Source of the DNA: Halorubrum sp. BOL3-1
GTDB lineage: Archaea; Halobacteriota; Halobacteria; Halobacteriales; Haloferacaceae
Length of the DNA stretch: 64,000 nucleotides
NCBI RefSeq assembly: GCF_004114375.1
Contig: NZ_CP034692.1
Location: 248,001 to 312,000 of the forward strand
Direction of reading: 5' to 3'
Shown here piece after piece: positions 1-64,000 of this stretch. A model generated the notes under the pieces. The model saw only the letters and a program-made list of their open reading frames with translations, was not told the origin of the DNA and did not search any database. The translations under genes and the position numbers were made by a program. The stretch's first letter is position 1; each line of letters begins with the position of its first letter.

Positions 1-107
1 ATAAAACGGGCGTCGGAATTGTCTTGAACGTTTCCCGAGGATCCGTCGGCGGCGAGCCGACGACCGTCGACAGACCCTTGTTCGGACGCACCGAACCTCA
101 CGACGAG

Positions 108-1619
108 ATGGGTTCGCCGGACGGCGCTCCGCTTCCGACTGCGCCGGACCGGGACGCGGTCCGCGCCGCGACAGAGTCGGGGTCGCCGGGCACCGTCGTC
201 TGGCACCGCAAGGACCTGCGGATCGCGGACAACCCGGCGCTCGCGGCGGCCGCGGCGGAGTCGGACCGCCTGCTGCCGCTGTTCGTCTTCGACCCGGCCT
301 TCTACGACGAGCGCGGGATCGCCTGCGACGCCCGAATCGAGTTCCTCCACGACTGCCTGCGCGACCTCGACGGGCAGTACCGCGACGTCGGCGGCGCGGG
401 GCTGACGTACGCCCACGGCGACCCGCTCGACGCCCTCGGCCGGTTCGTCGACGCCGGGTGGAACGTCGTCGCGGCCGCGAGCGCGACCGGTCGGTACGGC
501 CGGCGACGAGACGAGCGCGCCCGCGAGCGACTCGGCGTCGAGTTCGTCTCGGGCGACGGTCTCGTCCGCGACGCGGACCGCCCCCGAGACGGCTGGAGCG
601 ACCGCGTCGAGTCGTGGCTCGCGGACGACCCGTTCGACTGGGACCCTCGGTCGGTCGAGATCGAGCGCGTCGGGACGGGGACCGATCCCGGCCGCGTGAG
701 CGACGCCTACGGCATCGACCCGACGAAGACGAGCGTCCCGACCGGCGGACGCGGCCCGGCGCGGGAGAAGCTCCGCGCGTTCACGGAACGGATCGCAGAC
801 TACCCGGGGTCGATCTCCTCGCCGGTCGACGCGCGGGAGGGGACGAGCGGGCTCTCGCCGTACCTGCGGTTCGGCTGTCTGTCGGTTCGAGAGGTCCACC
901 GACGCGTCGACGAGCGCGCGCCCGACGGCCGCGGGAAGTCCATGTTCGTCTCCCGACTGTTCTGGAACCGCCACTACACACAGAAGCTGCTCGACTGGCC
1001 GGGGTGGCTCGACCGGGCGGTGAACCCGGTGTACGAGGGGTTCAACCGCGACCGCCACGACCCCGACCTCGTCGCGGCGTGGAAGCGCGGCGAGACCGGA
1101 TTCCCGATGGTCGACGCAAGCATGCGGTGTCTGCGGGAGACGGGGTGGCTGAACTTCCGAATGCGGGCGCTGTGCGCGAGCTGCTACTTCCAGATCCTCC
1201 AGCAGCCGTGGCGGATCGGGGCCGACCACTTCTACGAACACCTGATCGACGGCGACGCCGCGATCAACTACACCCAGTGGCAGTCGCAGTGCGGCCTTGT
1301 CGGTCGCCCGGGACTACGATTGTACGACCCCCGCAAGCAGGTTCGCGATCAGGACCCCGAGGGCAAGTTCGTCACGCGGTGGGTTCCCGAACTCGACCCG
1401 CTCCCCGCCGCACACCTCGACGCCCCCGAGAAGGCGCCGCTTGCGGTCCAAGAGGAGTCGGGCGTCCGGATCGGTGAGGCGTACCCGTATCCCGTCGTCG
1501 ACTACGAGGCGGCCCGCAGCGAGTTCCGCGGGCGCTACGGGGCCGACCACGGCGACCCGCCGGGGTCGAGCGCGGGCGGCGGCGGGTCGTCGCAGACCGG
1601 CCTCGGCGATTTCGAGTGA
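108..1619 (+). CDS. phr: Cryptochrome/photolyase family flavoprotein
   Basis: Predicted FAD-binding DNA photolyase or cryptochrome. About 503 residues from the ATG at 108; a TTG at 24 in the same frame would add a low-complexity leader and is less likely. The photolyase alpha/beta domain starts near residue 28 with VVWHRKDLRIADNPAL. The C-terminal FAD domain has WNRHYTQKLLDWPG, TGFPMVDASMRCL and RALCASCYFQILQQPW. The usual substrate-pocket block is replaced by INYTQWQSQCG near residue 385, so it belongs to a divergent subgroup rather than the classical CPD class. The tail (SAGGGGSSQTGLGDFE) is a low-complexity linker. Whether it repairs DNA or senses light cannot be told from sequence alone. 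Confidence 0.85.
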   Translation: MGSPDGAPLPTAPDRDAVRAATESGSPGTVVWHRKDLRIADNPALAAAAAESDRLLPLFVFDPAFYDERGIACDARIEFLHDCLRDLDGQYRDVGGAGLTYAHGDPLDALGRFVDAGWNVVAAASATGRYGRRRDERARERLGVEFVSGDGLVRDADRPRDGWSDRVESWLADDPFDWDPRSVEIERVGTGTDPGRVSDAYGIDPTKTSVPTGGRGPAREKLRAFTERIADYPGSISSPVDAREGTSGLSPYLRFGCLSVREVHRRVDERAPDGRGKSMFVSRLFWNRHYTQKLLDWPGWLDRAVNPVYEGFNRDRHDPDLVAAWKRGETGFPMVDASMRCLRETGWLNFRMRALCASCYFQILQQPWRIGADHFYEHLIDGDAAINYTQWQSQCGLVGRPGLRLYDPRKQVRDQDPEGKFVTRWVPELDPLPAAHLDAPEKAPLAVQEESGVRIGEAYPYPVVDYEAARSEFRGRYGADHGDPPGSSAGGGGSSQTGLGDFE

Positions 1620-1703
1620 GCCGCCGAACCTGGTCGTCGCGGACCGGTCCGGATCCGTCCGCTCGTGGAAAGGTTCATACGGTCGTGTGTCGTATTGTAT
1701 TAC

Positions 1704-1937
1704 ATGAGCCAGAACGTCGGAGTGACGGACAAGCGAGTCAGAACCGCGGTCGGTGCGGTGGCCGGAACCGCCTCGCTAGCAACCCTCGCGGGCACCGGCC
1801 CCCTTCCCGCCCTCGCGGCCCCGGTGCTGGGCGTCGTCGCGCTCGCGATGCTCGCGACCGCCGCGACCGGTACCTGCGGGCTCTACGCGCTGATCGGTGT
1901 CGACACCTGCTCGGTCGACGCCGGCGGGTCGCGCTGA
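1704..1937 (+). CDS. Small YgaP-like (DUF2892-type) membrane protein
   Basis: A 77-residue protein from the ATG at 1704, preceded by an AT-rich TATA-like stretch (cgtattgtattac). Two hydrophobic segments (about residues 13-50) are followed by GTCGLYALIGVDTC, the Cys-containing end typical of the YgaP/DUF2892 membrane family. Function is unknown in this family; some members are joined to rhodanese domains, but none is present here. The family call rests on overall pattern. Confidence 0.7.
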   Translation: MSQNVGVTDKRVRTAVGAVAGTASLATLAGTGPLPALAAPVLGVVALAMLATAATGTCGLYALIGVDTCSVDAGGSR

Positions 1938-2117
1938 TCGACGCCGGCGAATAGTGCGAATGTCGGTGGTACGGGCCGTCAGTAGCTCTTCTCGGTCGAT
2001 CTGTCGACGGCAGGCTCAAGTGAGCGTAGTGCGTATTGGTCGCATGATCCACACCGACTCCAGCCGACGGCGCCTCGCGGCGGACTCTGATCCCGGTCCG
2101 AGCGGGGTGACCCCCCC

Positions 2118-3350
2118 ATGACCGACGATCCGACCGCCCTCGTGATCGGCGGCGGGGCGACGGGGACGGGGATCGCCAGGGACCTCGCGATCCGGGGCGT
2201 CGACGTGACGCTCGTCGACCGCGGCGGGCTCGGAAGCGGAACCTCCGGGCGCTCGCACGGCCTCCTCCACAGCGGGGCCCGGTACGCGGAGGCCGACCCC
2301 GAGGGCGCCCGCGAGTGTATCGAGGAGAACCGGACGCTCCGCAGGGTCGCCGGCGCCTGCGTCCGCGACACCGGCGGCCTGTTCGTTCGCCTCACCGACG
2401 ATGATCCGGACTACCTCGAAGAGAAGCTCGCGGCCTGCGAGGCGGTCGGGATCGGGACGGAACGGCTCACCGAGGAGTCCGTCCGCGACCGCGTTCCGGG
2501 CCTCGCCAGCGACGTCGAGGAGGCGTTCTCCGTCCCCGACGGCGTTATCTACCCGTCGCGGCTGGTGGCGGCCAACGCCGCCGACGCCGAACGACACGGG
2601 GCGACCGTCCGCCCGCACGCGCCCGTCGAGGACGTGACGGTCCGCGACGGCGGGATCGGGTCCGTCCGCGTCGGCGGCGCGGTGGACGCGACGCTGACGC
2701 CGGACGTCGCCGTGAACGCCACCGGGGCGTGGGCGGACGCGATCGGGGAGATGGCCGGCGTCGACGTCGGAATGGCGCCGAGCCGCGGCGTGATGGTCTC
2801 GGTCGAGCACGACGGGCTGGAGCCGGTGTTGAACCGGTGTCGTGACCCCGACGACGGCGACATCGTCGTGCCCCACGACGGTGAAGTCGTGTTGGGGACG
2901 ACGAGCGTCCCCGTCTCCGACCCCGACGACTACGAGACCGCCGACTGGGAGGTCGAGCGGTCGGTCGAGGAGTGCGCCGCGATGCTCCCCGCGGTCGCGG
3001 ACGCGCCGACCGTTCGGACGTGGTGGGGCGTTCGTCCGCTGTACGCGCCCGACGAGACGGAGCAGGACCGCCGGGGCATCTCCCGCGGCTTCACGCTGCT
3101 CGACCACGAACGCGACGGCGCCGCCGGGCTGTACAGCGTCGTCGGCGGAAAGCTGACCACCTATCGACGGATGGCCGAGACGACCGCCGACGAGGTCTGC
3201 GAGCGGCTGGGGGTCGACGCCCCCTGCGAGACCGCGACTCAGCGGCTCGCTCACGCCGACGACCCGGACCGGTTGGACGAGCTCGTCGAGGCGTACGGCG
3301 GCGCGAACCCGACCGACCGCGACGTGGTCGACGCGCCCGCTGACGACTGA
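2118..3350 (+). CDS. FAD-dependent glycerol-3-phosphate dehydrogenase-like oxidoreductase (GlpA-like)
   Basis: A 410-residue DAO-type flavoprotein. The N-terminal Rossmann dinucleotide motif is VIGGGATGTGIARDLA, followed by the GlpA/GlpD hallmark SHGLLHSGARYA. The substrate-side motif VVGGKLTTYRRMAE lies near residue 345. It probably oxidises glycerol 3-phosphate or a related 2-hydroxy acid. Haloarchaeal GlpA is normally well over 500 residues, with a C-terminal Cys-rich BFD-like [2Fe-2S] domain. This protein stops shortly after the FAD domain and no glpB/glpC partners follow, so the electron acceptor and exact substrate are uncertain. Confidence 0.75.
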   Translation: MTDDPTALVIGGGATGTGIARDLAIRGVDVTLVDRGGLGSGTSGRSHGLLHSGARYAEADPEGARECIEENRTLRRVAGACVRDTGGLFVRLTDDDPDYLEEKLAACEAVGIGTERLTEESVRDRVPGLASDVEEAFSVPDGVIYPSRLVAANAADAERHGATVRPHAPVEDVTVRDGGIGSVRVGGAVDATLTPDVAVNATGAWADAIGEMAGVDVGMAPSRGVMVSVEHDGLEPVLNRCRDPDDGDIVVPHDGEVVLGTTSVPVSDPDDYETADWEVERSVEECAAMLPAVADAPTVRTWWGVRPLYAPDETEQDRRGISRGFTLLDHERDGAAGLYSVVGGKLTTYRRMAETTADEVCERLGVDAPCETATQRLAHADDPDRLDELVEAYGGANPTDRDVVDAPADD

Positions 3351-3456
3351 CGGCGGTGGCCATCGCCGGCGGGGAGAGAGAAACCGATCCGCGAAGCGGC
3401 CACGGGGTTCGAGGCTGAACCACGGGGTTGAGGCTCCGACGGCGCGACCGATCGGT

Positions 3457-3867
3457 ATGCCAGTCGCGACGGTCGACGAGACGGCGACCCACGAGGTAGC
3501 GATCACCGAGGAGACGATAGAGGCGTTCGCCGCGCTCTCCGGCGACGGGAACCCGATCCACCTCGACGACGAGTACGCCGCCGAGACGATGTTCGGCGGC
3601 CGCGTCGCGCACGGGGTCCTCTCGGCCGCGGTCGTCTCCGGGGCGCTCGCGCGGCTCTCCGGCGACATCGTCTACCTCTCGCAGGACCTCTCGTTCGAGA
3701 ACCCAGTCTTTCCGGGTGAGACGGTGGAGGCGACCGTCCGCGTCACCGACGACCTCGGCGGTGACCGGCTCGCGGTCGAGACGACCGCGACCGTCCCCGC
3801 CCGCGGCGAGCGCGTCCTCTCGGGGGAGGCGACGGTGCTGTCGGTGCCGCACGGAGACGGTGACTGA
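3457..3867 (+). CDS. MaoC family (R)-specific enoyl-CoA hydratase-like protein
   Basis: A 136-residue single hot-dog domain. The hydratase-2 motif is clear: FAALSGDGNPIHLDDEYA (catalytic Asp and His) then FGGRVAHGVLSAAVVSGAL. The family hydrates trans-2-enoyl-CoA to (R)-3-hydroxyacyl-CoA in fatty-acid or PHA-type metabolism. It lies alone, 107 bp after the oxidoreductase, with its own upstream region. Substrate length is not visible. Confidence 0.85.
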   Translation: MPVATVDETATHEVAITEETIEAFAALSGDGNPIHLDDEYAAETMFGGRVAHGVLSAAVVSGALARLSGDIVYLSQDLSFENPVFPGETVEATVRVTDDLGGDRLAVETTATVPARGERVLSGEATVLSVPHGDGD

Positions 3868-4059
3868 CCGACCGCCGAAGGTGGACATCTAGCCGATAGC
3901 ACACATAAACGGTACGACGATTAGCGGCGGCGCGTGCCTGCGAGCGCCCGAAGGGCGCGAGACAGCACGCGCGAGGGAGTCGGCGGCGACCACCGGGAGC
4001 CGCCGACGAGGCTGGGGAGGCGTGAGGTGCTGTGCGGGGCGGGGTGGGACTTGAAGGGG

Positions 4060-4153
4060 CAGTCGGGAGGCGGGCGTAGACGACGCAAGGACCGCAGGAA
4101 CGAGCGGAGCGAGTGACGAGGACCGCAGCGAGTGTACGCCCGCCTCCCGACTG
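4060..4153. repeat. Long stem-loop intergenic repeat, 19-bp perfect inverted repeat
   Basis: Bases 4060-4078 and 4135-4153 are exact inverted complements (19 bp), separated by 56 nt. The loop contains acgagcggagcgagtgacga, a purine-rich GAGCG motif common between haloarchaeal genes. Smaller hairpins lie just upstream (gcgcccgaagggcgc near 3950 and GGCGGC/GCCGCC near 3980-4005). The whole 3868-4276 gap has no convincing gene. It may be a mobile intergenic repeat or a structured RNA. Confidence 0.7.
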
Positions 4154-4276
4154 GCTGGGGCTTCGGAGTGGTTCGCGTCGATCAACGATTTATAAACGGA
4201 AACGACACCGTACAGCCGAGCGGCCGGGGCTTCAGCGGTGTTCGCCGCCGATCGCTCATCGGCTATTTATAAACGG
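4151..4276 (-). repeat. Degenerate direct duplication ending in TATA-like boxes
   Basis: Two copies of a roughly 50-bp block (4151-4200 and 4219-4276) share ggctggggcttc or its variant, then gtgttcgc..gatc, and both end in atttataaacgg. The second copy ends at the stop codon of the minus-strand synthase gene. They may be duplicated promoter or 3' regions; direction of use is unclear. Confidence 0.5.
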
Positions 4277-5344
4277 TCAGCCGCGCCACCGAAGCACGGT
4301 CGCGGACCAGGTATAGCCCGTTCCGGCCGCGAGCAGGCAGACGAGGTCGCCGGCTTCGAGGCGGTTGGCCTCGACGCCCCGCTCCAGCGCGAGCGCCTGG
4401 TCGACGCTCTGGACGTGGCCGAACTCGTCGAGGTAGTAGCCGTCGCGCGCGGAGTCGAGTCCGAGTTCGTCGAGGACGCGCTCGTGAAACGACCGCTTCA
4501 TGTGGGTGAGCGCGACGTAGTTTAGCTCGTCGCGGTCGAACCCGGACCGGTCTAACGCCTCGTCGGCGACCGAGAGGTACGCCGGCAGCGAGACGGGGCC
4601 AAGCCGCCTTTTCATTCCGTCGGGGTCGGGAACGCCGAGCGTGTGGAGCCCCTCGCGGACCGTCTCTTCGCTCGGCGGGCGCTTCGACCCGCCAGCGGGC
4701 ATCACCACGTCGTCCGCGAACGAGCCGTCCGTCTCGGCCGCGCTCGCCTCGACGATCGCCCGCGCTCGGCCGCCGAAGGGGGCGGTGTCGTCGGTGTCGC
4801 CGTCGTCGCCTCGTGCGCTTTCCGACGCCGCCTCGACGACGAACGCGCTCGCGCCGCTGCCGAAGTTGAACATGAACGAGCTGTCCTCGTTCGCGTAGTC
4901 CACGAGGTCCTCCTCGCGGCTGGCGGCGACGAGCAGCGCGGTCCCGATCGGCTCCGTCCGCAGCTGCGCGGTCACCTGCCGTAGCGCGATCGGAGCGCCC
5001 GCACAGAGCGTGTAGCTCTCGGTCGCGTACGCGTTCGTCGCGCCGAGCCGGTCGGTGATCGCCGCCGCCGCCGACCAGACGACGTGGTCTTTGTACTCCG
5101 AGCCGTGATAGACGACGACGTCGAGGTCGGTCGGGTCGAGATCCGCGTCCGCGAGGGCCGCCTCGGCCGCCGCCACGCTCATCTCCGTCGCGTGGTCGCC
5201 GTCGGGCGGGCAGACGCGCTTCTCGCGGACGCCCATCTTCTCGACGACGACGTCCTCCGGGATCCCGCTCTCGGCGGCGATCTCCGCGCCCGTGACCGTC
5301 TCGTCCGGGACGTACGTCCCGAGTCCGGTGATCGAGACGGTCAT
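4277..5344 (-). CDS. 3-oxoacyl-ACP synthase III / thiolase-fold condensing enzyme
   Basis: A 355-residue FabH/HMG-CoA-synthase-like protein, N-terminus VSITGLGTYVPDETVTG. The nucleophile is Cys114 in SYTLCAGAPIA. The second half has LTHMKRSFHERVLDELGL (active-site His) and GHVQSVDQALAL in the position of the family GNxxS motif. It probably condenses an acyl-CoA with a second thioester. Gene order next to a Liv transporter, an acyl-CoA ligase and a hydrolase suggests a role in acyl-CoA metabolism rather than core lipid synthesis. The substrate is unknown. Confidence 0.75.
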   Translation of the reverse strand: MTVSITGLGTYVPDETVTGAEIAAESGIPEDVVVEKMGVREKRVCPPDGDHATEMSVAAAEAALADADLDPTDLDVVVYHGSEYKDHVVWSAAAAITDRLGATNAYATESYTLCAGAPIALRQVTAQLRTEPIGTALLVAASREEDLVDYANEDSSFMFNFGSGASAFVVEAASESARGDDGDTDDTAPFGGRARAIVEASAAETDGSFADDVVMPAGGSKRPPSEETVREGLHTLGVPDPDGMKRRLGPVSLPAYLSVADEALDRSGFDRDELNYVALTHMKRSFHERVLDELGLDSARDGYYLDEFGHVQSVDQALALERGVEANRLEAGDLVCLLAAGTGYTWSATVLRWRG

Positions 5345-5473
5345 CGGTTCGCTCCGGCGCCGCGGTGGCTCTCTCGGGAGGGGCGGTTCGATCCGTCTCG
5401 TCGCGTAGCGTGTGTCATGTGTCGAGTGTGAGTCGCGTGTCGATGTGTCGTCGATCGTCGCGAGCCGGCGACG

Positions 5474-6658
5474 CTACCGGAAGTAGCGCCGCAGGTGGTC
5501 CGGGAGCCGCTTCCCGACGGTGCCACCGAGTCTGTCGCGCAGCGTTCCGAGGATGCCGTTCGGGACGTAGAGGACGAACAGCACGAAGACGATCCCGAGG
5601 TACAGCGGGGCGCGCCCGTCGACGGCCGTGTTGACGAACAGCTCCAGGCTGACGCCGAAGAGGTCGGCCTCCAGGACGCTCGCCGGGAGACCCTCGCGCA
5701 ACAGCGTCGCGATCCCGCCGCTCTCGGTGGAGAGGACGTCCTCCAGCCCCTGATTGAACAGGGTCCCGTAGACCGGGCCCGCGAGGGTGCCGAACCCGCC
5801 GACGATCGTCGTGATCAGCGCGTCGGCGGTGACGAGGAAGTAGAACGTCCCGTCGGGCGCGACCGACCGCGAGTAGGCGGCGAAGATCCCGCCGGCGATC
5901 GCCCCGAAGAACCCGCTGATGGCGAACGCCGCGAGCTTGAACCGGTAGGTCGCGTAGCCGACGGCGCGGGCCCGCTCCTCGTTCTCGCGGATCGCGATCA
6001 TCACGCGTCCGAACGGCGAGTGGACGATCCGCTGCATCGCGAAGTAACAGATCACGACGACGATCCCGAGCGCGTAGTACGAGACAACCGTCGCCGAGAG
6101 GTCGATCCCCAGCCCGAGCAGGTTCTCGACGCTCTCGCCGGTGAGCCGTCCCACGTCGAGGCTGAGGGCGTCGACGTAGGGGACGCCGACCGCGAGCGCG
6201 TCGCCGCTCACCGTCGCGCCCTCGGTCGGGTTCGTCGAGACGTACCCCCACGACCGGATCAGCTCGTAGATCACCTGCGCGAACCCGAGCGTGATCATCG
6301 CGAAGTAGACCCCCGTGAGCCGGAACGACACCGACCCGATGACGAGCGCGAGCAGGGCGGCCAGTACCGCACCCAAGAGCAGGGTGAACATGAACGGCGT
6401 CCCGCCGGGGATCCCCGGAATCTGTCCGTTCGCGGCGAGGACGACGAAGTAGCCGCCGGTCCCGAAGAACGCCGCGTGTCCGAACGAGAGGTAGCCGGTG
6501 TAGCCGCTGATAAAGTCGAAGCTCATCGCGAACAGCCCCATGTACAGCACCACGATCATGAACGTGACCGCCGGGAGGAACGCCTCCGCGAGCGGCTCGA
6601 CCGGGGTCGCGAGCAGCGCCTCGTAGACGAGCGGGTACAGCAGGAACCCGACTATCAC
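5474..6658 (-). CDS. livM: Branched-chain amino acid-type ABC transporter permease (LivM)
   Basis: A 394-residue integral membrane permease from a GTG at 6658, with about ten hydrophobic segments. The LivM motif SGYTGYLSFGHAAFFGTGGY is near residue 50, and the cytoplasmic coupling loop IAIRENEERARAVGYATYR is near residue 220. It pairs with LivH to form the membrane channel. The frame is open upstream with no standard start, and an ATT preceded by GGAGG overlaps the livH stop (tail cATTAg at about 6808). An acidic extension of 50 residues is therefore possible, giving 5474-6808. Confidence 0.88.
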   Translation of the reverse strand: MIVGFLLYPLVYEALLATPVEPLAEAFLPAVTFMIVVLYMGLFAMSFDFISGYTGYLSFGHAAFFGTGGYFVVLAANGQIPGIPGGTPFMFTLLLGAVLAALLALVIGSVSFRLTGVYFAMITLGFAQVIYELIRSWGYVSTNPTEGATVSGDALAVGVPYVDALSLDVGRLTGESVENLLGLGIDLSATVVSYYALGIVVVICYFAMQRIVHSPFGRVMIAIRENEERARAVGYATYRFKLAAFAISGFFGAIAGGIFAAYSRSVAPDGTFYFLVTADALITTIVGGFGTLAGPVYGTLFNQGLEDVLSTESGGIATLLREGLPASVLEADLFGVSLELFVNTAVDGRAPLYLGIVFVLFVLYVPNGILGTLRDRLGGTVGKRLPDHLRRYFR

Positions 6659-6803
6659 GGCCGCGTGGACGGCGTGGTCCCGGAGGTAGTCGCGGAGCCC
6701 GCGGTCGCCGCGACCCCGGGCCGCGCGCTCGGTCGCGACGGAGTCGTCGTCCGAAACGTCACCGTCGTCCGAAACGTCGCCGTCGTCGGGGATGTCGGGA
6801 TCG

Positions 6804-7859
6804 CTAATGGCCTCCCACCTCCTCGACGCCGTAAAGCCCCTGCGGGCGGATGATCAGCATCACCACGAGCAGGAGGAAGATGGTCACCTCGGAGAGGCCG
6901 GGGAAGGTGACGATCCCGGTGGTGAAAAGCCACGTCGTCACCGAGTCCGCGATCCCGACGATGCCCGCCGCGACGAGCGTCCCGGTGAAGCTCCCGAGTC
7001 CGCCGATGATGACGACGACGAACGCGTACAACAGGACGTCGATGCTCAACAGGACGCTCGGCCCCCAGATCGGGTCCCACATCAGCAGGACGCCGCCGAC
7101 CGCGGCCAGCCCGGTACCGACGCCGAACACGACGGTGAACGCCCGTCGAACGTCGACGCCGAGCGCCTGGACCATCTCGGTGTCCTCGCTGCCGGCGCGG
7201 ATGTAGAGCCCGTACAGCGTCTTCGTCAGGAACGCCCAGACCGCGACCGCGACGAGCGCGCCGATCGCGACCTCGAAGAGGTAGAGCCGCCTGACGCCGA
7301 CGCCGAGCAGCTCGGTCCGACCCAACAGCGCATCCGGAGCGGTGGCCATGGGCGCCTGCCACTGGGGGTCCGGCTGGATCCCGCGGAGCGTCAGGACGAT
7401 CCGAGCCAGCTCCTCGATGATGAGGGAGACGCCGAACGTCAACAGGATCTGGTAGGTGGGCGTCCGGTCGTAGATCGGTCGGATCAGCGTCACCTCCATC
7501 GCGCTGCCGGCGGCGGTGGTGACCGCGAACACTAACGCCAGCGCGACGAAGAAGACGAGTATCGTCGCGAGCGACCCGGTGTTCGCGCCGACGACGAGGA
7601 CTAAGACGAGTCCCCCGAGGTACGCGCCGACCATCGCGACCGCGCCGTGCGCGAAGTTGAGCACGCCCATCAGCCCGAAGACGAGCGTCAGCCCGACGGC
7701 GATGGTGAAGTACACCGCGCCCTTGCCGATCCCCTCGGCCAGCACGCGGGCGGCGGTCTGGAGCCCGTCGACCGCGCTGCCCGTCGCGAGCAGCGCGCCC
7801 GGGTCGACGAGCGACGCGGCCTGCGGAGCGACCGCACCGGCGAGCGTTCCGAGGCTCAT
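6804..7859 (-). CDS. livH: Branched-chain amino acid-type ABC transporter permease (LivH)
   Basis: A 351-residue permease. The N-terminal region carries a membrane-targeting hydrophobic helix, then GVLNFAHGAVAMVGAYLG, the LivH signature. GSEDTEMVQALGVDVRRAF is the coupling loop that contacts the ATPases. Its ATG overlaps the livF stop by four bases (ATGA), so the two are translationally coupled. It is the second gene from the end of the livK-G-F-H-M operon. Confidence 0.9.
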   Translation of the reverse strand: MSLGTLAGAVAPQAASLVDPGALLATGSAVDGLQTAARVLAEGIGKGAVYFTIAVGLTLVFGLMGVLNFAHGAVAMVGAYLGGLVLVLVVGANTGSLATILVFFVALALVFAVTTAAGSAMEVTLIRPIYDRTPTYQILLTFGVSLIIEELARIVLTLRGIQPDPQWQAPMATAPDALLGRTELLGVGVRRLYLFEVAIGALVAVAVWAFLTKTLYGLYIRAGSEDTEMVQALGVDVRRAFTVVFGVGTGLAAVGGVLLMWDPIWGPSVLLSIDVLLYAFVVVIIGGLGSFTGTLVAAGIVGIADSVTTWLFTTGIVTFPGLSEVTIFLLLVVMLIIRPQGLYGVEEVGGH

Positions 7860-8554
7860 GCGGTGAGGTACCTCCGGATGCGCTCGTCGTCGCTCGTGAC
7901 GCCGGCGGTGTCGCCCTCCTCGACGACGACGCCGTGGTCGACGAGGTAGAAGCGGTCGGCCAGGTCCATCGCCAGCCGGAAGTTCTGTTCGACGAGGACC
8001 ATCGTCGTGTCCGCGGAGGCCGCGCGCAGCGCCTCAACGACGTCCTCGACGATCTGCGGCGCGAGCCCCTCGCTCGGCTCGTCGACGAGTAACAGGTCGT
8101 TGTTCCCGGCCATGCCGCGCGCGATGGCGAGCATCTGCTGTTGCCCGCCGCTCAGGTCGCCGGCCTCCTTGTCGCTGAAGCGTTCGAGCGCGGGGAACAG
8201 CTCGAAGGCCTCGCGGATGCGGTCACCGGGGTCGGCCGCCGAGTGCGCGGCGACCCGGAGGTTCTCCTCGGCGGTGAGATGCGAGAACACGCGCCGCTCC
8301 TCGGGCACCCACCCCATTCCGCGGGCGGCGATCTCGTGGGGTTCCATCCCCGTCACGTCCGTCCCGTCGAACCGGACCGTCCCCTCGCGGGGCGGCGTCA
8401 GCCCGAGCGCGGTGCGGAGCGTCGTCGTCTTTCCGACCCCGTTGCGCCCGACCAGGGCGACGATCTCGCCCGCCTCGACCGACAGGGACAGTCCCTGGAG
8501 GATGTGGCTCTCGCCGTAGTAGGTGTGGACGCCGTCGAGTTCGAGGAATGTCAC
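7856..8554 (-). CDS. livF: ABC transporter ATP-binding protein (LivF)
   Basis: A 232-residue ATPase. Walker A is GRNGVGKTT (near residue 37), the signature is LSGGQQQMLAIARG, Walker B is LLLVDEP, and the H-loop equivalent is at VLVEQN. Length and order fit LivF. It overlaps livG by four bases (ATGA at 8551-8554) and livH by four bases, showing tight coupling in the operon. Confidence 0.92.
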   Translation of the reverse strand: MTFLELDGVHTYYGESHILQGLSLSVEAGEIVALVGRNGVGKTTTLRTALGLTPPREGTVRFDGTDVTGMEPHEIAARGMGWVPEERRVFSHLTAEENLRVAAHSAADPGDRIREAFELFPALERFSDKEAGDLSGGQQQMLAIARGMAGNNDLLLVDEPSEGLAPQIVEDVVEALRAASADTTMVLVEQNFRLAMDLADRFYLVDHGVVVEEGDTAGVTSDDERIRRYLTA

Positions 8555-9462
8555 CGCGGCTCACCCCCGACGCGGACGCGGCGTCCGCCGTCGGCGGCGG
8601 CATCCCCGTCGCTGTCGGCCGGTATCTCTTCTCCCGGTCCGTCTCCGGACCCCTCGCGGCCGTACCCGCCGAGATACGCCTCCCGAACCGTCTCGTCGCC
8701 GCGCACGTCTTCGGGCGGCCCGTCGGCGATCAGCTCGCCGCGGTGGAGGACGGCGATCCGGTCGGAGATGTCCATCACCACCTCCATGTTGTGTTCGATG
8801 AGCATCACCGAGTGGTCCGCGGCCACGTCCTCGATCAGCGCGACGACCTCGTCGACGCCCTCGCTCGACACGCCGGCTGTCGGCTCGTCGAGCAGGAGGA
8901 GGTCCGGGTCGCCGGCGAGCGCCACGCCGATCTCGAGGCTGCGCTTCTCGCCGTGGCTCAGGTTCTCCGTGACGGTCTCGGCCTCGCCCGCAAGCCCGAC
9001 CCGTTCGAGGATCCGAGTCGCCTCCGCGTAGTGGTCCCCGAAGTCGGTGACGTTGCGCCACAGCTTCCAGGAGTCGTTCCCCCGACCCGCCTGCGCAGCG
9101 ACCCGGACGTTCTCCAGCACCGACAGCGTCGGGAAGAGGTTCGTGATCTGGTACGACCGGTGGATCCCCGCGAGCGCCGTCTCGTTCGGGGAGGCGGCCG
9201 TGATATCGAGGGCCGAGCCCGTTCCGGCCGCCCCGGTGGATCTCGGTTCCGCGTCGCCGTCGGCGCGGTCGGGCGGGTCGAACCAGATGCGTCCGTCGGA
9301 CGGCTCCAACACGCCCGTGAGCAGGTTGAAGAACGTCGTCTTCCCCGCGCCGTTCGGGCCGATGATCGAACAGAGCTCGCCGGTCTCCAGCGCGAAGTCG
9401 ACGCCGTCGACGGCGGTGATTCCGCCGAAGCGCTTCGTGAGCCCGTCGGTCTCGAGCAGCAT
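8551..9462 (-). CDS. livG: ABC transporter ATP-binding protein (LivG)
   Basis: A 303-residue ATPase from the ATG at 9462, which overlaps the last base of the binding-protein stop codon. It has Walker A GPNGAGKTT, the signature LSHGEKRSLEIGVALAG (the LSHGE variant typical of LivG) and Walker B LLLLDEPTAG. About 40 extra residues between Walker A and the signature (around WFDPPDRADGDAEPRSTG) form a low-complexity insert. It energises transport with LivF. Confidence 0.92.
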   Translation of the reverse strand: MLLETDGLTKRFGGITAVDGVDFALETGELCSIIGPNGAGKTTFFNLLTGVLEPSDGRIWFDPPDRADGDAEPRSTGAAGTGSALDITAASPNETALAGIHRSYQITNLFPTLSVLENVRVAAQAGRGNDSWKLWRNVTDFGDHYAEATRILERVGLAGEAETVTENLSHGEKRSLEIGVALAGDPDLLLLDEPTAGVSSEGVDEVVALIEDVAADHSVMLIEHNMEVVMDISDRIAVLHRGELIADGPPEDVRGDETVREAYLGGYGREGSGDGPGEEIPADSDGDAAADGGRRVRVGGEPR

Positions 9463-10901
9463 TACAGCGAGCAGCCCGCGTCCGCTTCGGGGACCATTAC
9501 GTCCTCGGCGTCGAGCCGCTGCTCCGGCTCGCCGGGCATGATCGGCGCGTCCCACGTGTCGGCGTACTCGTCGCTGGTCGGGACGGGCCACGCGACCGTC
9601 ATCCCCGAGGCCGCTTGGTTGTTGTGTCCCTGGAACGTGTACCCGTCCGCGCCCTTCGGGGTCTCCGCGACGGTCATGCCCCGTAGCGCCTCAGCGATAT
9701 CGGCGCCGTCCGTAGACCCGGCCTCCGAGACGGCCTGCGAGAGCGCCGAGGCCGCGGTGAACGTCCCGGAGCTGAACAGGTCGGGGACGATACCGTACGC
9801 GTCGATGTGCATCCGTCGGAACTCCTCGTTGATCGGGTTGTCGTACTGGTTCCAGTGGTATCGGCTGGTGAACGGCCCGAGACCCGCGTCCTTGATGTCC
9901 TGCGCGGTGAAGTCCTCGCCCAACGCCGACTGGATGGTGCCGCCGATGAGCTTCGTCGTCAGCAGGGCGGCGAACCCGCCGAACACCTGGACGTCGAAGG
10001 AGACTGCCGAGGTGAGAAACTGCGGCAGCGTCGACGCCGTGAACCCGCCGACGACGCCCGTCGCGCCGTCCGAGATCGCCTGTTCGAAGAGCCCGTCGAA
10101 CTCGGAGTAGCCGACCTCGACGAACCGCGGCTCGAGGACGTCGACCCCCTGGCTCTCAAGGACCTCGGTGTAGTTGTCCGCGACGCTCTGGCCGAACGCG
10201 TTGTCGGACGCGAACACCGCGACGGTGTCGATGTCGAAGTTCTCGGCGACGTACGTCCCGCCCGCCCGCGCGTCCATCGCGGTGTGCTCGCTCGCGCGGA
10301 ACGCCAGCGGGTGGCAGAACTCGTCGCTCACCGTGATGCCCGCGTCGGCCGCGGGACCGATCAGGTAGGGCACGTCCGTCTCGTCGACGACGTTGTCGAT
10401 GAGTCGGCGCGCGCTGTCCGAGGAGGTCCCTCCGAACAGGACGTCGACCTCCTCGTCCAAGACGAGGTCGGTCGCGACGTTCTGGGCCGTCTCCGGGCTG
10501 AACCCGGTGTCCTCGACGATGATCTCGTAGGTCGGGCCGCCGTCGGGTTCGACCGTGTACGTTCCCGGCGTAACCTCCTCGATCGGGTCGAGGTCGTGTT
10601 TGTACGCCAGCCCGGAGTAGAACCCGCGGAGGCTGATCTGTCCGTAGTACTGGAGGTCGCCGGAAGTCGGCTGGAGCGCGCCGATCCGAACCGTCTCGCC
10701 GGAGAGGTCGCTGCCGCCGGAGCCGTCGCCCCCGTCAGAGCCGTCGGAGCCGTCGCCCCCGTCGTCAGAGCCGTCTGAGCCGTCGGAGCCGTCGCCGCCG
10801 TCTCCGCCGCCCGAACAGCCGGCCAATCCGGTGAGTCCGGCCGCGCCGACCGCGGCGCCGGTTCCTCGCAGATACGCTCGCCGTGTGTGTTCGTCTCGCA
10901 T
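9462..10901 (-). CDS. Liv-type substrate-binding lipoprotein, Tat-exported
   Basis: A 479-residue periplasmic-binding-protein-like receptor. The start is chosen at 10901 because it places the twin-arginine signal RRAYLRGTGAAVGAAGLTG directly at the N-terminus; the lipobox is LAGCSGG. A Gly/Ser/Asp linker, coded by a short tandem repeat at about 10710-10810, tethers the binding lobes, which begin at VRIGALQPTSGDLQYYG. This architecture is normal for haloarchaea, where solute receptors are folded lipoproteins. The ligand may be an amide, short acid or aromatic compound rather than an amino acid; context favours an acid that is CoA-activated. Confidence 0.9.
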   Translation of the reverse strand: MRDEHTRRAYLRGTGAAVGAAGLTGLAGCSGGGDGGDGSDGSDGSDDGGDGSDGSDGGDGSGGSDLSGETVRIGALQPTSGDLQYYGQISLRGFYSGLAYKHDLDPIEEVTPGTYTVEPDGGPTYEIIVEDTGFSPETAQNVATDLVLDEEVDVLFGGTSSDSARRLIDNVVDETDVPYLIGPAADAGITVSDEFCHPLAFRASEHTAMDARAGGTYVAENFDIDTVAVFASDNAFGQSVADNYTEVLESQGVDVLEPRFVEVGYSEFDGLFEQAISDGATGVVGGFTASTLPQFLTSAVSFDVQVFGGFAALLTTKLIGGTIQSALGEDFTAQDIKDAGLGPFTSRYHWNQYDNPINEEFRRMHIDAYGIVPDLFSSGTFTAASALSQAVSEAGSTDGADIAEALRGMTVAETPKGADGYTFQGHNNQAASGMTVAWPVPTSDEYADTWDAPIMPGEPEQRLDAEDVMVPEADAGCSL

Positions 10902-11024
10902 ACACTCTTCGAGGACGGACACCACAAAGAAGGCCCGAGTTAAGATGTTAACAGACCCCGAAGACGAGTGGAAACTCGCTCGCGACCGCGACCGAACGCG
11001 ACGGAGCGATCGGCCGTCAGAGGA

Positions 11025-11726
11025 CTACTCCAACCCGTCGAGCGCGGCGACGACGCTGCGGAGCAGCTTCTTCTCGCCGCGGCGCATGTTCTTTGAGACG
11101 GCCGCGGTGGAGACGTCGAACTCATCGGCCAGCGTCGACAGCGTCGCCTCGCGCGGTGACTCGAAGTAACCCTCGTCGGCCGCCGTCTCGATGGTCTCGC
11201 GCTCGACGTCGGTCAGGTCGCGGCACGCCTCCAGCATCGTCGAGGCCGCGTTCGCGTTCCGCATCGTGTCGAACAGCGCCTCCATCGACAGCTCCGAGCG
11301 GTCCTCGACGACGAACTCGTTGCCCTTCTCTAACTCGCGGAGCGCGTCCTCGGTCGTCTCTTCATCGTCGAACCCGACCTGCCACCGCTCGGAGCCGTCC
11401 GCGATACGGAAGGGACCGGTAATGTAGCCGCCGTGGTCCGTTATCGTCGACATCGCGTTCGTCTCCTCGATGACGGTGCGGATGATAGCGGTCCCGTCCC
11501 GCTTCGAGAACAGCCTGTACTCGGCCATGTTATCGTGGTCGCGGAGCGCCGAGAGCCCCTCTCCCAGCTCGTAGCGGTCCGGCGACTCGACGAGCAGCCG
11601 CGTCTCCAGCTGTTCGGCCGCCGTGTCCAGTTGCCAGTGCATCGCGGAGAAGGCGACGTCGTGGTCGGCGGAGGTGTCGATGAACGGGCAGTCGAACTGC
11701 TCCATGTCCATCGTGACGTCAAGCAT
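11025..11726 (-). CDS. HTH-10 family (Bat-like) transcriptional regulator
   Basis: A 233-residue regulator. The N-terminal 150 residues form an unassigned sensor region. The C-terminus has the HTH-10 block LTDVERETIETAADEGYF followed by a helix-turn-helix (LADEFDVSTAAVSKNMRRGE). It lies between the transporter and the ligase genes and is a good candidate local regulator of both. A strong TATA-like box and a GGGAGGAG ribosome-binding site precede the ATG. Confidence 0.88.
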   Translation of the reverse strand: MLDVTMDMEQFDCPFIDTSADHDVAFSAMHWQLDTAAEQLETRLLVESPDRYELGEGLSALRDHDNMAEYRLFSKRDGTAIIRTVIEETNAMSTITDHGGYITGPFRIADGSERWQVGFDDEETTEDALRELEKGNEFVVEDRSELSMEALFDTMRNANAASTMLEACRDLTDVERETIETAADEGYFESPREATLSTLADEFDVSTAAVSKNMRRGEKKLLRSVVAALDGLE

Positions 11727-11746
11727 GCTCCTCCCTTATTCCGTGC

Positions 11747-11755
11747 GTATATAAT
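11747..11755 (-). promoter_or_regulatory. TATA-like box of the HTH-10 regulator gene
   Basis: On the minus strand this reads ATTATATAC, 21 bp before the ATG at 11726. It is the only AT-rich patch in a GC-rich gap. A GGGAGGAG purine block sits directly before the start codon. Confidence 0.6.
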
Positions 11756-11804
11756 GGTTGTTCCTTCGGAATTCGCGGCGCGTCTCCGCCGGCCGCTCCG
11801 GCGC

Positions 11805-13394
11805 CTACTCCCCGAACCGCTCTTTCAGCGCCGCACGGTCGATCTTCGAGGGTCCCGAGGTCGGCATCTCGTCGACGAACGTCAGCTCTTTCGGGACCCC
11901 GTAGCGAGCGACCCGAGAGGCGAGGTGCGACTCGACGTCGTCGAGTGTCAGCGACCCGTCGACGACGAGGACGGCCTTGCCGACGGTCCCCCACTCCTCG
12001 CTCGGGACCCCGATCACGACCGCCTCCTCGATCGCGGGGTGATCGGTAAGCGCGTCCTCGACGCGGGGCGGGTAGACGTTCTCGCCGCCGGAGACGAACA
12101 TGTTCTTTTTGCGCCCCTCGATGTGGTAGTAGCCGTCGTCGTCGACGCGGGCCAGATCGCCGGTCGAGACCCAGTCACCGAAGGCCTCGGCGGTCTCCTC
12201 GGGGGCGTTTCGGTAGCCGTCGGCCGCGGCCGGGCCCGCCAGTTCGAGCTCTCCGACCGTTCCGTCGGGCACGGGACCGTCGTCGTCGACGACGCGCGCG
12301 TCGACCGCGAGCGCCGGCACGCCGACGCTCTTCGTCTTCTCCGGGGGGAAGCCGTCCGGCATCGCGAAGTTGTTCGGCCCGCACTCGGTGAGACCGTACC
12401 CCTGCGATATCTCGACGCCGCGGTCGCGCCACGCCGAAATGACGCTCTCCCGGCAGGGACCCCCGCCGCTCTTGACGAACCGCAGCGAGGAGAGGTCGGT
12501 GTCCTCCCACTCGTCGTGCCGCGCCATCATCCGCAACACGGCGGGGACCGCGACCAGCGTCGTCGCGGACTCGCGTTCGACGTCGCGTAAGACGCGGCCC
12601 GGGTCGACCTCCGGACTCAACAGGATCCGCCCGCCCATCTGGAAGAACGGAACCGTGAGGACGTTCCATCCGCCGGTGTGGAACATCGGGAACACCATCG
12701 GCGTCACGTCGTCCTCGCGGAGCCCCCACGCGGTGATCGTGTTGAACGCGTTCCACCGGATCGCCCCGTGGCTGATCACGGTCTCCTTCGGCGTCCCCGT
12801 CGACCCCCCGGTATGTAAGAAGAGGTGCGGGTCCGCGAGCGGGACGTCGGCGGTCTCGACGGGCGAGCCGTCCGCCGGGAGGTCCCGCGTGTACGGCCGC
12901 CACGCGTCGTCGCCGTCGGTCGGGATCGACCGGACGGCCGGCTCGACGTCGGCCCGCTCTAACGCGTCGACGACGTCGCCCTCGAACGGCGTCTCGACGA
13001 GGAGGAGCTCGGGGTCGACGGTGCCCAGCACGGCGGCGAGGTCGCGCTCCGCGAGCCGGTGTGAAAGCGGCGCGAGGACCGCTCCGGTCTTCCCGGTCGC
13101 GAAGAACAGGTCGACCAGTTCGACGCGGTTCCGAGAGACGACGGCGACCCGGTCGCCCGCGCCGACCCCGGCGCCCCGGAGGAACCGCGCGGTGCGGTTC
13201 GCGCGCTCGTCCAGCTCCGCGTAGGTGTACTCGGCGTTCGCGGCCGTGTCGGTGACGGCGACGCGGTCCGGCGAGAGCCGGGCGCGGCGGGCGGACAGCG
13301 ACCCGACCCAGTCGTAGCCGCGGTCGCCGTGCGGGTGCGGTCGCGGGTCGGCGTCGGACCCGTCGTCGGCCCGGGGATCGTTTTCCGTCGCCAT
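11805..13394 (-). CDS. AMP-dependent acyl-CoA synthetase/ligase
   Basis: A 529-residue ANL-superfamily ligase. The P-loop motif is LFLHTGGSTGTPKETVISHG, the A5 motif is ISQGYGLTECGP, the A7-A8 region is WVSTGDLARVDDDGYYHIEGRKKN (motif split here), and GPSKIDRAALKERF near the C-terminus holds the lysine for adenylation. It activates a carboxylic acid to its CoA thioester. One base separates it from the upstream hydrolase, so they form an operon. The chain length or aromatic nature of the acid is not visible. Confidence 0.9.
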   Translation of the reverse strand: MATENDPRADDGSDADPRPHPHGDRGYDWVGSLSARRARLSPDRVAVTDTAANAEYTYAELDERANRTARFLRGAGVGAGDRVAVVSRNRVELVDLFFATGKTGAVLAPLSHRLAERDLAAVLGTVDPELLLVETPFEGDVVDALERADVEPAVRSIPTDGDDAWRPYTRDLPADGSPVETADVPLADPHLFLHTGGSTGTPKETVISHGAIRWNAFNTITAWGLREDDVTPMVFPMFHTGGWNVLTVPFFQMGGRILLSPEVDPGRVLRDVERESATTLVAVPAVLRMMARHDEWEDTDLSSLRFVKSGGGPCRESVISAWRDRGVEISQGYGLTECGPNNFAMPDGFPPEKTKSVGVPALAVDARVVDDDGPVPDGTVGELELAGPAAADGYRNAPEETAEAFGDWVSTGDLARVDDDGYYHIEGRKKNMFVSGGENVYPPRVEDALTDHPAIEEAVVIGVPSEEWGTVGKAVLVVDGSLTLDDVESHLASRVARYGVPKELTFVDEMPTSGPSKIDRAALKERFGE

Positions 13395-13395
13395 C

Positions 13396-14202
13396 TCAGG
13401 CGACCTCGTTGAGGAAGGACCGCACGCGGTCGTTGACGCGCTCGCGCTCCTCGATCAAAAAGAGGTGCGGCCCGTCGTCGAACAGATCGACCTCGGCGTG
13501 CGAAAGCGGGTCCGCGAGCAGCCCCGCGTTCTCGACGGGGAGGACCCGGTCCGCGGTTCCGTGGAGGACGAGCGTCGGGACGGAGAGGGCACCGAGCCGG
13601 TCGCTCGCGTCGAACGCCGCCACCGCCGCGGCCTGCGCCTCCCGGCCCGTCGGCGTCGCGTCGCCCGCCAGCCGCCAGTCGACGATGCGCTCGACGAGGT
13701 CCGGCTCGCGCTCGTAGAAGCCGTCGGAGACCGCCGGCTCCATCAGATATCGGACCCGCTCTCGGGGGTCGATGTCCTCGGGGGCGGCGAAGATGTGCTC
13801 CCGTACCTCGGGGGGCGTCGGGGCGGCCTCATCGCCGCCCGGCGATGTACACAGCAGGGTCAGCGAGGCGACGCGGTCGTCCGAGAGCGCCAGCTCCTGC
13901 GCGATCATCCCGCCCATCGACGCGCCGCAGACGTGGACCGCGTCGACGCCGCGGTCGTCGAGGACCGCGACCGCGTCGGCCGCCATCCCGGCGACGGTGT
14001 ACGGTCCCTCGGGGGCGTCCGAGCCCCCGGTGCCGCGGTTGTCCGGCCGGATGACCTCGTGGTCGTCCGCGAGCGCTTCGGCGAGCCACCGCCACATCCA
14101 GCGGCCGTACCCGAGTCCTTCGAGCAGCAGCACGGTCGGTCCCCCGGGGTCCCCGTCGACGGCGTACTCGATCGTCACGCCGTCGCGTGTCACAGTGGGC
14201 AT
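13396..14202 (-). CDS. Alpha/beta hydrolase
   Basis: About 268 residues from ATG 14202 (alternative ATG at 14229). Motifs are the oxyanion strand VLLLEGLGYGRWMW, the nucleophile elbow VCGASMGGMIAQEL with catalytic Ser, LVLHGTADRVLPVENA with Asp, and DDGPHLFLIEE with His. It resembles 3-oxoadipate enol-lactonase/esterase-type hydrolases. It is the first gene of a two-gene operon with the acyl-CoA ligase, suggesting that it releases the acid that the ligase activates. Confidence 0.82.
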   Translation of the reverse strand: MPTVTRDGVTIEYAVDGDPGGPTVLLLEGLGYGRWMWRWLAEALADDHEVIRPDNRGTGGSDAPEGPYTVAGMAADAVAVLDDRGVDAVHVCGASMGGMIAQELALSDDRVASLTLLCTSPGGDEAAPTPPEVREHIFAAPEDIDPRERVRYLMEPAVSDGFYEREPDLVERIVDWRLAGDATPTGREAQAAAVAAFDASDRLGALSVPTLVLHGTADRVLPVENAGLLADPLSHAEVDLFDDGPHLFLIEERERVNDRVRSFLNEVA

Positions 14203-14401
14203 GCTCGGATCGAGCACGCCGTCCTCCATCAACCCGAGTGTTAACGTTTCAACCACCGGCGACGAGGACGGTCCCAATCCGCCGAGGCACACACTCAACT
14301 CCGTCCCCGGCGACGGGGACCGGCGTCAGGCGCGGGGATACCTCGGACCCTGACGCCGGGACCGGATCGACCGCGTCCGCGACACCGAGCGCACCCTCCA
14401 C

Positions 14402-14411
14402 GACTTTTTAA
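14402..14411 (+). promoter_or_regulatory. TATA-like box of the aMBF1 gene
   Basis: The sequence actttttaac lies 24-33 bp upstream of the ATG at 14435. That is the expected spacing for leaderless haloarchaeal transcripts. Confidence 0.6.
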
Positions 14412-14434
14412 CGGTCCGGGTCACTACACCGGGT

Positions 14435-14989
14435 ATGCCGAAGTACTCGACGGGCGGCGGCGGCGGCGGCGACGACGGCGACGCGTGCGAGCTCTGCGGG
14501 CGCGAGACCACGGACCTCCGGAAGGCGACGGTCGCCGGCGCGAAGCTGCTCGTGTGTTCGAACTGCCGTCCCCACGACGACGCCGGGAACGCCCCGAGCG
14601 GGGGCGGCGGATCCCGCGGCGGATCGCGCGGGGGGAGTTCCGGCGGCGCCGGCTCCGGCTCGGAACCGACCGAGAGCCGGAACAAGGAGCTCGCCCGGAA
14701 ACAGGCGAAGATGTACGGCTCCGCGACCGGCGACTCGAAGCGCTGGGAGGAGGAGGGGACGAGCTACGAGTCCGACCGCCTCCCGTACCTCGTCTCCGGC
14801 TACGGCGACGTCGTCACCGAGGCGCGGCAGGACGCCGGGCTGACCGTCGAGGAGGTCGCGGCCGAGCTGGAGGTCGACGAGGACGACCTCCTCGCGGTCG
14901 AGGACGGACGTGCCGCGACCGCGAACGTGGGGGGGTCGGTCGTGCGCGCGCTCGAGGAGCGGTTCGGGATCGACGTCGTCGACGAGTGA
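14435..14989 (+). CDS. Multiprotein bridging factor 1-like protein (aMBF1)
   Basis: A 184-residue protein. The N-terminal zinc ribbon is CELCGRET...LVCSNCRPHD, then comes a glycine/serine-rich linker, and the C-terminal Cro/XRE-type HTH has ARQDAGLTVEEVAAELEVDE and ALEERFGIDVVDE. This order is that of archaeal MBF1, which bridges TBP to regulators in eukaryotes and is linked to translation in archaea. A TATA-like cttttta about 27 bp upstream implies a leaderless transcript. Confidence 0.9.
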   Translation: MPKYSTGGGGGGDDGDACELCGRETTDLRKATVAGAKLLVCSNCRPHDDAGNAPSGGGGSRGGSRGGSSGGAGSGSEPTESRNKELARKQAKMYGSATGDSKRWEEEGTSYESDRLPYLVSGYGDVVTEARQDAGLTVEEVAAELEVDEDDLLAVEDGRAATANVGGSVVRALEERFGIDVVDE

Positions 14990-15053
14990 CTCGCCTCGCC
15001 CGCCGTCCCGCCGAGTCGAAACCACCAACTCGGACCGGGGCGACCACTCGCCA

Positions 15054-16262
15054 ATGAAGGCGATCAAGGACAGCGTTCACGGCCACGTCCGGCTCGGCGA
15101 CGTCGCGGCCGAGCTGGTCGACGCGCCGGCGTTCCAGCGGCTGCGACACATCAAACAGCTGTCCACGGTCCGGCTCGTCTATCCCTCCGCGAACCACACG
15201 CGGTTCGAACACAGCCTCGGCGTCTACCACCTCGCGGGCCGGGCGGTCGAGGGGCTCGGCGTCGACGACGACACCGCGGCCCACGTCCGCGCCGCGGCGA
15301 TGCTCCACGACGTCGGTCACGGCCCGTACGGCCACCAGACCGAGGGGGTCATCCGGCGCGCGACCGGGCGCGACCACGACGACGTGGGATGGCTGCTCAC
15401 CGACGCGGACCGCGAGGTGTGTCAGGTACTCGAACGCAACGACCTCGACCCGGAGCGCGTCGCCGCCCTGATCGACGGGGAGGGCGCGCTCGGTCCCCTC
15501 GTCTCGGGGGAGCTCGACGTCGACCGGATGGACTACCTCGTGCGCGACGCCCACCACACCGGCGTCCCGTACGGTACCGTCGACACGGGTCGGCTCGTCA
15601 CCGAACTCCGGCTCGCCGGCGGCGACGATCCGGCGGGACCCGAGGCCGACGCCGACCTCGTCTTGGACGAGGGGAACGTCGCCACCGCCGAGAGCCTGCT
15701 CGTCGCGCGCTCGCTGATGAACGCCGTCGTCTACCGCCACCACGTCTCCCGCGTCGCGGGCGCGATGCTGGAGCGCGCCTGCGAGCGGTACCTCGACCGG
15801 ACCGAGACCGGCATCGAGGCCTTCCGCCGGATGGCGGACCACGACCTCCTCGTCGAACTGCGCGACCGCGTCCCGGCGCTCGGCGCGCGCATCGAGCGGC
15901 GAGACCTCTACAAGCGCGCCGTCTGGGCCGAACTCGACGAGGTGCCGACCGGCACGGTCGACGCCGGACGCGCCGAAGAGCGGGCGGCCGAGCGGGAGAT
16001 CGCCGACGTCGTCGGAATCGACCGCGACGCGGTCGTCGTCGACATCCCCTCGCGCCCGGCGCTCAAGGAGTCCGGCTCCGCGGTCGTCGTCGACGGCGTC
16101 CCCCAGCGGCTGGAGGACGCCTCGGAGCTCGTGGCCGGCCTCCGGGCCGCCGAGCGGCGGCGCTGGACGCTCGGGGTCTACTGTCCGGCCGAACACGTCG
16201 ACGCGGTCGCGACCGCGGCGCGGGACGTGCTGGGGCTCCGCGGCGTCGGCGCGCGGGCGTAA
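15054..16262 (+). CDS. HD-domain phosphohydrolase (SAMHD1/dGTPase-like), copy 1
   Basis: A 402-residue protein. It starts with KDSVHGHVRLGDVAAELVD and has the metal-binding set RFEHSLGVYHLA, AAMLHDVGHGPYGH (HD dyad) and DRMDYLVRDAHHTG (distal Asp). This is the COG1078/SAMHD1-like layout, predicted to hydrolyse dNTPs or related nucleotides. Residues 55-260 are very close to the second copy at 16802, pointing to a local duplication; the C-terminal third diverges. Confidence 0.88.
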   Translation: MKAIKDSVHGHVRLGDVAAELVDAPAFQRLRHIKQLSTVRLVYPSANHTRFEHSLGVYHLAGRAVEGLGVDDDTAAHVRAAAMLHDVGHGPYGHQTEGVIRRATGRDHDDVGWLLTDADREVCQVLERNDLDPERVAALIDGEGALGPLVSGELDVDRMDYLVRDAHHTGVPYGTVDTGRLVTELRLAGGDDPAGPEADADLVLDEGNVATAESLLVARSLMNAVVYRHHVSRVAGAMLERACERYLDRTETGIEAFRRMADHDLLVELRDRVPALGARIERRDLYKRAVWAELDEVPTGTVDAGRAEERAAEREIADVVGIDRDAVVVDIPSRPALKESGSAVVVDGVPQRLEDASELVAGLRAAERRRWTLGVYCPAEHVDAVATAARDVLGLRGVGARA

Positions 16263-16266
16263 CGGC

Positions 16267-16671
16267 TCAGTCGTCCTTCGGCGCCGGAACCGCGAACACC
16301 GGCCGCTCGGTCCCCAAGATCACGTCCTGCGTCACGCTCCCGAAGACGGCCTTCCCGGTCGGGCGTCGCTTCCGGCCGGAGACGCAGATCGCGTCCGCGT
16401 CGACGTCGGCGGCGGCCACGAGCAGCTCGTCCGCCGGGAGACCGCTCGCCGCGTAGTGGACGCAGTTGACGCCGGCGTCTTCGAGGGTCTCTCGGGCGCG
16501 TCGCACCGCCGAGAGCTGTTGAACCGAGGCGCCTTCAGGGTTCTCCTGAAACACGTGACACAGGTGGGCCGTCACCTCGCCCTCCTCGACCGGGATGTCC
16601 GCGATCGCTTCCGCCTGCGCGACCGCACGGTCGTCTTCCACGTTGTCGATCCCCACGAGTACGTCATACAT
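16267..16671 (-). CDS. Universal stress protein (UspA family)
   Basis: About 134 residues from ATG 16671, beginning YDVLVGIDNVEDDRAVAQAEA. The C-terminal half holds ADAICVSGRKRRPTGKAVFG and TQDVILGTERPVFAVP. The latter resembles the Usp ATP-loop region but the glycine spacing is altered. It is convergent with the first HD gene (4-bp gap) and divergent from the second. A TATA-like box at 16694-16703 precedes the start. Confidence 0.85.
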   Translation of the reverse strand: MYDVLVGIDNVEDDRAVAQAEAIADIPVEEGEVTAHLCHVFQENPEGASVQQLSAVRRARETLEDAGVNCVHYAASGLPADELLVAAADVDADAICVSGRKRRPTGKAVFGSVTQDVILGTERPVFAVPAPKDD

Positions 16672-16693
16672 GGTCGACTGTTCGGGTACCGGA

Positions 16694-16703
16694 CGTATAA
16701 ATC
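16694..16703 (-). promoter_or_regulatory. TATA-like box of the UspA gene
   Basis: The minus strand reads GATTTATACG, 23-32 bp before the ATG at 16671. Confidence 0.6.
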
Positions 16704-16770
16704 GTGCTGGCCGTTCCAGACCTCGGCAACGGTGCCGACACCGGTCGGAAGGTCTCCCGAGACGCGCGTC

Positions 16771-16780
16771 GTTTTTAAAC
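16771..16780 (+). promoter_or_regulatory. TATA-like box of the second HD gene
   Basis: The sequence gtttttaaac lies 22-31 bp before the ATG at 16802. Together with the UspA box it makes a compact divergent promoter region of about 130 bp. Confidence 0.6.
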
Positions 16781-16801
16781 AGTGCCGCCGAAAGCGGACG
16801 C

Positions 16802-18061
16802 ATGATCACGGTCAAGGACACCGTCCACGACCACATCGAGATCGACGGCGTCGCCGCCGACCTCGTCGACACCCCCGCCGTCCAGCGCCTCCGCCACGTC
16901 AAACAGCTCGGGACGGTCCAGCTCGTCTACCCCTCCGCGAACCACACGCGGTTCGAGCACAGCCTCGGCGTCTACCACCTCGCGAGCCGCGCGCTCGACC
17001 ACCTCGGTATCGAGGGGAAACGGGCCGACCGAATCGAGGCGGCGGCGATGCTCCACGACGCCGGCCACGGCCCGTTCAGCCACAACCTCGAATCGCTCAC
17101 CCACCGGCGGACCGGCAAGTACCACGACGACGTCGGCGAGCTGCTCGCGACCGGCGCGGTCGGTGCGGTGTTGCGCGACCACGACCTCGACCCGGACCGA
17201 ATCGCGGAAATCGTCGCCGGGGAGGGGGCGTACGCCGGACTCGTCTCGGGAGAACTCGACGTCGACCGCATGGACTACCTCGTGCGCGACGCCTACCACA
17301 CGGGCGTCCCGTACGGAACCATCGACACCGAGCGGTTCGTCCGCGAACTGACGTTCGTCGATCGGGACGACGCCGCGGACGGGGACGGGCCGGACCGCGA
17401 CGGCCCCGAACTCGTCTTGGACGAGGGGAACGTCCAGACCGCGGAGAGCCTGCTGCTCGCGCGGGCGCTGATGAACCCGGTCGTCTACACCCACCACGTG
17501 GCGCGCATCTCGAAGGCGATGCTGCGGCGGGCGGCGAGCGAACTGCTCGACGCGACCGCGACGACCGCGACCGAACTCCGGCGGATGGACGACCACGGCT
17601 TCCTCGCCGCGGTCCGCGACTGTCGGGAGACGGCCGAACTCTCCCGGCGGTACGACGAGCGCGACCTCTACAAGCTGGCGGTGTGGGCCGAGTACGACGA
17701 CGTGCCGGAGCGCGTCCACGAGGCGGACCACGCAGCGGAGGCGGCGCTCGAACGCGAGATAGCTGCGGAGGCGGGCGTCGCGCGCGCCCACGCGATCCTC
17801 GACGTACCGCCAGAGCCGACGATGCGGGAGTCGACCGCGCGCGTCACCGTCAACGGCGAGATCCGTCGCCTGGAACGACAGTCACCGCTGGTGTCGGCGC
17901 TCCGGACCGCCCAGCGAAACCAGTGGCGCCTCGGGGTGTACGCGCCCGAACCGGCGACAGACCGGGTCGGCCGCGCCGCCGCGGACGTCCTCGGACTCGA
18001 CCCCGACGGACTCGTGACCGAGGTCCGCGGTGCGGTGCCGACGACGCTCGACGAGTTCTGA
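16802..18061 (+). CDS. HD-domain phosphohydrolase (SAMHD1/dGTPase-like), copy 2
   Basis: A 419-residue paralogue of the gene at 15054. It has KDTVHDHIEIDGVAADLVD, RFEHSLGVYHLASRAL, AAMLHDAGHGPFSHNLES (HD dyad) and DRMDYLVRDAYHTGVPYG. All metal ligands are kept in both copies, so both are probably active. The C-terminal regions differ, suggesting separate substrates or regulation. Start chosen at the ATG 22 bp after the TATA-like box. Confidence 0.88.
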   Translation: MITVKDTVHDHIEIDGVAADLVDTPAVQRLRHVKQLGTVQLVYPSANHTRFEHSLGVYHLASRALDHLGIEGKRADRIEAAAMLHDAGHGPFSHNLESLTHRRTGKYHDDVGELLATGAVGAVLRDHDLDPDRIAEIVAGEGAYAGLVSGELDVDRMDYLVRDAYHTGVPYGTIDTERFVRELTFVDRDDAADGDGPDRDGPELVLDEGNVQTAESLLLARALMNPVVYTHHVARISKAMLRRAASELLDATATTATELRRMDDHGFLAAVRDCRETAELSRRYDERDLYKLAVWAEYDDVPERVHEADHAAEAALEREIAAEAGVARAHAILDVPPEPTMRESTARVTVNGEIRRLERQSPLVSALRTAQRNQWRLGVYAPEPATDRVGRAAADVLGLDPDGLVTEVRGAVPTTLDEF

Positions 18062-18112
18062 GCGGACGGGGTGTTCCCGTGACGTTTTAACCCCGGCTGG
18101 CGAGCCTCCGAT

Positions 18113-19189
18113 ATGTACCTCGAAGGGACCATCCTGGTCGGTCCCGACTTCGAGCCGGTCGAGGGCCGGGTCGTCGTCGCGGGCGGCGAGATCGTCCGGG
18201 TGGAAGAGCGCGAGACCGACAGCGACGACGTGATCTGCCCGGCGTTCGTCAACGCCCACACGCACATCGGGGACTCCATCGCCAAGGAGGCGGGCGAGGG
18301 CCTCTCGCTCGACGAGCTGGTCGCCCCGCCGGACGGACTGAAACACCGCCTCCTCCGGGGGGCTAGCCACGACGAGAAGGTGGCCGCGATGGCCCGTACC
18401 CTTCGGTACATGGAGTCGACCGGGACCGGGACCTTCCTCGAGTTCCGCGAGGGTGGCGTCGACGGCGTCGCCGCGATCCGGGACGCGCTCGCCGGCGAGC
18501 GCGTCGAGTTCGATGAGCGCGCGATCGAGTCGGTCGTCCTCGGCCGCGACGACCCCGACGTGCTCTCGGTCGCGGACGGCTACGGCGCCTCCGGCGCCCG
18601 AGACGCTGACTTCGACGCGGTCCGGACGGAGACCGGTGAGGCCGGCAAGCTGTTCGGGATCCACGCGGGCGAGCGCGACGCCGACGACATCAACCCCGCG
18701 ATGGACCTCGATCCGGACCTCCTCGTCCACATGGTCCACGCCGAGCCGATCCACCTCGAACGCCTCGACGACCGGGGGACGCCGGTCGTCGTCTGCCCGC
18801 GGTCGAACCTCGTGACGAACGTCGGGGTCCCGCCGATCCGCGAGCTGACCGAGCGGACGACCGTCGCCTTGGGCACCGACAACGTGATGACCGACTCGCC
18901 GTCGATGTTCCGCGAGATGGAGTTCGCCGCGAAGCTCTCCGACCTCCCCGCCCGGGAGATCCTGCGGATGGCGACGCGCAACGGGGCCGAGATAGCCGGC
19001 TTGAACCGCGGCGTGGTGCGGGAGGGAGCCGACGCCGACCTGCTCGTCCTCGACGGCGACTCCGACAACCTCGCCGGCGCGCGCGACCTCGTCCGGGCGA
19101 TCGTCCGACGGGCGGGCCACGCCGACGTCTCGCGGGTCGTGATCGGCGGCGAGACCGTCGTTCCGCGCGACGGCCCCGGCGACGACTGA
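18113..19189 (+). CDS. Amidohydrolase family protein (cytosine deaminase/chlorohydrolase-like)
   Basis: A 358-residue metal-dependent hydrolase. The HxH pair is NAHTHIGDS (His49, His51), the third metal His lies in FGIHAGERD, a further His in VHAEPIHLE, and the metal Asp in ALGTDNVMTDSP. The C-terminal composite beta-sandwich has GADADLLVLDGDSDN. It probably deaminates or dechlorinates a ring or acts on an amide bond; substrate unknown. A TATA-like gttttaac lies near 18085. Confidence 0.8.
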   Translation: MYLEGTILVGPDFEPVEGRVVVAGGEIVRVEERETDSDDVICPAFVNAHTHIGDSIAKEAGEGLSLDELVAPPDGLKHRLLRGASHDEKVAAMARTLRYMESTGTGTFLEFREGGVDGVAAIRDALAGERVEFDERAIESVVLGRDDPDVLSVADGYGASGARDADFDAVRTETGEAGKLFGIHAGERDADDINPAMDLDPDLLVHMVHAEPIHLERLDDRGTPVVVCPRSNLVTNVGVPPIRELTERTTVALGTDNVMTDSPSMFREMEFAAKLSDLPAREILRMATRNGAEIAGLNRGVVREGADADLLVLDGDSDNLAGARDLVRAIVRRAGHADVSRVVIGGETVVPRDGPGDD

Positions 19190-19269
19190 GTCGCTCGCCA
19201 GCACTCGTCTCCGGACTCCGCCTTCCCCGGCCGACGGAGTGAAACCCCTTCCGACCGTGTGATATCGCG

Positions 19270-19725
19270 ATGACGACGCTCTCGCTGCTCGCCGGTCTCG
19301 CCCTCGGTCCGGTCGTCGGACTCGTCGCGACGCTCGCGATGGACCTGGTAATGCCGCGTCTCCCCGAGGGGACGACGGCGCCGAGGGTCGCCGCGAGCGT
19401 ACTCACGGACACCCCGGTCGACGACGCGCCCGACCGGCTGGCGACGTGGGTCCACTACGTCGCCGGCGGCGGCTCGGGACCGCTGTTCGTCGGTCTCGTC
19501 GCCGCGACCGCGCGGGTCCTCGGGACCGGAACGCTCGCGACACTCGCCGTCGCGGGCGTCGCGCTGCTCGCGCTGATGGTCGGCTTCTTCGCGCTCGTCC
19601 CGCTCCCCCGAGCCTCCGGTCTCCCGCGCCAGCGGCTCGGTCCGATCCGGCGAGACTGGGCCGTCTCGGCGGCGACGTACGTCCTCGTCGCCGCCGCGGT
19701 CGTCGGGGTCGCCACCTGGATCTGA
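19270..19725 (+). CDS. Conserved haloarchaeal membrane protein
   Basis: A 151-residue protein with four predicted hydrophobic helices (about residues 5-27, 72-92, 94-114 and 133-151). A conserved-looking loop, WVHYVAGGGSGPLFVGL, precedes helix 2. I do not recognise a function. It sits on the same strand between the amidohydrolase and thymidine kinase genes. Confidence 0.75.
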   Translation: MTTLSLLAGLALGPVVGLVATLAMDLVMPRLPEGTTAPRVAASVLTDTPVDDAPDRLATWVHYVAGGGSGPLFVGLVAATARVLGTGTLATLAVAGVALLALMVGFFALVPLPRASGLPRQRLGPIRRDWAVSAATYVLVAAAVVGVATWI

Positions 19726-19803
19726 ACGGAAGTGGGTCGCGGTCGACGGCAGACGGGCGCCCGGAGAGAAACGATTTAGTCGCTGGCTCCGGCCCGATAG
19801 AGT

Positions 19804-20445
19804 ATGCACGCCATCACTCGATCCGGCTGGATCGAGGTCATCTCGGGGTCGATGTTCTCGGGCAAGACGGAGGAGCTGCTCCGCCGGCTCCGGCGCTCCG
19901 AGATCGCCGGCCAGTCGGTCGCCGTCTACACGCCCGCAGTCGACGACCGCTACGGCGAGACGACGATCGGCAGCCACACGGGCCGGCAGTGGGACGCGAC
20001 CGTCGTCGACAACGAGGGCGACGGCCCGCTCGACATCCTCGACGACGACCCCGCCGAGGTCGTCGCGATCGACGAGGCGAACTTCTTCTCGAACGCGCTC
20101 ATCGAGACCTGTAACGCCCTCGCGGACCGCGGCACCCGAGTGATCGTCTCGGGTACCGACCAGACGTTCCGCGGCGAGCCGTTCGAGCCGCTCCCGCAGC
20201 TGATGGCGACCGCCGAGTACGTCGACAAGCTCCAGGCGATCTGCTCGGTCTGCGGGGAGCCGGCCTCCCGGAACCAGCGGCTCATCGAGGGCGAGCCGGC
20301 CCACGTCGACGACCCGACGATCCTCGTCGGCGCGGAGGAGACCTACGAGGCGCGGTGTCGCGACTGTCACGTCCTGTTGACCGGAGACAGGCCCGACGGG
20401 GAGCGACCGTTCGAGAGCGCCGAGGCGGACCCCGCGAACGACTGA
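19804..20445 (+). CDS. tdk: Thymidine kinase (type II)
   Basis: A 213-residue salvage kinase that phosphorylates thymidine. The P-loop is GSMFSGKTEELLRRLRR (residues 14-30), the DEAN-like Walker B is VVAIDEANFF, and the lasso/lid region has GTDQTFRGEPFEPL. Structural zinc cysteines are CSVCGEP and CRDCH. Length matches type II (bacterial/eukaryotic TK1-like) enzymes. An acgatttagtcg box about 27 bp upstream fits a leaderless mRNA. Confidence 0.95.
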   Translation: MHAITRSGWIEVISGSMFSGKTEELLRRLRRSEIAGQSVAVYTPAVDDRYGETTIGSHTGRQWDATVVDNEGDGPLDILDDDPAEVVAIDEANFFSNALIETCNALADRGTRVIVSGTDQTFRGEPFEPLPQLMATAEYVDKLQAICSVCGEPASRNQRLIEGEPAHVDDPTILVGAEETYEARCRDCHVLLTGDRPDGERPFESAEADPAND

Positions 20446-20455
20446 CCGTCCCGCG

Positions 20456-20728
20456 TTACCCGGTCGTTTCGGCTTCCGTTTCGGTCTCCGGTTCCACTCC
20501 CTCCTCGGCCGCCTCGCCGTCGGCGATGGCGAGCCGGAACAGCCCGACGAGCGCGCCCGCGGCCACCAGCGCCCCCTCGGCCTTCGCGGCCGCGTACACC
20601 CACTCCCGCGGCTCCGCCTCGCCCGCGTTCCGGTAGAGCGCGCGCGTCCAGACCGCCACGGCGCGCCGCGGTGCGACGGCTTCGAGCAGTCCGCCGATTC
20701 CGGCCACCAACAGCAGTAGCGCTTTCAT
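20456..20728 (-). CDS. Small membrane protein of unknown function
   Basis: A 90-residue protein with an N-terminal hydrophobic helix (MKALLLLVAGIGGLLEAV), a central amphipathic region with WVYAAAKAEGALVAAGALVG, and an acidic Glu/Thr tail. The pattern is that of a conserved haloarchaeal small membrane protein. It is convergent with thymidine kinase. Confidence 0.65.
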   Translation of the reverse strand: MKALLLLVAGIGGLLEAVAPRRAVAVWTRALYRNAGEAEPREWVYAAAKAEGALVAAGALVGLFRLAIADGEAAEEGVEPETETEAETTG

Positions 20729-20794
20729 ACCCCCCGTTCGACGGTGGCCCCAAAAGCGAACGGGGACCGTCGCAGCCGGTCGGCAACCGTCCGC

Positions 20795-21409
20795 TCAGCC
20801 CTCGGTCACCGGCTCGGCCGCGTCGAGGTAGCGGCGACAGGTCGCGGCCGCCCACTCGCGGACCGCGGGCGCGTCCGTCCACAGCAGCGCCGAGATACCG
20901 TCGCCGTCAGTCAGTCCGACCGCGACGCGGTCGCCCGCGAGGGCCACCGTCACCGGCGACCCGCCGCCGTGACGGTACGCGTCGATTCCGCGGTCGGCAA
21001 GCGCGCGCCGGACGACGGGACCGGTCGCTCCGGTGAGGCGGTCGCTCGCGGCGCCCGCGAACACGATCCGGACCTCGCTCGGGACGTTCGCGGCGTCCTC
21101 TGGATCATCCGCGACGGAGTCGTCCGGGGCGGAGTCGGTCTCGGGCGACGACAGCGACGCGTCCAGCCGCCGGGCGAGGTCGGCGTCGAACCGCGGGACG
21201 ACGGCGACGACGCTGTCGGCCGCGGCGACGAGTTCGACCAGCCGCTCCGCGGGGGCCGCGGCGTCCTCCGCGTCCGTCGCTCCGGCTCCGCGTTCGACGA
21301 CCTCGACTCGGTCGTCGAGGCTCGCGGGATCGGCGTCGACCGCGCTCGCCACGAGCGAGCGCAGGACCACCGCGGGCGACGCGGACGGCGCGGAGGGGTC
21401 GTCGTTCAC
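20795..21409 (-). CDS. Haloarchaeal hypothetical protein, possible regulator
   Basis: A 204-residue acidic protein from a GTG at 21409 that overlaps the upstream methyltransferase stop by four bases (GTGA); this overlap decides the start. The last 60 residues (VTVALAGDRVAVGLTDGDG, then WTDAPAVREWAAATCRRYLD) resemble haloarchaeal TbsP/DUF5821-type proteins, but I cannot confirm this. It is translationally coupled to the methyltransferase. Confidence 0.6.
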   Translation of the reverse strand: MNDDPSAPSASPAVVLRSLVASAVDADPASLDDRVEVVERGAGATDAEDAAAPAERLVELVAAADSVVAVVPRFDADLARRLDASLSSPETDSAPDDSVADDPEDAANVPSEVRIVFAGAASDRLTGATGPVVRRALADRGIDAYRHGGGSPVTVALAGDRVAVGLTDGDGISALLWTDAPAVREWAAATCRRYLDAAEPVTEG

Positions 21410-22065
21410 GGACTTCGCTCGTCTGAGCCGGCTTCGTCGGTCGCCCACCGATCCGGCGCCTCCGGGCGTTGCGGATACGACTCCCGGCCACCGGTCGATT
21501 TCTGTGCGAGCAGTCGGGCCGTCGCCCGCCGTCGGCCGTCCGGTCGCTCCGTCGTCGTCTCGTCGTAGTAGCGCACGCTCAGCCCCAGTCCCGAGCGGAG
21601 CAGTTCGTTCGCGGCGTAGCGGTACCGATCGCCGCTCGGCCCGGACGACGCGTCCGGCGACCGGAGGTGTCCCTCGACGAAGAGGTACCCGTCCGGCGCG
21701 AGCGACTCGACGAGGTCGGAGAACCGGTCGAGCGTGTGGAAGTAGCTCATCGCGATCACGTCGTAGGTCTCCGCCGGGAACTCGTACGTCGAGACGTCGG
21801 CCCGGACCGTCTCGATCCGGTCTCCGATCCCCCGTTCCGCGGCGCGTTCGCGGACGATGTCGAGTCCATCCGCCGAGGCGTCGAGCGCGTCGACGTCGTA
21901 GCCGCGGTCCGCGAGGAACACCGCGTTACGGCCGGTTCCGGCGGCGACGTCGAGCGCGCGGCCGTCGGGCAGCGACGGCTCGTAGGCGCGAAGCACGGGG
22001 GACGGCTCCGGCGCGCGCGGGTACTCGCTCGACGCGAAGCGCTCGTCCCAGTCGGTGTCTGTCAC
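21406..22065 (-). CDS. Class I SAM-dependent methyltransferase
   Basis: A 219-residue protein. Motif I is ALDVAAGTGRNAVFLADRGYD, motif II is DALDASADGLDI, and the post-I region ends DVIAMSYFHTLDRF. The opening WDERFASSEYPRAPEPSPVL resembles the TehB-like small-molecule methyltransferase group. Substrate unknown. It overlaps the next gene by GTGA. Confidence 0.85.
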   Translation of the reverse strand: MTDTDWDERFASSEYPRAPEPSPVLRAYEPSLPDGRALDVAAGTGRNAVFLADRGYDVDALDASADGLDIVRERAAERGIGDRIETVRADVSTYEFPAETYDVIAMSYFHTLDRFSDLVESLAPDGYLFVEGHLRSPDASSGPSGDRYRYAANELLRSGLGLSVRYYDETTTERPDGRRRATARLLAQKSTGGRESYPQRPEAPDRWATDEAGSDERSP

Positions 22066-22124
22066 GGTCGGCCTTCGACGCGGCGGGGCGTAAACCTCAG
22101 GGGTGCGTCGCTCGGATCGGGGAC

Positions 22125-22646
22125 ATGGACCAGACGGAACCCCCCGCAGAGCGCCTGAACGCGCTCCTCGACGACCGCGACGAGACGCTCGCGACTGCGG
22201 AGTCGCTCACGGGCGGACTCGTCGGTTCGCGGGTGACCGACGTGCCGGGCGCGAGCGCCTACTTCGACCGCGGGTTCGTGACGTACACCTACGACGCGAA
22301 GCGCGAACTGCTCGGCGTCTCCCGCGAGTCGCTCGACGCCCACGGCGCCGTGAGCGAGCCGGTGGTCCGCGAGATGGCGGCCGGCGCGCGCGACCGAGCC
22401 GACACAGACTGGGCGGTCGCGACGACCGGTATCGCGGGACCGACCGGCGGGACCGACGAGAAACCGGTCGGACTGGTGTGCTTCGGGGTCGCGCACGCCG
22501 CGCCGTGGGGCACCGAGGAGTCGTTCGCTCGGACGGAGCGCGCCGTGCTCGACGGCGACCGCGACGCGGTGAAGCGAGGTGCGGCCGAGACCGCGCTTGA
22601 CGCCCTCGTTCGAGCGATCGAAGACGTCGTCGACGCGACGGACTGA
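22125..22646 (+). CDS. CinA C-terminal family nicotinamide-nucleotide amidohydrolase (PncC)
   Basis: A 173-residue standalone CinA-C domain. Typical motifs are LATAESLTGGLVGSRVTDVPGAS (catalytic Ser-containing block, split here), RGFVTYTYDAKRELLGV and ATTGIAGPTGGTDEKPVGLVCFG. The family deamidates nicotinamide mononucleotide to nicotinate mononucleotide in NAD recycling. The N-terminal COG1058 domain is absent. Confidence 0.9.
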   Translation: MDQTEPPAERLNALLDDRDETLATAESLTGGLVGSRVTDVPGASAYFDRGFVTYTYDAKRELLGVSRESLDAHGAVSEPVVREMAAGARDRADTDWAVATTGIAGPTGGTDEKPVGLVCFGVAHAAPWGTEESFARTERAVLDGDRDAVKRGAAETALDALVRAIEDVVDATD

Positions 22647-22715
22647 CCGCGGTCGGGAGACGCCCCCGTGCCCTCACGTACGAGTGTTTATCGAACTCCT
22701 CCGTGTAACGCCGCC

Positions 22716-23135
22716 ATGATCGAACGCGTCCTAGCGGCGATGGACGGCTCGAACCTCGCGGAGTAGCCGCTGCGGTACGCGCTCGACGCACACGACGACG
22801 CGGAGCTGACCGTGATCCACGTCGTCGTCGGGGCGTCGCCGATGGTGGGTGAGGCGACCGGACTCGTCTTGTCCGACGGCGACGACGACGGCGTTCGCGA
22901 GGTGACCGGACCCGTGTTCGAGCGGGCACGGGAGATCGCCGCCGAACACGACACGACCGTCGAGACGCTCATCGCGGTCGGCCGGCCCGCCCGCAGTATC
23001 ATCGACCACGTCGAGGGGTTCGACACGGTCGTCTTGGGCACGCACAACGGTTCGCTCGCCGACCGCCTGCTCGTCGGTAACGTCGCGAAGACGGTGTTCC
23101 AGAAGTCGCCGGTTCCGGTCACGGTCGTGCGCTGA
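22716..23135 (+). pseudogene. Universal stress protein gene interrupted by TAG at codon 17
   Basis: The frame from ATG 22716 reads MIERVLAAMDGSNLAE, then TAG at 22764-22766, then PLRYALDAHDDAELTVIHVVVG. The rest of a UspA protein follows without further lesions, including VLGTHNGSLADRLLVGNVAKTVFQ with the ATP-loop pattern GxxG. Usp proteins usually have a sense residue at the TAG position, so a single substitution would restore it. The promoter-like tgtttatcg near 22685 is intact. Translation might restart at GTG or ATG codons downstream (ATG 22812), giving a truncated protein. Confidence 0.85.
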
Positions 23136-23177
23136 GCCGCCGGTCGCGATCGACTGAGGTACCGACGCCGACGCCGG

Positions 23178-23381
23178 TCACTCAATGTACGCGTTACCGA
23201 CGACCGCGACGAGCAGCGCCGCGAGGACGACCCACGTGAGGGGTTCGACCGCGAGGAGCCGGATCGGCCGGGCTACCGACTCGTCGAAGCCGAACAGGTA
23301 GCCGCCGGCGAGACCGACCGCGAGGACGAGCGCGCCGACGATTCCGGCCACACCGAGCAGCGCGGCGTCCGACGAGTCCAT
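23178..23381 (-). CDS. Small two-helix membrane protein
   Basis: A 67-residue protein with two hydrophobic helices (about residues 7-30 and 48-64) joined by a short charged loop. Function unknown. A TATA-like box (GTTTTTAAG on the minus strand, 23406-23414) lies 25-33 bp upstream. This is the last chromosomal gene before the integrated island. Confidence 0.7.
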   Translation of the reverse strand: MDSSDAALLGVAGIVGALVLAVGLAGGYLFGFDESVARPIRLLAVEPLTWVVLAALLVAVVGNAYIE

Positions 23382-23405
23382 ACCTGCCGTTGGGTTTTAC
23401 AGGCA

Positions 23406-23414
23406 CTTAAAAAC
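23406..23414 (-). promoter_or_regulatory. TATA-like box of the small membrane protein gene
   Basis: The minus strand reads GTTTTTAAG at 25-33 bp before the ATG at 23381. Confidence 0.55.
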
Positions 23415-23444
23415 GCCCGCGGAAACGGCAGAAGAGCGGATCAG

Positions 23445-23455
23445 AGCCAGGGCAG
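23445..23455. other. Left attachment site (attL core), copy of tRNA-Thr 3' end
   Basis: agccagggcag is an exact direct copy of the last 11 nt of the tRNA-Thr gene (52596-52606, read on the minus strand). It lies 55 bp before the integrase start. Its orientation matches the tRNA copy, as integration into a tRNA 3' end requires. Confidence 0.75.
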
Positions 23456-23509
23456 AGACACAATCGCAAGGTTCAAAGTCCAACTTATTAAAGATAGGGC
23501 ATCCCCAAT

Positions 23510-24754
23510 ATGCCAGATATCAGAAAGCAAATCAGAAATCTGCGGGACAGAATCGAGGAGTCTAGTGACATCAAAAAAGAAGATAAAGAGATCTTGCTCG
23601 CGTTCAGTGACCGGATCGACCTCCTGAAATCGGAATATACTGACCACCGACACAACAAACTCCTGCGCCACTGTACCATCATGGCGGAGAAGGTCGGTGG
23701 TCTCGCTGACGCGTTCGAGGACCGATCCGCCGCGGAGGACATCGTCCGTTGGATCAACCGAACCTACGACAACGAGAACACGAACAGCGACTACCGGACC
23801 GCACTCCGTGTCCTCGGTAAGCGGGTCTACGAGGGTGACGGATATCCGCCCGGGATCGGATGGATCCCGTCCGGTACCTCGAACAGCTACAACCCAGTTC
23901 CGGACCCGTCGAATATGCTTGACTGGAAGGAAGATGTCCTGTCGATGATCGAGGAGACGATGAATACCCGTGACGCCGCTCTCATCGCGATGGCGTTCGA
24001 CTCGGGAGCGCGGAGCGGCGAACTCCACGATCTCAAGGTCGGGGATGTAAGTGACCACGAGCACGGGCTCATGATCCGTGTTGACGGCAAGACCGGACAG
24101 CGGTCGGTCTCTCTCGTACCGAGTGTTCCGTACGTCCAGCGGTGGATGAACGACCATCCCGCTCCTGACGACCCGAGCGCTCCTTTGTGGTCGAAACTTT
24201 CGAAGCCCGAAGAGATCAGCTATCGGCAGTTCAAGAATTGCTTCAAGGCTCCCGCCGAGCGAGCGGGAGTCAAGAAGCCAGTCACTCCGACCAATTTCCG
24301 AAAGTCGAACGCGACCTACCTTGCCCGTCAGGGGATGAGTCAAGCGCGTATCGAGGACCGACAGGGACGGAAACGGGGAAGCGACGCGACCGCTCACTAC
24401 ATCGCCCGTTTCGGCGGAGAGGCCGATTCCGAATACGCCCGGATACACGGCTTGGAAGTCGATGATGAGGAACCCGAACCCATCGGACCAGTCGAGTGTC
24501 CACGGTGTCACGAACGGACTCCCCGAGAGCATTCGACGTGTGTCTGGTGTAACCAACCGCTCGAATACGGGGCCCTCGGATCGATCGAAGAGGAAGAGCG
24601 AGAGGTTCGTGAAGCCGTCTTCAGCTTCGTCAAAGAGAACAGCGACCTCCTTGACGACCTCGAACAGTCTCGGGCGTTCTCGGAGCTCGTCGAGGACAAT
24701 CCCGAGCTTGCCGAAGACGCTCGTGAGTTCGCGGAGGCGCTCTCGGAGGAATAG
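23510..24754 (+). CDS. Tyrosine site-specific integrase with C-terminal zinc ribbon
   Basis: A 414-residue phage-type recombinase. The catalytic core has DSGARSGELHDLKV (Arg168), the beta-hairpin Lys in VDGKTGQRSV, TNFRKSNATYLARQG at the HxxR box (Asn replaces the first His), and AHYIARFG with the candidate nucleophile Tyr. The C-terminus adds a zinc ribbon (CPRCHERTPREHSTCVWC) and an acidic coiled tail. Its place beside the att copy makes it the likely integrase of the 29-kb island. Confidence 0.9.
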   Translation: MPDIRKQIRNLRDRIEESSDIKKEDKEILLAFSDRIDLLKSEYTDHRHNKLLRHCTIMAEKVGGLADAFEDRSAAEDIVRWINRTYDNENTNSDYRTALRVLGKRVYEGDGYPPGIGWIPSGTSNSYNPVPDPSNMLDWKEDVLSMIEETMNTRDAALIAMAFDSGARSGELHDLKVGDVSDHEHGLMIRVDGKTGQRSVSLVPSVPYVQRWMNDHPAPDDPSAPLWSKLSKPEEISYRQFKNCFKAPAERAGVKKPVTPTNFRKSNATYLARQGMSQARIEDRQGRKRGSDATAHYIARFGGEADSEYARIHGLEVDDEEPEPIGPVECPRCHERTPREHSTCVWCNQPLEYGALGSIEEEEREVREAVFSFVKENSDLLDDLEQSRAFSELVEDNPELAEDAREFAEALSEE

Positions 24755-24842
24755 CGGCCGGACAATACCTCTCAATTGTCGAGTGTGAATCGGCAAAGTG
24801 GCTTGCTTCACAGTGGTGTAGTGCTAACGCGAAAACGACCCG

Positions 24843-25037
24843 TTATCGGACTTCTCTGCGGATCTCGTCCAACTGCGCCTGAACCTCGTCTATAGCTTCA
24901 ACGGAGCCGCTGTTGGCGAGCAGCGCAAGTGCGTAGGCTCTCGCTTCCTCGTCTCCGTGGGCGAGAACCCGAGACAGGAACTCGGAATTACGGTCCGCGT
25001 ACTTACCCACTTCCGAGATGGGTTCTTGACTACTCAT
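24843..25037 (-). CDS. Small HEAT-like protein
   Basis: A 64-residue protein ending in a helical repeat (FLSRVLAHGDEEARAYALAL, then GSVEAIDEVQAQLDEIRREVR). A clear ribosome-binding site (GGGAGGGA) precedes the ATG. Function unknown. The rest of the 24755-25337 gap shows no further gene. Confidence 0.55.
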   Translation of the reverse strand: MSSQEPISEVGKYADRNSEFLSRVLAHGDEEARAYALALLANSGSVEAIDEVQAQLDEIRREVR

Positions 25038-25337
25038 TGGTTCCCTCCCATTCGGTGGGCCGATTCGTGCGTGATTCGTTGGCTAGAGCAGGGGCTGATC
25101 GCTTCTATGAACATTTGTTGAGTTCCTCGTGATGTCGGTTACGGCGTCAAATCGTGCTCGACTCGAAGAAGGGTGTTAGCACTGACTGTCAACGCGGAAG
25201 CCAGCAGTCTTCGATTTCCTTCAAGAGCCGATGTGCGATTCACACACGGTACGAGGGACTGGGGGTAAAAATAGATTAGAGAGACCAGATAGTTGCGAGA
25301 CCGAAGAATAGTTTGCTCATCCCAGATAGGGGATCGT

Positions 25338-25904
25338 ATGGAACCTTCAGAAGATGTCGTGGCAAACATCCGCGATTCGTGGGAGCGTGAAAATGATGCG
25401 TTTGGGCGAGTCTACGAAACGATTCTCAGCATCTCCGAGCTCACAACTCATCATGAAATTTCAGAAATCGCAATGTGTGCCCCCAATACCGCTAAAAAGC
25501 ATCTAAAACGTCTGAACCAGATGGGAATTGTCGAATGCCAAAGTTCGCATAATTCTCTTAAATTCCGTCGGAACGATGCCTACCTGGAGTGGCGGGAGAT
25601 AACTCAAATTGCTGAAGAGCAATCGGCCCAAGACCTCATTGAACGAGTTCGTGAATTGGAAGCGGAAGAATCTGAACTCCAAGAAGAGTTTGGCGTCGAA
25701 GGGCCGGACACCTCCTCGGTGTACATGTCAAACAGCGGCCGGCCGACACATGAACTGATGCGAGCAATCGGTACTTGGAATAGCATTCGGCGGGACATCC
25801 GTCTCTACGAGGCAGCGCGCCAACTCCAGCAGAACAATGGACGCTTGATTTCGGCATTCGTTAATTTCCCCTCAGATGGCAATGTGTCGCCTGATTCGCA
25901 ATGA
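25338..25904 (+). CDS. Winged-helix protein (DUF7342-like), first of a two-gene module
   Basis: A 188-residue protein from ATG 25338. It opens with ANIRDSWERENDAFGRVYET, then a winged-helix region (APNTAKKHLKRLNQMGIVEC), and continues as a coiled segment (AQDLIERVRELEAEESELQEE). I recognise the layout of a widespread haloarchaeal DUF7342 family found in islands. The ATGA overlap at 25901-25904 couples it to the next gene. It is likely a DNA-binding regulator or antitoxin. Confidence 0.7.
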   Translation: MEPSEDVVANIRDSWERENDAFGRVYETILSISELTTHHEISEIAMCAPNTAKKHLKRLNQMGIVECQSSHNSLKFRRNDAYLEWREITQIAEEQSAQDLIERVRELEAEESELQEEFGVEGPDTSSVYMSNSGRPTHELMRAIGTWNSIRRDIRLYEAARQLQQNNGRLISAFVNFPSDGNVSPDSQ

Positions 25905-26323
25905 CTACTAATCGTGTCCCGAGCATAAGCAGGTGGGATACACATCCGGATAGAGAATCCTTGCGGGTGATTCATCGATTTCTGGACCATCATAAGGAGA
26001 CTGGCGGTGTTAGCTTAGAACCTCACAAAAGCCATCCACGGCTAGTGCGTGCTACCGTTTCTAAGGGGGATTCGTCGAGAGTACTCGATACTCAATGGTA
26101 TGAATCAGGTGATTTCATTATCACGTATTGGACAACCCAAGCAGACAGCACCTTACCATTCCTACGGTGGACAAATTCTCCTGACGCGCAAGAAATTATA
26201 GTCTCACATCACGGATCAGACGATGTACGGACGTTAATGCCGCCATCTTATCACATACGTGAGAACCGATTCCATCCTCTACAAGTCATTCCTCTTGTGC
26301 TTGCTACTATTCAAGAAGAGTGA
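25901..26323 (+). CDS. Uncharacterised partner of the DUF7342-like protein
   Basis: A 140-residue protein. It begins VPSISRWDTHPDRESLRVIHRF and contains WYESGDFIITYWTT and FLRWTNSPDAQEI. This layout recurs next to DUF7342 genes in haloarchaeal genomes (recalled, not searched). The four-base overlap with a DNA-binding partner suggests a toxin-antitoxin-like or regulator-effector pair. No catalytic motif is evident. Confidence 0.6.
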   Translation: MTTNRVPSISRWDTHPDRESLRVIHRFLDHHKETGGVSLEPHKSHPRLVRATVSKGDSSRVLDTQWYESGDFIITYWTTQADSTLPFLRWTNSPDAQEIIVSHHGSDDVRTLMPPSYHIRENRFHPLQVIPLVLATIQEE

Positions 26324-26642
26324 CTCATCTCTGACTTTTTGGCTCTATTGAAATCCTATCCCTCAGACATATTCTCGCATGAAACAACCGGTTGATGGGA
26401 ATTGCTTCTATATGTGACATACATGCGCTTTCTCCCCACCGCGATTTTCTATACAGCCCCGTCTACATTGGCTACATGGAAGCCAATCAGTCGAAACTGG
26501 TAGGTAGGAACCCAGCTGTGGAATCCGGTTGTAGTCGGGGACTGTGAGAACGTGATCGAGGGGACAGACGTAAGCACATGAATCCTTACGAGTGTTAGGA
26601 TACGCAACAAGAACTATTCATCAAACAGCTATACTGACAGAT
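26324..26642. other. Gene-free stretch with possible IS-end remnant
   Basis: ggctctattgaaatcc at 26341 resembles the terminus seen again at 43512 (gctctgttgaaatcc), so this may be an insertion-sequence scar. No gene is supported in the remainder. Confidence 0.35.
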
Positions 26643-26762
26643 ATGATCGCACAAAGTGTCGGAGAGCAGTTCTATACGCTTATGTCGGAGTGGATTATGT
26701 TGGTTATCATAGTCGGAGTAATTGCGGCGATTATTGGAATAGTTCTCCGGTTCAAAGGCTAA
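26643..26762 (+). CDS. 39-residue single-pass membrane peptide
   Basis: A short frame from ATG 26643 encodes MIAQSVGEQFYTLMSEW followed by a strongly hydrophobic helix ending IGIVLRFKG. The hydrophobic span with a basic C-terminal anchor is typical of small membrane peptides. It has no clear partner gene. Coding status is likely but not certain because of its length. Confidence 0.5.
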   Translation: MIAQSVGEQFYTLMSEWIMLVIIVGVIAAIIGIVLRFKG

Positions 26763-26930
26763 TCTCGATCATATTGGTCGCGTATTTGGGTCCTCACAAG
26801 CGGTGCTGATTGCGTAACCGGCCACGGCGGGTATGGGACTATTCATTTTGATTCGTGGTTCAATCGGCTAGGCAAACGACTCTAGTACCCTAGACAGAGC
26901 TTTAACGGCTTCCTGTGGATGTACTAGTAA

Positions 26931-27161
26931 TCAGTTTAATGTTCGAAGTATTAAATATATCACAAGAGCAGCTACCCCGAGAGGAAGAAACAATACAGTT
27001 AAAATACCAATTCCTCCACCCCATAAAAACGGCTGACTGCTCCCACGTTTCTTCGCATCTTTGTATACCCAGTTGGAAACAAGAAAAGTGACAACTAACC
27101 CGACAAGGAGGATGAGTATTAGAAACCCAGGACCTAGGGGCACTCCACCAAATAGTATCAT
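26931..27161 (-). CDS. Two-helix membrane protein
   Basis: A 76-residue protein with two long hydrophobic helices around WVYKDAKKRGSSQPFLWGGG. The YKDAKKRG loop is common in small haloarchaeal membrane proteins with a phospholipase D N-terminal-like fold. Function unknown. Confidence 0.65.
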   Translation of the reverse strand: MILFGGVPLGPGFLILILLVGLVVTFLVSNWVYKDAKKRGSSQPFLWGGGIGILTVLFLPLGVAALVIYLILRTLN

Positions 27162-28152
27162 AGAATAGTCTTAAATATCACATATATAAAATTCTAACTA
27201 ATTTATACTGATATAAGCCAGTTTGCGGTAAAGTATTCTCTACCGAAGAGGTATCAGTCTATTATCGAAGATGGCTCCACCGAGGTGCCGAACGGTTATT
27301 GATCGGTGTCGCTCACTCTGCCGACTATGTTGAGCAATTTGTGACTCCCTGATTAGAGAGAACTGGGCTTCATAGTTGATGCTGGAAAAAGTGAGTTAGG
27401 AACGTTCCGGACCTTCCGGGAGAATTGGGTGGGGCTGGCCTGTGGTCGCTAATAAAACGAATACCGGAGGCCTGTCACCAGAACGGGGATTTCGGACCGA
27501 GTAGGAGCCCTCAAGAAGAAAATTCAACAGTTTTGTCGGATCGGAACTGTCGAAATCAGTCTCTGAACAAGGTGAGGTAGTTCGTGCTGGTCCCCCTAAC
27601 CCCGGCCGGGGGGAATAATATTTCCAGGAGATAATTGTACATGGTTATCGGAATAGATGGGGAATATCTTCCCCTACAGCTTCCCTTGATGGCCCTATTC
27701 TAGGGCGATGGAAGAGCGGGAGACACGATTTTCTACAACTGGTCGTGACATCCCCCGATCTTTCCACGCTCAAGACTGTTTCTAGGGAGCATATATCCCC
27801 ACAAGGTTGATTCTTGTACGTCTCGAATACACCCGTTTCGCCGGGCGAAAAAGGCTATTCTCTCCTACAGAACAAGTCTCTCGGTGACTCTTCATTAGAA
27901 CCCAACAGAATACGCCCTCCGCCGGATCAATTCGCCCCGATAGGGAGGAGAGTTCCCTAGCTGAATCGCCGACTGCGGTACCCGATACATAAATCCGAAT
28001 TTCGTCGTTTTGCCGGGAAAATTTCTTGATTCTTCGGAGAGACTTGATTTTGCTTCTGCCGAGATATCTTCCCCAGTGGATCCCTTGATCTCCCCAGCTA
28101 GTTTTTCCTGACTCCCGTGGCCGACCCCTACTTATCTCCGAACACCTCCTGG
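27162..28152. other. Large non-coding region with dispersed repeats
   Basis: Nearly 1 kb without a supported gene. It contains one copy of the repeat family described at 40567-41240 (27415-27562) and two GC-rich patches sharing an ATCAAGGGA...GGGGAAGATAT block on the minus strand (about 27659-27692 and 28063-28093). Frames here are short and lack normal haloarchaeal composition. Confidence 0.5.
27415..27562 (+). repeat. Dispersed non-coding repeat, isolated copy
   Basis: The 5' box is ccgggagaattgggtgggg and the 3' box is aattcaacagttttgtcgg followed by cgaaatcag, about 101 bp apart. The same two boxes at the same spacing occur three times at 40567-41240. There is no open frame across it. 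Confidence 0.55.
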
Positions 28153-28641
28153 TTACTCCCGACAGAGGCACTCGTGTGACACATGAGTCATATCGATGAG
28201 GTGTCGGTGAACATCGTCGGCCAACCGGTACATTGCCTCGGCCTGTTCCTTCGTCGCGATCCCCAGTCTGTAATAGGTCTTCGTTCGGTTCCGGTTCCAT
28301 AGCTCGGCAAGTTCGTCCCCGAAGGTGCCATCGTAGAGGCCAATCTCGGCACCACGTTGGTAGAGCCGTCGGTGACTACTGATCACCTCTGCGGGGGACA
28401 TCGCCCCGTCGTGGATCAACCGGAACTGGATCGTACGCTCGATGGCGACGAACGCCGACTCGATCACGACCGTGTAGTACCCCTGTTCGAGGGGATTCGA
28501 TCCGACTTCCAACAGCCGACAGGCGCGGCGAAGTTAGACTAGCTCTGCGTCGTCAACGTCTAATCCCTCCTCAATTGTTCCGGGGCTACCCTCGAAGGTC
28601 CGCTCAGCCTCCACCAGTTGATCACGAATATCGTCATTCAT
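28153..28641 (-). pseudogene. HEPN-domain protein gene with an in-frame TAA
   Basis: From ATG 28641 the frame reads MNDDIRDQLVEAERTF... to DDAELV, then TAA at 28534-28536, then continues in the same frame as LRRACRLLEVGSNPLEQGYY and a HEPN-like helical domain (VVIESAFVAIERTIQFRL, ELWNRNRTKTYYRLG). The classical HEPN RNase motif RNxxxH has Thr in place of His. The gene overlaps the nucleotidyltransferase by 8 bp. A truncated product could start at TTG 28512. Confidence 0.7.
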
Positions 28642-29299
28642 CGGCGTACACCTCAGTCCGGAGCTCGGAGAGTTGGTCGGAGCCGACCAACGTGAGCCCA
28701 TCGTTGAACTGGGGGCGGAGTTGGTCACCAATCCGTTGGACGCTATCTGTTGATTCAACGAGCGGCTGGTACGTGTATCGATTCTCCTCGAATCGTTGGT
28801 CTTCGAGGTCACTGACGACCGACTGAACAGTCCGACGGGCTGTTGTCCTATCTTTGTCGACAATTACCAATAGATCGATGTCGCTGGTCCTATCTGCCTC
28901 CCCCCGAGCCACGCTACCAAATAGGACGACACCAACTAATGCGTCCAACTCTTCTTGTGCTCGTTGTAGAAATGCTTGAACTGGCTTGTGAAACTCACTC
29001 TGCGGGATTGAGAGAACCGGGTCCGGTTTCGTGAGCCGTTCACGATTGATCTGGACCTGCTGGGCTCGGCCGTCCTTTGTGGTCTCGACGACGTCAAGCT
29101 CGGAGAGCAGCCTCACTGCCTTCGATATCGTACCTTGATTTGCCCCGGTGAGACTTGCGAGTTCGCTCATTGAGTACGTTGCGTACGGTTGGTCGATAAG
29201 AACCTCAAGAACGTCTTCCATCGCTTGGTATCGGAATACCCGATTCTCCGGAAACGGATATCGCAATTCTATCGAGATCGACTTATTCTTATTGGGCAT
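28634..29299 (-). CDS. MNT-type nucleotidyltransferase with N-terminal winged helix
   Basis: A 221-residue protein. Residues 24-90 are a winged helix (MSELASLTGANQGTISKAVR). Residues 120-150 are the minimal nucleotidyltransferase core VVLFGSVARGEADRTSDIDL, with the GS and DxD signatures intact (Asp140, Asp142). Such proteins pair with HEPN toxins and act as antitoxins by AMP transfer; the added HTH suggests autoregulation. The HEPN partner directly downstream carries a stop codon. Confidence 0.85.
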   Translation of the reverse strand: MPNKNKSISIELRYPFPENRVFRYQAMEDVLEVLIDQPYATYSMSELASLTGANQGTISKAVRLLSELDVVETTKDGRAQQVQINRERLTKPDPVLSIPQSEFHKPVQAFLQRAQEELDALVGVVLFGSVARGEADRTSDIDLLVIVDKDRTTARRTVQSVVSDLEDQRFEENRYTYQPLVESTDSVQRIGDQLRPQFNDGLTLVGSDQLSELRTEVYADE

Positions 29300-29457
29300 A
29301 CAATTCCTATTAAGAAACACTCCAAAACTCTGCTGGTAAATGAGGTGAACCACACCCGTTTATGAGTTTAATACAGCCAAGTTTTCCTGAATATCCATAC
29401 ACATCACCAATTTAATAAATACCTGCCGAGTAGGCATGAGGAGGCCAGACCACATAC

Positions 29458-30159
29458 ATGAGTGATGACATAGATCAGATCCCAGACGAGGCTATTGATG
29501 AGCTTAACTCAATAGGTGAAAAACTGAGCCCGACTGAATTTCAGCACTTATATCTTGAATCACTGATTGCTGATGCGAGAAGTGCTCAATCAGAGAGTCA
29601 GGAAAGAGGCTACAGTTGGCCGTTTGAGTCAGGGCCCGCAAAAGTCTGGAATATTACCTCTCAAATTGGAATTGACCGTGATTTTGTGAGCTGGTGGCTA
29701 GTGGCCCAAGCTTTTCATGAAGATGGTTCACCTGTGTATTTAGTACAAGCAAATGAACAGAATAAAAATCTAGTAAAGATTGAGACTTCAGAGCTATCTC
29801 AACTATCAAGAGCATTTCAAGCGGCTGAAGAGCACTGGCTTGAAGAGGTTGATTCTGATGAGGATTTCACAGATACTGGACAAGGTAGTCCTCCTCCCCC
29901 TCCGTCCGAACTGCCGTCCAGAATAACAGAGAAGCAGTGGGAGTACGTAATTGATGAGGAGGAGGCACAGAATGTCGACCGGACCCTAGCGATAAGAAGG
30001 GCAGCAGCCTTGGACAATGGAAAACTTCAGACGTACGTTTTGGAGTACCGGGGTGAGAACAGTTCTGATGAGCTACCCAGCCCGATTGGTACGTTTTGGG
30101 GCCATCATAGCAGTCACTTCATGAGGGTAATTGAAGAAGCAGCCGGTATGCTCGAATGA
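29458..30159 (+). CDS. Hypothetical acidic protein
   Basis: A 233-residue protein, low GC for this genome, rich in Glu/Asp and Ser. Residues 140-155 form a proline run (GSPPPPPSELPS) joining two parts; the second part (ITEKQWEYVIDEEEAQNVD) looks like a repeat of a small alpha/beta unit. No known domain recognised. Confidence 0.65.
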   Translation: MSDDIDQIPDEAIDELNSIGEKLSPTEFQHLYLESLIADARSAQSESQERGYSWPFESGPAKVWNITSQIGIDRDFVSWWLVAQAFHEDGSPVYLVQANEQNKNLVKIETSELSQLSRAFQAAEEHWLEEVDSDEDFTDTGQGSPPPPPSELPSRITEKQWEYVIDEEEAQNVDRTLAIRRAAALDNGKLQTYVLEYRGENSSDELPSPIGTFWGHHSSHFMRVIEEAAGMLE

Positions 30160-30330
30160 ACTAACCCCTGTAAGTTGTGCTCTGTTGAATCTACTGACGA
30201 CATACTGGTACTGTAGTTGTCATGAGTCAATGATTGTCCAACTTCTGGTGGAGAACCGGACACACAGCAGAAGCTCAGCCATTAGTGAATAAGGATATTA
30301 ATTGTTGGCGCAGCAGATTCTATATGAGCA

Positions 30331-31122
30331 TCAATTAATCTCTATTCGTCTATCATACCTCTCATTCATCGGGTCGGTTATCCATTGTTGTAACCCATCG
30401 CTAGCTCCCCATGTGAATCCGAACTCACCGCGAATGATACGCAAGCACCTTTCTGGAGAGAGTTCAGGAATTGCCAAATTCCAACGAGTTCGGTACCAGC
30501 GCTCTAACAGCGAATCCAGTAAGCAGATTAGCGTCAGGACGGCGTGCTCGTGTACAACGTAACTGAACTCTGTCTCAAGCCAAAAATTATGACCAGCATC
30601 ATTTCGGCATTCACGTACGAATTGGGCTAACGCCTCTTCTTTTGTCGATATAACGCCCTCGTCTCGCGCCTCTTGGATCAGGTATGCGAGATCGCTTGAA
30701 CTCGACAGACGCTCACTTAGAGTCTTTTCTAGGAACGTTGCCCCGCGGATGAGCGCAGCAAACGGCTCGTCCCGTTCTAAAAAGTGCTGACATTCGCTCA
30801 GTTCAACGAATAATAACAATTTCTGCTCTTCATCGTCAGGGTATAGCACTTTGAGGTTCCCAATAAGAGAGTAGAGTGTACCCGTCCGGCCTAAGTTGTT
30901 CAGTTGCCACTTGATTGTCTCAACTGCTTCGTCTGATCCTTCAGTCATTACTGTCTCACCGCGTGGGACAGCATAATCGGGATCTACATCAATGTCATCT
31001 GGATCAACAGAGTATATATACGCGAGAAGTCTGAGGCCAAGTTGACGGTTCTGCTCGTAAACCTCCTGCTCGATTTGATTTTGGAGCCTATCCTCGTTGA
31101 GCGGCGAAGAGTCGGGCGACAT
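30331..31122 (-). CDS. HEPN-like protein with an intact RNxxxH motif
   Basis: A 263-residue, mostly helical protein. ALIRGATFLEKTLSERL followed by FVRECRNDAGHNFWLE (Arg173, Asn174, His178) fits the HEPN RNase motif RN-x3-H. A linking segment VVHEHAVLTLICLLDSLLERW forms the last long helix. HEPN proteins often cut RNA in defence systems. No MNT partner is adjacent, so it may act alone or with the small membrane protein next to it. Family call is by motif only. Confidence 0.55.
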   Translation of the reverse strand: MSPDSSPLNEDRLQNQIEQEVYEQNRQLGLRLLAYIYSVDPDDIDVDPDYAVPRGETVMTEGSDEAVETIKWQLNNLGRTGTLYSLIGNLKVLYPDDEEQKLLLFVELSECQHFLERDEPFAALIRGATFLEKTLSERLSSSSDLAYLIQEARDEGVISTKEEALAQFVRECRNDAGHNFWLETEFSYVVHEHAVLTLICLLDSLLERWYRTRWNLAIPELSPERCLRIIRGEFGFTWGASDGLQQWITDPMNERYDRRIEIN

Positions 31123-31285
31123 ATTGGTAATAAGATTAGCTACTGGGTGTTGTAATGCTTACGTGCCGATAAATCATAGAAGTACACCAGAGTCACCTCG
31201 TCTGTGTCCGGAAATAGTGGAGACGATACGTAAACTAATAATCTCGCACGGTACAATTTAGTAAATAAGCTCTTGATTGACACAT

Positions 31286-31627
31286 ATGATCTGGAACGTA
31301 GCAAGTCTCATCACAGCCCTGTTTGGCGGTGTAGTTGCGGTATTCATTGGACAAATATTGAAAACGTACCGCGAAGATATTGACGCCGCAAGGAGACTCA
31401 GGTCTCAATTAAAATACCTAAAATCACTCCGAAGTAACGACTCTGAGAGGGAACACTCAAATCACGGAGAAATACAAAAAGCTCGAAACGGCGCAGAAGA
31501 AATCTATCGAGAGAATTTTTGGTTGCTAACAGATGATGGTCAGAAAGCTCTCTATAATATATTCTATCAAACAGATGCGATTCTGAAAGAGAGGAGAATG
31601 ATCCGCTTAATCAGATGGAATGGGTGA
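31286..31627 (+). CDS. Single-pass membrane protein, island-associated
   Basis: A 113-residue protein from ATG 31286 (TTG at 31277 is an alternative). One N-terminal membrane helix (SLITALFGGVVAVFIGQI) is followed by a charged coiled region and EIYRENFWLLTDDGQKALYNI. The gene at 39417 has the same layout and a related final block. It ends just before an insertion sequence. Confidence 0.6.
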   Translation: MIWNVASLITALFGGVVAVFIGQILKTYREDIDAARRLRSQLKYLKSLRSNDSEREHSNHGEIQKARNGAEEIYRENFWLLTDDGQKALYNIFYQTDAILKERRMIRLIRWNG

Positions 31628-31648
31628 AGATAGAAGCGTTGTATAATG

Positions 31649-31654
31649 AAATAG
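31649..31654. repeat. Target-site duplication of the IS5-type element (left)
   Basis: AAATAG here and at 35160-35165 flank the outer insertion sequence exactly. Confidence 0.75.
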
Positions 31655-32131
31655 GAGCGTGTCATAGAAAGCGTCACGTACGAAGCGGCAGGGTGCGGAA
31701 AGTGTGTCTAACACCAGCGCAACCCTGCAAAATGTGGCTTCGGCCGACGACTTCTTGAATGCGGCGGCTACCGAAACAGTACCGCTGTTTGAATACCTTG
31801 AGTTCCAGTTTCTCATAGAGTACGACGTGTTCGCCCCCTCGAAGCGGGGGCGAACACGAGTCCATCAGCCACCGGATCTCTTTCGCGGCTTTCTCCACTG
31901 CTACTACCAGAATGTCTACGGCACACGTCCAGTTACACGACAACTCCGCCACAGCCTCAGTCGATCACATCGGGTTAGGAGTAGCGTCTGCTTGGAAGAG
32001 ATGTAGCCACGTTTTTCTCCGTTCGATCCCGCCGCTCAACATCCCAAGACGGCTGAGCTACATCCAAACAGGACAGTTTCGAACATCCCACCCGAATACT
32101 GTTACGTGCACAAACCGTAGGGAGATGTGTA

Positions 32132-32575
32132 ATGAGCGACCAAGTTGTTGATCTGCTACGGAAAGCGTATTCCGACGAGATAGAGACGGTGATGAACTAC
32201 CAGACGAACGCGATCGTGCTCGATGGGGTTCGTGCCGAGGAGATCAAAGCGAGCCTCAAACAGGATATCCAAGAAGAACTGGGCCACGCCGAGCAACTCG
32301 GGCAGCGACTCAAGCAGCTTGATGCCCGCCCGCCAGCGTCCAGTGAGTTTACGGCTCGACAAGACTCGCTTCAGCCGCCGGAGGATTCGACAGATGTGCT
32401 CGCTGTAATCAACGGTGTTCTTGACGCCGAAAACGGTGCAATCGACACCTACAGGGAGTTAGTAGACGCCGCTGAGGCCGCGAATGATCCGGTAACCGAA
32501 GACCTTGCTGTGACGCTTCTTTCCGATGAAGAGGCACACAGAACCGAGTTCCGGGGCTTCAAAAAGGAATATTAG
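32132..32575 (+). CDS. Ferritin-like domain protein carried in a mini-transposon
   Basis: A 147-residue four-helix protein. Helix 1 is VVDLLRKAYSDEIETVMNYQ, helix 2 holds KQDIQEELGHAEQLGQRLKQ (ExxH ligands), helix 3 AENGAIDTYRELVDAAE, and helix 4 LLSDEEAHRTEFRGF (ExxH). This is the full two-metal ligand pattern of ferritin-like/DPS-like proteins. A GGGAGATG purine tract precedes the ATG. Probably iron storage or oxidative-stress protection. The gene sits alone between the transposon ends. Confidence 0.8.
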   Translation: MSDQVVDLLRKAYSDEIETVMNYQTNAIVLDGVRAEEIKASLKQDIQEELGHAEQLGQRLKQLDARPPASSEFTARQDSLQPPEDSTDVLAVINGVLDAENGAIDTYRELVDAAEAANDPVTEDLAVTLLSDEEAHRTEFRGFKKEY

Positions 32576-32781
32576 ACAAGCTGATAGCAGAGAATCGAGT
32601 TGATTGAGCTGTATCGACCCTGACCGACTGTTTTTCTTACCGCGAGAAGCCAGCTATCGAGTCACCTTACTGCATGTTTAGCTGTTGAGTTGCTCCATTG
32701 CGACGCTGAATAACTGCACTCTCGGCCTTTCTCCGTCTGATTTTCGTGAGACTTGTATGTAATTGGACGCCGTCTGGCGAT

Positions 32782-32925
32782 ATGAGGTCGAAGCGATCAA
32801 CGATACGACAGTATAAGCATCTTGCCAAAGAGCACGTTGACAATCCAGATGAACCCGCTGCGCCGACTGGCGACAGCGACTTCCTAGGCGATCAGTTTCT
32901 TCGAATCGTGCAGTGGACGAACTGA
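32782..32925 (+). CDS. Short unknown frame in the mini-transposon
   Basis: A 47-residue frame from ATG 32782 beginning MRSKRSTIRQYKHLAKEH and ending RIVQWTN. It could be a small protein or the remnant of a gene captured by the element. I do not recognise it. The rest of 32576-32976 shows nothing clear. Confidence 0.3.
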   Translation: MRSKRSTIRQYKHLAKEHVDNPDEPAAPTGDSDFLGDQFLRIVQWTN

Positions 32926-33655
32926 ACCGGCACCTATCTACTTGATCCCCTCGTCAACCCTGTGTTCTGATCAGTGCGATGTGATCGACTGAGCCTCGTC
33001 TGGTACTACTGCGGACTTGACAAACTGCCATTGAGAGACACAATTGACCGCTTTCTCACCGACCTCGAACACGTTGTTGACGATGTTTTCGACAGACTCG
33101 TCAAGCAGGCCGCCGTCCGCGGCCTGCTCGACTCCACGTATTCTATCGATTCGACTCACATCGAAGCAATTCAGTACAACGACGCAGCCTCATGGAATTA
33201 CAATTCAACAGCCGAAGAACACTACTACGGCTTCGGCTGTACAATCGTCTCAACCGGCTCAAAGATCCCGATAGCAGCGGAGTTCACACAAACGAAACAA
33301 GCCGATCAGGAGACGGCGATGCGCGTCACACGTGACGCGCTCGCCGTCGATACACCAACGTAGATGCTTGGAGACAGCGCGTACGACATCCTCGACTGGC
33401 ACGACCACCTGCTGGCCGCAGGAGTCGTGCCAGTTGCTCCGTACAATCCGCGAAACGCTGACGACCCACTAGACATTGAGTACAGGGTCGAAAATCGTAT
33501 CGAAGAATACAGCGAGGATGTCCAGCTGAAGCAATCAACGCTAGACGAGACGTACACCAACCGAACAGGTGTTGAACGAACTAACGACGCAGTCGAGAGC
33601 TGCGGCCTCGGGCACGTCCGCGCCCGAGGCCGCGTCCACGCACGAACAGAAGTGT

Positions 33656-35053
33656 CAGTACCTCACAAAGCATCCTCGGCTAGCTGTTTCTGCGGCCTGA
33701 GTTCTGTGTCGAAGCGGCTGTACTGAGGCTCTTGACGAGAGGATTACGGTGGATCGACGGAGAGCTGTCGCTGTCGGCGGCAGTCAGCCGCCGACGCGAC
33801 AGCGTCACCACTCACTCTGCTGGCTTGCTCGGTCGGTGGTTAGCGGTGGAATCGGTCGTCAGGTGGCCGATTTGCGGGGACGGCCCGACGCACCGCGAGG
33901 GCCGTCCACGCAGCTCGTCGAATCATATTGATGAACTCCTTGTACGGCCACCACCAGAGGCGACGCCCGCCTCGGCGGGGCGTCGCCGCATACTCGTAGT
34001 GAAGGTACCGCCAGACGTTCTGTAAGAGGAGACTCACCACGACGTATAGCAGCCGTACCGTTGGATCTCGTGTTGTTGTCGTCGCTATCGCTTGCTCAAA
34101 CAAGCGATAGCTCGATTCGATACCGAACCGCTTGCTGTAGTGGTATCGAGCGTCTCGTGGTGAGTCGATGAACGGCGCGTCAGCGGCGTAGCCGTGACGC
34201 GCCACCCCGTTCTCGTCATACTTCCCGTTCAAGTACGTACAGTCGATGTAGACGGGAAACTCGACGGTCCAGCTGTGACCGTCGAGTTTCCCCGTCAGAT
34301 CATGCTGAATGACGCGACTCCACCCTTCCGAGAGCTCTTGCTGAATCGTCTCTCCCCACCGGATGATCGGGATCACGTACGCGTAATTGTGCGCCTGAAG
34401 CAGCGTGAGACACTTGCTGTCGTAGAATCCGCGATCAAGGTAGACGGCCTTGACCTCGGTGTCAAGGCCGTCGAGGACACCGAAGAACTCAGCGAGGACA
34501 CTGCTGGCGGTATCGCCGTCTTTGAGACGGCGTACCGCCAGCGTGTAGCGTTTGTTCTTCACACGCGCGTAGAGTGTGGCGTAGGCATGGAACGCAGTGG
34601 TTCCACGCTTCGCTACCGAGTGATAGAGGCCGTCTGTGTCGTCTTCGTCACCGTAGTAGGGCCGCAGGTGGAGGTCTGCGCAGACCTCCACCTGCTCGGG
34701 GAGTAGTTCATCGATATCCTTCCGGAGGAGCGTGTTAGCGACTCGTTCGAGCCGATCCGGCTCGAACTTCGTCCGGAGATGGTAGAGAACCGTGTTCGCA
34801 GCGGGTGCGTTCTGGCTCGACGCACAGAGCGTAGAGACAGAGGTCCCGTCGGCGCAAGCGCCGACGAGGACTTCATAGATGTCTTCAGCAGTGATTTCAG
34901 CGTTATTGGCTAAGGAGATCGGAACTTCCTCGTCAAGGCGGTTGACGAGAAAGTTAAGAAGCTGGTCCTCGTGGATCTCACCGTCTGCTTGCTTGGTTTT
35001 AGACACACCTTCAGCAAGCAGACGTTCTAACTAAGCGGCTTTGTGAAGTACTG
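33656..35053 (-). mobile_element. Complete ISH3-family insertion sequence
   Basis: Length 1398 bp. Terminal inverted repeats are cagtacctcacaaagc (33656-33671) and the complement of gctttgtgaagtactg (35038-35053), 15 of 16 matching. The 5-bp target duplication AGTGT occurs at 33651-33655 and 35054-35058. It interrupts the IS5-type transposase. One intact transposase is inside. Confidence 0.92.
33840..35006 (-). CDS. ISH3-family transposase
   Basis: A 388-residue DDE transposase. It opens with an N-terminal helical part (EDQLLNFLVNRLDEEVPISL), then DDTDGLYHSVAKRGTTAFHAY, VKAVYLDRGFYDSKCLTLLQ with the second acidic residue, and RYHYSKRFGIESSYRLFEQA with the third. Length and motifs fit ISH3-family proteins. 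It appears intact and could act on its own element and on the related 1.03-kb element nearby. Confidence 0.92.
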   Translation of the reverse strand: MSKTKQADGEIHEDQLLNFLVNRLDEEVPISLANNAEITAEDIYEVLVGACADGTSVSTLCASSQNAPAANTVLYHLRTKFEPDRLERVANTLLRKDIDELLPEQVEVCADLHLRPYYGDEDDTDGLYHSVAKRGTTAFHAYATLYARVKNKRYTLAVRRLKDGDTASSVLAEFFGVLDGLDTEVKAVYLDRGFYDSKCLTLLQAHNYAYVIPIIRWGETIQQELSEGWSRVIQHDLTGKLDGHSWTVEFPVYIDCTYLNGKYDENGVARHGYAADAPFIDSPRDARYHYSKRFGIESSYRLFEQAIATTTTRDPTVRLLYVVVSLLLQNVWRYLHYEYAATPRRGGRRLWWWPYKEFINMIRRAAWTALAVRRAVPANRPPDDRFHR

Positions 35054-35165
35054 AGTGTTCGTTGCGCTGTGCCTACGACTCGTTATTGCCATCACCAACT
35101 ACGAGCGAGGAAACGTACCGGGCTGTGAGAAGCTATGAGATAGATTCTATGACACGCTCAAATAG

Positions 35166-35467
35166 ACCAAGATATGGCCCACGTAACTTTACGCAGGGCA
35201 CTATTTCGGTATTTAGGAAAGCAAAACCCATATCCAAGTCATTCTGAAGTCGAATGACATAGCCATCTCAATTAGTGAGTGTCCGAGAAGTGATGGAGAG
35301 TCGGACGTTACGAAATGAGTAAAATTCAAATTTTGAGATGCGTATAGGGAGGTGAGGCTCCTTTATTACACCAGGAATCGGCCCGCAGTACTTGAATTTT
35401 CTATAGAAGCTTTTACTTTCACTCCGCTCCTGCTTCATTTTTATGCCTTGGTTTCTTTTGGGGGAAT
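35166..35467. other. Gene-free IS flank with promoter region
   Basis: This stretch is AT-rich and holds no gene. A TATA-like catttttatgcc (35436-35447) sits 21-32 bp before the next ATG; a gggggaat purine run lies directly before it. Confidence 0.5.
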
Positions 35468-36286
35468 ATGACCGTCGGAATTGGTGCGATTTGTTCGAGT
35501 GAAGATGATCCGAGTGTTATCGTCGCAGCTGACCGGATGGTGACAGTCGGACAGTCCGGTGGTGTTGAGTATGAAGACACATCTGCTAAGATTGAGCCTA
35601 TTGTTCAGACGGATCAGTTATCGGCTGCGATGGTCGGGTCTGGAAGTACTGTAATGATTGATTCTATAGCAGATACAGCTCGACAGCTCGCGGCAGCAAA
35701 CGATGTGGTAGAGGCCGAAGGCGCACGAGAACTAATGTTGACAGCGTACAAGCATCACGTCCAAGAAACAATCTCGAATAATGTTCTCTCTCCTCTCGGG
35801 TATGAACTAGAAGATCTGAAAGATGACGAAGTTGAGATTCCTGTGGAGATGCAGCGAATCGTACTTGAACAGTCGATGGAATACAGAAAGAAGTTCTCGG
35901 ATCAGGTTCAAATTCTGCTCGCGGTTACATCGGATTCTAAGTCGCGTCTGTATTTAATCGCTGGAAATGATTATACCGATTTTACCGACATCGGCTATGG
36001 GGTAATCGGATCTGGTACTCAGTCTGCGAGGTTAACATTCATTCGGCGTGAATACGATTCTGCGTGTGACTTTCCGGAGTGTATTTTCACCGTAGTGGAA
36101 GCCAAATCACAGGCCGAAGAGAGACAAGGAGTTGGTCAAGACATGGACATGATTGAGGTCACTCAAAATGGGATCCGGGAATTTGATGAAGACGAAATAA
36201 CCGAGTTGCGCGGTAAGCTTGGTGATATTAAAGAAGCAGAAAATGAGGCACGGGAAAATGTTATAACCAATTGGGATACAACATGA
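35468..36286 (+). CDS. Proteasome-like Ntn-hydrolase
   Basis: A 272-residue protein. It begins MTVGIGAICSSEDDPSVIVA: removing Met would expose Thr2 as an N-terminal nucleophile with no propeptide. AADRMVTV (Asp22) and SAKIEPI (Lys41) match the Asp/Lys pair of proteasome beta and HslV active sites. GYGVIGSGTQSARLTFIRR resembles the later beta-subunit glycine block. The C-terminal 60 residues are an acidic coiled extension. It differs from the housekeeping PsmB and is isolated in the island; substrate and partners unknown. Confidence 0.75.
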   Translation: MTVGIGAICSSEDDPSVIVAADRMVTVGQSGGVEYEDTSAKIEPIVQTDQLSAAMVGSGSTVMIDSIADTARQLAAANDVVEAEGARELMLTAYKHHVQETISNNVLSPLGYELEDLKDDEVEIPVEMQRIVLEQSMEYRKKFSDQVQILLAVTSDSKSRLYLIAGNDYTDFTDIGYGVIGSGTQSARLTFIRREYDSACDFPECIFTVVEAKSQAEERQGVGQDMDMIEVTQNGIREFDEDEITELRGKLGDIKEAENEARENVITNWDTT

Positions 36287-36295
36287 CAATAGCTC

Positions 36296-36448
36296 ATGCC
36301 TCACTTGGACCCACCAATGGAAACAGAGACCAGTCGAGACGATCTCGATACCCCTCCAGAGATGGATACAGAGGTGGATCTAGATGTCGATAACCTCAGC
36401 GATGAGGAGGTAGAAGCGCGATTTGACGCCCTGATTGAAGACCTGTAA
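36296..36448 (+). CDS. Small acidic protein next to the Ntn-hydrolase
   Basis: About 50 residues from ATG 36296 (or 43 from ATG 36317). Almost all polar and acidic (DDLDTPPEMDTEVDLDVD, then EARFDALIEDL), so probably disordered with a helical end. It follows the proteasome-like gene by 10 bp. It does not end in GlyGly or Gly-Gly-Gln, so it is not a SAMP or Pup. It may be a substrate tag, inhibitor or adaptor. Confidence 0.45.
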   Translation: MPHLDPPMETETSRDDLDTPPEMDTEVDLDVDNLSDEEVEARFDALIEDL

Positions 36449-36546
36449 TCTCACCCTTTAAATACGTTCTGAAGGATTAGAGCAGTATGGTGAGCAGCAG
36501 GTCTCTCATACAGCTAGTTAGTGACCTCTATTCTGACATACCGATT

Positions 36547-36572
36547 GTCCGGCTCTTGGGGAGAAGCCGGAC
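36547..36572 (+). terminator. Hairpin downstream of the Ntn-hydrolase unit
   Basis: gtccggct and agccggac form a perfect 8-bp stem with a 10-nt loop. A related hairpin-like sequence occurs at 30233-30261, also after a gene end. A second hairpin (ccggtta/taaccgg) lies at 36634-36653. No other features are seen in 36449-36765. The terminator role is a guess. Confidence 0.35.
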
Positions 36573-36765
36573 ATATCTCGCTGCTACTACCCCAAAATGA
36601 TCGTTAGGTGGTGGATAGACCTCGTTCTTTTGACCGGTTAGCTTGGTAACCGGACGTTAGGGGGCGTTGAGACGATCTACACGAGCGAACGGGTTGAGCT
36701 GCCTTCGATACAATTCTAATTGGATACTAAACACTAAACGGTAGTATCGAACAAAGCCCCACTAC

Positions 36766-37632
36766 GTGACTACGGTCAACAAATCAAATTACTATGCCAG
36801 CGACTGGATGGGCTTCGAATGGTCATCGTGGCGGAGCCTAAATCCGGCGGACGGCGAGCTCTCGAGGATTTCCACAAACCCTGGCCTCTACCGCGTTCGA
36901 CATCTCGACCGTGACGGGCTCACGTACATTGGACAGACCGGCCGCAGCCTCCGCGGTCGCCTCCGCGCCCTCACGGGCTGCTACGACGAGAAAATGCCGT
37001 ACACCGACCCACACGTCGCGGCCCCATCCCTCTGGGCGGTGCGACAGGAGTACGGGCCCGACTTCGAAGTGTCGGTGACTGAACCCGTCGACGTCAACCA
37101 ACGTCAGCGTCGCCTCGCGATCGAAGAGATGCTAATCGCAGTGTACCGCCGCGAGTCTGGTGAGAACACGACAGCAAACTTCGGGCGCATCATCGAGGGT
37201 TACAAGCGATCGGGCCGACGCTCAGATGGGTTCACGGGCGGGAAGCTCGCGGAAGGAGAGACTGAACGGAACACAGAACCTGGCGTCGCGCCGCTACCGT
37301 GGACGGACGCCGACAAGCCAACGGGTCCCTCATGGATGGGGCTCGACTGGACAGAGCCGGAGTCGCTCGCGAAGGCGTACGGCCTTCCGATAGAAGCGGG
37401 TGTGTATCGGATCTGGGACCGCAAAGAGCCGGAGCGTCTTGAGTACATCGGGCAGAGTGAGGACCTGAAGAGCCGGCTGTATCGGCACCGGCGGAACCGC
37501 GACGAGGGACTCGCGTTCAGCTACGCGATTATCGACGACGGCGACGCGAAGCACAAGCGCGAGCAGGTCGAGACCGACCTGATCGGCGCGCACTGGCTGG
37601 CAACTAACTCGGCGCCGCGGGACCAGTTCTAG
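36766..37632 (+). CDS. Protein with two GIY-YIG nuclease-like domains
   Basis: A 288-residue protein from GTG 36766 (ATG 36808 possible). Domain 1: GLYRVRHLDRDGLTYIGQTG followed by SLRGRLRAL. Domain 2: GVYRIWDRKEPERLEYIGQS followed by LKSRLYRH. Both hold the GIY and YIG pairs in diverged form and the conserved Arg. Each domain is preceded by a WMGxxW block (WMGFEW and WMGLDW), so the whole unit is duplicated. It may be a nuclease or homing-type protein. Confidence 0.75.
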   Translation: MTTVNKSNYYASDWMGFEWSSWRSLNPADGELSRISTNPGLYRVRHLDRDGLTYIGQTGRSLRGRLRALTGCYDEKMPYTDPHVAAPSLWAVRQEYGPDFEVSVTEPVDVNQRQRRLAIEEMLIAVYRRESGENTTANFGRIIEGYKRSGRRSDGFTGGKLAEGETERNTEPGVAPLPWTDADKPTGPSWMGLDWTEPESLAKAYGLPIEAGVYRIWDRKEPERLEYIGQSEDLKSRLYRHRRNRDEGLAFSYAIIDDGDAKHKREQVETDLIGAHWLATNSAPRDQF

Positions 37633-37674
37633 CCGGTGCTGATCGGTGTCTCGCTGAAGTCTAGCCGAGTTCTT

Positions 37675-38622
37675 CTACTCTACGGGCCACCAGCTGAGAG
37701 AACTATTGTGCTCGTTGAGATACTCCGGATTTACTTCGGCGTCGCGAAGGTGTGGGATTATTTCTCCGTCTCTGTCGAGCAGCGAGTCCCGCATAATGTC
37801 ACTGGCTGGATTATACTCCGGTTTTATCCATATTCGACCACCCTTGTCAAACGTCCAAAGACCATTGTCAAACGCAAAATGGTGAGTTCTGTTGAGTAGC
37901 ACCACGTTTCCGTGATCCTCTGCGATATCTTCGCGATCAGCCCGGTCAAGGATGTGGGACACGGTAAGAAGGTATGAGTACTCGTCACCCTCAATTCCCG
38001 TAAGCGCACATTTGTTGTTGAACCGATCCCTCACCTCGTTCTTGAATGACTGACTGATTTCGACTCGATCTTGTGCTCGTGAGACACGGTTGCCCGAAGT
38101 ATCGGACTCCTCGCCACCGGAGTTGTCGTGGGGAACTGCCGATGACGGATCGTTGTCAGCACTGCCGGCAGTAACGGTTCGCTGGAATATATCGTCCCAG
38201 TCATCAATACTCTCAGAAAGAGGGCCGCCATATCGCCCATTGTCAAGGACCTCAATTCGTTGATCACCCTGAGAGTGGGTCTCTTCGGTAACAAGCGCCT
38301 CTCGAACGAAAATGAAGTGGTCATCGTCGGGAGCAAACTGTCCGTTGTCCCAGACATCAAGGGTGACGTTGACAACCTCTTCTGATATATTCTGTTGAGT
38401 GAGTTCTTTCTCGCGATTGTAACGATGCCAAATAAACTCTCTCCCGTGGTCTTCGTATTCGCGCTTCTGTTCCTCAGAGATCCGGACCTTACCGATGATC
38501 CCTGTCTCGCCCCCAAGTCGGAAATTGAAGTACTGTCGAGGGTTCCGTTCGAAATTAACCCCACGAGCTCGTGCCTGTTCTTCAAGCAGATCGACCCAGT
38601 CAGTGATAGCACCACGTGGCAT
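37675..38622 (-). CDS. HNH endonuclease
   Basis: A 315-residue protein from ATG 38622. The N-terminal half is a sequence-recognition-like region (FNFRLGGETGIIGKVRISEE). The C-terminal HNH domain has FNNKCALTGI, LLTVSHILDRADREDIAEDH and NVVLLNRTHHFAFDNGLWTF, giving the His-Asn-His series. This C-terminal layout is common in Type II restriction enzymes and HNH proteins of defence islands. It is divergent from the next gene, sharing a 50-bp promoter gap. Confidence 0.82.
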   Translation of the reverse strand: MPRGAITDWVDLLEEQARARGVNFERNPRQYFNFRLGGETGIIGKVRISEEQKREYEDHGREFIWHRYNREKELTQQNISEEVVNVTLDVWDNGQFAPDDDHFIFVREALVTEETHSQGDQRIEVLDNGRYGGPLSESIDDWDDIFQRTVTAGSADNDPSSAVPHDNSGGEESDTSGNRVSRAQDRVEISQSFKNEVRDRFNNKCALTGIEGDEYSYLLTVSHILDRADREDIAEDHGNVVLLNRTHHFAFDNGLWTFDKGGRIWIKPEYNPASDIMRDSLLDRDGEIIPHLRDAEVNPEYLNEHNSSLSWWPVE

Positions 38623-38672
38623 GATTATAAACCAACAATACCTATCTCTGGAGTAGTAATATAACCTGTTAC

Positions 38673-39281
38673 ATGGACAGCAAGAGCGCGCTGACACAGT
38701 TAGCAAACGACATTGCGGCTGTAATTTCGACCGTTGATGCGAACACTGAAGGACAGTACGGAGACGGTATCGGTTCGGAAAATGAACCACGACAGGTGAG
38801 CCTGCTCATTGATGAGCTACAGCATCACAGCGAAAAATACCGGGGAACACAGCAGGAGGTGGCTTATCCAGATGATCCAGGGAGTTGTGATCTCGTTCTT
38901 CCGGAAGGAACCCCGGTTGAATGTAAGCTACTCCGATACTGGCGGGCGAACGGAGATTCAGAGGACTACATGCCGAAGCAGGTATTCAGTCCGTTTCACG
39001 GAAACACGCTATTGACCGACGCACAAAAACTCAGCATGTCGGAATTTGATCGAGACGGAGGATTGCTGGGGCTGTTCTACAAGCGGTCAGCTTCAGACCC
39101 AGAATCTGTTGCGAACCTCCCTGGGCGATTTACCGCAGAATGGTTGGCCGACAAGACGGCCAGCGATATTGAGTATTGGTTTGATATTGATGTGGAGATA
39201 TGTAGTGTTGCGGATTTCAGCGGCTTACAGCATCCTGTCCAGTCACAAGGTGCGGCAATTACGTGGCAGATTATGAGTTAG
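38673..39281 (+). CDS. PD-(D/E)xK nuclease-like protein
   Basis: A 202-residue protein. SCDLVLPEGTPVECKLLRYW contains Asp73, Glu83 and Lys85, the D-x9-ExK signature of restriction-endonuclease-fold enzymes. The first 60 residues are helical. No methyltransferase is adjacent. Divergent from the HNH gene, so the two may form one functional unit. Confidence 0.65.
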   Translation: MDSKSALTQLANDIAAVISTVDANTEGQYGDGIGSENEPRQVSLLIDELQHHSEKYRGTQQEVAYPDDPGSCDLVLPEGTPVECKLLRYWRANGDSEDYMPKQVFSPFHGNTLLTDAQKLSMSEFDRDGGLLGLFYKRSASDPESVANLPGRFTAEWLADKTASDIEYWFDIDVEICSVADFSGLQHPVQSQGAAITWQIMS

Positions 39282-39416
39282 AGTATTGCGCTTGGAGCTG
39301 CTGACACAGAGTACGTGTAGAAGAATCAGGACAAGCCAGATCGATGCGTACTCGCTGACAACTGACTCGGCGTCCCGAGACCAATTTTAATTACAGCTGA
39401 ACTACTCATTAAGCGA

Positions 39417-39728
39417 GTGAACATCGCGCTTGATTTTCTGTCAATATTTATTCCCGCGATTATCGGGGTATTCGGGACGTTCTATCTCTATAAAAAGCGA
39501 CGGACAGATCAACAAAAGAGTCTACGTCAGTCATTCCTGGCGGAGTTGCGGGAGGTACAGCTTCTACAGCAATGGCCTATAGAAGACAGGACGACTCCAA
39601 AGGTGAGGTTTGCCTCAAATGCTATTTACGAGAATAACGCCGGGGACCTCTCACTACTGGATGATGACGAGATAGAGGCGCTAGTCAGATACTATACTCG
39701 TCTTCAGATTGCTCTGAAAATCATCTAA
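39417..39728 (+). CDS. Single-pass membrane protein, relative of the 31286 gene
   Basis: A 103-residue protein from GTG 39417. One membrane helix (SIFIPAIIGVFGTFYLYKKR), then a charged stretch and AIYENNAGDLSLLDDDEIEA. Layout matches the gene at 31286. Function unknown; may be shortened at the C-terminus. Confidence 0.55.
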   Translation: MNIALDFLSIFIPAIIGVFGTFYLYKKRRTDQQKSLRQSFLAELREVQLLQQWPIEDRTTPKVRFASNAIYENNAGDLSLLDDDEIEALVRYYTRLQIALKII

Positions 39729-39960
39729 AACTGGTGGGAACCTTAGCGGTCAACACGTAGTCTCCATCGGTCAGCTTTTTCATCAGATAATATATATTAA
39801 ATATATAATATTAATAGGCCCAGACGATTTTTTACCGCTTTATCAGATAACCCGGAAGTGAATGGATTTGAGACAGGCTCCTCCCGACGAATATCGGCCC
39901 AATCCCGGTCAATTCTAATTAGATAAAAGATACTTCACGACGAAAACTATAGTAACCAAC
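39729..39960. other. AT-rich gap upstream of integrase 2
   Basis: Bases 39788-39816 are almost pure A/T (taatatatattaaatatata core), unusual here. It could be a promoter or a melting element. No gene is seen. Confidence 0.45.
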
Positions 39961-40566
39961 ATGCGACTTGAGGCGACTGAGGGAGAAGACACGTACAAAG
40001 TGTGGATGACCGACGACGACTTGGACCAACTCCGTCGAGCCACTGTCTCATATCGAGACGACCTGATGCTCCAATTGGGCGGGTTCGTCGGGGTCCGGGC
40101 CTTCGAGATCCCACAAGTCAAGCCGACCCACGTCCGGCAGACCGACGCCGACCATTACCGTCTCCGGGTACCCCGGGGAAAGGACACCACTAGCTCGGGT
40201 GGGAAGCCCCGGAACGCCTACCTCCCCAAGGACGTCGAGCGCTCCCTCCGTCAGTACCAAAACGCCGAGAACATCGCCCCCGACGAACCCTTCGTCGACC
40301 TCTCCGTCCGGGGTGTCCGGGCTGCGATCAAACGCACGGCCGAGGCCGCCGCTAAGGAGACGGGTGATCCGGACTATCGACACGTGAGTTCCCACGACCT
40401 TCGCCGGCGATTCGCCCAGCGATTGCTCGTGGAGGAAAACATGAATCCCCGGGTGGTGATGCAAGTCGGCGGGTGGGACTCCTTCCAGGCCATCGAGCCG
40501 TACCTCAACGCCCCCACACCCTCCGTCGTCGACGACGCCTTCGAGTCCGCGGGGCTTCACGGGTAA
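39961..40566 (+). CDS. Short tyrosine recombinase/integrase
   Basis: A 201-residue protein that is essentially the catalytic domain. It has GFVGVRAFEIPQVKPTH (first Arg), RVPRGKDTTSSGGKPR (Lys), HVSSHDLRRRFAQRLLVEEN (HxLR), VVMQVGGW (the second His position replaced by Trp) and IEPYLN (Tyr). All key residues are there. The N-terminal core-binding domain is missing, as in many haloarchaeal XerC/D-like proteins of islands. Repeats follow directly downstream. Confidence 0.8.
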   Translation: MRLEATEGEDTYKVWMTDDDLDQLRRATVSYRDDLMLQLGGFVGVRAFEIPQVKPTHVRQTDADHYRLRVPRGKDTTSSGGKPRNAYLPKDVERSLRQYQNAENIAPDEPFVDLSVRGVRAAIKRTAEAAAKETGDPDYRHVSSHDLRRRFAQRLLVEENMNPRVVMQVGGWDSFQAIEPYLNAPTPSVVDDAFESAGLHG

Positions 40567-41240
40567 CGCCCCGAGAGAATTGGTCGGGAAACTTGGAGGA
40601 TGCCCCGGGGGATTGGTCGGGACTCCCCTCCTACCACCGGAATAGTCTCGGCAGATACCAGGGGAATTCGCTTCCCACATCAAGGCACGAACAGGAGTCC
40701 TTCTGACGATCCGAATTCGGCAGGTCTGGTCGGAGCAAAACGGTGAGATCGGGCGATATTATAGTCAGTAGCTACCGACTAGGGGAGTGCGGTGTCACCG
40801 AAGTATCGCCAGTACGCGGCTCCCACCCGAAACGCCCCGGGAGAATTGGCCGGGGATCTCGGGGGAACATCCGGGAGGTCTCCTGTCAAGAATCGGGCGT
40901 GGCAGGTATCTCTGGAGTCAGAGCATAGGGAGTGCTCGTAATATCCGAATTCAGCATTTTTGATGGGACTCAAACGCCGAAATCGGCCGGCACTTCGGTC
41001 AGCTACCACCGGACATTTACGGACAGCAGGACAGCTCTGGTGGACTGCGTCGGCAGCACCTGGTTCTGGGGGCCCAGAAGTCCCCGGGAACTTGGTCGGG
41101 GCTCCCGGGACTACCCCAGGGAGTACCCCGGCGAGGACTGGGGATCAGTTGAACCCCCAGAACCGGGGAGAGAGGGGGAACCCCAATACTTGAATTCGAC
41201 AGATCTGATGGAACTAAAATGCCGAAATCGGTCACTCCGC
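40567..41240 (+). repeat. Three tandem degenerate copies of a non-coding repeat
   Basis: Copies lie at about 40567-40755, 40830-40990 and 41078-41235. Each begins with a GC-rich box like gccccgggagaattggccgg and ends with a box like ccgaattcagcatttttgat followed by cgccgaaatcgg. The boxes are about 104-136 bp apart. No open frame is preserved. A fourth copy is at 27415. The array separates integrase 2 from the restriction gene. Confidence 0.65.
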
Positions 41241-41243
41241 TTG

Positions 41244-42614
41244 TTAGCTGTCACCGTCTTCGGCAGGAGATTGTACAACGTCTCCAAGGGACCGCACCAG
41301 CTGGACCCCGTTCTCGTTGTCGGTGGTGACCCGATACCCGTCTTCGTCCTGTGTAACGGCCCCGATGGTCGGGTGTGCGAGGAGTTGGAGGGTAGACCGG
41401 ACTTCTTTGGTGGTCGGGACATCGTCGGAGTCCTCCATCCCGACAACGATCCACCGGACGTCCTCCGCCGTCTCCACGGACCCATCGGCGCGTTCGAGGG
41501 CGCGGATGACTGCGAGGAGGGTCTCTCCGGCGTCGATGCGGTCCTGAATGGACTCGTCGAGGAGATCGAGCCTGTCGTCTTGGAAGGCCCCGGAACGGGT
41601 CAGGAGAGCAAGGATCTCTTCCGGGGGAACGGCGTACTGGTCCCGGCGGTCAAGGAGCTCAACGAGATCGTCGACGGCAAGCGTGGTTAGGTCGGTCGTC
41701 TCGGCGTTATCGATGACCTTCGGGGCGAATCCCGGGGCGACCACAATAGCATGGTCGGCCCCTCGTTGGCGGCGGTGCTTGTCCACGTTGGTGACCTCAA
41801 GAGAGTTGACTCGCCCGTTACCCCGAGCCTTCACTTCGATAACGACGTGTTCCGGGGATCGGATCTCCACGTCGGTGTCACCCCCTCCCTCGATCCAGTC
41901 GGCAGTACACCCAAGCCGAGAGAAGGCCTTCGCAACGAGTTTCTCGAACTCCTCGTGAGCGTTTCCATCCGTGCTGGCGGCCCGGAGTTGGTCGACGAGG
42001 TTGGGGGTTGGTCCGTCGTCCTCATCGTTTTCACCATCTTCGTCGTCGACGGGGTGGACACGCTCGCCGGCATCGGTCAGGTCGGCGATAGCGGTCTCGA
42101 CCGACTCCTCTCCGGAAAGTTGGTCGAGGCGCTTGTCGGCGACTCGGGTGAATCCCTGGGGACGATAGGTCTCGTCGTAGCCGACGAGCTCGTTGAATTC
42201 CTCGATGTCAACGTCAACCTCCTCGACGTCAGTGAGGAAGGTCATGTACTCCCAAGGACTCTCATCGTCCCATCGGCCGTGGTCGACGTTCTCCTTCCAG
42301 AGGTACTCCGCAAGGTTGGGGTCGTGCCGCAGTTGAAGGACTTGACCCCTCGCGACGAACCCTCCATCATGGTAGACGAGGACGATGTCGTTGCGCTCGA
42401 CGTTCCGCCATGCACCGTCTACCGAGGTGCCCCAAACATGGACGCGATCCTCGTCAGATGTTGTCCGAAACAGTTCGAGGTCATCCGCACCGAGATAGGA
42501 CTCGATGTTGTCAATCGGATGCCCATCTCGGACGAACCGCTTGTAGTCCTCGAAAGCATCGTCGCGACCAGCGGGGAGAATCACGATTCCAGTCATGGCT
42601 TGGGTGGACATCAT
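41244..42614 (-). CDS. EVE-like/Mrr-type restriction endonuclease fusion
   Basis: A 456-residue protein. Residues 8-150 resemble an EVE/PUA-like base-sensing domain (WRNVERNDIVLVYHDGGFVA, FVARGQVL). Residues 205-300 are a Mrr-like nuclease (EEFEKLVAKAFSRLGCTADW, EGGGDTDVEIRS, HVVIEVKARG; Asp246/248, Glu260, Lys262). The remainder may be a helical winged region. This build suggests a restriction enzyme that recognises modified DNA. Start is uncertain (ATG 42614 or 42596). Confidence 0.75.
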   Translation of the reverse strand: MMSTQAMTGIVILPAGRDDAFEDYKRFVRDGHPIDNIESYLGADDLELFRTTSDEDRVHVWGTSVDGAWRNVERNDIVLVYHDGGFVARGQVLQLRHDPNLAEYLWKENVDHGRWDDESPWEYMTFLTDVEEVDVDIEEFNELVGYDETYRPQGFTRVADKRLDQLSGEESVETAIADLTDAGERVHPVDDEDGENDEDDGPTPNLVDQLRAASTDGNAHEEFEKLVAKAFSRLGCTADWIEGGGDTDVEIRSPEHVVIEVKARGNGRVNSLEVTNVDKHRRQRGADHAIVVAPGFAPKVIDNAETTDLTTLAVDDLVELLDRRDQYAVPPEEILALLTRSGAFQDDRLDLLDESIQDRIDAGETLLAVIRALERADGSVETAEDVRWIVVGMEDSDDVPTTKEVRSTLQLLAHPTIGAVTQDEDGYRVTTDNENGVQLVRSLGDVVQSPAEDGDS

Positions 42615-42703
42615 CGGTGGGAAGCAAATAATTGGCTACAACCCGTTGGAACCCAATTCTCCGGGTACAAAATGGGATGACCAAGCTCGTTTACGAGGAT
42701 CGC

Positions 42704-43450
42704 TTATTGAGCAAATGAATTACGAACGTGTTCTGTGATATTTCTCTCTCCAAATGCTGGGATGAAATTCTCTGAAAGTGTTTTTCGGTCAGCAGCTCTC
42801 CCCAGTTCAACGTCTCCATCAATCGTTTCGGCTCTAATTGCTTCGCGTTCGACAATACCGGAGAGATCAACTTTTGGAGCGGCTTCTTTGATCTCTCCAG
42901 TAGGAAGGTGCTTCATCCAAAGGGTCCATCGGAGTCCATCAGTGCCAACTCCTACGAGGTACTTTTGATCGATATCGCGGAGGTATTTACAGAATGTGTC
43001 CTCTTCGAGATATTGTTGAATATCGGCTGTGGCGTCTTGTTTCGCACCTCGTACCAATTCACGGTTTGCAGCTTTCGCTTCCACGAGACACACTAATGAA
43101 TCATCGACGTTCTTGAGAAGATAATCCGGTTGTCGAGGTTCGACCTTACGATACGTTATCGGTCGGCGAATGAAGTGTGTACCACCCGCTTCGTACTCTT
43201 CAGATGTCGGACTCCGGTATCCGAGTCCGTGGAGAACAGGCTCGATCAAGTACTGTTCGGTAAAAACTTCGGGTTGCTGTTCAACCCGAGCTCCTGGAAG
43301 TGTCCCCGGATTACGGAGGACATCCGCTAATTGGCCTCCTTCGTTGAGTTCACGGAACTTTTGCGCAAACATCTCCATTTGAAGACGAACTCGCTCAGCA
43401 ATCTGGTAATCTGGGTCAAGGGTAGGATGTAAGCCGGAGTCGTCAGCCAT
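42704..43450 (-). CDS. Type I/IIG-like restriction endonuclease domain protein
   Basis: About 248 residues from ATG 43450 (ATG 43459 in frame). PDYLLKNVDDSLVCLVEAKA contains the Asp, Glu and Lys of the PD-(D/E)xK site. Upstream residues FTEQYLIEPVLHGLGYRSPT resemble the N-termini of Type I R and Type IIG proteins. No methyltransferase or helicase part follows, so it is either standalone or a remnant. Confidence 0.7.
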   Translation of the reverse strand: MADDSGLHPTLDPDYQIAERVRLQMEMFAQKFRELNEGGQLADVLRNPGTLPGARVEQQPEVFTEQYLIEPVLHGLGYRSPTSEEYEAGGTHFIRRPITYRKVEPRQPDYLLKNVDDSLVCLVEAKAANRELVRGAKQDATADIQQYLEEDTFCKYLRDIDQKYLVGVGTDGLRWTLWMKHLPTGEIKEAAPKVDLSGIVEREAIRAETIDGDVELGRAADRKTLSENFIPAFGERNITEHVRNSFAQ

Positions 43451-43510
43451 ACAGTTCATTTCGGACGTGTTGTTGATGTACCTGTTTGTTGATTCAGACG
43501 AGTCCAGCTC

Positions 43511-43765
43511 TGTTGAAATCCTTATAAACTGACAGAATCGGCCTAGGAGATACAGAGGTTTGGCCTTGCTTAGACGGATAGATTCGGTCAGTCTGAGAGG
43601 TGTGTGACCAGTGCCGCCTTGCTAGTAGCTCCGACGAAAGACGTTGTGGGCGAGAACGTGGTTCGGTCAATTACGCAAACTTGTCATGGATCTGTGGTGC
43701 GAAAGTATCGAACGTACGATCGAAGGGTACACCGCTGAACGCCTGCGTCTAACCAAATCCTATGG
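43511..43765 (+). pseudogene. Insertion-sequence remnant (transposase C-terminus)
   Basis: gctctgttgaaatcc at 43512 looks like an IS end. From 43644 the frame reads LWARTWFGQLRKLVMDLWCE and SIERTIE, which resembles the C-terminus of ISH transposases (RARTWFGQFRELV). The rest of the element is missing. The whole 43451-43848 gap shows no intact gene. Confidence 0.45.
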
Positions 43766-43848
43766 ATCGTATTCCGCAAATCTATTTCAGCAAATATTAG
43801 CAAGTAATATATGGTATATCCGATCGATGAACTTCATACTGTACGTAG

Positions 43849-45489
43849 CTAGATCCGGTTTCGAGACCCAATAACATAGCCGAGGAACACGATGCCTGCT
43901 GTACCAGCAAAGGTTTCTATTCCTGCCACGATGCTCGTTAGATAATTCGGGGGGGTCTCCGGTGGAGCCGTTGTGAATGTCACAATACTATAATACAGGC
44001 TTTGATCCCACGCCATCCCGCCCACTTTCCAGTAGACACAGGCAGACAGCAAATACAACGCCAGCATCCACCCAACGACTGGTTTGAGTTGAACCCCATA
44101 TCCGGTAAAGAACCATGAAAGTCGTGAAAGTGCCCACTGAAAGGTTCTTTTGCCACCTGAGTCATGAAGTGCTTCACGGCTTCGTGCTTTACGTTCCTGA
44201 ATTAGAACTCTACGAGCGGATTCGACTAACCCGTTTTCACTGTATACAGTTCGAAGTTCACGGCTCGCTCTGGCGATGATGTCCTGAGTTTCTTGATCAG
44301 ATATCTCCTCAAGTTTCGACAAGCTTTGCTCAATTTCTTCATTGTAATCTACAATATTAGTCTCGCCGGATAGCCGTACCCCACTAAGTCTGGCATCTCG
44401 AAGATTTGGTTTTAACATCTTAGAATGACGAAGATCCGCATTAGAGAGATCGGCATTAGAGAGATTTGCTTTGGATAAGTTCGCCTCTCTGAGTATCGAC
44501 TCAGACAAATCGGCATTTTCGAGTTCTGCTCCTGAAAGATCGGCGTCTTGGAGTCTCGCCTTACGCAAATTTGTATCTTTGAGGATCGACTTAGTTAGAT
44601 TGGCACCCTTGAGATTCGCTTCTAAAAAATTGGTGTCCTTGAGTTTCGCTTCCGGAAGATCGGCTTTTTCAAGTTCTGACTTAGAAAAGTTGACATCAGA
44701 GAGGTTCGCTCCAGAGAAATCCACGTCGTAAAATTCCGCCTCAAGAAGGTCAGCATTATACAGGTTCCCTTCGGAAAGATCAACATCCTCCAGCTCTGCG
44801 TCTGAGAGCTTAGCATTTCCGAGGTAAGCTCCTGAAAGATCAGTATTTCGAAGCTCTGCGTCTAAGAGCTTAGCATTTCCGAGGTAAGCTCCTGAAAGGT
44901 CGGTGTTTCGAAGTTTCGCGTCCGAAAGATTGGCACCTCGGAGCATCGATTTTGGGAGATCCGCGAACTTGAGGTTTGCTCGGGAGAGATTAGCATCACC
45001 AAGATCTGCATCCGAAAGGTCAGCATTGTTAAGATTTGCGTCCGAAAGATTGGCATCTTTGAGGTTTGCTCGGGGAAGATTAGTATCACCAAGATCCGCA
45101 TCCGAAAGGTCAGCGTTGTTAAGATTTGCGTCCGAAAGATTGGCACCTCGGAGCATCGATTTTGGGAGATCCGCGAACTTGAGGTTTGCTCGGGAGAGAT
45201 TAGCATCACCAAGATCCGCATCCGAAAGGTCAGCGTTGTTAAGATTTGCGTCCGAAAGATTGGCATCTTTGAGGTTTGCTCGGGAAAGATTAGCATCACC
45301 AAGATCCGCATCCGAAAGGTCAGAGTTGTTAAGATTTGCGTCCGAAAGATTAGCATCTTTGAGGTTTGCTCGGGAAAGATTGGCTTCTCTAAGTATTGCT
45401 TTCGAGAGGTCTATATCTCTTAGATCTGCTCCCGGTTGAATATCTTCAGGTGGGATTTCATTATCGTTTGGAATTTCATACTCGCTCAT
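43849..45489 (-). CDS. Pentapeptide-repeat protein with C-terminal ion-channel-like domain
   Basis: A 546-residue protein. Residues 15-370 are A(D/N)Lxx pentapeptide repeats (LSRANLKDANLSDANL) forming a right-handed beta-helix. Residues 450-546 hold two hydrophobic helices around YYSIVTFTTAPPETPPNYLT, the pore pattern of two-helix cation channels but without the GYG filter. Long DNA repeats of 90 and 210 bp build the beta-helix. Possibly a membrane sensor/effector in defence. Lower GC than the host genes. Confidence 0.85.
   Translation of the reverse strand: MSEYEIPNDNEIPPEDIQPGADLRDIDLSKAILREANLSRANLKDANLSDANLNNSDLSDADLGDANLSRANLKDANLSDANLNNADLSDADLGDANLSRANLKFADLPKSMLRGANLSDANLNNADLSDADLGDTNLPRANLKDANLSDANLNNADLSDADLGDANLSRANLKFADLPKSMLRGANLSDAKLRNTDLSGAYLGNAKLLDAELRNTDLSGAYLGNAKLSDAELEDVDLSEGNLYNADLLEAEFYDVDFSGANLSDVNFSKSELEKADLPEAKLKDTNFLEANLKGANLTKSILKDTNLRKARLQDADLSGAELENADLSESILREANLSKANLSNADLSNADLRHSKMLKPNLRDARLSGVRLSGETNIVDYNEEIEQSLSKLEEISDQETQDIIARASRELRTVYSENGLVESARRVLIQERKARSREALHDSGGKRTFQWALSRLSWFFTGYGVQLKPVVGWMLALYLLSACVYWKVGGMAWDQSLYYSIVTFTTAPPETPPNYLTSIVAGIETFAGTAGIVFLGYVIGSRNRI
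44929..45400 (-). repeat. 90-bp and 210-bp tandem DNA repeats in the pentapeptide gene
   Basis: gaggtttgct recurs at 44971, 45061, 45181, 45271 and 45361 (spacing 90, 120, 90, 90 bp). A block around cggagcatcgattttgggag is repeated 210 bp apart. Near-identity of copies points to recent expansion by recombination. Confidence 0.8.
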
Positions 45490-45690
45490 ATGTACCTACT
45501 ACTCACGAGATGAAATAAAATTGCCCCACTGAAGAAGCCGAGATTTAATGAATGGCTATAATTATATGTACCACTCCATCTTTTGTAGGTACGACCATCT
45601 CAGGACGATCTGTGTTGTTGGGTGAACAGTGTAGACTCTAATCGATATGATTAGATAATCCTGACTGTAATTTCTCGCTCTCCGTCGTTA

Positions 45691-45700
45691 CTATTTTTAT
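45691..45700 (+). promoter_or_regulatory. TATA-like box of the restriction-modification operon
   Basis: ctatttttat lies 24-33 bp before the ATG at 45724. Confidence 0.6.
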
Positions 45701-45723
45701 GATTGGCCGGGGTCAGTTAAACT

Positions 45724-48669
45724 ATGTCCGCAAAAGAGGCAGAGTTCCACGGGATTCTGTTCACCCGACTTCTGGATTATATTCAAGATAACGAGACCCT
45801 ATTCAACGAACCTGTGTCGGAGAAGACAGTTGATAACGGGTTTGCCGATATCTACTTACCGAGTGTATTGAACGGTGAGTTGGTCATCGAAGTCAAGCGA
45901 GACGATATCTATCCGCGAGACAAGGAAGTCATCAAGCAGGCACGCACATACACGGACGATTTAGGTGCGGAGTTCTTCGCGACTTGCAACTCCAACGACT
46001 TGTTCCTCTTTCACTATCAGGGAGAGATTGAGTTGGCAGACATCGATTTCTATTATTTCAATCTCCGTGAGTCCGAGCTGAATGACGTCATTCCGCAGCT
46101 GCTTGGTGTTGTTGAACACGTCCACGAGGCGCAATCTCTCCCCGATCAGACCGAACGTGATCGACTCGTAGGGATTCTACGCTCGTTTCACTCATCGATA
46201 TGGCCGACGTACCGAGAGCTAGCTAGGCAGAAGTACGGAAGCAACGAGCGGTTCACGCAGCAGTTTGATGAGTGGGTACAAGAGAACGACTATGGTGACT
46301 TGGATGACGACGAGAAGTTCGAGGTGGCTGGGAAGCAATACGCCTACCTGCTGACGAACAAGGTACTGTTCTACGAGGTCATTCGGGAGAAGACGAAAGG
46401 GCAGTACGATCCAGAAGTTGGTGAGACAGTGACAGAGATTGAGACGAAGAGCGGATTCGAACTTGACCCACTTCACGGCCACACTACACTGTCGACCCTC
46501 GAGACGCACCTTCAGAACCAGTTTGAGACGATCATTGAGGAGATCGACTACGAACCGATCTTCGACGATGGGGCGAGCCTATTTGCGGACTTCCCACAGA
46601 ACCGGAAGACGCTCCGAACGTTAGAGGACTTCTTGGAGAATATCGAGGCTGAGTCCATAACGCGACTTGATGAGGACTTGCTTGGCGAGATCTACGAGGA
46701 GCTGATTCCAGCCGAGGAGCGAAAGATGCTGGGACAGTACTACACGCCACCGAAGATCGCCGAGACGCTGGCGTCGTGGGCAGTCCCTGACCGCTCCCCT
46801 GACGAGATACCGCGAGTCCTTGATCCTGCTTCTGGAAGCGGCACGTTCACGGTTGAAGCGTACAAGCAGTTGGACCAGTTACCGTCTCAGCCGTCGCATC
46901 AGGCTATTGTTGACCATCTCGTTGCTGTCGACATCAACAAGTTCCCACTCCACCTCACTGCCCTGAACGTTGCGTCGCAGAACGTGAGCGAGAAGACCGA
47001 CCGAATTCACACACACAATGACAGCTTCTTCAACCTGTCACCAGATGTCGACGCGCTGTTCAGCTCGAAGGTTCATGCCGATGACGACGGGGAGGTTGGC
47101 CTCTTCGACGCTGCTATCGGAAATCCGCCGTACATCGATCAACGCCGTCTCTACCCGGACAAGGAACACTTCCGGCGGCATCTGAAAGAGTTAGGGCCGC
47201 AGGGATCGAGCGTCTACTACGACGGGGACAAGCGGTTCAGCAAGCGATGTGACGCGTATATATACTTCATCACCCACGCCACGCAGTTCCTCAAGGACGA
47301 TGGCCGGCTCGGGTACATCGTGCCGACGAAGTGGATGATGACTGGGTACGGGGAAGAATTTCAAGAGTTCCTCCACGACAACTACAAGATCAGGGCGGTT
47401 GTGGCGTTCGGGGCTCGGGCCTTTCAGGATGCCTTCGTGGATGGGGCGTTGTTGATGATTGAGCGGTGTGATGACGAGGAAGAGCGGCGTAAGAACGTGG
47501 TCAACTTCATCCGAGTGAAGGGATCGATGGAGGCCGAGGACATCGTAGACACGGTAGAGTACGAACTCGATTTGGACGGTAGTCGGGAGATGATGATCCT
47601 CACACGCGATTCGTATCGGACGGTAGCAGTCAGTCAGGAGTACTTGATGGAGCGGGAATCGTCGAAACTCGGTCATTTCGTTTCCGCACCTCAGGAGTTC
47701 ATTGAGTTGCTTGAGAACTCTCACGTCACGTCGCTGGAGAATCTTCTCGAAGATTCGAGTCGTGGCGTGACGACGGGAGACAACGACTTCTTCCTCATCG
47801 ATGAGGAGGACGCCGAGGCTCGTGGAATAGACGACCGGTTCTTGACACCGGTGATTCGGTGGATCAAGCAGATGGAACCGCAGTCGAAGTTGACCAAGGA
47901 CTCGACGGACGTGTACCTCCTTGATATCAACGACTACGTTGAAGAGGTGAAGTCGGGTGGCAGTTTCGGACAGTCAGATCTCGAGGAGCGAGTGAAGAGC
48001 CAGCTCCGCGATGACGGCCACATGGCTCTCTGGGACTACATACGGGAAGGGGAAGCTCAAGGCGTCAACGAGAAGCGGACGTGCGCTTCGCGCGACGTGT
48101 GGTTCAACGTCGGAGAATTGGAGCGAGCCGACATTCTACACCCGAAGGGGTTCAAGTACCGGCTGTTCTGCCTCAGAAATGCCGACAGTCTTGCGGCGAA
48201 CAACCGCCTGTACCGCCTTCACCCGGCACGTGGGGTGGATACGAAGGTGTTGCTCGGTGTGCTCAACTCCACGGTGTATCAGGCGGCGGTTGAAACTCTC
48301 GGGCGGAGTGAGGGGCGTGGGATGTTGGAGTTGTCAAAGGGTGACTTGGTGAGTTTACCCGTACTAGACGTACGCAAGTTGGATGACGGGCAGAAGCAGG
48401 ACATCCGGGACGCGTTCGTACAGTGGGAGTCCGGTGTCGATGGTGCGCAGGATGAACTTGACGAGGTGATTCTGGACATTATGGGCGTCGAAACGAGCGT
48501 TGAAGAATTGCAAGAGCTCCGTGAAACTGCTACGCAAGAGCGAAACGATCGGGGGACAACCTCCGAAGTGATGGTGGAACGTGTAGACACTTTAGAGGAC
48601 GTGGGAACGAACACGTTCACAGTTGGTACGGGTGAGGCTGACGAGGCGGAATTGAGTGACTTCATGTAA
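45724..48669 (+). CDS. Type IIG-like restriction-modification enzyme (nuclease + N6-adenine methyltransferase)
   Basis: A 981-residue single-chain enzyme. Residues 40-65 hold a PD-(D/E)xK nuclease site (ADIYLPSVLNGELVIEVKRD). A helical linker runs to QYYTPPKIAETLASWAV near residue 340. The methyltransferase has VLDPASGSGTFTVEAY near 367 (SAM motif I) and AAIGNPPYIDQRR near 467 (catalytic NPPY). The C-terminal 350 residues form the target-recognition part. Start chosen at the ATG after a TATA-like box. Its stop overlaps the TBP-like gene by one base. Confidence 0.9.
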   Translation: MSAKEAEFHGILFTRLLDYIQDNETLFNEPVSEKTVDNGFADIYLPSVLNGELVIEVKRDDIYPRDKEVIKQARTYTDDLGAEFFATCNSNDLFLFHYQGEIELADIDFYYFNLRESELNDVIPQLLGVVEHVHEAQSLPDQTERDRLVGILRSFHSSIWPTYRELARQKYGSNERFTQQFDEWVQENDYGDLDDDEKFEVAGKQYAYLLTNKVLFYEVIREKTKGQYDPEVGETVTEIETKSGFELDPLHGHTTLSTLETHLQNQFETIIEEIDYEPIFDDGASLFADFPQNRKTLRTLEDFLENIEAESITRLDEDLLGEIYEELIPAEERKMLGQYYTPPKIAETLASWAVPDRSPDEIPRVLDPASGSGTFTVEAYKQLDQLPSQPSHQAIVDHLVAVDINKFPLHLTALNVASQNVSEKTDRIHTHNDSFFNLSPDVDALFSSKVHADDDGEVGLFDAAIGNPPYIDQRRLYPDKEHFRRHLKELGPQGSSVYYDGDKRFSKRCDAYIYFITHATQFLKDDGRLGYIVPTKWMMTGYGEEFQEFLHDNYKIRAVVAFGARAFQDAFVDGALLMIERCDDEEERRKNVVNFIRVKGSMEAEDIVDTVEYELDLDGSREMMILTRDSYRTVAVSQEYLMERESSKLGHFVSAPQEFIELLENSHVTSLENLLEDSSRGVTTGDNDFFLIDEEDAEARGIDDRFLTPVIRWIKQMEPQSKLTKDSTDVYLLDINDYVEEVKSGGSFGQSDLEERVKSQLRDDGHMALWDYIREGEAQGVNEKRTCASRDVWFNVGELERADILHPKGFKYRLFCLRNADSLAANNRLYRLHPARGVDTKVLLGVLNSTVYQAAVETLGRSEGRGMLELSKGDLVSLPVLDVRKLDDGQKQDIRDAFVQWESGVDGAQDELDEVILDIMGVETSVEELQELRETATQERNDRGTTSEVMVERVDTLEDVGTNTFTVGTGEADEAELSDFM

Positions 48670-49214
48670 TGACGGAGATTGTTAACGTGGTTGCGTCAGG
48701 AAGCCTCGGAAGAGAGCTAGATGTGACGAGTGTCGCTGAAGACATTAACGCTGGAGAAGTGGATACCCAATCGTACGAGTACCGCACACCAACCCTGTAT
48801 GTGAAAGAGCATGATGGGTCTCCTCTCGCCACCGTCTATGAATCTGGAAGTTACCATATTAGCGGTGCGAAGAGCGTCGATGAAGCAGAAGCAACTCGTG
48901 ATTGGCTAATTTCAGCGTTGGAAGATCTCGGTGTCGAAATTGGAGATATATCGTTTAGCGTTGCTAACGTGGTTGTTGTTGGTGATCTAGAAAAAAAGAT
49001 TGATATGAATAACCTTGTTATCGAGTTAGGGTTTGAGGCGACGGAATACGAACCCGAGCAGTTCCCGGGACTTGTGTACCGACCGGAGGATTCGGAGTGC
49101 GTGTTTCTGATCTTCTCGTCGGGACGTGTAGTGATTCCCGGAGCGCCTGACGCGGAGACGGCGTTCAACGGGTTCGATGAATTGAAGAAGAAGCTCACTG
49201 CGCTAGCGAAGTGA
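48669..49214 (+). CDS. Divergent TATA-binding protein encoded in a restriction-modification operon
   Basis: A 181-residue TBP-fold protein with two repeats. Repeat 1 (EIVNVVASGSLGRELDVTSV to YHISGAKSVDEA) is diverged: the usual FPGLVYR strand is TPTLYVK. Repeat 2 (VANVVVVGDLEKKIDMNNLV, EYEPEQFPGLVYRPED, FLIFSSGRVVIPGAPD) is close to canonical archaeal TBP. The ATG overlaps the restriction-methylase stop (TAATG), so it is translated with it. It probably binds a promoter, possibly this operon's own, or couples transcription to restriction. Confidence 0.9.
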   Translation: MTEIVNVVASGSLGRELDVTSVAEDINAGEVDTQSYEYRTPTLYVKEHDGSPLATVYESGSYHISGAKSVDEAEATRDWLISALEDLGVEIGDISFSVANVVVVGDLEKKIDMNNLVIELGFEATEYEPEQFPGLVYRPEDSECVFLIFSSGRVVIPGAPDAETAFNGFDELKKKLTALAK

Positions 49215-49255
49215 AGCTCAGGTTACATCGGCGGACATCAATGAACACCCCTCCC

Positions 49256-50020
49256 CCTGCGGTTGCCGGCGTTCTTGGCGACGTCTATCAGCTGGATGTT
49301 CCAAATGTGCTCTCTGGCGACCAGGTCAACCAGTGATATCCGATGCCGATGTTCACGAGGGAGGGCGCGATGGAACAGGACGACATCGACTTCATCGCTC
49401 TCGATCACCCGCTCGTCCAGTCGCTCATTGACTTCTGTCTCGACTCTGACCGTGTAAAAAATCGCCCTCAAGACAGCGGAAGACGATGCTACGCCCGGCA
49501 TCCGCTTCACCTACCGACTGGGATATGTCTCTGGATCTGGGGATGTGGTTACTGAGAAACTTGTCAGCCTGTACGTCACCACGGACGTAACAGTCGCCAC
49601 GTCATCACCCGAAATCGTCGATACTCTACCGCCCTCAGAAGCGAAGACTATCGAGGGACTTGACCGGCTGGCGTCGATGGCCGATGACCTGCATCAGCAG
49701 GCGGAGATGGAGGCTTGGAACCAAGTCGAATCGTTCGCTCAGGAGGCCCGCCAAGAGCGCGAACGCGAGACCGAAATCAAACACCAACACGCAGAGCGGC
49801 ACTTCGAGGAGGAGATCAACCAATGGGAGGACCGTCTTGAAACGTACCAAGCGCGTGACGACCAGAAAAAGACATGTCGGCACCGATTGGAAATTCGAAA
49901 CGACAGCTGGGGTCGCTCCGTCGCGATCGCGATGAAGAACTCGTCCGACTTGAGGAGGAGAGACACGTTACGCCGGAAGAGCTTGAACTGGTAACTGCGT
50001 CTTTCATACTCGATTCGTAA
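49256..50020 (+). pseudogene. Decayed C-terminal part of a large SNF2-type helicase
   Basis: The homologous reading runs GVLGDVYQLDVPNVLSGDQV, TGA at 49334-49336, then EQDDIDFIALDHPLVQSLID, then a frameshift in an A-run near 49458 to GIRFTYRLGYVSGSGDVVTE, continuing to AEMEAWNQVESFAQEARQER and another shift in an A-run near 49868 to RHVTPEELELVTASFILDS and TAA at 50018. This pattern resembles the tail of helicase-related proteins that accompany DNA methylases. The ATPase part is absent. No product is expected. Confidence 0.6.
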
Positions 50021-50022
50021 CC

Positions 50023-50333
50023 GGCGTCCGATCGAACCTCGCCCCGTATTTGAGGAGGTGGTGTCGAGGCGCGCCGAGTCAGGCGCGCCGACCCCCTGCG
50101 TTTCTGCTGTAATCTGCCGAGCGAAGCGAGGCAGTGGTTTACTCCAGTGGCTCCTTAGCCACACACCTAACTGAGAGTTGGGTACCCCACCTCGAAGTCG
50201 CGACTCGGAATTGATTCTCTCCGGTGCTCGCGATATTCGATACACTCAGAAGTACGAGAAACCGAGAAAATAACAAGCAAAAACAACCGCTAATAGCCCC
50301 GGTTGATAGTGATGCCTCTCACGAGTCGCTGCG
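50023..50333. other. Gap with hairpins between converging units
   Basis: Contains ggcgcgccgagtcaggcgcgcc (paired GGCGCGCC palindromes near 50071-50092), a gtggct/agccac hairpin at 50147-50162 and a ctgcc/ggcag hairpin near 50115-50134. No gene is supported. These could be bidirectional terminators. Confidence 0.4.
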
Positions 50334-52460
50334 CTAGCTGGGAGTCCCTAGCGCATCAGCGAAGTGACGAGGCGCGTACACCTGCCCGTCGGCGAGAGTG
50401 ACCTTCGGATCAAACTCGAACGCGAACTGTCGGAGTTCTTCACCCGTTACCTTCGACCACTGGGTCGCACCGTTTCGGAGCAACCGACGGGCCTCTTCGA
50501 GGCTCGCAGGCTGGAACCCGATGTCGAGTTCGTCGGGTTCAGCGCCTTCTGTCCGACTGATCTCCCCGCCGTACCGGTCGAGCCACCGATTCCAAGGATC
50601 ATTGTCCCCGCCGTGGGCTTCCGCCCGGGTGAGCCCGTCGAGGGCGTTTTCCAGTCCGGATTTGATGCTGTCCGACACCGAATCGATGTAGCCTGTGAGT
50701 TCTTGAGCGATGTACTTTGACCCCAGTTGAACCTCGCCGTAGGTATGATCCACGAGCGGCGAGAGGCGCTTGAGAGCGCGATAGACGGTGTCCAAATGAA
50801 CGCCGATGGAATGGGCCAACTCCTTTGGAGACGTCTCTCCGCCGTCCGTGAGCAGCGTCTCGACGACTTCTGTATCGGTCTCATTCATCCGCGCCGCCGT
50901 CGCAAAGATCTGGTCGTCCTGCTTGACCTCAATACGAGGCAAACGGTCGGGGAGAATCTTCCGCCACCGACGGGATCCCGTTACCTCAAAGTAGTCGTCT
51001 TCGACGTACATCTGGCTGTCCGGGCGGGTCGGAATGTTCGACCAGTTGAGGACGTTCAACAGCGCCTCGTCGAGTTCCGTAACGAGCGTGTCGAGATCGT
51101 CCCAGTACAGCGTCTCGTCGTGGATCGAGTTCTGGAAAGAGGCCCCGATCTTCGGATTTTCGAGAGCGGTCCCCTCGACGGCGTCGGGGTTCCGCATGTG
51201 GTAATGCTTGAACTCTTTCGCTAGCTCGTGACTACCGACCAGCTCTCCCGCACGCCGCGAGTCGATAGTAGCGGTGTGATAGTGGCCGGGACATTCGCGG
51301 TCGTCACGGACAGATTTGGCGTAGCCCTCACGGTCACCTGCAAGCAGCAGCGAGATCTCGTGGAGGGTTCCATCGTACGCGATTACCTCGCCCGTCTCAC
51401 CGCGAAGTACCCGGACGTACAGTTCCGCGTCGACGATGTTCGATGAGCTGTGGATCCGATCTGTCGTGAAGTCTTCCGGATGGATGGGGGTTGGACTGTT
51501 GAACCGGAACCCCTGACGCGTCTTGAGAGCGTCAAGCGACTGCTGTAAGACCGAGGGATACTGCTCGAAGTCCCAATATGATCCTTCGACCTCCACGTCG
51601 TACCCCTCCAAGTCGCACGGGTTGGACATCGACGAGACACCGTCTTTAGTCTCGATATCCGGCCATCGAGGCGAGATGCGGAAGTACGCCCGTTTTCGCG
51701 CCTCTGATTTGGCGTCTCCCCACGACTCGTAGCCTTTCGGGTAGACGTAGACGAGGTATTCTCTCACCTCTTCGAGCTGGAAGTTTGCAGCGTCCCGCGG
51801 CGCGAGCCCGCAGGACTTGAACCCGAACTCGATGTTCCACTCGCTCCCGTCGATCTCGGCTGTCGTGCGGAGTCGCCCGTGCTGCTCAAAGTCGTGTTCC
51901 CCCTGGAGGGACCGGAGCCCGAAGTACGACCGAAGGGGATTATCTAGATCCTCGCAGTCCCATTTGAGGTACCCGTGGAACTCGTGTGGCTGCGGGTCGA
52001 TGAAGCGCCGTGAGAAGTGGTCCTCGTCGCTAGAGCCAGATGTCTCGGTGGTCTCACCGTCCACCGTCTCCGTCTCACTCTCCTCATCAAGACGTTTCTC
52101 GGCGCGCTCGTACGCCTCACAAGTTTTGCGATGAAGATCCGGGTCGTCGGCTCGCGTATGCGTCTCGCCGCAGTATCGACACTGCGCGACAGGTTCTACG
52201 TCGCACCTGCCTTCGTGTCTCGTCGCGATTCGATGCTGTTGGAACTTACACCGACAGAAGCGACACCGGGCTACATAGTGAGAGGTACCGATTCGTCGAC
52301 GTGACTCCTTGGATACAGTCGACTCCGTGGAGATGTCGACGCACTCTCGACGGTCGTTGGTCTCCGTTTGCTCGACTGACGACTGGATCGAGTCGGTCTG
52401 GTTGCCAGTGACCGCCTCGGCCTCGTCGAGCTGTCCGAAGAGGTCGTCCGGGTCGGTCAC
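50334..52460 (-). CDS. Zinc-finger and winged-helix protein of proviral/plasmid type (DUF7845-like)
   Basis: About 708 residues from GTG 52460; GTG 52517 is in frame, but 52460 fits a TATA-like gataaaatgg near 52525 better. Two Cys/His fingers lie in CRFCRCKFQQHRIATRH and CRYCGETHTRADDPDLHRKTC (split here). A large central domain (YLKWDCEDLDNPLRSYFGLR) follows, then a winged helix (ELAHSIGVHLDTVYRALKRL). This is the architecture of a family seen in haloarchaeal proviruses and plasmids. Position beside the tRNA suggests a role in the element's maintenance. Specific function unknown. Confidence 0.7.
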   Translation of the reverse strand: MTDPDDLFGQLDEAEAVTGNQTDSIQSSVEQTETNDRRECVDISTESTVSKESRRRIGTSHYVARCRFCRCKFQQHRIATRHEGRCDVEPVAQCRYCGETHTRADDPDLHRKTCEAYERAEKRLDEESETETVDGETTETSGSSDEDHFSRRFIDPQPHEFHGYLKWDCEDLDNPLRSYFGLRSLQGEHDFEQHGRLRTTAEIDGSEWNIEFGFKSCGLAPRDAANFQLEEVREYLVYVYPKGYESWGDAKSEARKRAYFRISPRWPDIETKDGVSSMSNPCDLEGYDVEVEGSYWDFEQYPSVLQQSLDALKTRQGFRFNSPTPIHPEDFTTDRIHSSSNIVDAELYVRVLRGETGEVIAYDGTLHEISLLLAGDREGYAKSVRDDRECPGHYHTATIDSRRAGELVGSHELAKEFKHYHMRNPDAVEGTALENPKIGASFQNSIHDETLYWDDLDTLVTELDEALLNVLNWSNIPTRPDSQMYVEDDYFEVTGSRRWRKILPDRLPRIEVKQDDQIFATAARMNETDTEVVETLLTDGGETSPKELAHSIGVHLDTVYRALKRLSPLVDHTYGEVQLGSKYIAQELTGYIDSVSDSIKSGLENALDGLTRAEAHGGDNDPWNRWLDRYGGEISRTEGAEPDELDIGFQPASLEEARRLLRNGATQWSKVTGEELRQFAFEFDPKVTLADGQVYAPRHFADALGTPS

Positions 52461-52595
52461 TGCGACCGACCTCTGTGGTCTCGCTCGCGCGCAGCCGGGA
52501 GACGGCTCGCGCGACACCCCATTTTATCAGGGTGGAAACTAGTTGTATCAGGTACGAGTACCCCTTTACGGGGGGAAATTGAACGTATCGTCCGA

Positions 52596-52606
52596 AGCCA
52601 GGGCAG
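52596..52606. other. Right attachment site (attR core) in tRNA-Thr 3' end
   Basis: agccagggcag, the last 11 nt of the tRNA gene read on the plus strand, repeats at 23445-23455. The island lies on the 3' side of the tRNA, so the tRNA stays intact. Confidence 0.75.
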
Positions 52607-52669
52607 GGATTTGAACCCCGGAAGTCTCGATTACAAGTCGAGTGCATGAACCGCCCATGCTCCCCTGGC
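52596..52669 (-). tRNA. tRNA-Thr (anticodon UGU)
   Basis: A 74-nt cloverleaf on the minus strand. Acceptor stem GCCAGGG/CCCTGGC, D stem GCAT/ATGC, anticodon stem CTCGA/TCGAG with loop CTTGTAA (anticodon TGT), T stem CGGGG/CCCTG with TTCAAAT. Discriminator base is U, as for archaeal threonine tRNAs. CCA is not encoded. Its 3' end is the integration site of the island. Confidence 0.95.
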
Positions 52670-52730
52670 GCGTGCGGTCGTACTCGGTCCTCCTATGTGT
52701 GCGTGTCGCTTTCCGCGAACCCGGCCGGGG

Positions 52731-53297
52731 TCAGTCGCTTTCGTCGGTCGCGTCGTCGTTACCGCTTTCGTCGCTCTCGTCGTCCCCGCCGTCGCCCTCG
52801 TCGCCCAGTCGCTTCGTCAGTTCGATGCGGTGGGCGTCGTAGCCGTGCGCCGCATAAAAGGCTCTGGCGCGGTCGTTGTCGGCCAGCGCCTCCAGCGCCA
52901 CGCGGTCGGCCCCCTGTTCCCGGAGCGCGCGCTCGGCCGCGTCGAGCAGCGCCCCCCCGATCCCCTCGTCGCGCCGCTCCGGCGCCACGAAGAGGTTGCT
53001 GACGGTGCCGCGGACGGCGTCGCGCTCGTAGTCGCCGCGTTCGAGCGAGAAGCCGACGAAGCCGACGAGTTCCGTTCCGCCCCCCGCGTTCCCCGGGGCT
53101 TCCGAGTCGCGGGCGACGAGCAGGTCACCCGTGACGGCCGACTGCCCGACCCACTCGCGGACCGTCGCGCGGTTCGCCTCGGCGCGGAGCGTGGCGCCGT
53201 ACTCGCGCTGCCCCGCCGCGAGCGCCACCCACATGTCGGTGACTGCGTCGACGTCGTCGGCGGTCGCCGGCTCGACGCGGGGACCCGTATCGGCCAT
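52731..53297 (-). CDS. GNAT family N-acetyltransferase
   Basis: A 188-residue protein. It opens VEPATADDVDAVTDMWVAL; the acetyl-CoA loop is VAPERRDEGIGGALLDAAER (RxxGxG/A), and the motif B end is ALADNDRARAFYAAHGYDAH. The last 25 residues are an Asp/Glu/Ser tail. Substrate unknown. First chromosomal gene right of the tRNA. Confidence 0.88.
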   Translation of the reverse strand: MADTGPRVEPATADDVDAVTDMWVALAAGQREYGATLRAEANRATVREWVGQSAVTGDLLVARDSEAPGNAGGGTELVGFVGFSLERGDYERDAVRGTVSNLFVAPERRDEGIGGALLDAAERALREQGADRVALEALADNDRARAFYAAHGYDAHRIELTKRLGDEGDGGDDESDESGNDDATDESD

Positions 53298-53362
53298 GCG
53301 CCCGGATTCGGCTCGCGGCGTGTTGAGGCTGCCGGCCGGCGAGTCGGTCGCTCGGGACCCGG

Positions 53363-54091
53363 TCAGACCTCGCGGCAGTTCGGGCAGACGGCCTGCCCGT
53401 TAGCGGTGACGAGCTCGGGGACCAAGGCGCCGCAGCTCTCGCAGACGCCCTGCGTCGAGGCGCCGCTCGCCGCTCCCGCGCCGGGGTCGGTTCCGCCGTC
53501 CGTTCCCGCGGTTTCGTCTCGCGATTCGACCTCAGCGCGGTCCGCCGTCGACTCCGGATCGATCGTCGCCCCGGCACCTCGCTCCGCGTCGGAGTCGGCC
53601 GCGGCGGCCGTCGAAAGCACCGTCTCGTCCCGTCGTAGGTCGCCGGTCGCTGCTTCGTCACCGAATCCGTCGACCCCCGTTCGCGGGGCGCCCGCGACGA
53701 GCACGTCGCCGTCCGTCACGACGCCGACCGCCTCCCCGTCGTCGACGGCGACGACCCGGTCGGTCCCCTCCGCGACGAGGCGCTCTTCGACCGCAGTCAG
53801 GGAGTCGTCCGGGGACATCGTCGGGAGCGGCGGCCCCATCGCGTCGCTGACGGTGCGGTCGTCGACGCCGGCGTTCGGACCGGCTTCCTCGGCGTCTCCG
53901 GTCGCGTCCAGCAGCGCGTCGAGCGCGTCGCGGGACTCCAGTCGCCCGACCGGTTCGCCGCCGCGCACGACGACCAGGCAGTTCGTCTCTTCTTCGACCA
54001 ACAGCGCGGCCGCGTCCGAGAGCGAGTCCGACTCGCTGGCGCCGAGGAACTCGCGGTGCATCACGTCACGGACCGTGGTGTCTGTTCGCAT
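53363..54091 (-). CDS. CBS-domain pair protein with C-terminal zinc ribbon
   Basis: A 242-residue protein. Two CBS motifs run from VRDVMHREFLGASESDSLSD to DRVVAVDDGEAVGVVTDGDV. A Gly/Ala/Asp-rich linker leads to a zinc ribbon (CESCGALVPELVTANGQAVC, then PNCREV). It probably senses an adenine nucleotide and binds a partner or nucleic acid; no enzyme domain is attached. Common in haloarchaea. Confidence 0.8.
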   Translation of the reverse strand: MRTDTTVRDVMHREFLGASESDSLSDAAALLVEEETNCLVVVRGGEPVGRLESRDALDALLDATGDAEEAGPNAGVDDRTVSDAMGPPLPTMSPDDSLTAVEERLVAEGTDRVVAVDDGEAVGVVTDGDVLVAGAPRTGVDGFGDEAATGDLRRDETVLSTAAAADSDAERGAGATIDPESTADRAEVESRDETAGTDGGTDPGAGAASGASTQGVCESCGALVPELVTANGQAVCPNCREV

Positions 54092-54297
54092 ATGTTCCGG
54101 ATCCGCTCCGATCGGCTAAAAGCTGCCCCCGATACCGTTATACGGGTACTCCGCGTAGCATTGCGATCGGTTCGCACGCTGAGCGACGTGGGTGCGCGAG
54201 GGTCGCGCGCGGAGAGCGCGGACTGCCTGCAGTGAGCGCGGACCGCCCGCGACGACGAAAAGGGAGCGTTCAAACCCTCCGGCGTTCGAACGCCGGC
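54092..54297. other. Divergent upstream region of the CBS and uridine kinase genes
   Basis: No gene is supported here. The end near 54280-54296 holds gcgttcgaacgcc, a short palindrome, directly before the uridine kinase ATG. Confidence 0.4.
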
Positions 54298-54996
54298 ATG
54301 GCAATTCCCTCGTTCGTGATCGGGATCGCGGGCGGGACGGGCGCCGGGAAGACGACGGTCTCCCGGCTCGTCACCCGCGACCTCGACGACAGCGTCGTCC
54401 GGATCCCCTTGGACAACTACTACGAGGACCTCTCGCACCTCGACTTCGAGGAGCGCAAGGGGGTCAACTACGACCACCCCTCGGCGTTCGAGTGGGAGCT
54501 GTTGCGGGGGCACCTCGAATCCTTACTGGAGGGCCAGTCCGTCGAGATGCCCCAGTACGATTTCGAGGTCCACAACCGGAAACCCGAGCGCGTGACCGTC
54601 GACCCCGCGGACGTGATCGTCTTGGAGGGAATCCTGGCGCTGTACGACGAGGACATAAACGACATGATGGACCTCCGGCTGTTCGTCGAGACGGACGCCG
54701 ACGTGCGGATCCTCCGACGGATCCGGCGGGACGTGATCGAGCGCGGCCGCGACCTGGAGGGCGTCATCGACCAGTACCTCTCGACGGTGAAGCCGATGCA
54801 CGAGCAGTTCATCGAGCCGTCGAAGAAACACGCCGACGTGATCATCCCCGAGGGCGCGAACAGCGTGGCGATCAACCTCCTCGAAGAGAAGCTCCACGCC
54901 GAGGTCGAGGGCGACGCTGTCCGCAGCTGGGACCGCGGCAGCCTCGAACAGGAGCTCGCCGAGAAGCGCTCGCTCGATATTGACGGTGACGACTGA
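54298..54996 (+). CDS. udk: Uridine kinase
   Basis: A 232-residue P-loop kinase from ATG 54298. GIAGGTGAGKTTVSRLVTRD is the Walker A loop, VRIPLDNYYEDLSHLD is the substrate region, NYDHPSAFEWELL and PQYDFEVHNRKPERV complete the uridine kinase motifs, and VIVLEGILAL is Walker B-like. It phosphorylates uridine or cytidine in pyrimidine salvage, matching the thymidine kinase elsewhere in the window. The acidic tail is typical of haloarchaeal versions. Confidence 0.93.
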   Translation: MAIPSFVIGIAGGTGAGKTTVSRLVTRDLDDSVVRIPLDNYYEDLSHLDFEERKGVNYDHPSAFEWELLRGHLESLLEGQSVEMPQYDFEVHNRKPERVTVDPADVIVLEGILALYDEDINDMMDLRLFVETDADVRILRRIRRDVIERGRDLEGVIDQYLSTVKPMHEQFIEPSKKHADVIIPEGANSVAINLLEEKLHAEVEGDAVRSWDRGSLEQELAEKRSLDIDGDD

Positions 54997-55270
54997 TCTG
55001 TCCGGACCCGTCCAGTCTGCGGGATTCGATGTCGAATTAGCGGTGAATTCTCCGAGGCCACAGCCGCGCGGCTGAACGTATCTGACCGCGTCACGACCGA
55101 AACCGGCGAAGCCCCATCCGGCGGCTTCCCCGCCGGCCATCAGAGAGACCCCCGGTCTCTCCCTACTCGCGGCCGCCGGGGGCGACCGCTCGCAGGCGCG
55201 CGCCACCGCAGTACCTGTCGTGAGTAGTCATCGGAGTCGCCCAGAGCGTCCGAACGTCGATCGGCCGTGC
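54997..55270. other. Gap between converging genes
   Basis: No gene or clear signal is seen. It separates uridine kinase from the helicase. Confidence 0.4.
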
Positions 55271-56653
55271 TCACCGCCTTCGATCGGCCACCCGCTCTTC
55301 CGCCGTCTCCGCGCTGACGAGTTCGTAGAGAAGCGCCCGGCCGCCGTCCTCTTTCGGTCGGAGGACGCGCCCGAGCCGCTGGGTGAACTCCCGCTCGCTG
55401 CCGGAGCCGGAGAGGAGGACCGCGACGTTGGCGTCGGGCACGTCGACGCCCTCGTCGAGGACGTTGGCGGCGACCACCCGCCCGTAGGTGCCGTCGCGGA
55501 ACCGCTCCAAGATCTCGCGGCGCTCCTCCGCGCCCGTCTCGGCGGTGATCGCCGGCAGGAGGAACCGCTCCGAGAGCCGGTAGACGAGGTCGGTGTGGCC
55601 GGTGAACACGATCACGCGGTCGTCGCGGTGGCGGTCCAGAATGTCGGCCAGCCGCGCCACCTTCCGGTCCGCGTTCATCATGATCTCGCGGGCCTCCTGT
55701 TTCGCTAAGAGGGCCTCCCGCGCCGCCGGGTCGTTGCCGGACCGCTTGACCAGTTCCCGGTAGTCGCTCCCGCTCGTGAACGTGATACCCGCGTCGCGGA
55801 CGTACTCGACGAACGTGCCCTGCCTCTCGTCGTAGCGCTCGCGCTCCGCGTCGGTCAGCTCCACCTCGATCCGCCGGATGTCGTAGGGGGCGAGGTGGTC
55901 GCCCGCGAGGTCGTCGACGCCGAGCGCGTAGACGCGGTCCCCGACCAGCTCCGCGACCGCCTCGTGAGCGCCGTCGGGACGCTCGAAGGTGGCGGTGAGA
56001 CCGAGTCGCGCGGGCGCGGCGAGCAGCCGCGCGGCGTCGCGGTACCCCTCGCCGCCGAGGTGGTGAACCTCGTCGAAGACGACGAACTCGAAGGCGTCGC
56101 CGACGCCGTCGGCCTTGAGGTACGCGGAGTCGTACGTCGACACCGTGACCGCCTCGCGGCGCTGCTCGCCGCCGCCGAACCGCCCGATCGGAACCGAAAA
56201 CTCGCGTTCCAGCTCCCGCTGCCACTGGTCGAGGAGGTCGATCGTGGGTACGACGACGAGCGTTGGGACGCCCAGCTCGACCATCGCCCGGATCGCGATC
56301 ACGGTCTTACCGGCGCCGGTCGGGAGCTCGATCACCCCGCGGTCGCCCGCGTCGCGCCACGCGTCGAGCGCCTCCTGCTGGTACTCGCGGAGGTCGTAGT
56401 CGGTGGCGAGCGCGTCCGGCAGCCCGGCCGCCTCGGCGGCGCGGTCGCTCGCGTCGAGGACCCGGTCGTCGACGCCGACCCCGGCCACCCGGAGCGCCCG
56501 CCGGAGCTCGGCGTAGCGGTGCGCGGGCGCGCGGCTCGTGCCCGAGCGGGGATCCGTCTCGACGCCGGGCAGCGGCGGCAGCGCGTCGGGCGCGAGGTCG
56601 GCGTCCGCGTCGATCCGGATCGTGCCGTCCTCGTAGGTCAGGCGGCCGTCCAT
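55271..56653 (-). CDS. XPB/Rad25-like DNA helicase
   Basis: A 460-residue SF2 helicase. Walker A is IELPTGAGKTVIAIRAM, the DEVH box is VVFDEVHHLGGEGYRD, motif III is LGLTATFERPDG, and motif VI is FTQRLGRVLRPKEDG. An RED-like element is not obvious. Archaeal XPB homologues take part in DNA repair and transcription. Its start is at ATG 56653 next to the divergent esterase gene. Confidence 0.9.
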   Translation of the reverse strand: MDGRLTYEDGTIRIDADADLAPDALPPLPGVETDPRSGTSRAPAHRYAELRRALRVAGVGVDDRVLDASDRAAEAAGLPDALATDYDLREYQQEALDAWRDAGDRGVIELPTGAGKTVIAIRAMVELGVPTLVVVPTIDLLDQWQRELEREFSVPIGRFGGGEQRREAVTVSTYDSAYLKADGVGDAFEFVVFDEVHHLGGEGYRDAARLLAAPARLGLTATFERPDGAHEAVAELVGDRVYALGVDDLAGDHLAPYDIRRIEVELTDAERERYDERQGTFVEYVRDAGITFTSGSDYRELVKRSGNDPAAREALLAKQEAREIMMNADRKVARLADILDRHRDDRVIVFTGHTDLVYRLSERFLLPAITAETGAEERREILERFRDGTYGRVVAANVLDEGVDVPDANVAVLLSGSGSEREFTQRLGRVLRPKEDGGRALLYELVSAETAEERVADRRR

Positions 56654-56702
56654 CGACCGGAGTTGCCGACCGACTTACAAAGGCCCACCGCCTCGGTCCG
56701 CC

Positions 56703-57653
56703 ATGCGCGCGGACGAACTCGACCCGGACCTCGCCGCGGCGATCGACGAGATCGAGACGCCGGGGCCGCCGGCGTGGAGCGACCTCTCCGTCGAGGCCGC
56801 CCGCGGCCTCGAAGACGACCTGTTCTCCGGGCCGCCCGAGCCGCCCGTGGCCGACGTGCGCGACATCGCGTTCGACGGACCGCACGGCGAGGTGCCGGTC
56901 CGGGTGTATCGGCCCGAAGCGGCCCTCGGGGAACCGACGGCGGGGAGCCGCGCACTCGTCCACTTCCACGGGGGCGGGTGGACGCTCGGCACGCTCGACT
57001 CGGTCGACGGCATCTGCCGCGAGCTCGCGGTCCGCGCCGACGCGGCCGTCGTCTCGGTCGACTACCGGCTCGCCCCGGAACACCCGTTCCCGGTCGCCGT
57101 CGACGAGGCGGCCGCGGCGGTCGAGTGGACCGCGGAGACCGCGGACGCGCTCGGCGTCGACCTCGGCCGGATCGGCGTTTCGGGGACCAGCGCCGGCGGC
57201 GCGCTCGCGGTCGCGGCGTCGTTCCGCGCTCGGGAGTCGGCTGACCACCCGGCGCCCGCCGGGCAGTTCCTACTCTACCCGATCGCCGGCCACGACTTCG
57301 AGACGGACTCCTACCGGGAGAACGCGGACGGTCCCCTGCTCACCCGCGACGACATGCGGTGGTTCTACGAGCGGTACCTCCGCAGTCCGGTCGACGCTGC
57401 GAACCCCTACGCGGTCCCGCTCCGGGCGGCGGACCTCTGTGACCTGCCGCCCGCGACGGTCGTCACCGCCGGGTTCGACCCCCTGCGCGACGACGGCGTT
57501 GCGCTCGCGGAGCGGTTCGAGCGCGAGGGGACCCCCGTCCGGCACCGGCACTACCCGGCGATGGCGCACGGCTTCTGTAGCCTCGCGGACCGCGTGCCGA
57601 CGGCGGAGGCGGCGCTGTCGGCGGTCGCGGAAGACGTGCGAGAGCGGTTGTAG
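56703..57653 (+). CDS. Alpha/beta hydrolase, HSL-type carboxylesterase/lipase
   Basis: A 316-residue esterase. The oxyanion-hole motif is LVHFHGGGWTLGTLDSV (HGGG), the nucleophile motif is GVSGTSAGGALAVAA (GTSAGG), the catalytic Asp lies in TAGFDPLRDDGV, and His in YPAMAHGFCSLA. This is the hormone-sensitive-lipase family. Cytoplasmic; substrate likely short-chain esters. It diverges from the helicase gene. Confidence 0.9.
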   Translation: MRADELDPDLAAAIDEIETPGPPAWSDLSVEAARGLEDDLFSGPPEPPVADVRDIAFDGPHGEVPVRVYRPEAALGEPTAGSRALVHFHGGGWTLGTLDSVDGICRELAVRADAAVVSVDYRLAPEHPFPVAVDEAAAAVEWTAETADALGVDLGRIGVSGTSAGGALAVAASFRARESADHPAPAGQFLLYPIAGHDFETDSYRENADGPLLTRDDMRWFYERYLRSPVDAANPYAVPLRAADLCDLPPATVVTAGFDPLRDDGVALAERFEREGTPVRHRHYPAMAHGFCSLADRVPTAEAALSAVAEDVRERL

Positions 57654-57691
57654 GTCGGCCACGCGGCTCAGGCGCGGGGTGACCGCGCGAC

Positions 57692-58141
57692 TCAGGCCTC
57701 AACCGTCGTCTTCACGATACTCACCGGCGCGGCCGACTGCCGGGAGACGCGCTCGGTGACGGAGCCGAGCATCCGGCGGTAGTCGCCGGACCGCGCCTTC
57801 GACCCCATCACCGTGAGGTCGACGTCCCCCTCGTCGATGTACCGGAGGATCTCCTCGTGGGGAGCGCCGTACCGCATCGCAGTGACCGCCTCCACGCCGG
57901 CGTCGTCGGCGAGCGCGGCGACGGCGTCTGTCGCCTCGCGACCGGTCTCTTCGAGCGTCTCCTCGGGGCCCTCGGCCCCGTCGACGAACTCGTCGCCAGA
58001 GTAGGCGTTCACCACGCCGCCGTCGACGACGTAGAGGACGTGGAGCGTCGCGTCGTAGCGGCCGGCGGCATCGATCGCGTGGTCGATCGCGCGGTCGACG
58101 CCGACGCTGCCGTCGGTCGGGAGGAGGACGCGGTCGTACAT
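57692..58141 (-). CDS. Universal stress protein (UspA family)
   Basis: A 149-residue protein from ATG 58141. It begins YDRVLLPTDGSVGVDRAIDH and ends with VMGSKARSGDYRRMLGSVTE, then VSRQSAAPVSIVK, close to the Usp nucleotide-binding G-loop pattern. A TATA-like gatttattcgc (58163-58173) lies 22-32 bp upstream. Confidence 0.92.
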   Translation of the reverse strand: MYDRVLLPTDGSVGVDRAIDHAIDAAGRYDATLHVLYVVDGGVVNAYSGDEFVDGAEGPEETLEETGREATDAVAALADDAGVEAVTAMRYGAPHEEILRYIDEGDVDLTVMGSKARSGDYRRMLGSVTERVSRQSAAPVSIVKTTVEA

Positions 58142-58162
58142 GTGCGGCGATTCCACGGCCGA

Positions 58163-58173
58163 GCGAATAAATC
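58163..58173 (-). promoter_or_regulatory. TATA-like box of the UspA gene
   Basis: The minus strand reads gatttattcgc before ATG 58141, consistent with a leaderless transcript. Confidence 0.55.
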
Positions 58174-58222
58174 GGTCGCCGTTTCCCGAACGATTAACAC
58201 GCTGTGTCTCCGCCGAGTTCCC

Positions 58223-59860
58223 ATGACCGAGGCCGCCGACCGGATCTTCGTGAACGGGGAGGGACACACGCTCGCGGACCCGGACGACGGCGGCGACGCG
58301 GTCCGCGAGGCCGTCGCCGTGCGCGACGGCCGTATCGTCCGGACGGGGCGAACCCACGACGTGGAGCTGCTCGCGGGCGTCGACACCGACACTGTCGACC
58401 TCGACGGGCGCGTCGTCCTCCCGGGCTTCGTCGACGCGCACACCCACCTGACCACGGTGGGCCGGTACATCGTCCATACCGACCTCTCCGCGGCCGACTC
58501 GCCCGAGTCGGCCGTCGACCTGCTCGCGGAGCGCGCGGGGGAAGTGGAACGAGAGTCGGGGGACGGCGACGCCGAGGGCGACGGCGACGAGAGAGACGCG
58601 AACGGCGACGCAGACGGGACGGGCGAGTGGGTGCTCGGGTACGGCTACGACGAGTCGACGTGGGACGAGTCGCGCTACCTCACGCGCGAGGACCTCGACC
58701 GCGTTTCGGCCGAGCGCCCGGTCGCGGCGTTCCGCGAGGACATGCACGTCGCGGCGGTCAACGGCGTCGTCATCGATCGGTTCGGGGACGCGCTCGCGGA
58801 CGCCCCCGACGAGGCGGTCCCCACGGGCGACGACGGCGAGCCGACGGGCGTCCTCCTCGAAGCCGCCATCGACCCGATATACCGGGCGGTCGAGCCCGAC
58901 CGCGAGGAGACGCGCGCGGTCGTCGAGGCCGCGCTCGACGGCTGCGCCGCCCGCGGGATCACCGGGTTCCACGACATGGTTCGGAACTCGCACGCCCCGC
59001 GCGTCTACCGCGACCTCGACGCGGCCGGGGAACTGACCGCTCGCGTCCGGATCAACTACTGGAGCGACCACCTCGACGCGGCCCGCGAGGTCGGTCTCGC
59101 CACGAACGCCGGGAGCGACCGCGTCGAGATTGGCGCGATCAAGTCGTTCACTGACGGGAGCTTCGGCGGCCGGACCGCCCGGCTCTCGGAGCCGTACGCG
59201 GACGCCCCCGACGGGACCGGGCAGTGGGTCGTCGACCCCGAGGAGCTGCGCGAGACGGTGGCGGCGGCGACCGACGCCGGCTTCCAGTTCTCCGCGCACG
59301 CGATCGGCGACGAGGCGATCTCGGTCGTGGTAGACGCCTACGAGGACGCCTCGGAGACCGACCCCGGGGAGGCTCGCCACCGGATCGAACACGTCGAGCT
59401 GGCCGACGACGACGCGATCGAACGGCTCGCGGAGACCGGCGTCGTCGCCAGCGTCCAGCCGAACTTCCTGAAGTGGGCGAAAGAGGGGGGCCTCTACGAG
59501 GAGCGGCTCGGGCCGGAGCGCACCGCCGAGACGAACCGCTACCGCGAGATGCTCGACGCGGGGGTCCGGCTCGCGTTCGGCTCCGACGGGATGCCGATGG
59601 ACCCCCTCGTCGGCGTCCATCACGCGGTCAACGCCCCCGCTGAGGCCCAGCGGCTCACCGTCACCGAGGCGCTGCGCGCGTACACGAGCGGCGCTGCCTA
59701 CGCCGGCTTCGACGAGGACCGGCTCGGCACGATCGAACCGGGCAAGCGGGCGGACCTCGTCGCGCTCGACGCGTCGCCGTGGGAGCGGTCCGACGCGATA
59801 GACGACATCGACGTCGCGCTGACGGTCGTCGACGGCGAGGTCGTGTTCGACGGCCGGTGA
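58223..59860 (+). CDS. YtcJ-like amidohydrolase
   Basis: A 545-residue metal-dependent hydrolase of the YtcJ/exoenzyme regulatory group. The HxH site is PGFVDAHTHLTTVGRYI, other ligands lie in IGAIKSFTDGSFGGRTARLS, AHAIGDEAISVVVDAYED, HRIEHVELADDDAIE and AFGSDGMPMDPLVGVHHAV (Asp). It ends GTIEPGKRADLVALD. A 20-residue acidic insert (GDGDAEGDGDERDANGDADG) lies near residue 120. Substrate unknown. Confidence 0.87.
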   Translation: MTEAADRIFVNGEGHTLADPDDGGDAVREAVAVRDGRIVRTGRTHDVELLAGVDTDTVDLDGRVVLPGFVDAHTHLTTVGRYIVHTDLSAADSPESAVDLLAERAGEVERESGDGDAEGDGDERDANGDADGTGEWVLGYGYDESTWDESRYLTREDLDRVSAERPVAAFREDMHVAAVNGVVIDRFGDALADAPDEAVPTGDDGEPTGVLLEAAIDPIYRAVEPDREETRAVVEAALDGCAARGITGFHDMVRNSHAPRVYRDLDAAGELTARVRINYWSDHLDAAREVGLATNAGSDRVEIGAIKSFTDGSFGGRTARLSEPYADAPDGTGQWVVDPEELRETVAAATDAGFQFSAHAIGDEAISVVVDAYEDASETDPGEARHRIEHVELADDDAIERLAETGVVASVQPNFLKWAKEGGLYEERLGPERTAETNRYREMLDAGVRLAFGSDGMPMDPLVGVHHAVNAPAEAQRLTVTEALRAYTSGAAYAGFDEDRLGTIEPGKRADLVALDASPWERSDAIDDIDVALTVVDGEVVFDGR

Positions 59861-59973
59861 GTTTGACGGCCAGTGAATTCGACGCTCGTCGATATCTGTG
59901 TCGACCGTCATCGAAAGCCGCAATCGCTGCCAGAAAACAGTATTTATTAATCATGTAGTTCCAAGCAGACAGC

Positions 59974-60225
59974 ATGGCAGAGATAGCTATCGAGTACGCC
60001 GCGGGGAACCGGCTCCGGTCCGAGGCTGAAACGGCCCGACGACTCATCGACTCGTACCTCGGTGACCGTCCCGAGGTCGACCGCGTCACGCTCTCGCCCT
60101 CCAGCGAATCGGTATTCTGCGTGAGCGTCGAAGGCGACCGCATCTGGTGTACCGACCCCCGCGAGTGGATCGACGCGATGGAGGCGGTCACCGCCGCGCG
60201 GCGGCGGCTCTCTGAACTCTCATAG
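59974..60225 (+). CDS. Hypothetical small protein
   Basis: An 83-residue protein beginning AEIAIEYAAGNRLRSEAETA, with a mixed alpha/beta pattern and WIDAMEAVTAARRRL at the end. No domain recognised. A tatttattaatcatg stretch at 59941-59955 may be its promoter. Confidence 0.6.
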   Translation: MAEIAIEYAAGNRLRSEAETARRLIDSYLGDRPEVDRVTLSPSSESVFCVSVEGDRIWCTDPREWIDAMEAVTAARRRLSELS

Positions 60226-60305
60226 GCGAACGGTCAGGGCGCCATCGGACGGGTCTCGTGCGTGCGTTGTCTTTCGAGAAACGTTCAATACAGACGCTGT
60301 ATCTA

Positions 60306-62090
60306 TCACTCCGGAAAGTCCACACTGGTGATCTCGAACCGGGAACCGCCGTCGGTACCATCGGTTACTGTTATCGACCACCCGTGGGCCTCGGTGATTT
60401 CCCGAACGATAGCTAGACCGAACCCGGTGCCATCGTCACTGGTGGATTTGCCGGGCTCGAATACCGTGTCACGGTCTTCCTCGGGAATTCCCGGTCCATC
60501 GTCCTCGATAAAGAAGCCGTCGTCCAACGCACTAACGGTGACCGTAACCTCCTCGTCTCCGTGCTGAACGGCATTGCGAAATAAGTTTTCGAGTAATTGT
60601 CTGAGCCGGCTTTTATCAGCCTTGATGGTAGGACTCCTTTCATCCACGTGTAACGTCGCCTCCACATTCGCCACCCCATCCCAGCATGACTCTCCCAGTT
60701 TATCGAGCTCAACCGGTTCCATATCGCCCACTGGTTCCCCTTCACGGGCGAGGGACAGAAGGTCGTCGATCAGGGTCCGCGTCCGGTCGAGTGCAACTTC
60801 GACCTCGTCGAGATGTTCGCTCTCACACTCCTCGGTTGCCAATTCGAGTCGCCCTTTGGCCACATTGAGTGGATTTCGGAGGTCATGCGAGACGACGCCC
60901 GCGAACTCCTCAAGTCGGGCGTTCTGTTGTTCGAGTTCACGTCCTCGCTCCTTGCGCTCGGTGATGTCAGTATATATGACGAAAGTGCTCTCGATCTCAC
61001 CGGTCTGATCAGCTTCGAGGGGAATTTGCTGCCACAGGAAGTCTCTGGGTCCATCGACAGTGTCCCGAGTGAGTTCTGCCCGAACAAACTCGTCGTTCTC
61101 GGCCTGGCGAGTGACCTCCATCGCCTCGGCCATGCGCTCCCCAGCGGCGACGGCCTCGTCGAGGTCACGTCCGACGATATCATCGTCCGGAGCGAACAGC
61201 GATTCGAACGCCGAGTTCACTTCCTGAATAACCGGCGCTCCGTCCTGAAACTCGACGAGCGCCATGGCGTCGTTTGCGTGTTCAAACAACGCGCGGTATC
61301 GGTGGGAAGGCAGAGTGGATTCGGCTCTCTCAGTGATATCTCGAACGATTGCCACGACCCCCGGTTTTCCCTCCCAAGACACATGACGGGCGGTGACCTC
61401 AATCGGAACTTCTTCGCCACCGATGGTGAACAACGTTCGCGGGATGTGGTTGGCCGGACGTTCTCCGGATTCGACTGACTGTAGTTTCCTGGTGACAGCA
61501 TCGCGGTAATCCGGATGGATGAACTCCCCGACGGTTCGACCAAGGAGTGACGCACCATCGGGGACCCCATAGAGGTCGATTGCCTTCGGATTGGCATAGA
61601 CGAATTCGTTATTCACGCTGACTACGATAGCGTCGGGAGACGCGTTGAGGATGGTCTCGCCTCGGATTTTGATTTCTTGTTTTTCGAGCCGTATCCGGTG
61701 TCGGCTGACGGCATTTTTGACTCGTTGTCCCAACAGTGTATACAGTTCTTCTCCGGGCCCTTTTTCCAAATAATCGGTTACACCCGCTGAAATCGCCTCA
61801 CTGGCGATCTCTTCCGAGCCGCGCCCAGTGAACAAGAGGAACGGCAGCTCCGGATCTGTCGTCCGAACTGCTTGGAGAAATGCAAGCCCGTCCGTTCCGG
61901 GCATATTGTAATCACTGACAATACAATCAACGTGGTTCTCGTGGAGAAATTCAAGTGCGTCTTCTGCGTTCGTTTCCACCTTCGTGGTGAACTGGTCGTC
62001 AAATCGCTCCAAATGGGTGGCAGTTAGATCTGCAAAGCCGGGCTCATCATCGACGCATAACACACAAGCCGGCTCCGTTGTAAGACTCAT
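60306..62090 (-). CDS. Sensor histidine kinase with N-terminal receiver and two PAS domains
   Basis: A 594-residue signalling protein from ATG 62090. Receiver domain residues 8-125: acceptor Asp in HVDCIVSDYNMPGTDGL, Lys in YLEKGPGEELY. PAS 1 follows ETILNASPDAIVVSV; PAS 2 begins YRALFEHANDAMALVEF. HisKA holds GVVSHDLRNPLNVAKGRLEL with the phospho-His. HATPase: NLFRNAVQHG, EDDGPGIPEEDRDTVFEPG and GTGFGLAIVREITEAHGW. Soluble; signal unknown. GC is lower than its neighbours. Confidence 0.92.
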   Translation of the reverse strand: MSLTTEPACVLCVDDEPGFADLTATHLERFDDQFTTKVETNAEDALEFLHENHVDCIVSDYNMPGTDGLAFLQAVRTTDPELPFLLFTGRGSEEIASEAISAGVTDYLEKGPGEELYTLLGQRVKNAVSRHRIRLEKQEIKIRGETILNASPDAIVVSVNNEFVYANPKAIDLYGVPDGASLLGRTVGEFIHPDYRDAVTRKLQSVESGERPANHIPRTLFTIGGEEVPIEVTARHVSWEGKPGVVAIVRDITERAESTLPSHRYRALFEHANDAMALVEFQDGAPVIQEVNSAFESLFAPDDDIVGRDLDEAVAAGERMAEAMEVTRQAENDEFVRAELTRDTVDGPRDFLWQQIPLEADQTGEIESTFVIYTDITERKERGRELEQQNARLEEFAGVVSHDLRNPLNVAKGRLELATEECESEHLDEVEVALDRTRTLIDDLLSLAREGEPVGDMEPVELDKLGESCWDGVANVEATLHVDERSPTIKADKSRLRQLLENLFRNAVQHGDEEVTVTVSALDDGFFIEDDGPGIPEEDRDTVFEPGKSTSDDGTGFGLAIVREITEAHGWSITVTDGTDGGSRFEITSVDFPE

Positions 62091-62301
62091 GGTAAATAAT
62101 AACATGGAGGCCAAAAAAACCCACCGAGAAGAGATTAGCTACATACATCCACTGAGTCTTTCACGGGTTCTCTGAGGGGTTCTTGATATAGGGAACCTGA
62201 TTTCGGTCAGCCTTTCACCGTGTGACCAATGCGCGTAATTCGGCTGGGACGTGGTGAAAGCAACATCGTAGAAACCACTCAGAGACGCTCGTGATTGACG
62301 G

Positions 62302-63129
62302 TCAGTGCGTCGCGTCCGCGTGCGAGAAGACGAACTCTCGGAGCAGCTTTCCGCCCAGCGCCGCCGCCTGCCCGTCGTCGCGGTCGTTCACCTCGACGAC
62401 GTCGAACCCGTCCGCGAGCGGCGCGACCGTTCGAACGAGGTCGCGGGCCTCACGGGGGTTCAGTCCGAACGGCTCCGTCGTCCCCGTCCCCGGGGCGAAC
62501 CCGGGATCGAGGGCGTCGATGTCGACCGAGCAGTACACCGACTCCCGGGCGAAGGAGTCCCCGTCGAGCGCGTCGAGCCACTCGCGGACGTCCTCGGGCG
62601 CGACGACCTCGACGTCGGCGTCGGCCGCGCGGTCCCACTCGTCTTCGGAGCCGGTCCGCGCGCCGACGATCACGGCGCGGTCGACGCCGAGATCGTCGAG
62701 CGCCCGTCTGGTGACGCACGCGTGGTTCAGCGGGTTCCCGTCGTAGTCGCTCCGGAGGTCGAGGTGGGCGTCGCAGACGACGAGGACGTCGGGGTCGACG
62801 GCCTCGACGCCCGCGTAGGCGACCGTGTGTTCGCCGCCGACGAGCAGGGGGACCGCGTCGTCGTAGACGACGCTGCGGAGTTCGGCTGCGAGGTGGTCGA
62901 GGTACGCCGGCACGTCGTCCCACGCGCGCACGTCGCCCGCGTCGCGGACGCCCAGCGCGGAGAAGCGACTGTCGGTGCGGCGGTCGTAGTCGTCGTAGCT
63001 CTCAGAGAATCGGCGGACCCGGTCCGGTCCGAACCGGGTGCCGGGCTGAAAAGTGGTCGTGGCGTCGAGCGGAGCGCCGACGACCACGTAGGAAGCAGCT
63101 TCGCGGTCGGTCGTCGCTCCGGGGAACAT
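62302..63129 (-). CDS. speB: Agmatinase/ureohydrolase
   Basis: A 275-residue arginase-family enzyme. Metal ligands are in PLLVGGEHTVAYAGVEAV, VCDAHLDLRSDYDGNPLNHA and VYCSVDIDALDPGFAPGTGT. It begins 6 bp after the eIF5A gene and is probably co-transcribed with it. In haloarchaea agmatine feeds deoxyhypusine formation on eIF5A, so this gene pair fits that pathway (inference from the literature on Haloferax). Confidence 0.92.
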   Translation of the reverse strand: MFPGATTDREAASYVVVGAPLDATTTFQPGTRFGPDRVRRFSESYDDYDRRTDSRFSALGVRDAGDVRAWDDVPAYLDHLAAELRSVVYDDAVPLLVGGEHTVAYAGVEAVDPDVLVVCDAHLDLRSDYDGNPLNHACVTRRALDDLGVDRAVIVGARTGSEDEWDRAADADVEVVAPEDVREWLDALDGDSFARESVYCSVDIDALDPGFAPGTGTTEPFGLNPREARDLVRTVAPLADGFDVVEVNDRDDGQAAALGGKLLREFVFSHADATH

Positions 63130-63135
63130 ACCCGA

Positions 63136-63513
63136 TTACCCGAGGATCTTCCGTTGGCCCTCGTAATCGAGGTACTCGATGTTGTCGTCCGAGGCGAAGT
63201 CCTCGCCGTCGGGAATCCGCATCGTGAACGTGTCGTAGGTGTCCAAGTCCATCACCTGGACCTCGTCGCCGCTGACGTTGACGACCTGGCCCTGCTTGCG
63301 CTCGATGATCGGGACCCACACCTTCGCGTCGACGGGCTGCGAGAGCGAGCGCTTCCTGTCGTCGAAGACGCCCTTCCCCTCGACGCGGGCCTTGGCGCTG
63401 CCGTGTTTGCCGGGTTTGGCGGTGCTGTAATGGTTGATTTTACAGGGCACGTCGTCCATCATCACGTAGCTGCCCTCTTGGAGTTCGCGAACCTGCTTCT
63501 GCTCTCGCGGCAT
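63136..63513 (-). CDS. eif5a: Translation initiation factor 5A
   Basis: A 125-residue protein. The hypusine loop is [17 protein letters not shown] with the modifiable Lys in KPGKHG; the N-terminal SH3-like and C-terminal OB-fold domains are full length. eIF5A relieves ribosome stalling. A TATA-like box (gtataaacgg on the plus strand, 63537-63546) precedes it. Confidence 0.96.
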
Positions 63514-63536
63514 ATCTGGTATTTCCGGAGGCGCGT

Positions 63537-63546
63537 GTATAAACGG
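63537..63546 (-). promoter_or_regulatory. TATA-like box of the eIF5A-agmatinase operon
   Basis: The minus strand reads ccgtttatac, 24-33 bp before the ATG at 63513. Confidence 0.6.
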
Positions 63547-63593
63547 TTTGGAACGCCGTCGGGCGGGCGCTCGGGGGTCGGTGGCCGCGCCGG

Positions 63594-63881
63594 TTAGGGG
63601 TCCAGTTCGTCGACGTACTCCTCCGGCTCCTCGTCGTCGTCGTCGACGTTCCCGTCCGGCGGGACGAGCCGTCCCGTGTAGAGGTAGCTGACGACGAACA
63701 TGACGATGAACCCGACGCCGACCGCGGCGGTTGTCCGGACGACGAACGGGAAGTCGACGAAGTAGAGGGCGCGGTCCGCGACCGCCATTGCGACGACGGC
63801 GACCAGCAGCACCTTCTGTTCGTCGGTCGGGTCGCGGACGAACCCGACCACGTCGTCTCTGAGGTCACCGAGCAGCCCCAT
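63594..63881 (-). CDS. Small membrane protein of unknown function
   Basis: A 95-residue protein with two hydrophobic helices (about residues 23-40 and 48-68), then an acidic tail ([16 protein letters not shown]). Its ATG overlaps the stop codon of the upstream gene (TGATG). Function unknown. Confidence 0.7.
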
Positions 63882-64000
63882 CAGTCGTCACCTCCGCCTT
63901 CGATGGTCTCGGTGCCGCCCTCGGCGGAAGCATCGCCGGCCGCCTCGATTACCCGGCTCACCCGGCCGAGGCCCTCTTCCAGCTCCTCGGTCGGGAGTCC
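63881..64000 (-). CDS. C-terminal end of a hypothetical gene (runs off the window)
   Basis: Only the last 39 codons are inside the window. They read LPTEELEEGLGRVSRVIEAA and an acidic Gly/Asp tail, ending TGA at 63881-63883. The overlapping TGATG couples it to the membrane protein gene. Identity cannot be given. Confidence 0.5.
   Translation of the reverse strand, partial: GLPTEELEEGLGRVSRVIEAAGDASAEGGTETIEGGGDD

What the first reader, a model, noticed from the sequence alone, without database searches (positions are those of the whole stretch)
45724..49214. A TATA-binding protein paralogue is translationally coupled to a Type IIG restriction-modification gene
The restriction-methylase stop and the TBP start share one base (TAATG). 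The TBP keeps repeat 2 almost canonical (FPGLVYR, FSSGRVVIPG) but repeat 1 has lost the DNA-intercalating strand (TPTLYVK in place of FPGLVYR). Bacterial R-M systems often carry C proteins that time expression; a TBP-based controller would be an archaeal counterpart. It could also recruit the enzyme to promoters. I know no described R-M system with a TBP subunit.
Basis: partly seen in the sequence, partly recalled or inferred. Interest (0 to 1): 0.85.

Follow-up and report, generated by a model that had tools for sequence, protein, structure and literature searches.

The report
TATA-binding proteins riding with antiviral systems
In salt-loving archaea, a separate family of altered TATA-binding proteins (parts of the basic machinery that starts transcription) sits almost always right beside DNA-restriction and other antiviral gene systems, so it is probably an interchangeable switch for those systems and gives a likely job to a protein previously suspected of doing nothing.

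Summary
The window's TBP gene (48669-49214) overlaps the stop of a Type IIG-like restriction-methylase gene (45724-48669). I collected 135 distinct haloarchaeal TBPs by sequence or place, not by gene context. 31 form the canonical clade; of the other 104, 97 lie within 4 genes and 5 kb of a DNA methylase, type I hsd, BREX or BrxHII-helicase gene, against 1 of 31 canonical ones. All 31 canonical TBPs keep the DNA-intercalating Phe pair in both repeats; 92 of the 104 have lost the repeat-1 pair (usually Tyr-Tyr) and kept the repeat-2 pair and the TFB-contact motif. Canonical haloarchaeal and other archaeal TBPs fall on one side of a branch, the defence-linked ones on the other. They are under purifying selection equal to canonical TBPs, swap between unrelated defence systems and occur with R-M genes in two haloviruses. 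The group includes Halobacterium TbpC, earlier called 'nonfunctional or very specialized' (PMC4230888). Best explanation: a mobile, dedicated core-promoter factor controlling the linked defence operon (confidence 0.55). The linkage is shown; the regulation is inferred.

The parts
45724..48669 (+). Type IIG-like restriction-modification gene, 981 aa (N6_Mtase / Eco57I)
   Evidence: Pfam N6_Mtase E=3e-23 and Eco57I E=3e-22; PADLOC MTase_II and REase_MTase_IIG
45847..45897 (+). PD-(D/E)xK-like nuclease motif in the RM N-terminus (D42...E56-V-K58)
   Evidence: read from the sequence; conserved in L009 and L010; structure not confirmed
46822..46848 (+). MTase motif I, DPASGSGTF
   Evidence: sequence and alignment
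47122..47133 (+). MTase motif IV, NPPY
   Evidence: sequence and alignment, invariant in 4 of 4
48667..48671 (+). TAATG overlap of the RM stop and the TBP start
   Evidence: similar TAATG/TGATG/ATGA overlaps in relatives
48669..49214 (+). Defence-linked (TbpC-like) TBP, 181 aa
   Evidence: PF00352 E=5.5e-33; AlphaFold2 saddle pLDDT 94; TM 0.82-0.87 to solved archaeal and eukaryotic TBPs
48780..48782 (+). Tyr38 in place of the first repeat-1 intercalating Phe
   Evidence: canonical 31/31 F; non-canonical 3% F, 56% Y
48837..48839 (+). Tyr57 in place of the second repeat-1 intercalating Phe
   Evidence: canonical 31/31 F; non-canonical 82% Y, 11% F
49044..49082 (+). Repeat-2 stirrup EYEPEQFPGLVYR: TFB-contact motif and first intercalating Phe (F132)
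   Evidence: 83-99% identity per column to canonical in the 104 non-canonical TBPs, except one V/I column
49113..49115 (+). Second repeat-2 intercalating Phe (F149)
   Evidence: 96% F in the 104 non-canonical TBPs
45690..45701 (+). Candidate TATA-like element of the RM-TBP operon, ACTATTTTTATG, about -34 to -23 from the start codon
   Evidence: position kept in L009 and L010 as ACTRTTTTGATG; function untested
49250..50029 (+). Frameshifted remnant of a BrxHII-type SNF2 helicase C-terminus directly 3' of the TBP
   Evidence: tblastn with L029 BrxHII residues 718-978: 64% over 139 aa and 39% over 272 columns in two frames

Best explanation
The gene encodes a dedicated core-promoter factor of a restriction-modification system. 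It belongs to a haloarchaeal family of TBP paralogues (TbpC-like) that travels as an exchangeable accessory gene with anti-virus systems (type IIG, type I, BREX-like, MTase+BrxHII helicase). Shown: the linkage across many genomes, the separate clade, the loss of the repeat-1 Phe pair with the repeat-2 pair and TFB motif kept, and the purifying selection. Inferred: with host TFB and RNA polymerase the protein assembles at promoters through repeat 2 (upstream kink plus TFB contact), without the normal downstream kink. It thereby sets or limits transcription of its linked defence operon, a feedback role comparable to bacterial C proteins. Translational coupling would tie its dose to that of the enzyme. 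Whether the net effect is activation, repression or both is not known.
For: Context: 97/104 non-canonical TBPs against 1/31 canonical have a defence gene within 4 genes and 5 kb (Fisher p=3e-22, not corrected for relatedness); it is the direct neighbour in 78 of 97. Many start by ATGA/TAATG/TGATG overlap with the last defence gene; others are divergent from hsd operons (L012, L173, L212). Clade: SH-aLRT 98. Residues: canonical 31/31 FF+FF; 92/104 others have no Phe in repeat 1 and two in repeat 2; the TFB motif is kept in 89-99%. Function retained: median dN/dS 0.115 against 0.113 in canonical TBPs. Regulator-like modularity: TBPs 80-91% identical serve type I in some loci and BrxHII systems in others. 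Two haloviruses carry TBP with R-M genes. Canonical TBPs on secondary replicons lack the association (L092, L112). In NRC-1 the TBP lacking the N-terminal pair follows MTase-MTase-helicase genes.
Against: No binding, expression or phenotype data. TATA-like elements upstream of the defence operons lie at the usual position and no shared special motif was found, so the target promoters are unidentified. No TFB gene sits beside these TBPs. Some MTase+BrxHII operons already carry an AbrB-like regulator. In NRC-1 the tbpC deletion had no apparent phenotype under standard conditions (PMC2121645). Co-divergence with partners is only moderate.
Confidence: 0.55

Rival explanations
1. The TBP is an antiviral effector or host-takeover factor: released or made on infection, the one-kink TBP competes for TFB or occupies viral promoters and shuts transcription down, while the linked system cuts or modifies DNA.
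For: TFB-contact motif kept while a DNA-kinking pair is lost, as expected of a competitor; metazoan TLF/TRF2 does not bind TATA, binds TFIIA/TFIIB and can repress TATA promoters (PMC3142196); found with very different defence systems; two TBPs in some systems (L163, L165, L175, L180).
Against: Two viruses carry it themselves; tight translational coupling suggests constant stoichiometry with the enzyme; the repeat-1 DNA-contact residues N6, R46 and R58 are kept in about 80% of the group, so it still looks like a DNA binder.
Confidence: 0.17
2. The TBP is a DNA-binding subunit that tethers or loads the restriction, methylase or helicase proteins.
For: Stop-start overlap and conserved operon position; some co-divergence with BrxHII (Mantel r=0.39, p=0.003) and MTase (r=0.36, p=0.014).
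Against: The same TBP lineage serves unrelated enzymes; no significant co-divergence with HsdR, HsdM or IIG; the TFB-contact motif is conserved, which a tether would not need; gene order and strand vary.
Confidence: 0.1
3. The TBP acts genome-wide, reprogramming host promoters under stress, and is merely carried on defence islands.
For: TbpD of NRC-1 regulates about 15% of genes (PMC2121645); tbpC rose 1.7-fold in low salt (PMC1971269).
Against: TbpD falls outside the TbpC group in the published tree (PMC4230888), and canonical-type accessory TBPs on secondary replicons show no defence linkage; defence genes are direct neighbours in 78/97, not just on the same island.
Confidence: 0.1
4. Passenger: a decaying duplicate without a function, linked by chance or by island clustering.
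For: Divergent sequence; no transcript detected in lab culture of H. salinarum PHH1 according to PMC4230888.
Against: dN/dS equals that of canonical TBPs; repeat-2 and TFB motifs near invariant; association in many independent loci.
Confidence: 0.04

Closest known systems
TbpC-like TBPs of Halobacteria (Becker et al. 2014, PMC4230888; tbpC of Halobacterium NRC-1)
   Same: N-terminal Phe pair lost, C-terminal pair kept; NRC-1 TbpC falls inside the group
   Different: The 2014 paper reports 21 sequences, suggests loss of function or a very specialized role and never mentions restriction; the defence linkage, the selection result and the viral copies are new here
C (controller) proteins of bacterial R-M systems
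   Same: Small regulator gene linked to R-M genes, mobile with them
   Different: C proteins bind palindromic C-boxes in their own promoter and contact sigma-70 (PMC4824078); this is a TBP-fold core promoter factor with no identified operator
TOTE and TALON conflict systems (PMC12458937, citing Aravind 2022)
   Same: TBP-fold protein encoded inside a defence locus
   Different: TALON is described from Bacillati, largely Chloroflexota, and shares TPR-CSD and TBP genes with TOTE; none of the window's TBP-flanking proteins scanned matched TPR or CSD, and this TBP is a two-repeat haloarchaeal paralogue beside R-M/BREX genes
Metazoan TLF/TRF2
   Same: Divergent TBP paralogue that keeps TFIIB contact while TATA binding is altered, and works at a subset of promoters (PMC3142196)
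   Different: Eukaryotic, not linked to defence, independent origin
Type IIG restriction-modification enzymes (Eco57I-like)
   Same: The partner in the window: nuclease-like motif, N6 MTase and weak specificity domain in one chain
   Different: No TBP partner is described for them in the papers searched

Membership tests
TATA-binding protein (PF00352) | two TBP repeats forming a saddle | tested here: met
   two Pfam stretches; AlphaFold2 saddle, TM 0.82-0.87 to solved TBPs
TATA-binding protein (PF00352) | Phe pair in both repeats (canonical archaeal TBP) | tested here: not met
   repeat 1 Tyr38/Tyr57, repeat 2 Phe132/Phe149
TbpC-like TBPs | N-terminal Phe pair absent, C-terminal pair present | tested here: met
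TbpC-like TBPs | groups with Halobacterium tbpC apart from canonical TBPs | tested here: met
   66 defence TBPs, NRC-1 TbpC and 2 viral TBPs on one side (SH-aLRT 98)
Type IIG R-M enzyme | adenine MTase motifs in the same chain as a nuclease domain | tested here: inconclusive
   MTase certain; PD-(D/E)xK-like motif by eye and conserved; fold prediction failed (pLDDT 37)
C (controller) protein | HTH DNA-binding protein | tested here: not met
   only TBP matches in Pfam and NCBIfam
C (controller) protein | autoregulates its R-M operon | not testable with these tools
   needs binding and expression data
TOTE/TALON | TPR and OB/CSD genes beside the TBP | tested here: not met
   Pfam on seven proteins at 41.2-52.5 kb of the window finds neither

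The most novel reading that the evidence does not exclude
A general transcription factor has been turned into a mobile, interchangeable control module for archaeal anti-virus systems: a family of one-kink TBPs, moving between type I, type IIG, BREX-like and MTase-helicase systems and viruses, forms alternative pre-initiation complexes dedicated to the defence operon. This would be an archaeal counterpart of C proteins at the level of core promoter recognition.
Probability: 0.5. Interest if true: 0.9.

Novelty: new variant of a known kind. Interest (0 to 1): 0.82.

Why it matters
It gives a testable role to TbpC, known for years from a model archaeon without a phenotype, and suggests that part of the multiplicity of haloarchaeal TBPs reflects defence-system regulation rather than only environmental promoter selection. 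It would show a general initiation factor used as the dedicated switch of immune systems, in an organism group where regulation of restriction is almost unstudied. TbpC-type TBPs next to unannotated genes could also serve as a marker for unknown defence systems (e.g. L038, L202).

Tried and rejected
Chance capture: rejected. Dedicated TFB partner: none beside these TBPs (the first TFB query was a wrong ORF and was redone). A common special promoter motif: not found; TATA-like elements are at the normal position. Strict co-evolution with one enzyme: moderate or absent. RM structure prediction: useless with a four-sequence alignment (pLDDT 37), so not searched against PDB. Presence outside class Halobacteria in the same phylum: among about 130 non-Halobacteria genomes none scored above 182 bits with the defence-TBP profile, while the defence-linked TBPs at the top of the list scored 186-270; a few very divergent ones score lower, so absence there is not proven. 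Marine-type viral contigs L237-L241 hold TBPs with both Phe pairs and no R-M label; unrelated. Supplements of the papers could not be read.

Full report
WHAT IS THERE. The window lies in a haloarchaeal genome of 3.67 Mb. At 45724-48669 (+) is a 981-aa protein with N6_Mtase and Eco57I methylase matches, motif I DPASGSGTF, motif IV NPPY and an N-terminal D42...E56-V-K58 motif like that of PD-(D/E)xK nucleases, conserved in the homologues L009 and L010. Type IIG is the natural reading; the nuclease fold was not confirmed because the structure prediction failed. Its TAA stop shares a base with the ATG of a 181-aa TBP, 48669-49214. The TBP is a certain two-repeat saddle: two PF00352 stretches, AlphaFold2 pLDDT 94, TM 0.82-0.87 to solved TBPs of Sulfolobus, Methanocaldococcus, Pyrococcus, yeast and human. 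The genome has three further TBP genes. Directly 3' is a frameshifted remnant of a BrxHII-type helicase.

NOT A UNIQUE NEIGHBOURHOOD. A search for TBP relatives in genome contigs showed that the nearest ones sit beside restriction genes. I therefore collected TBPs without looking at context: the lower-scoring TBPs of 39 relatives plus canonical controls chosen from the same search, and most hits at E<=1e-30 in 292 genomes of the class. Neighbours were named by phmmer against representatives whose identity I took from Pfam and PADLOC. Of 135 distinct TBPs, 31 form a canonical clade (SH-aLRT 100). Of the 104 others, 97 have a methylase, hsd, BREX or BrxHII-helicase gene within 4 genes and 5 kb; of the canonical 31, one has, and that is a generic SF2 helicase hit. 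Of the seven exceptions L034 is in a BREX locus (its 1244-aa neighbour clusters with BrxC) and L021 is a contig end carrying the RM tail at 83% identity, leaving five. The nearest defence gene is the direct neighbour in 78 of 97. System types were: MTase/IIG 33, MTase+BrxHII helicase 25, type I 24, BrxHII 8, BREX-like 7. Junctions are often TAATG, TGATG or ATGA overlaps. The label 'defence' needs 10 changes on the tree against 37 in shuffles. Accessory replicons alone do not explain it: canonical-type TBPs on secondary replicons of near-complete genomes (L092, L112) have no defence neighbour. The Fisher p (3e-22) does not correct for relatedness.

A SEPARATE FAMILY WITH ONE SIGNATURE. With 18 TBPs of other archaea added, canonical haloarchaeal and all other archaeal TBPs fall on one side of a branch and the 66 defence TBPs, NRC-1 TbpC and both viral TBPs on the other (SH-aLRT 98; nine very long or short rows were left out). 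All 31 canonical TBPs have Phe at the four intercalating positions. In the 104, repeat-1 positions are Phe in 3% and 11% (mostly Tyr), repeat-2 positions in 95% and 96%; 92 of 104 have exactly none in repeat 1 and two in repeat 2. The TFB-contact stirrup YEPEQFPG is kept at 89-99% per column. In TBP-TATA complexes the C-terminal pair kinks the upstream end and the N-terminal pair the downstream end (PMC3142196), so these proteins should keep the upstream, TFB-side kink and lose the other. Two TBPs (L102, L096_8682) show the reverse pattern.

FUNCTIONAL, MODULAR, MOBILE. Median dN/dS is 0.115 for 52 close pairs, the same as for canonical TBPs (0.113), so they are not decaying. TBPs up to 91% identical accompany type I systems in some loci and BrxHII systems in others (L208 against L028); Mantel tests show moderate co-divergence with BrxHII and MTase and none that is significant with HsdR, HsdM or IIG. 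The halovirus HRTV-9 carries a type IIG gene followed by such a TBP, 58% and 78% identical to a host pair (L093). HJTV-2 carries TBP, N4 MTase and Eco29kI nuclease; in both viruses the cassette lies between the ribonucleotide reductase and the tRNA-Thr/integrase genes. No TFB gene accompanies them.

LINK TO A KNOWN PUZZLE. On pNRC200 the only complete TBP without the N-terminal Phe pair is VNG_RS11040, which overlaps the helicase of an MTase-MTase-helicase cluster. Published descriptions of tbpC (loss of the N-terminal pair; gene 5142 of the pNRC plasmids; PMC4230888, PMC1971269) identify it as this gene. Deletion of tbpC gave no apparent phenotype (PMC2121645), and Becker et al. proposed that it is nonfunctional or very specialized. 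They did not mention restriction. Surveys of archaeal and haloarchaeal R-M genes do not mention TBPs (PMC10609329, PMC6471742).

MECHANISM. Shown: linkage, clade, residue pattern, selection, exchange between systems, viral copies. Inferred: interaction with TFB, one-kink DNA binding, control of the linked operon. I favour a dedicated core-promoter regulator over a subunit because of exchange between unrelated enzymes and conservation of the TFB face. Direction of control is open. Promoter sequences were not diagnostic: TATA-like elements lie at -31 to -24 as in controls; within the IIG orthologues an ACTRTTTT(T/G)ATG element is kept.

LIMITS. Gene calls are from my own script; some starts are uncertain. 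The TBP sample is large but related. Literature search covers open-access papers only.

Noticed in passing
window 49250-50029 (+): Frameshifted remnant of a BrxHII-type helicase C-terminus directly after the TBP, hinting that a larger system once stood here.
   Followed up: partly
window 41247-43459 (-): Mrr_cat restriction endonuclease-like protein (456 aa) and, beside it, a 251-aa protein that looks by eye like an HsdR N-terminus: a defence island.
   Followed up: no
window 43852-45489 (-): 546-aa pentapeptide-repeat protein with a C-terminal part that looks like a membrane ion channel, divergent from the RM gene.
   Followed up: no
window 39961-40566 (+) and 52596-52669 (-): Integrase-like ORF and a tRNA-Thr gene bracket the region, as in a tRNA-linked genomic island; the viral RM-TBP cassettes also lie next to tRNA-Thr and an integrase.
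   Followed up: no
L089, L164, L165, L180, L210, L211, L213 upstream of the MTase-BrxHII-TBP operons: Operons begin with a 63-69 aa AbrB-like ORF; a palindrome TAGTCTAAGTAAAGACTA (with small variants) lies next to or over the TATA-like element, a likely operator.
   Followed up: partly
L096 8086-10053 and L102 7791-8372: L096 holds three TBPs beside MTase, BrxHII and a DruE-like 1767-aa protein; one of them, like the TBP of L102, has lost the repeat-2 Phe pair and kept repeat 1.
   Followed up: partly
L162, L163, L165, L166, L175, L180: Some systems carry two different defence TBPs, for example MTase>TBP>helicase>TBP or TBP>hsdM>hsdS>hsdR>TBP.
   Followed up: no
L225 (pNRC200) against L029: The helicases are 93% identical but the TBPs 83%, so the TBP evolves faster than its partner.
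   Followed up: no
L038, L202, L101: Defence-type TBPs beside genes without a known defence match: candidates for unknown defence systems.
   Followed up: no
L237-L241 (viral contigs): Viral contigs that encode TBPs with both Phe pairs and no R-M label nearby: probably virus-encoded canonical TBPs.
   Followed up: no
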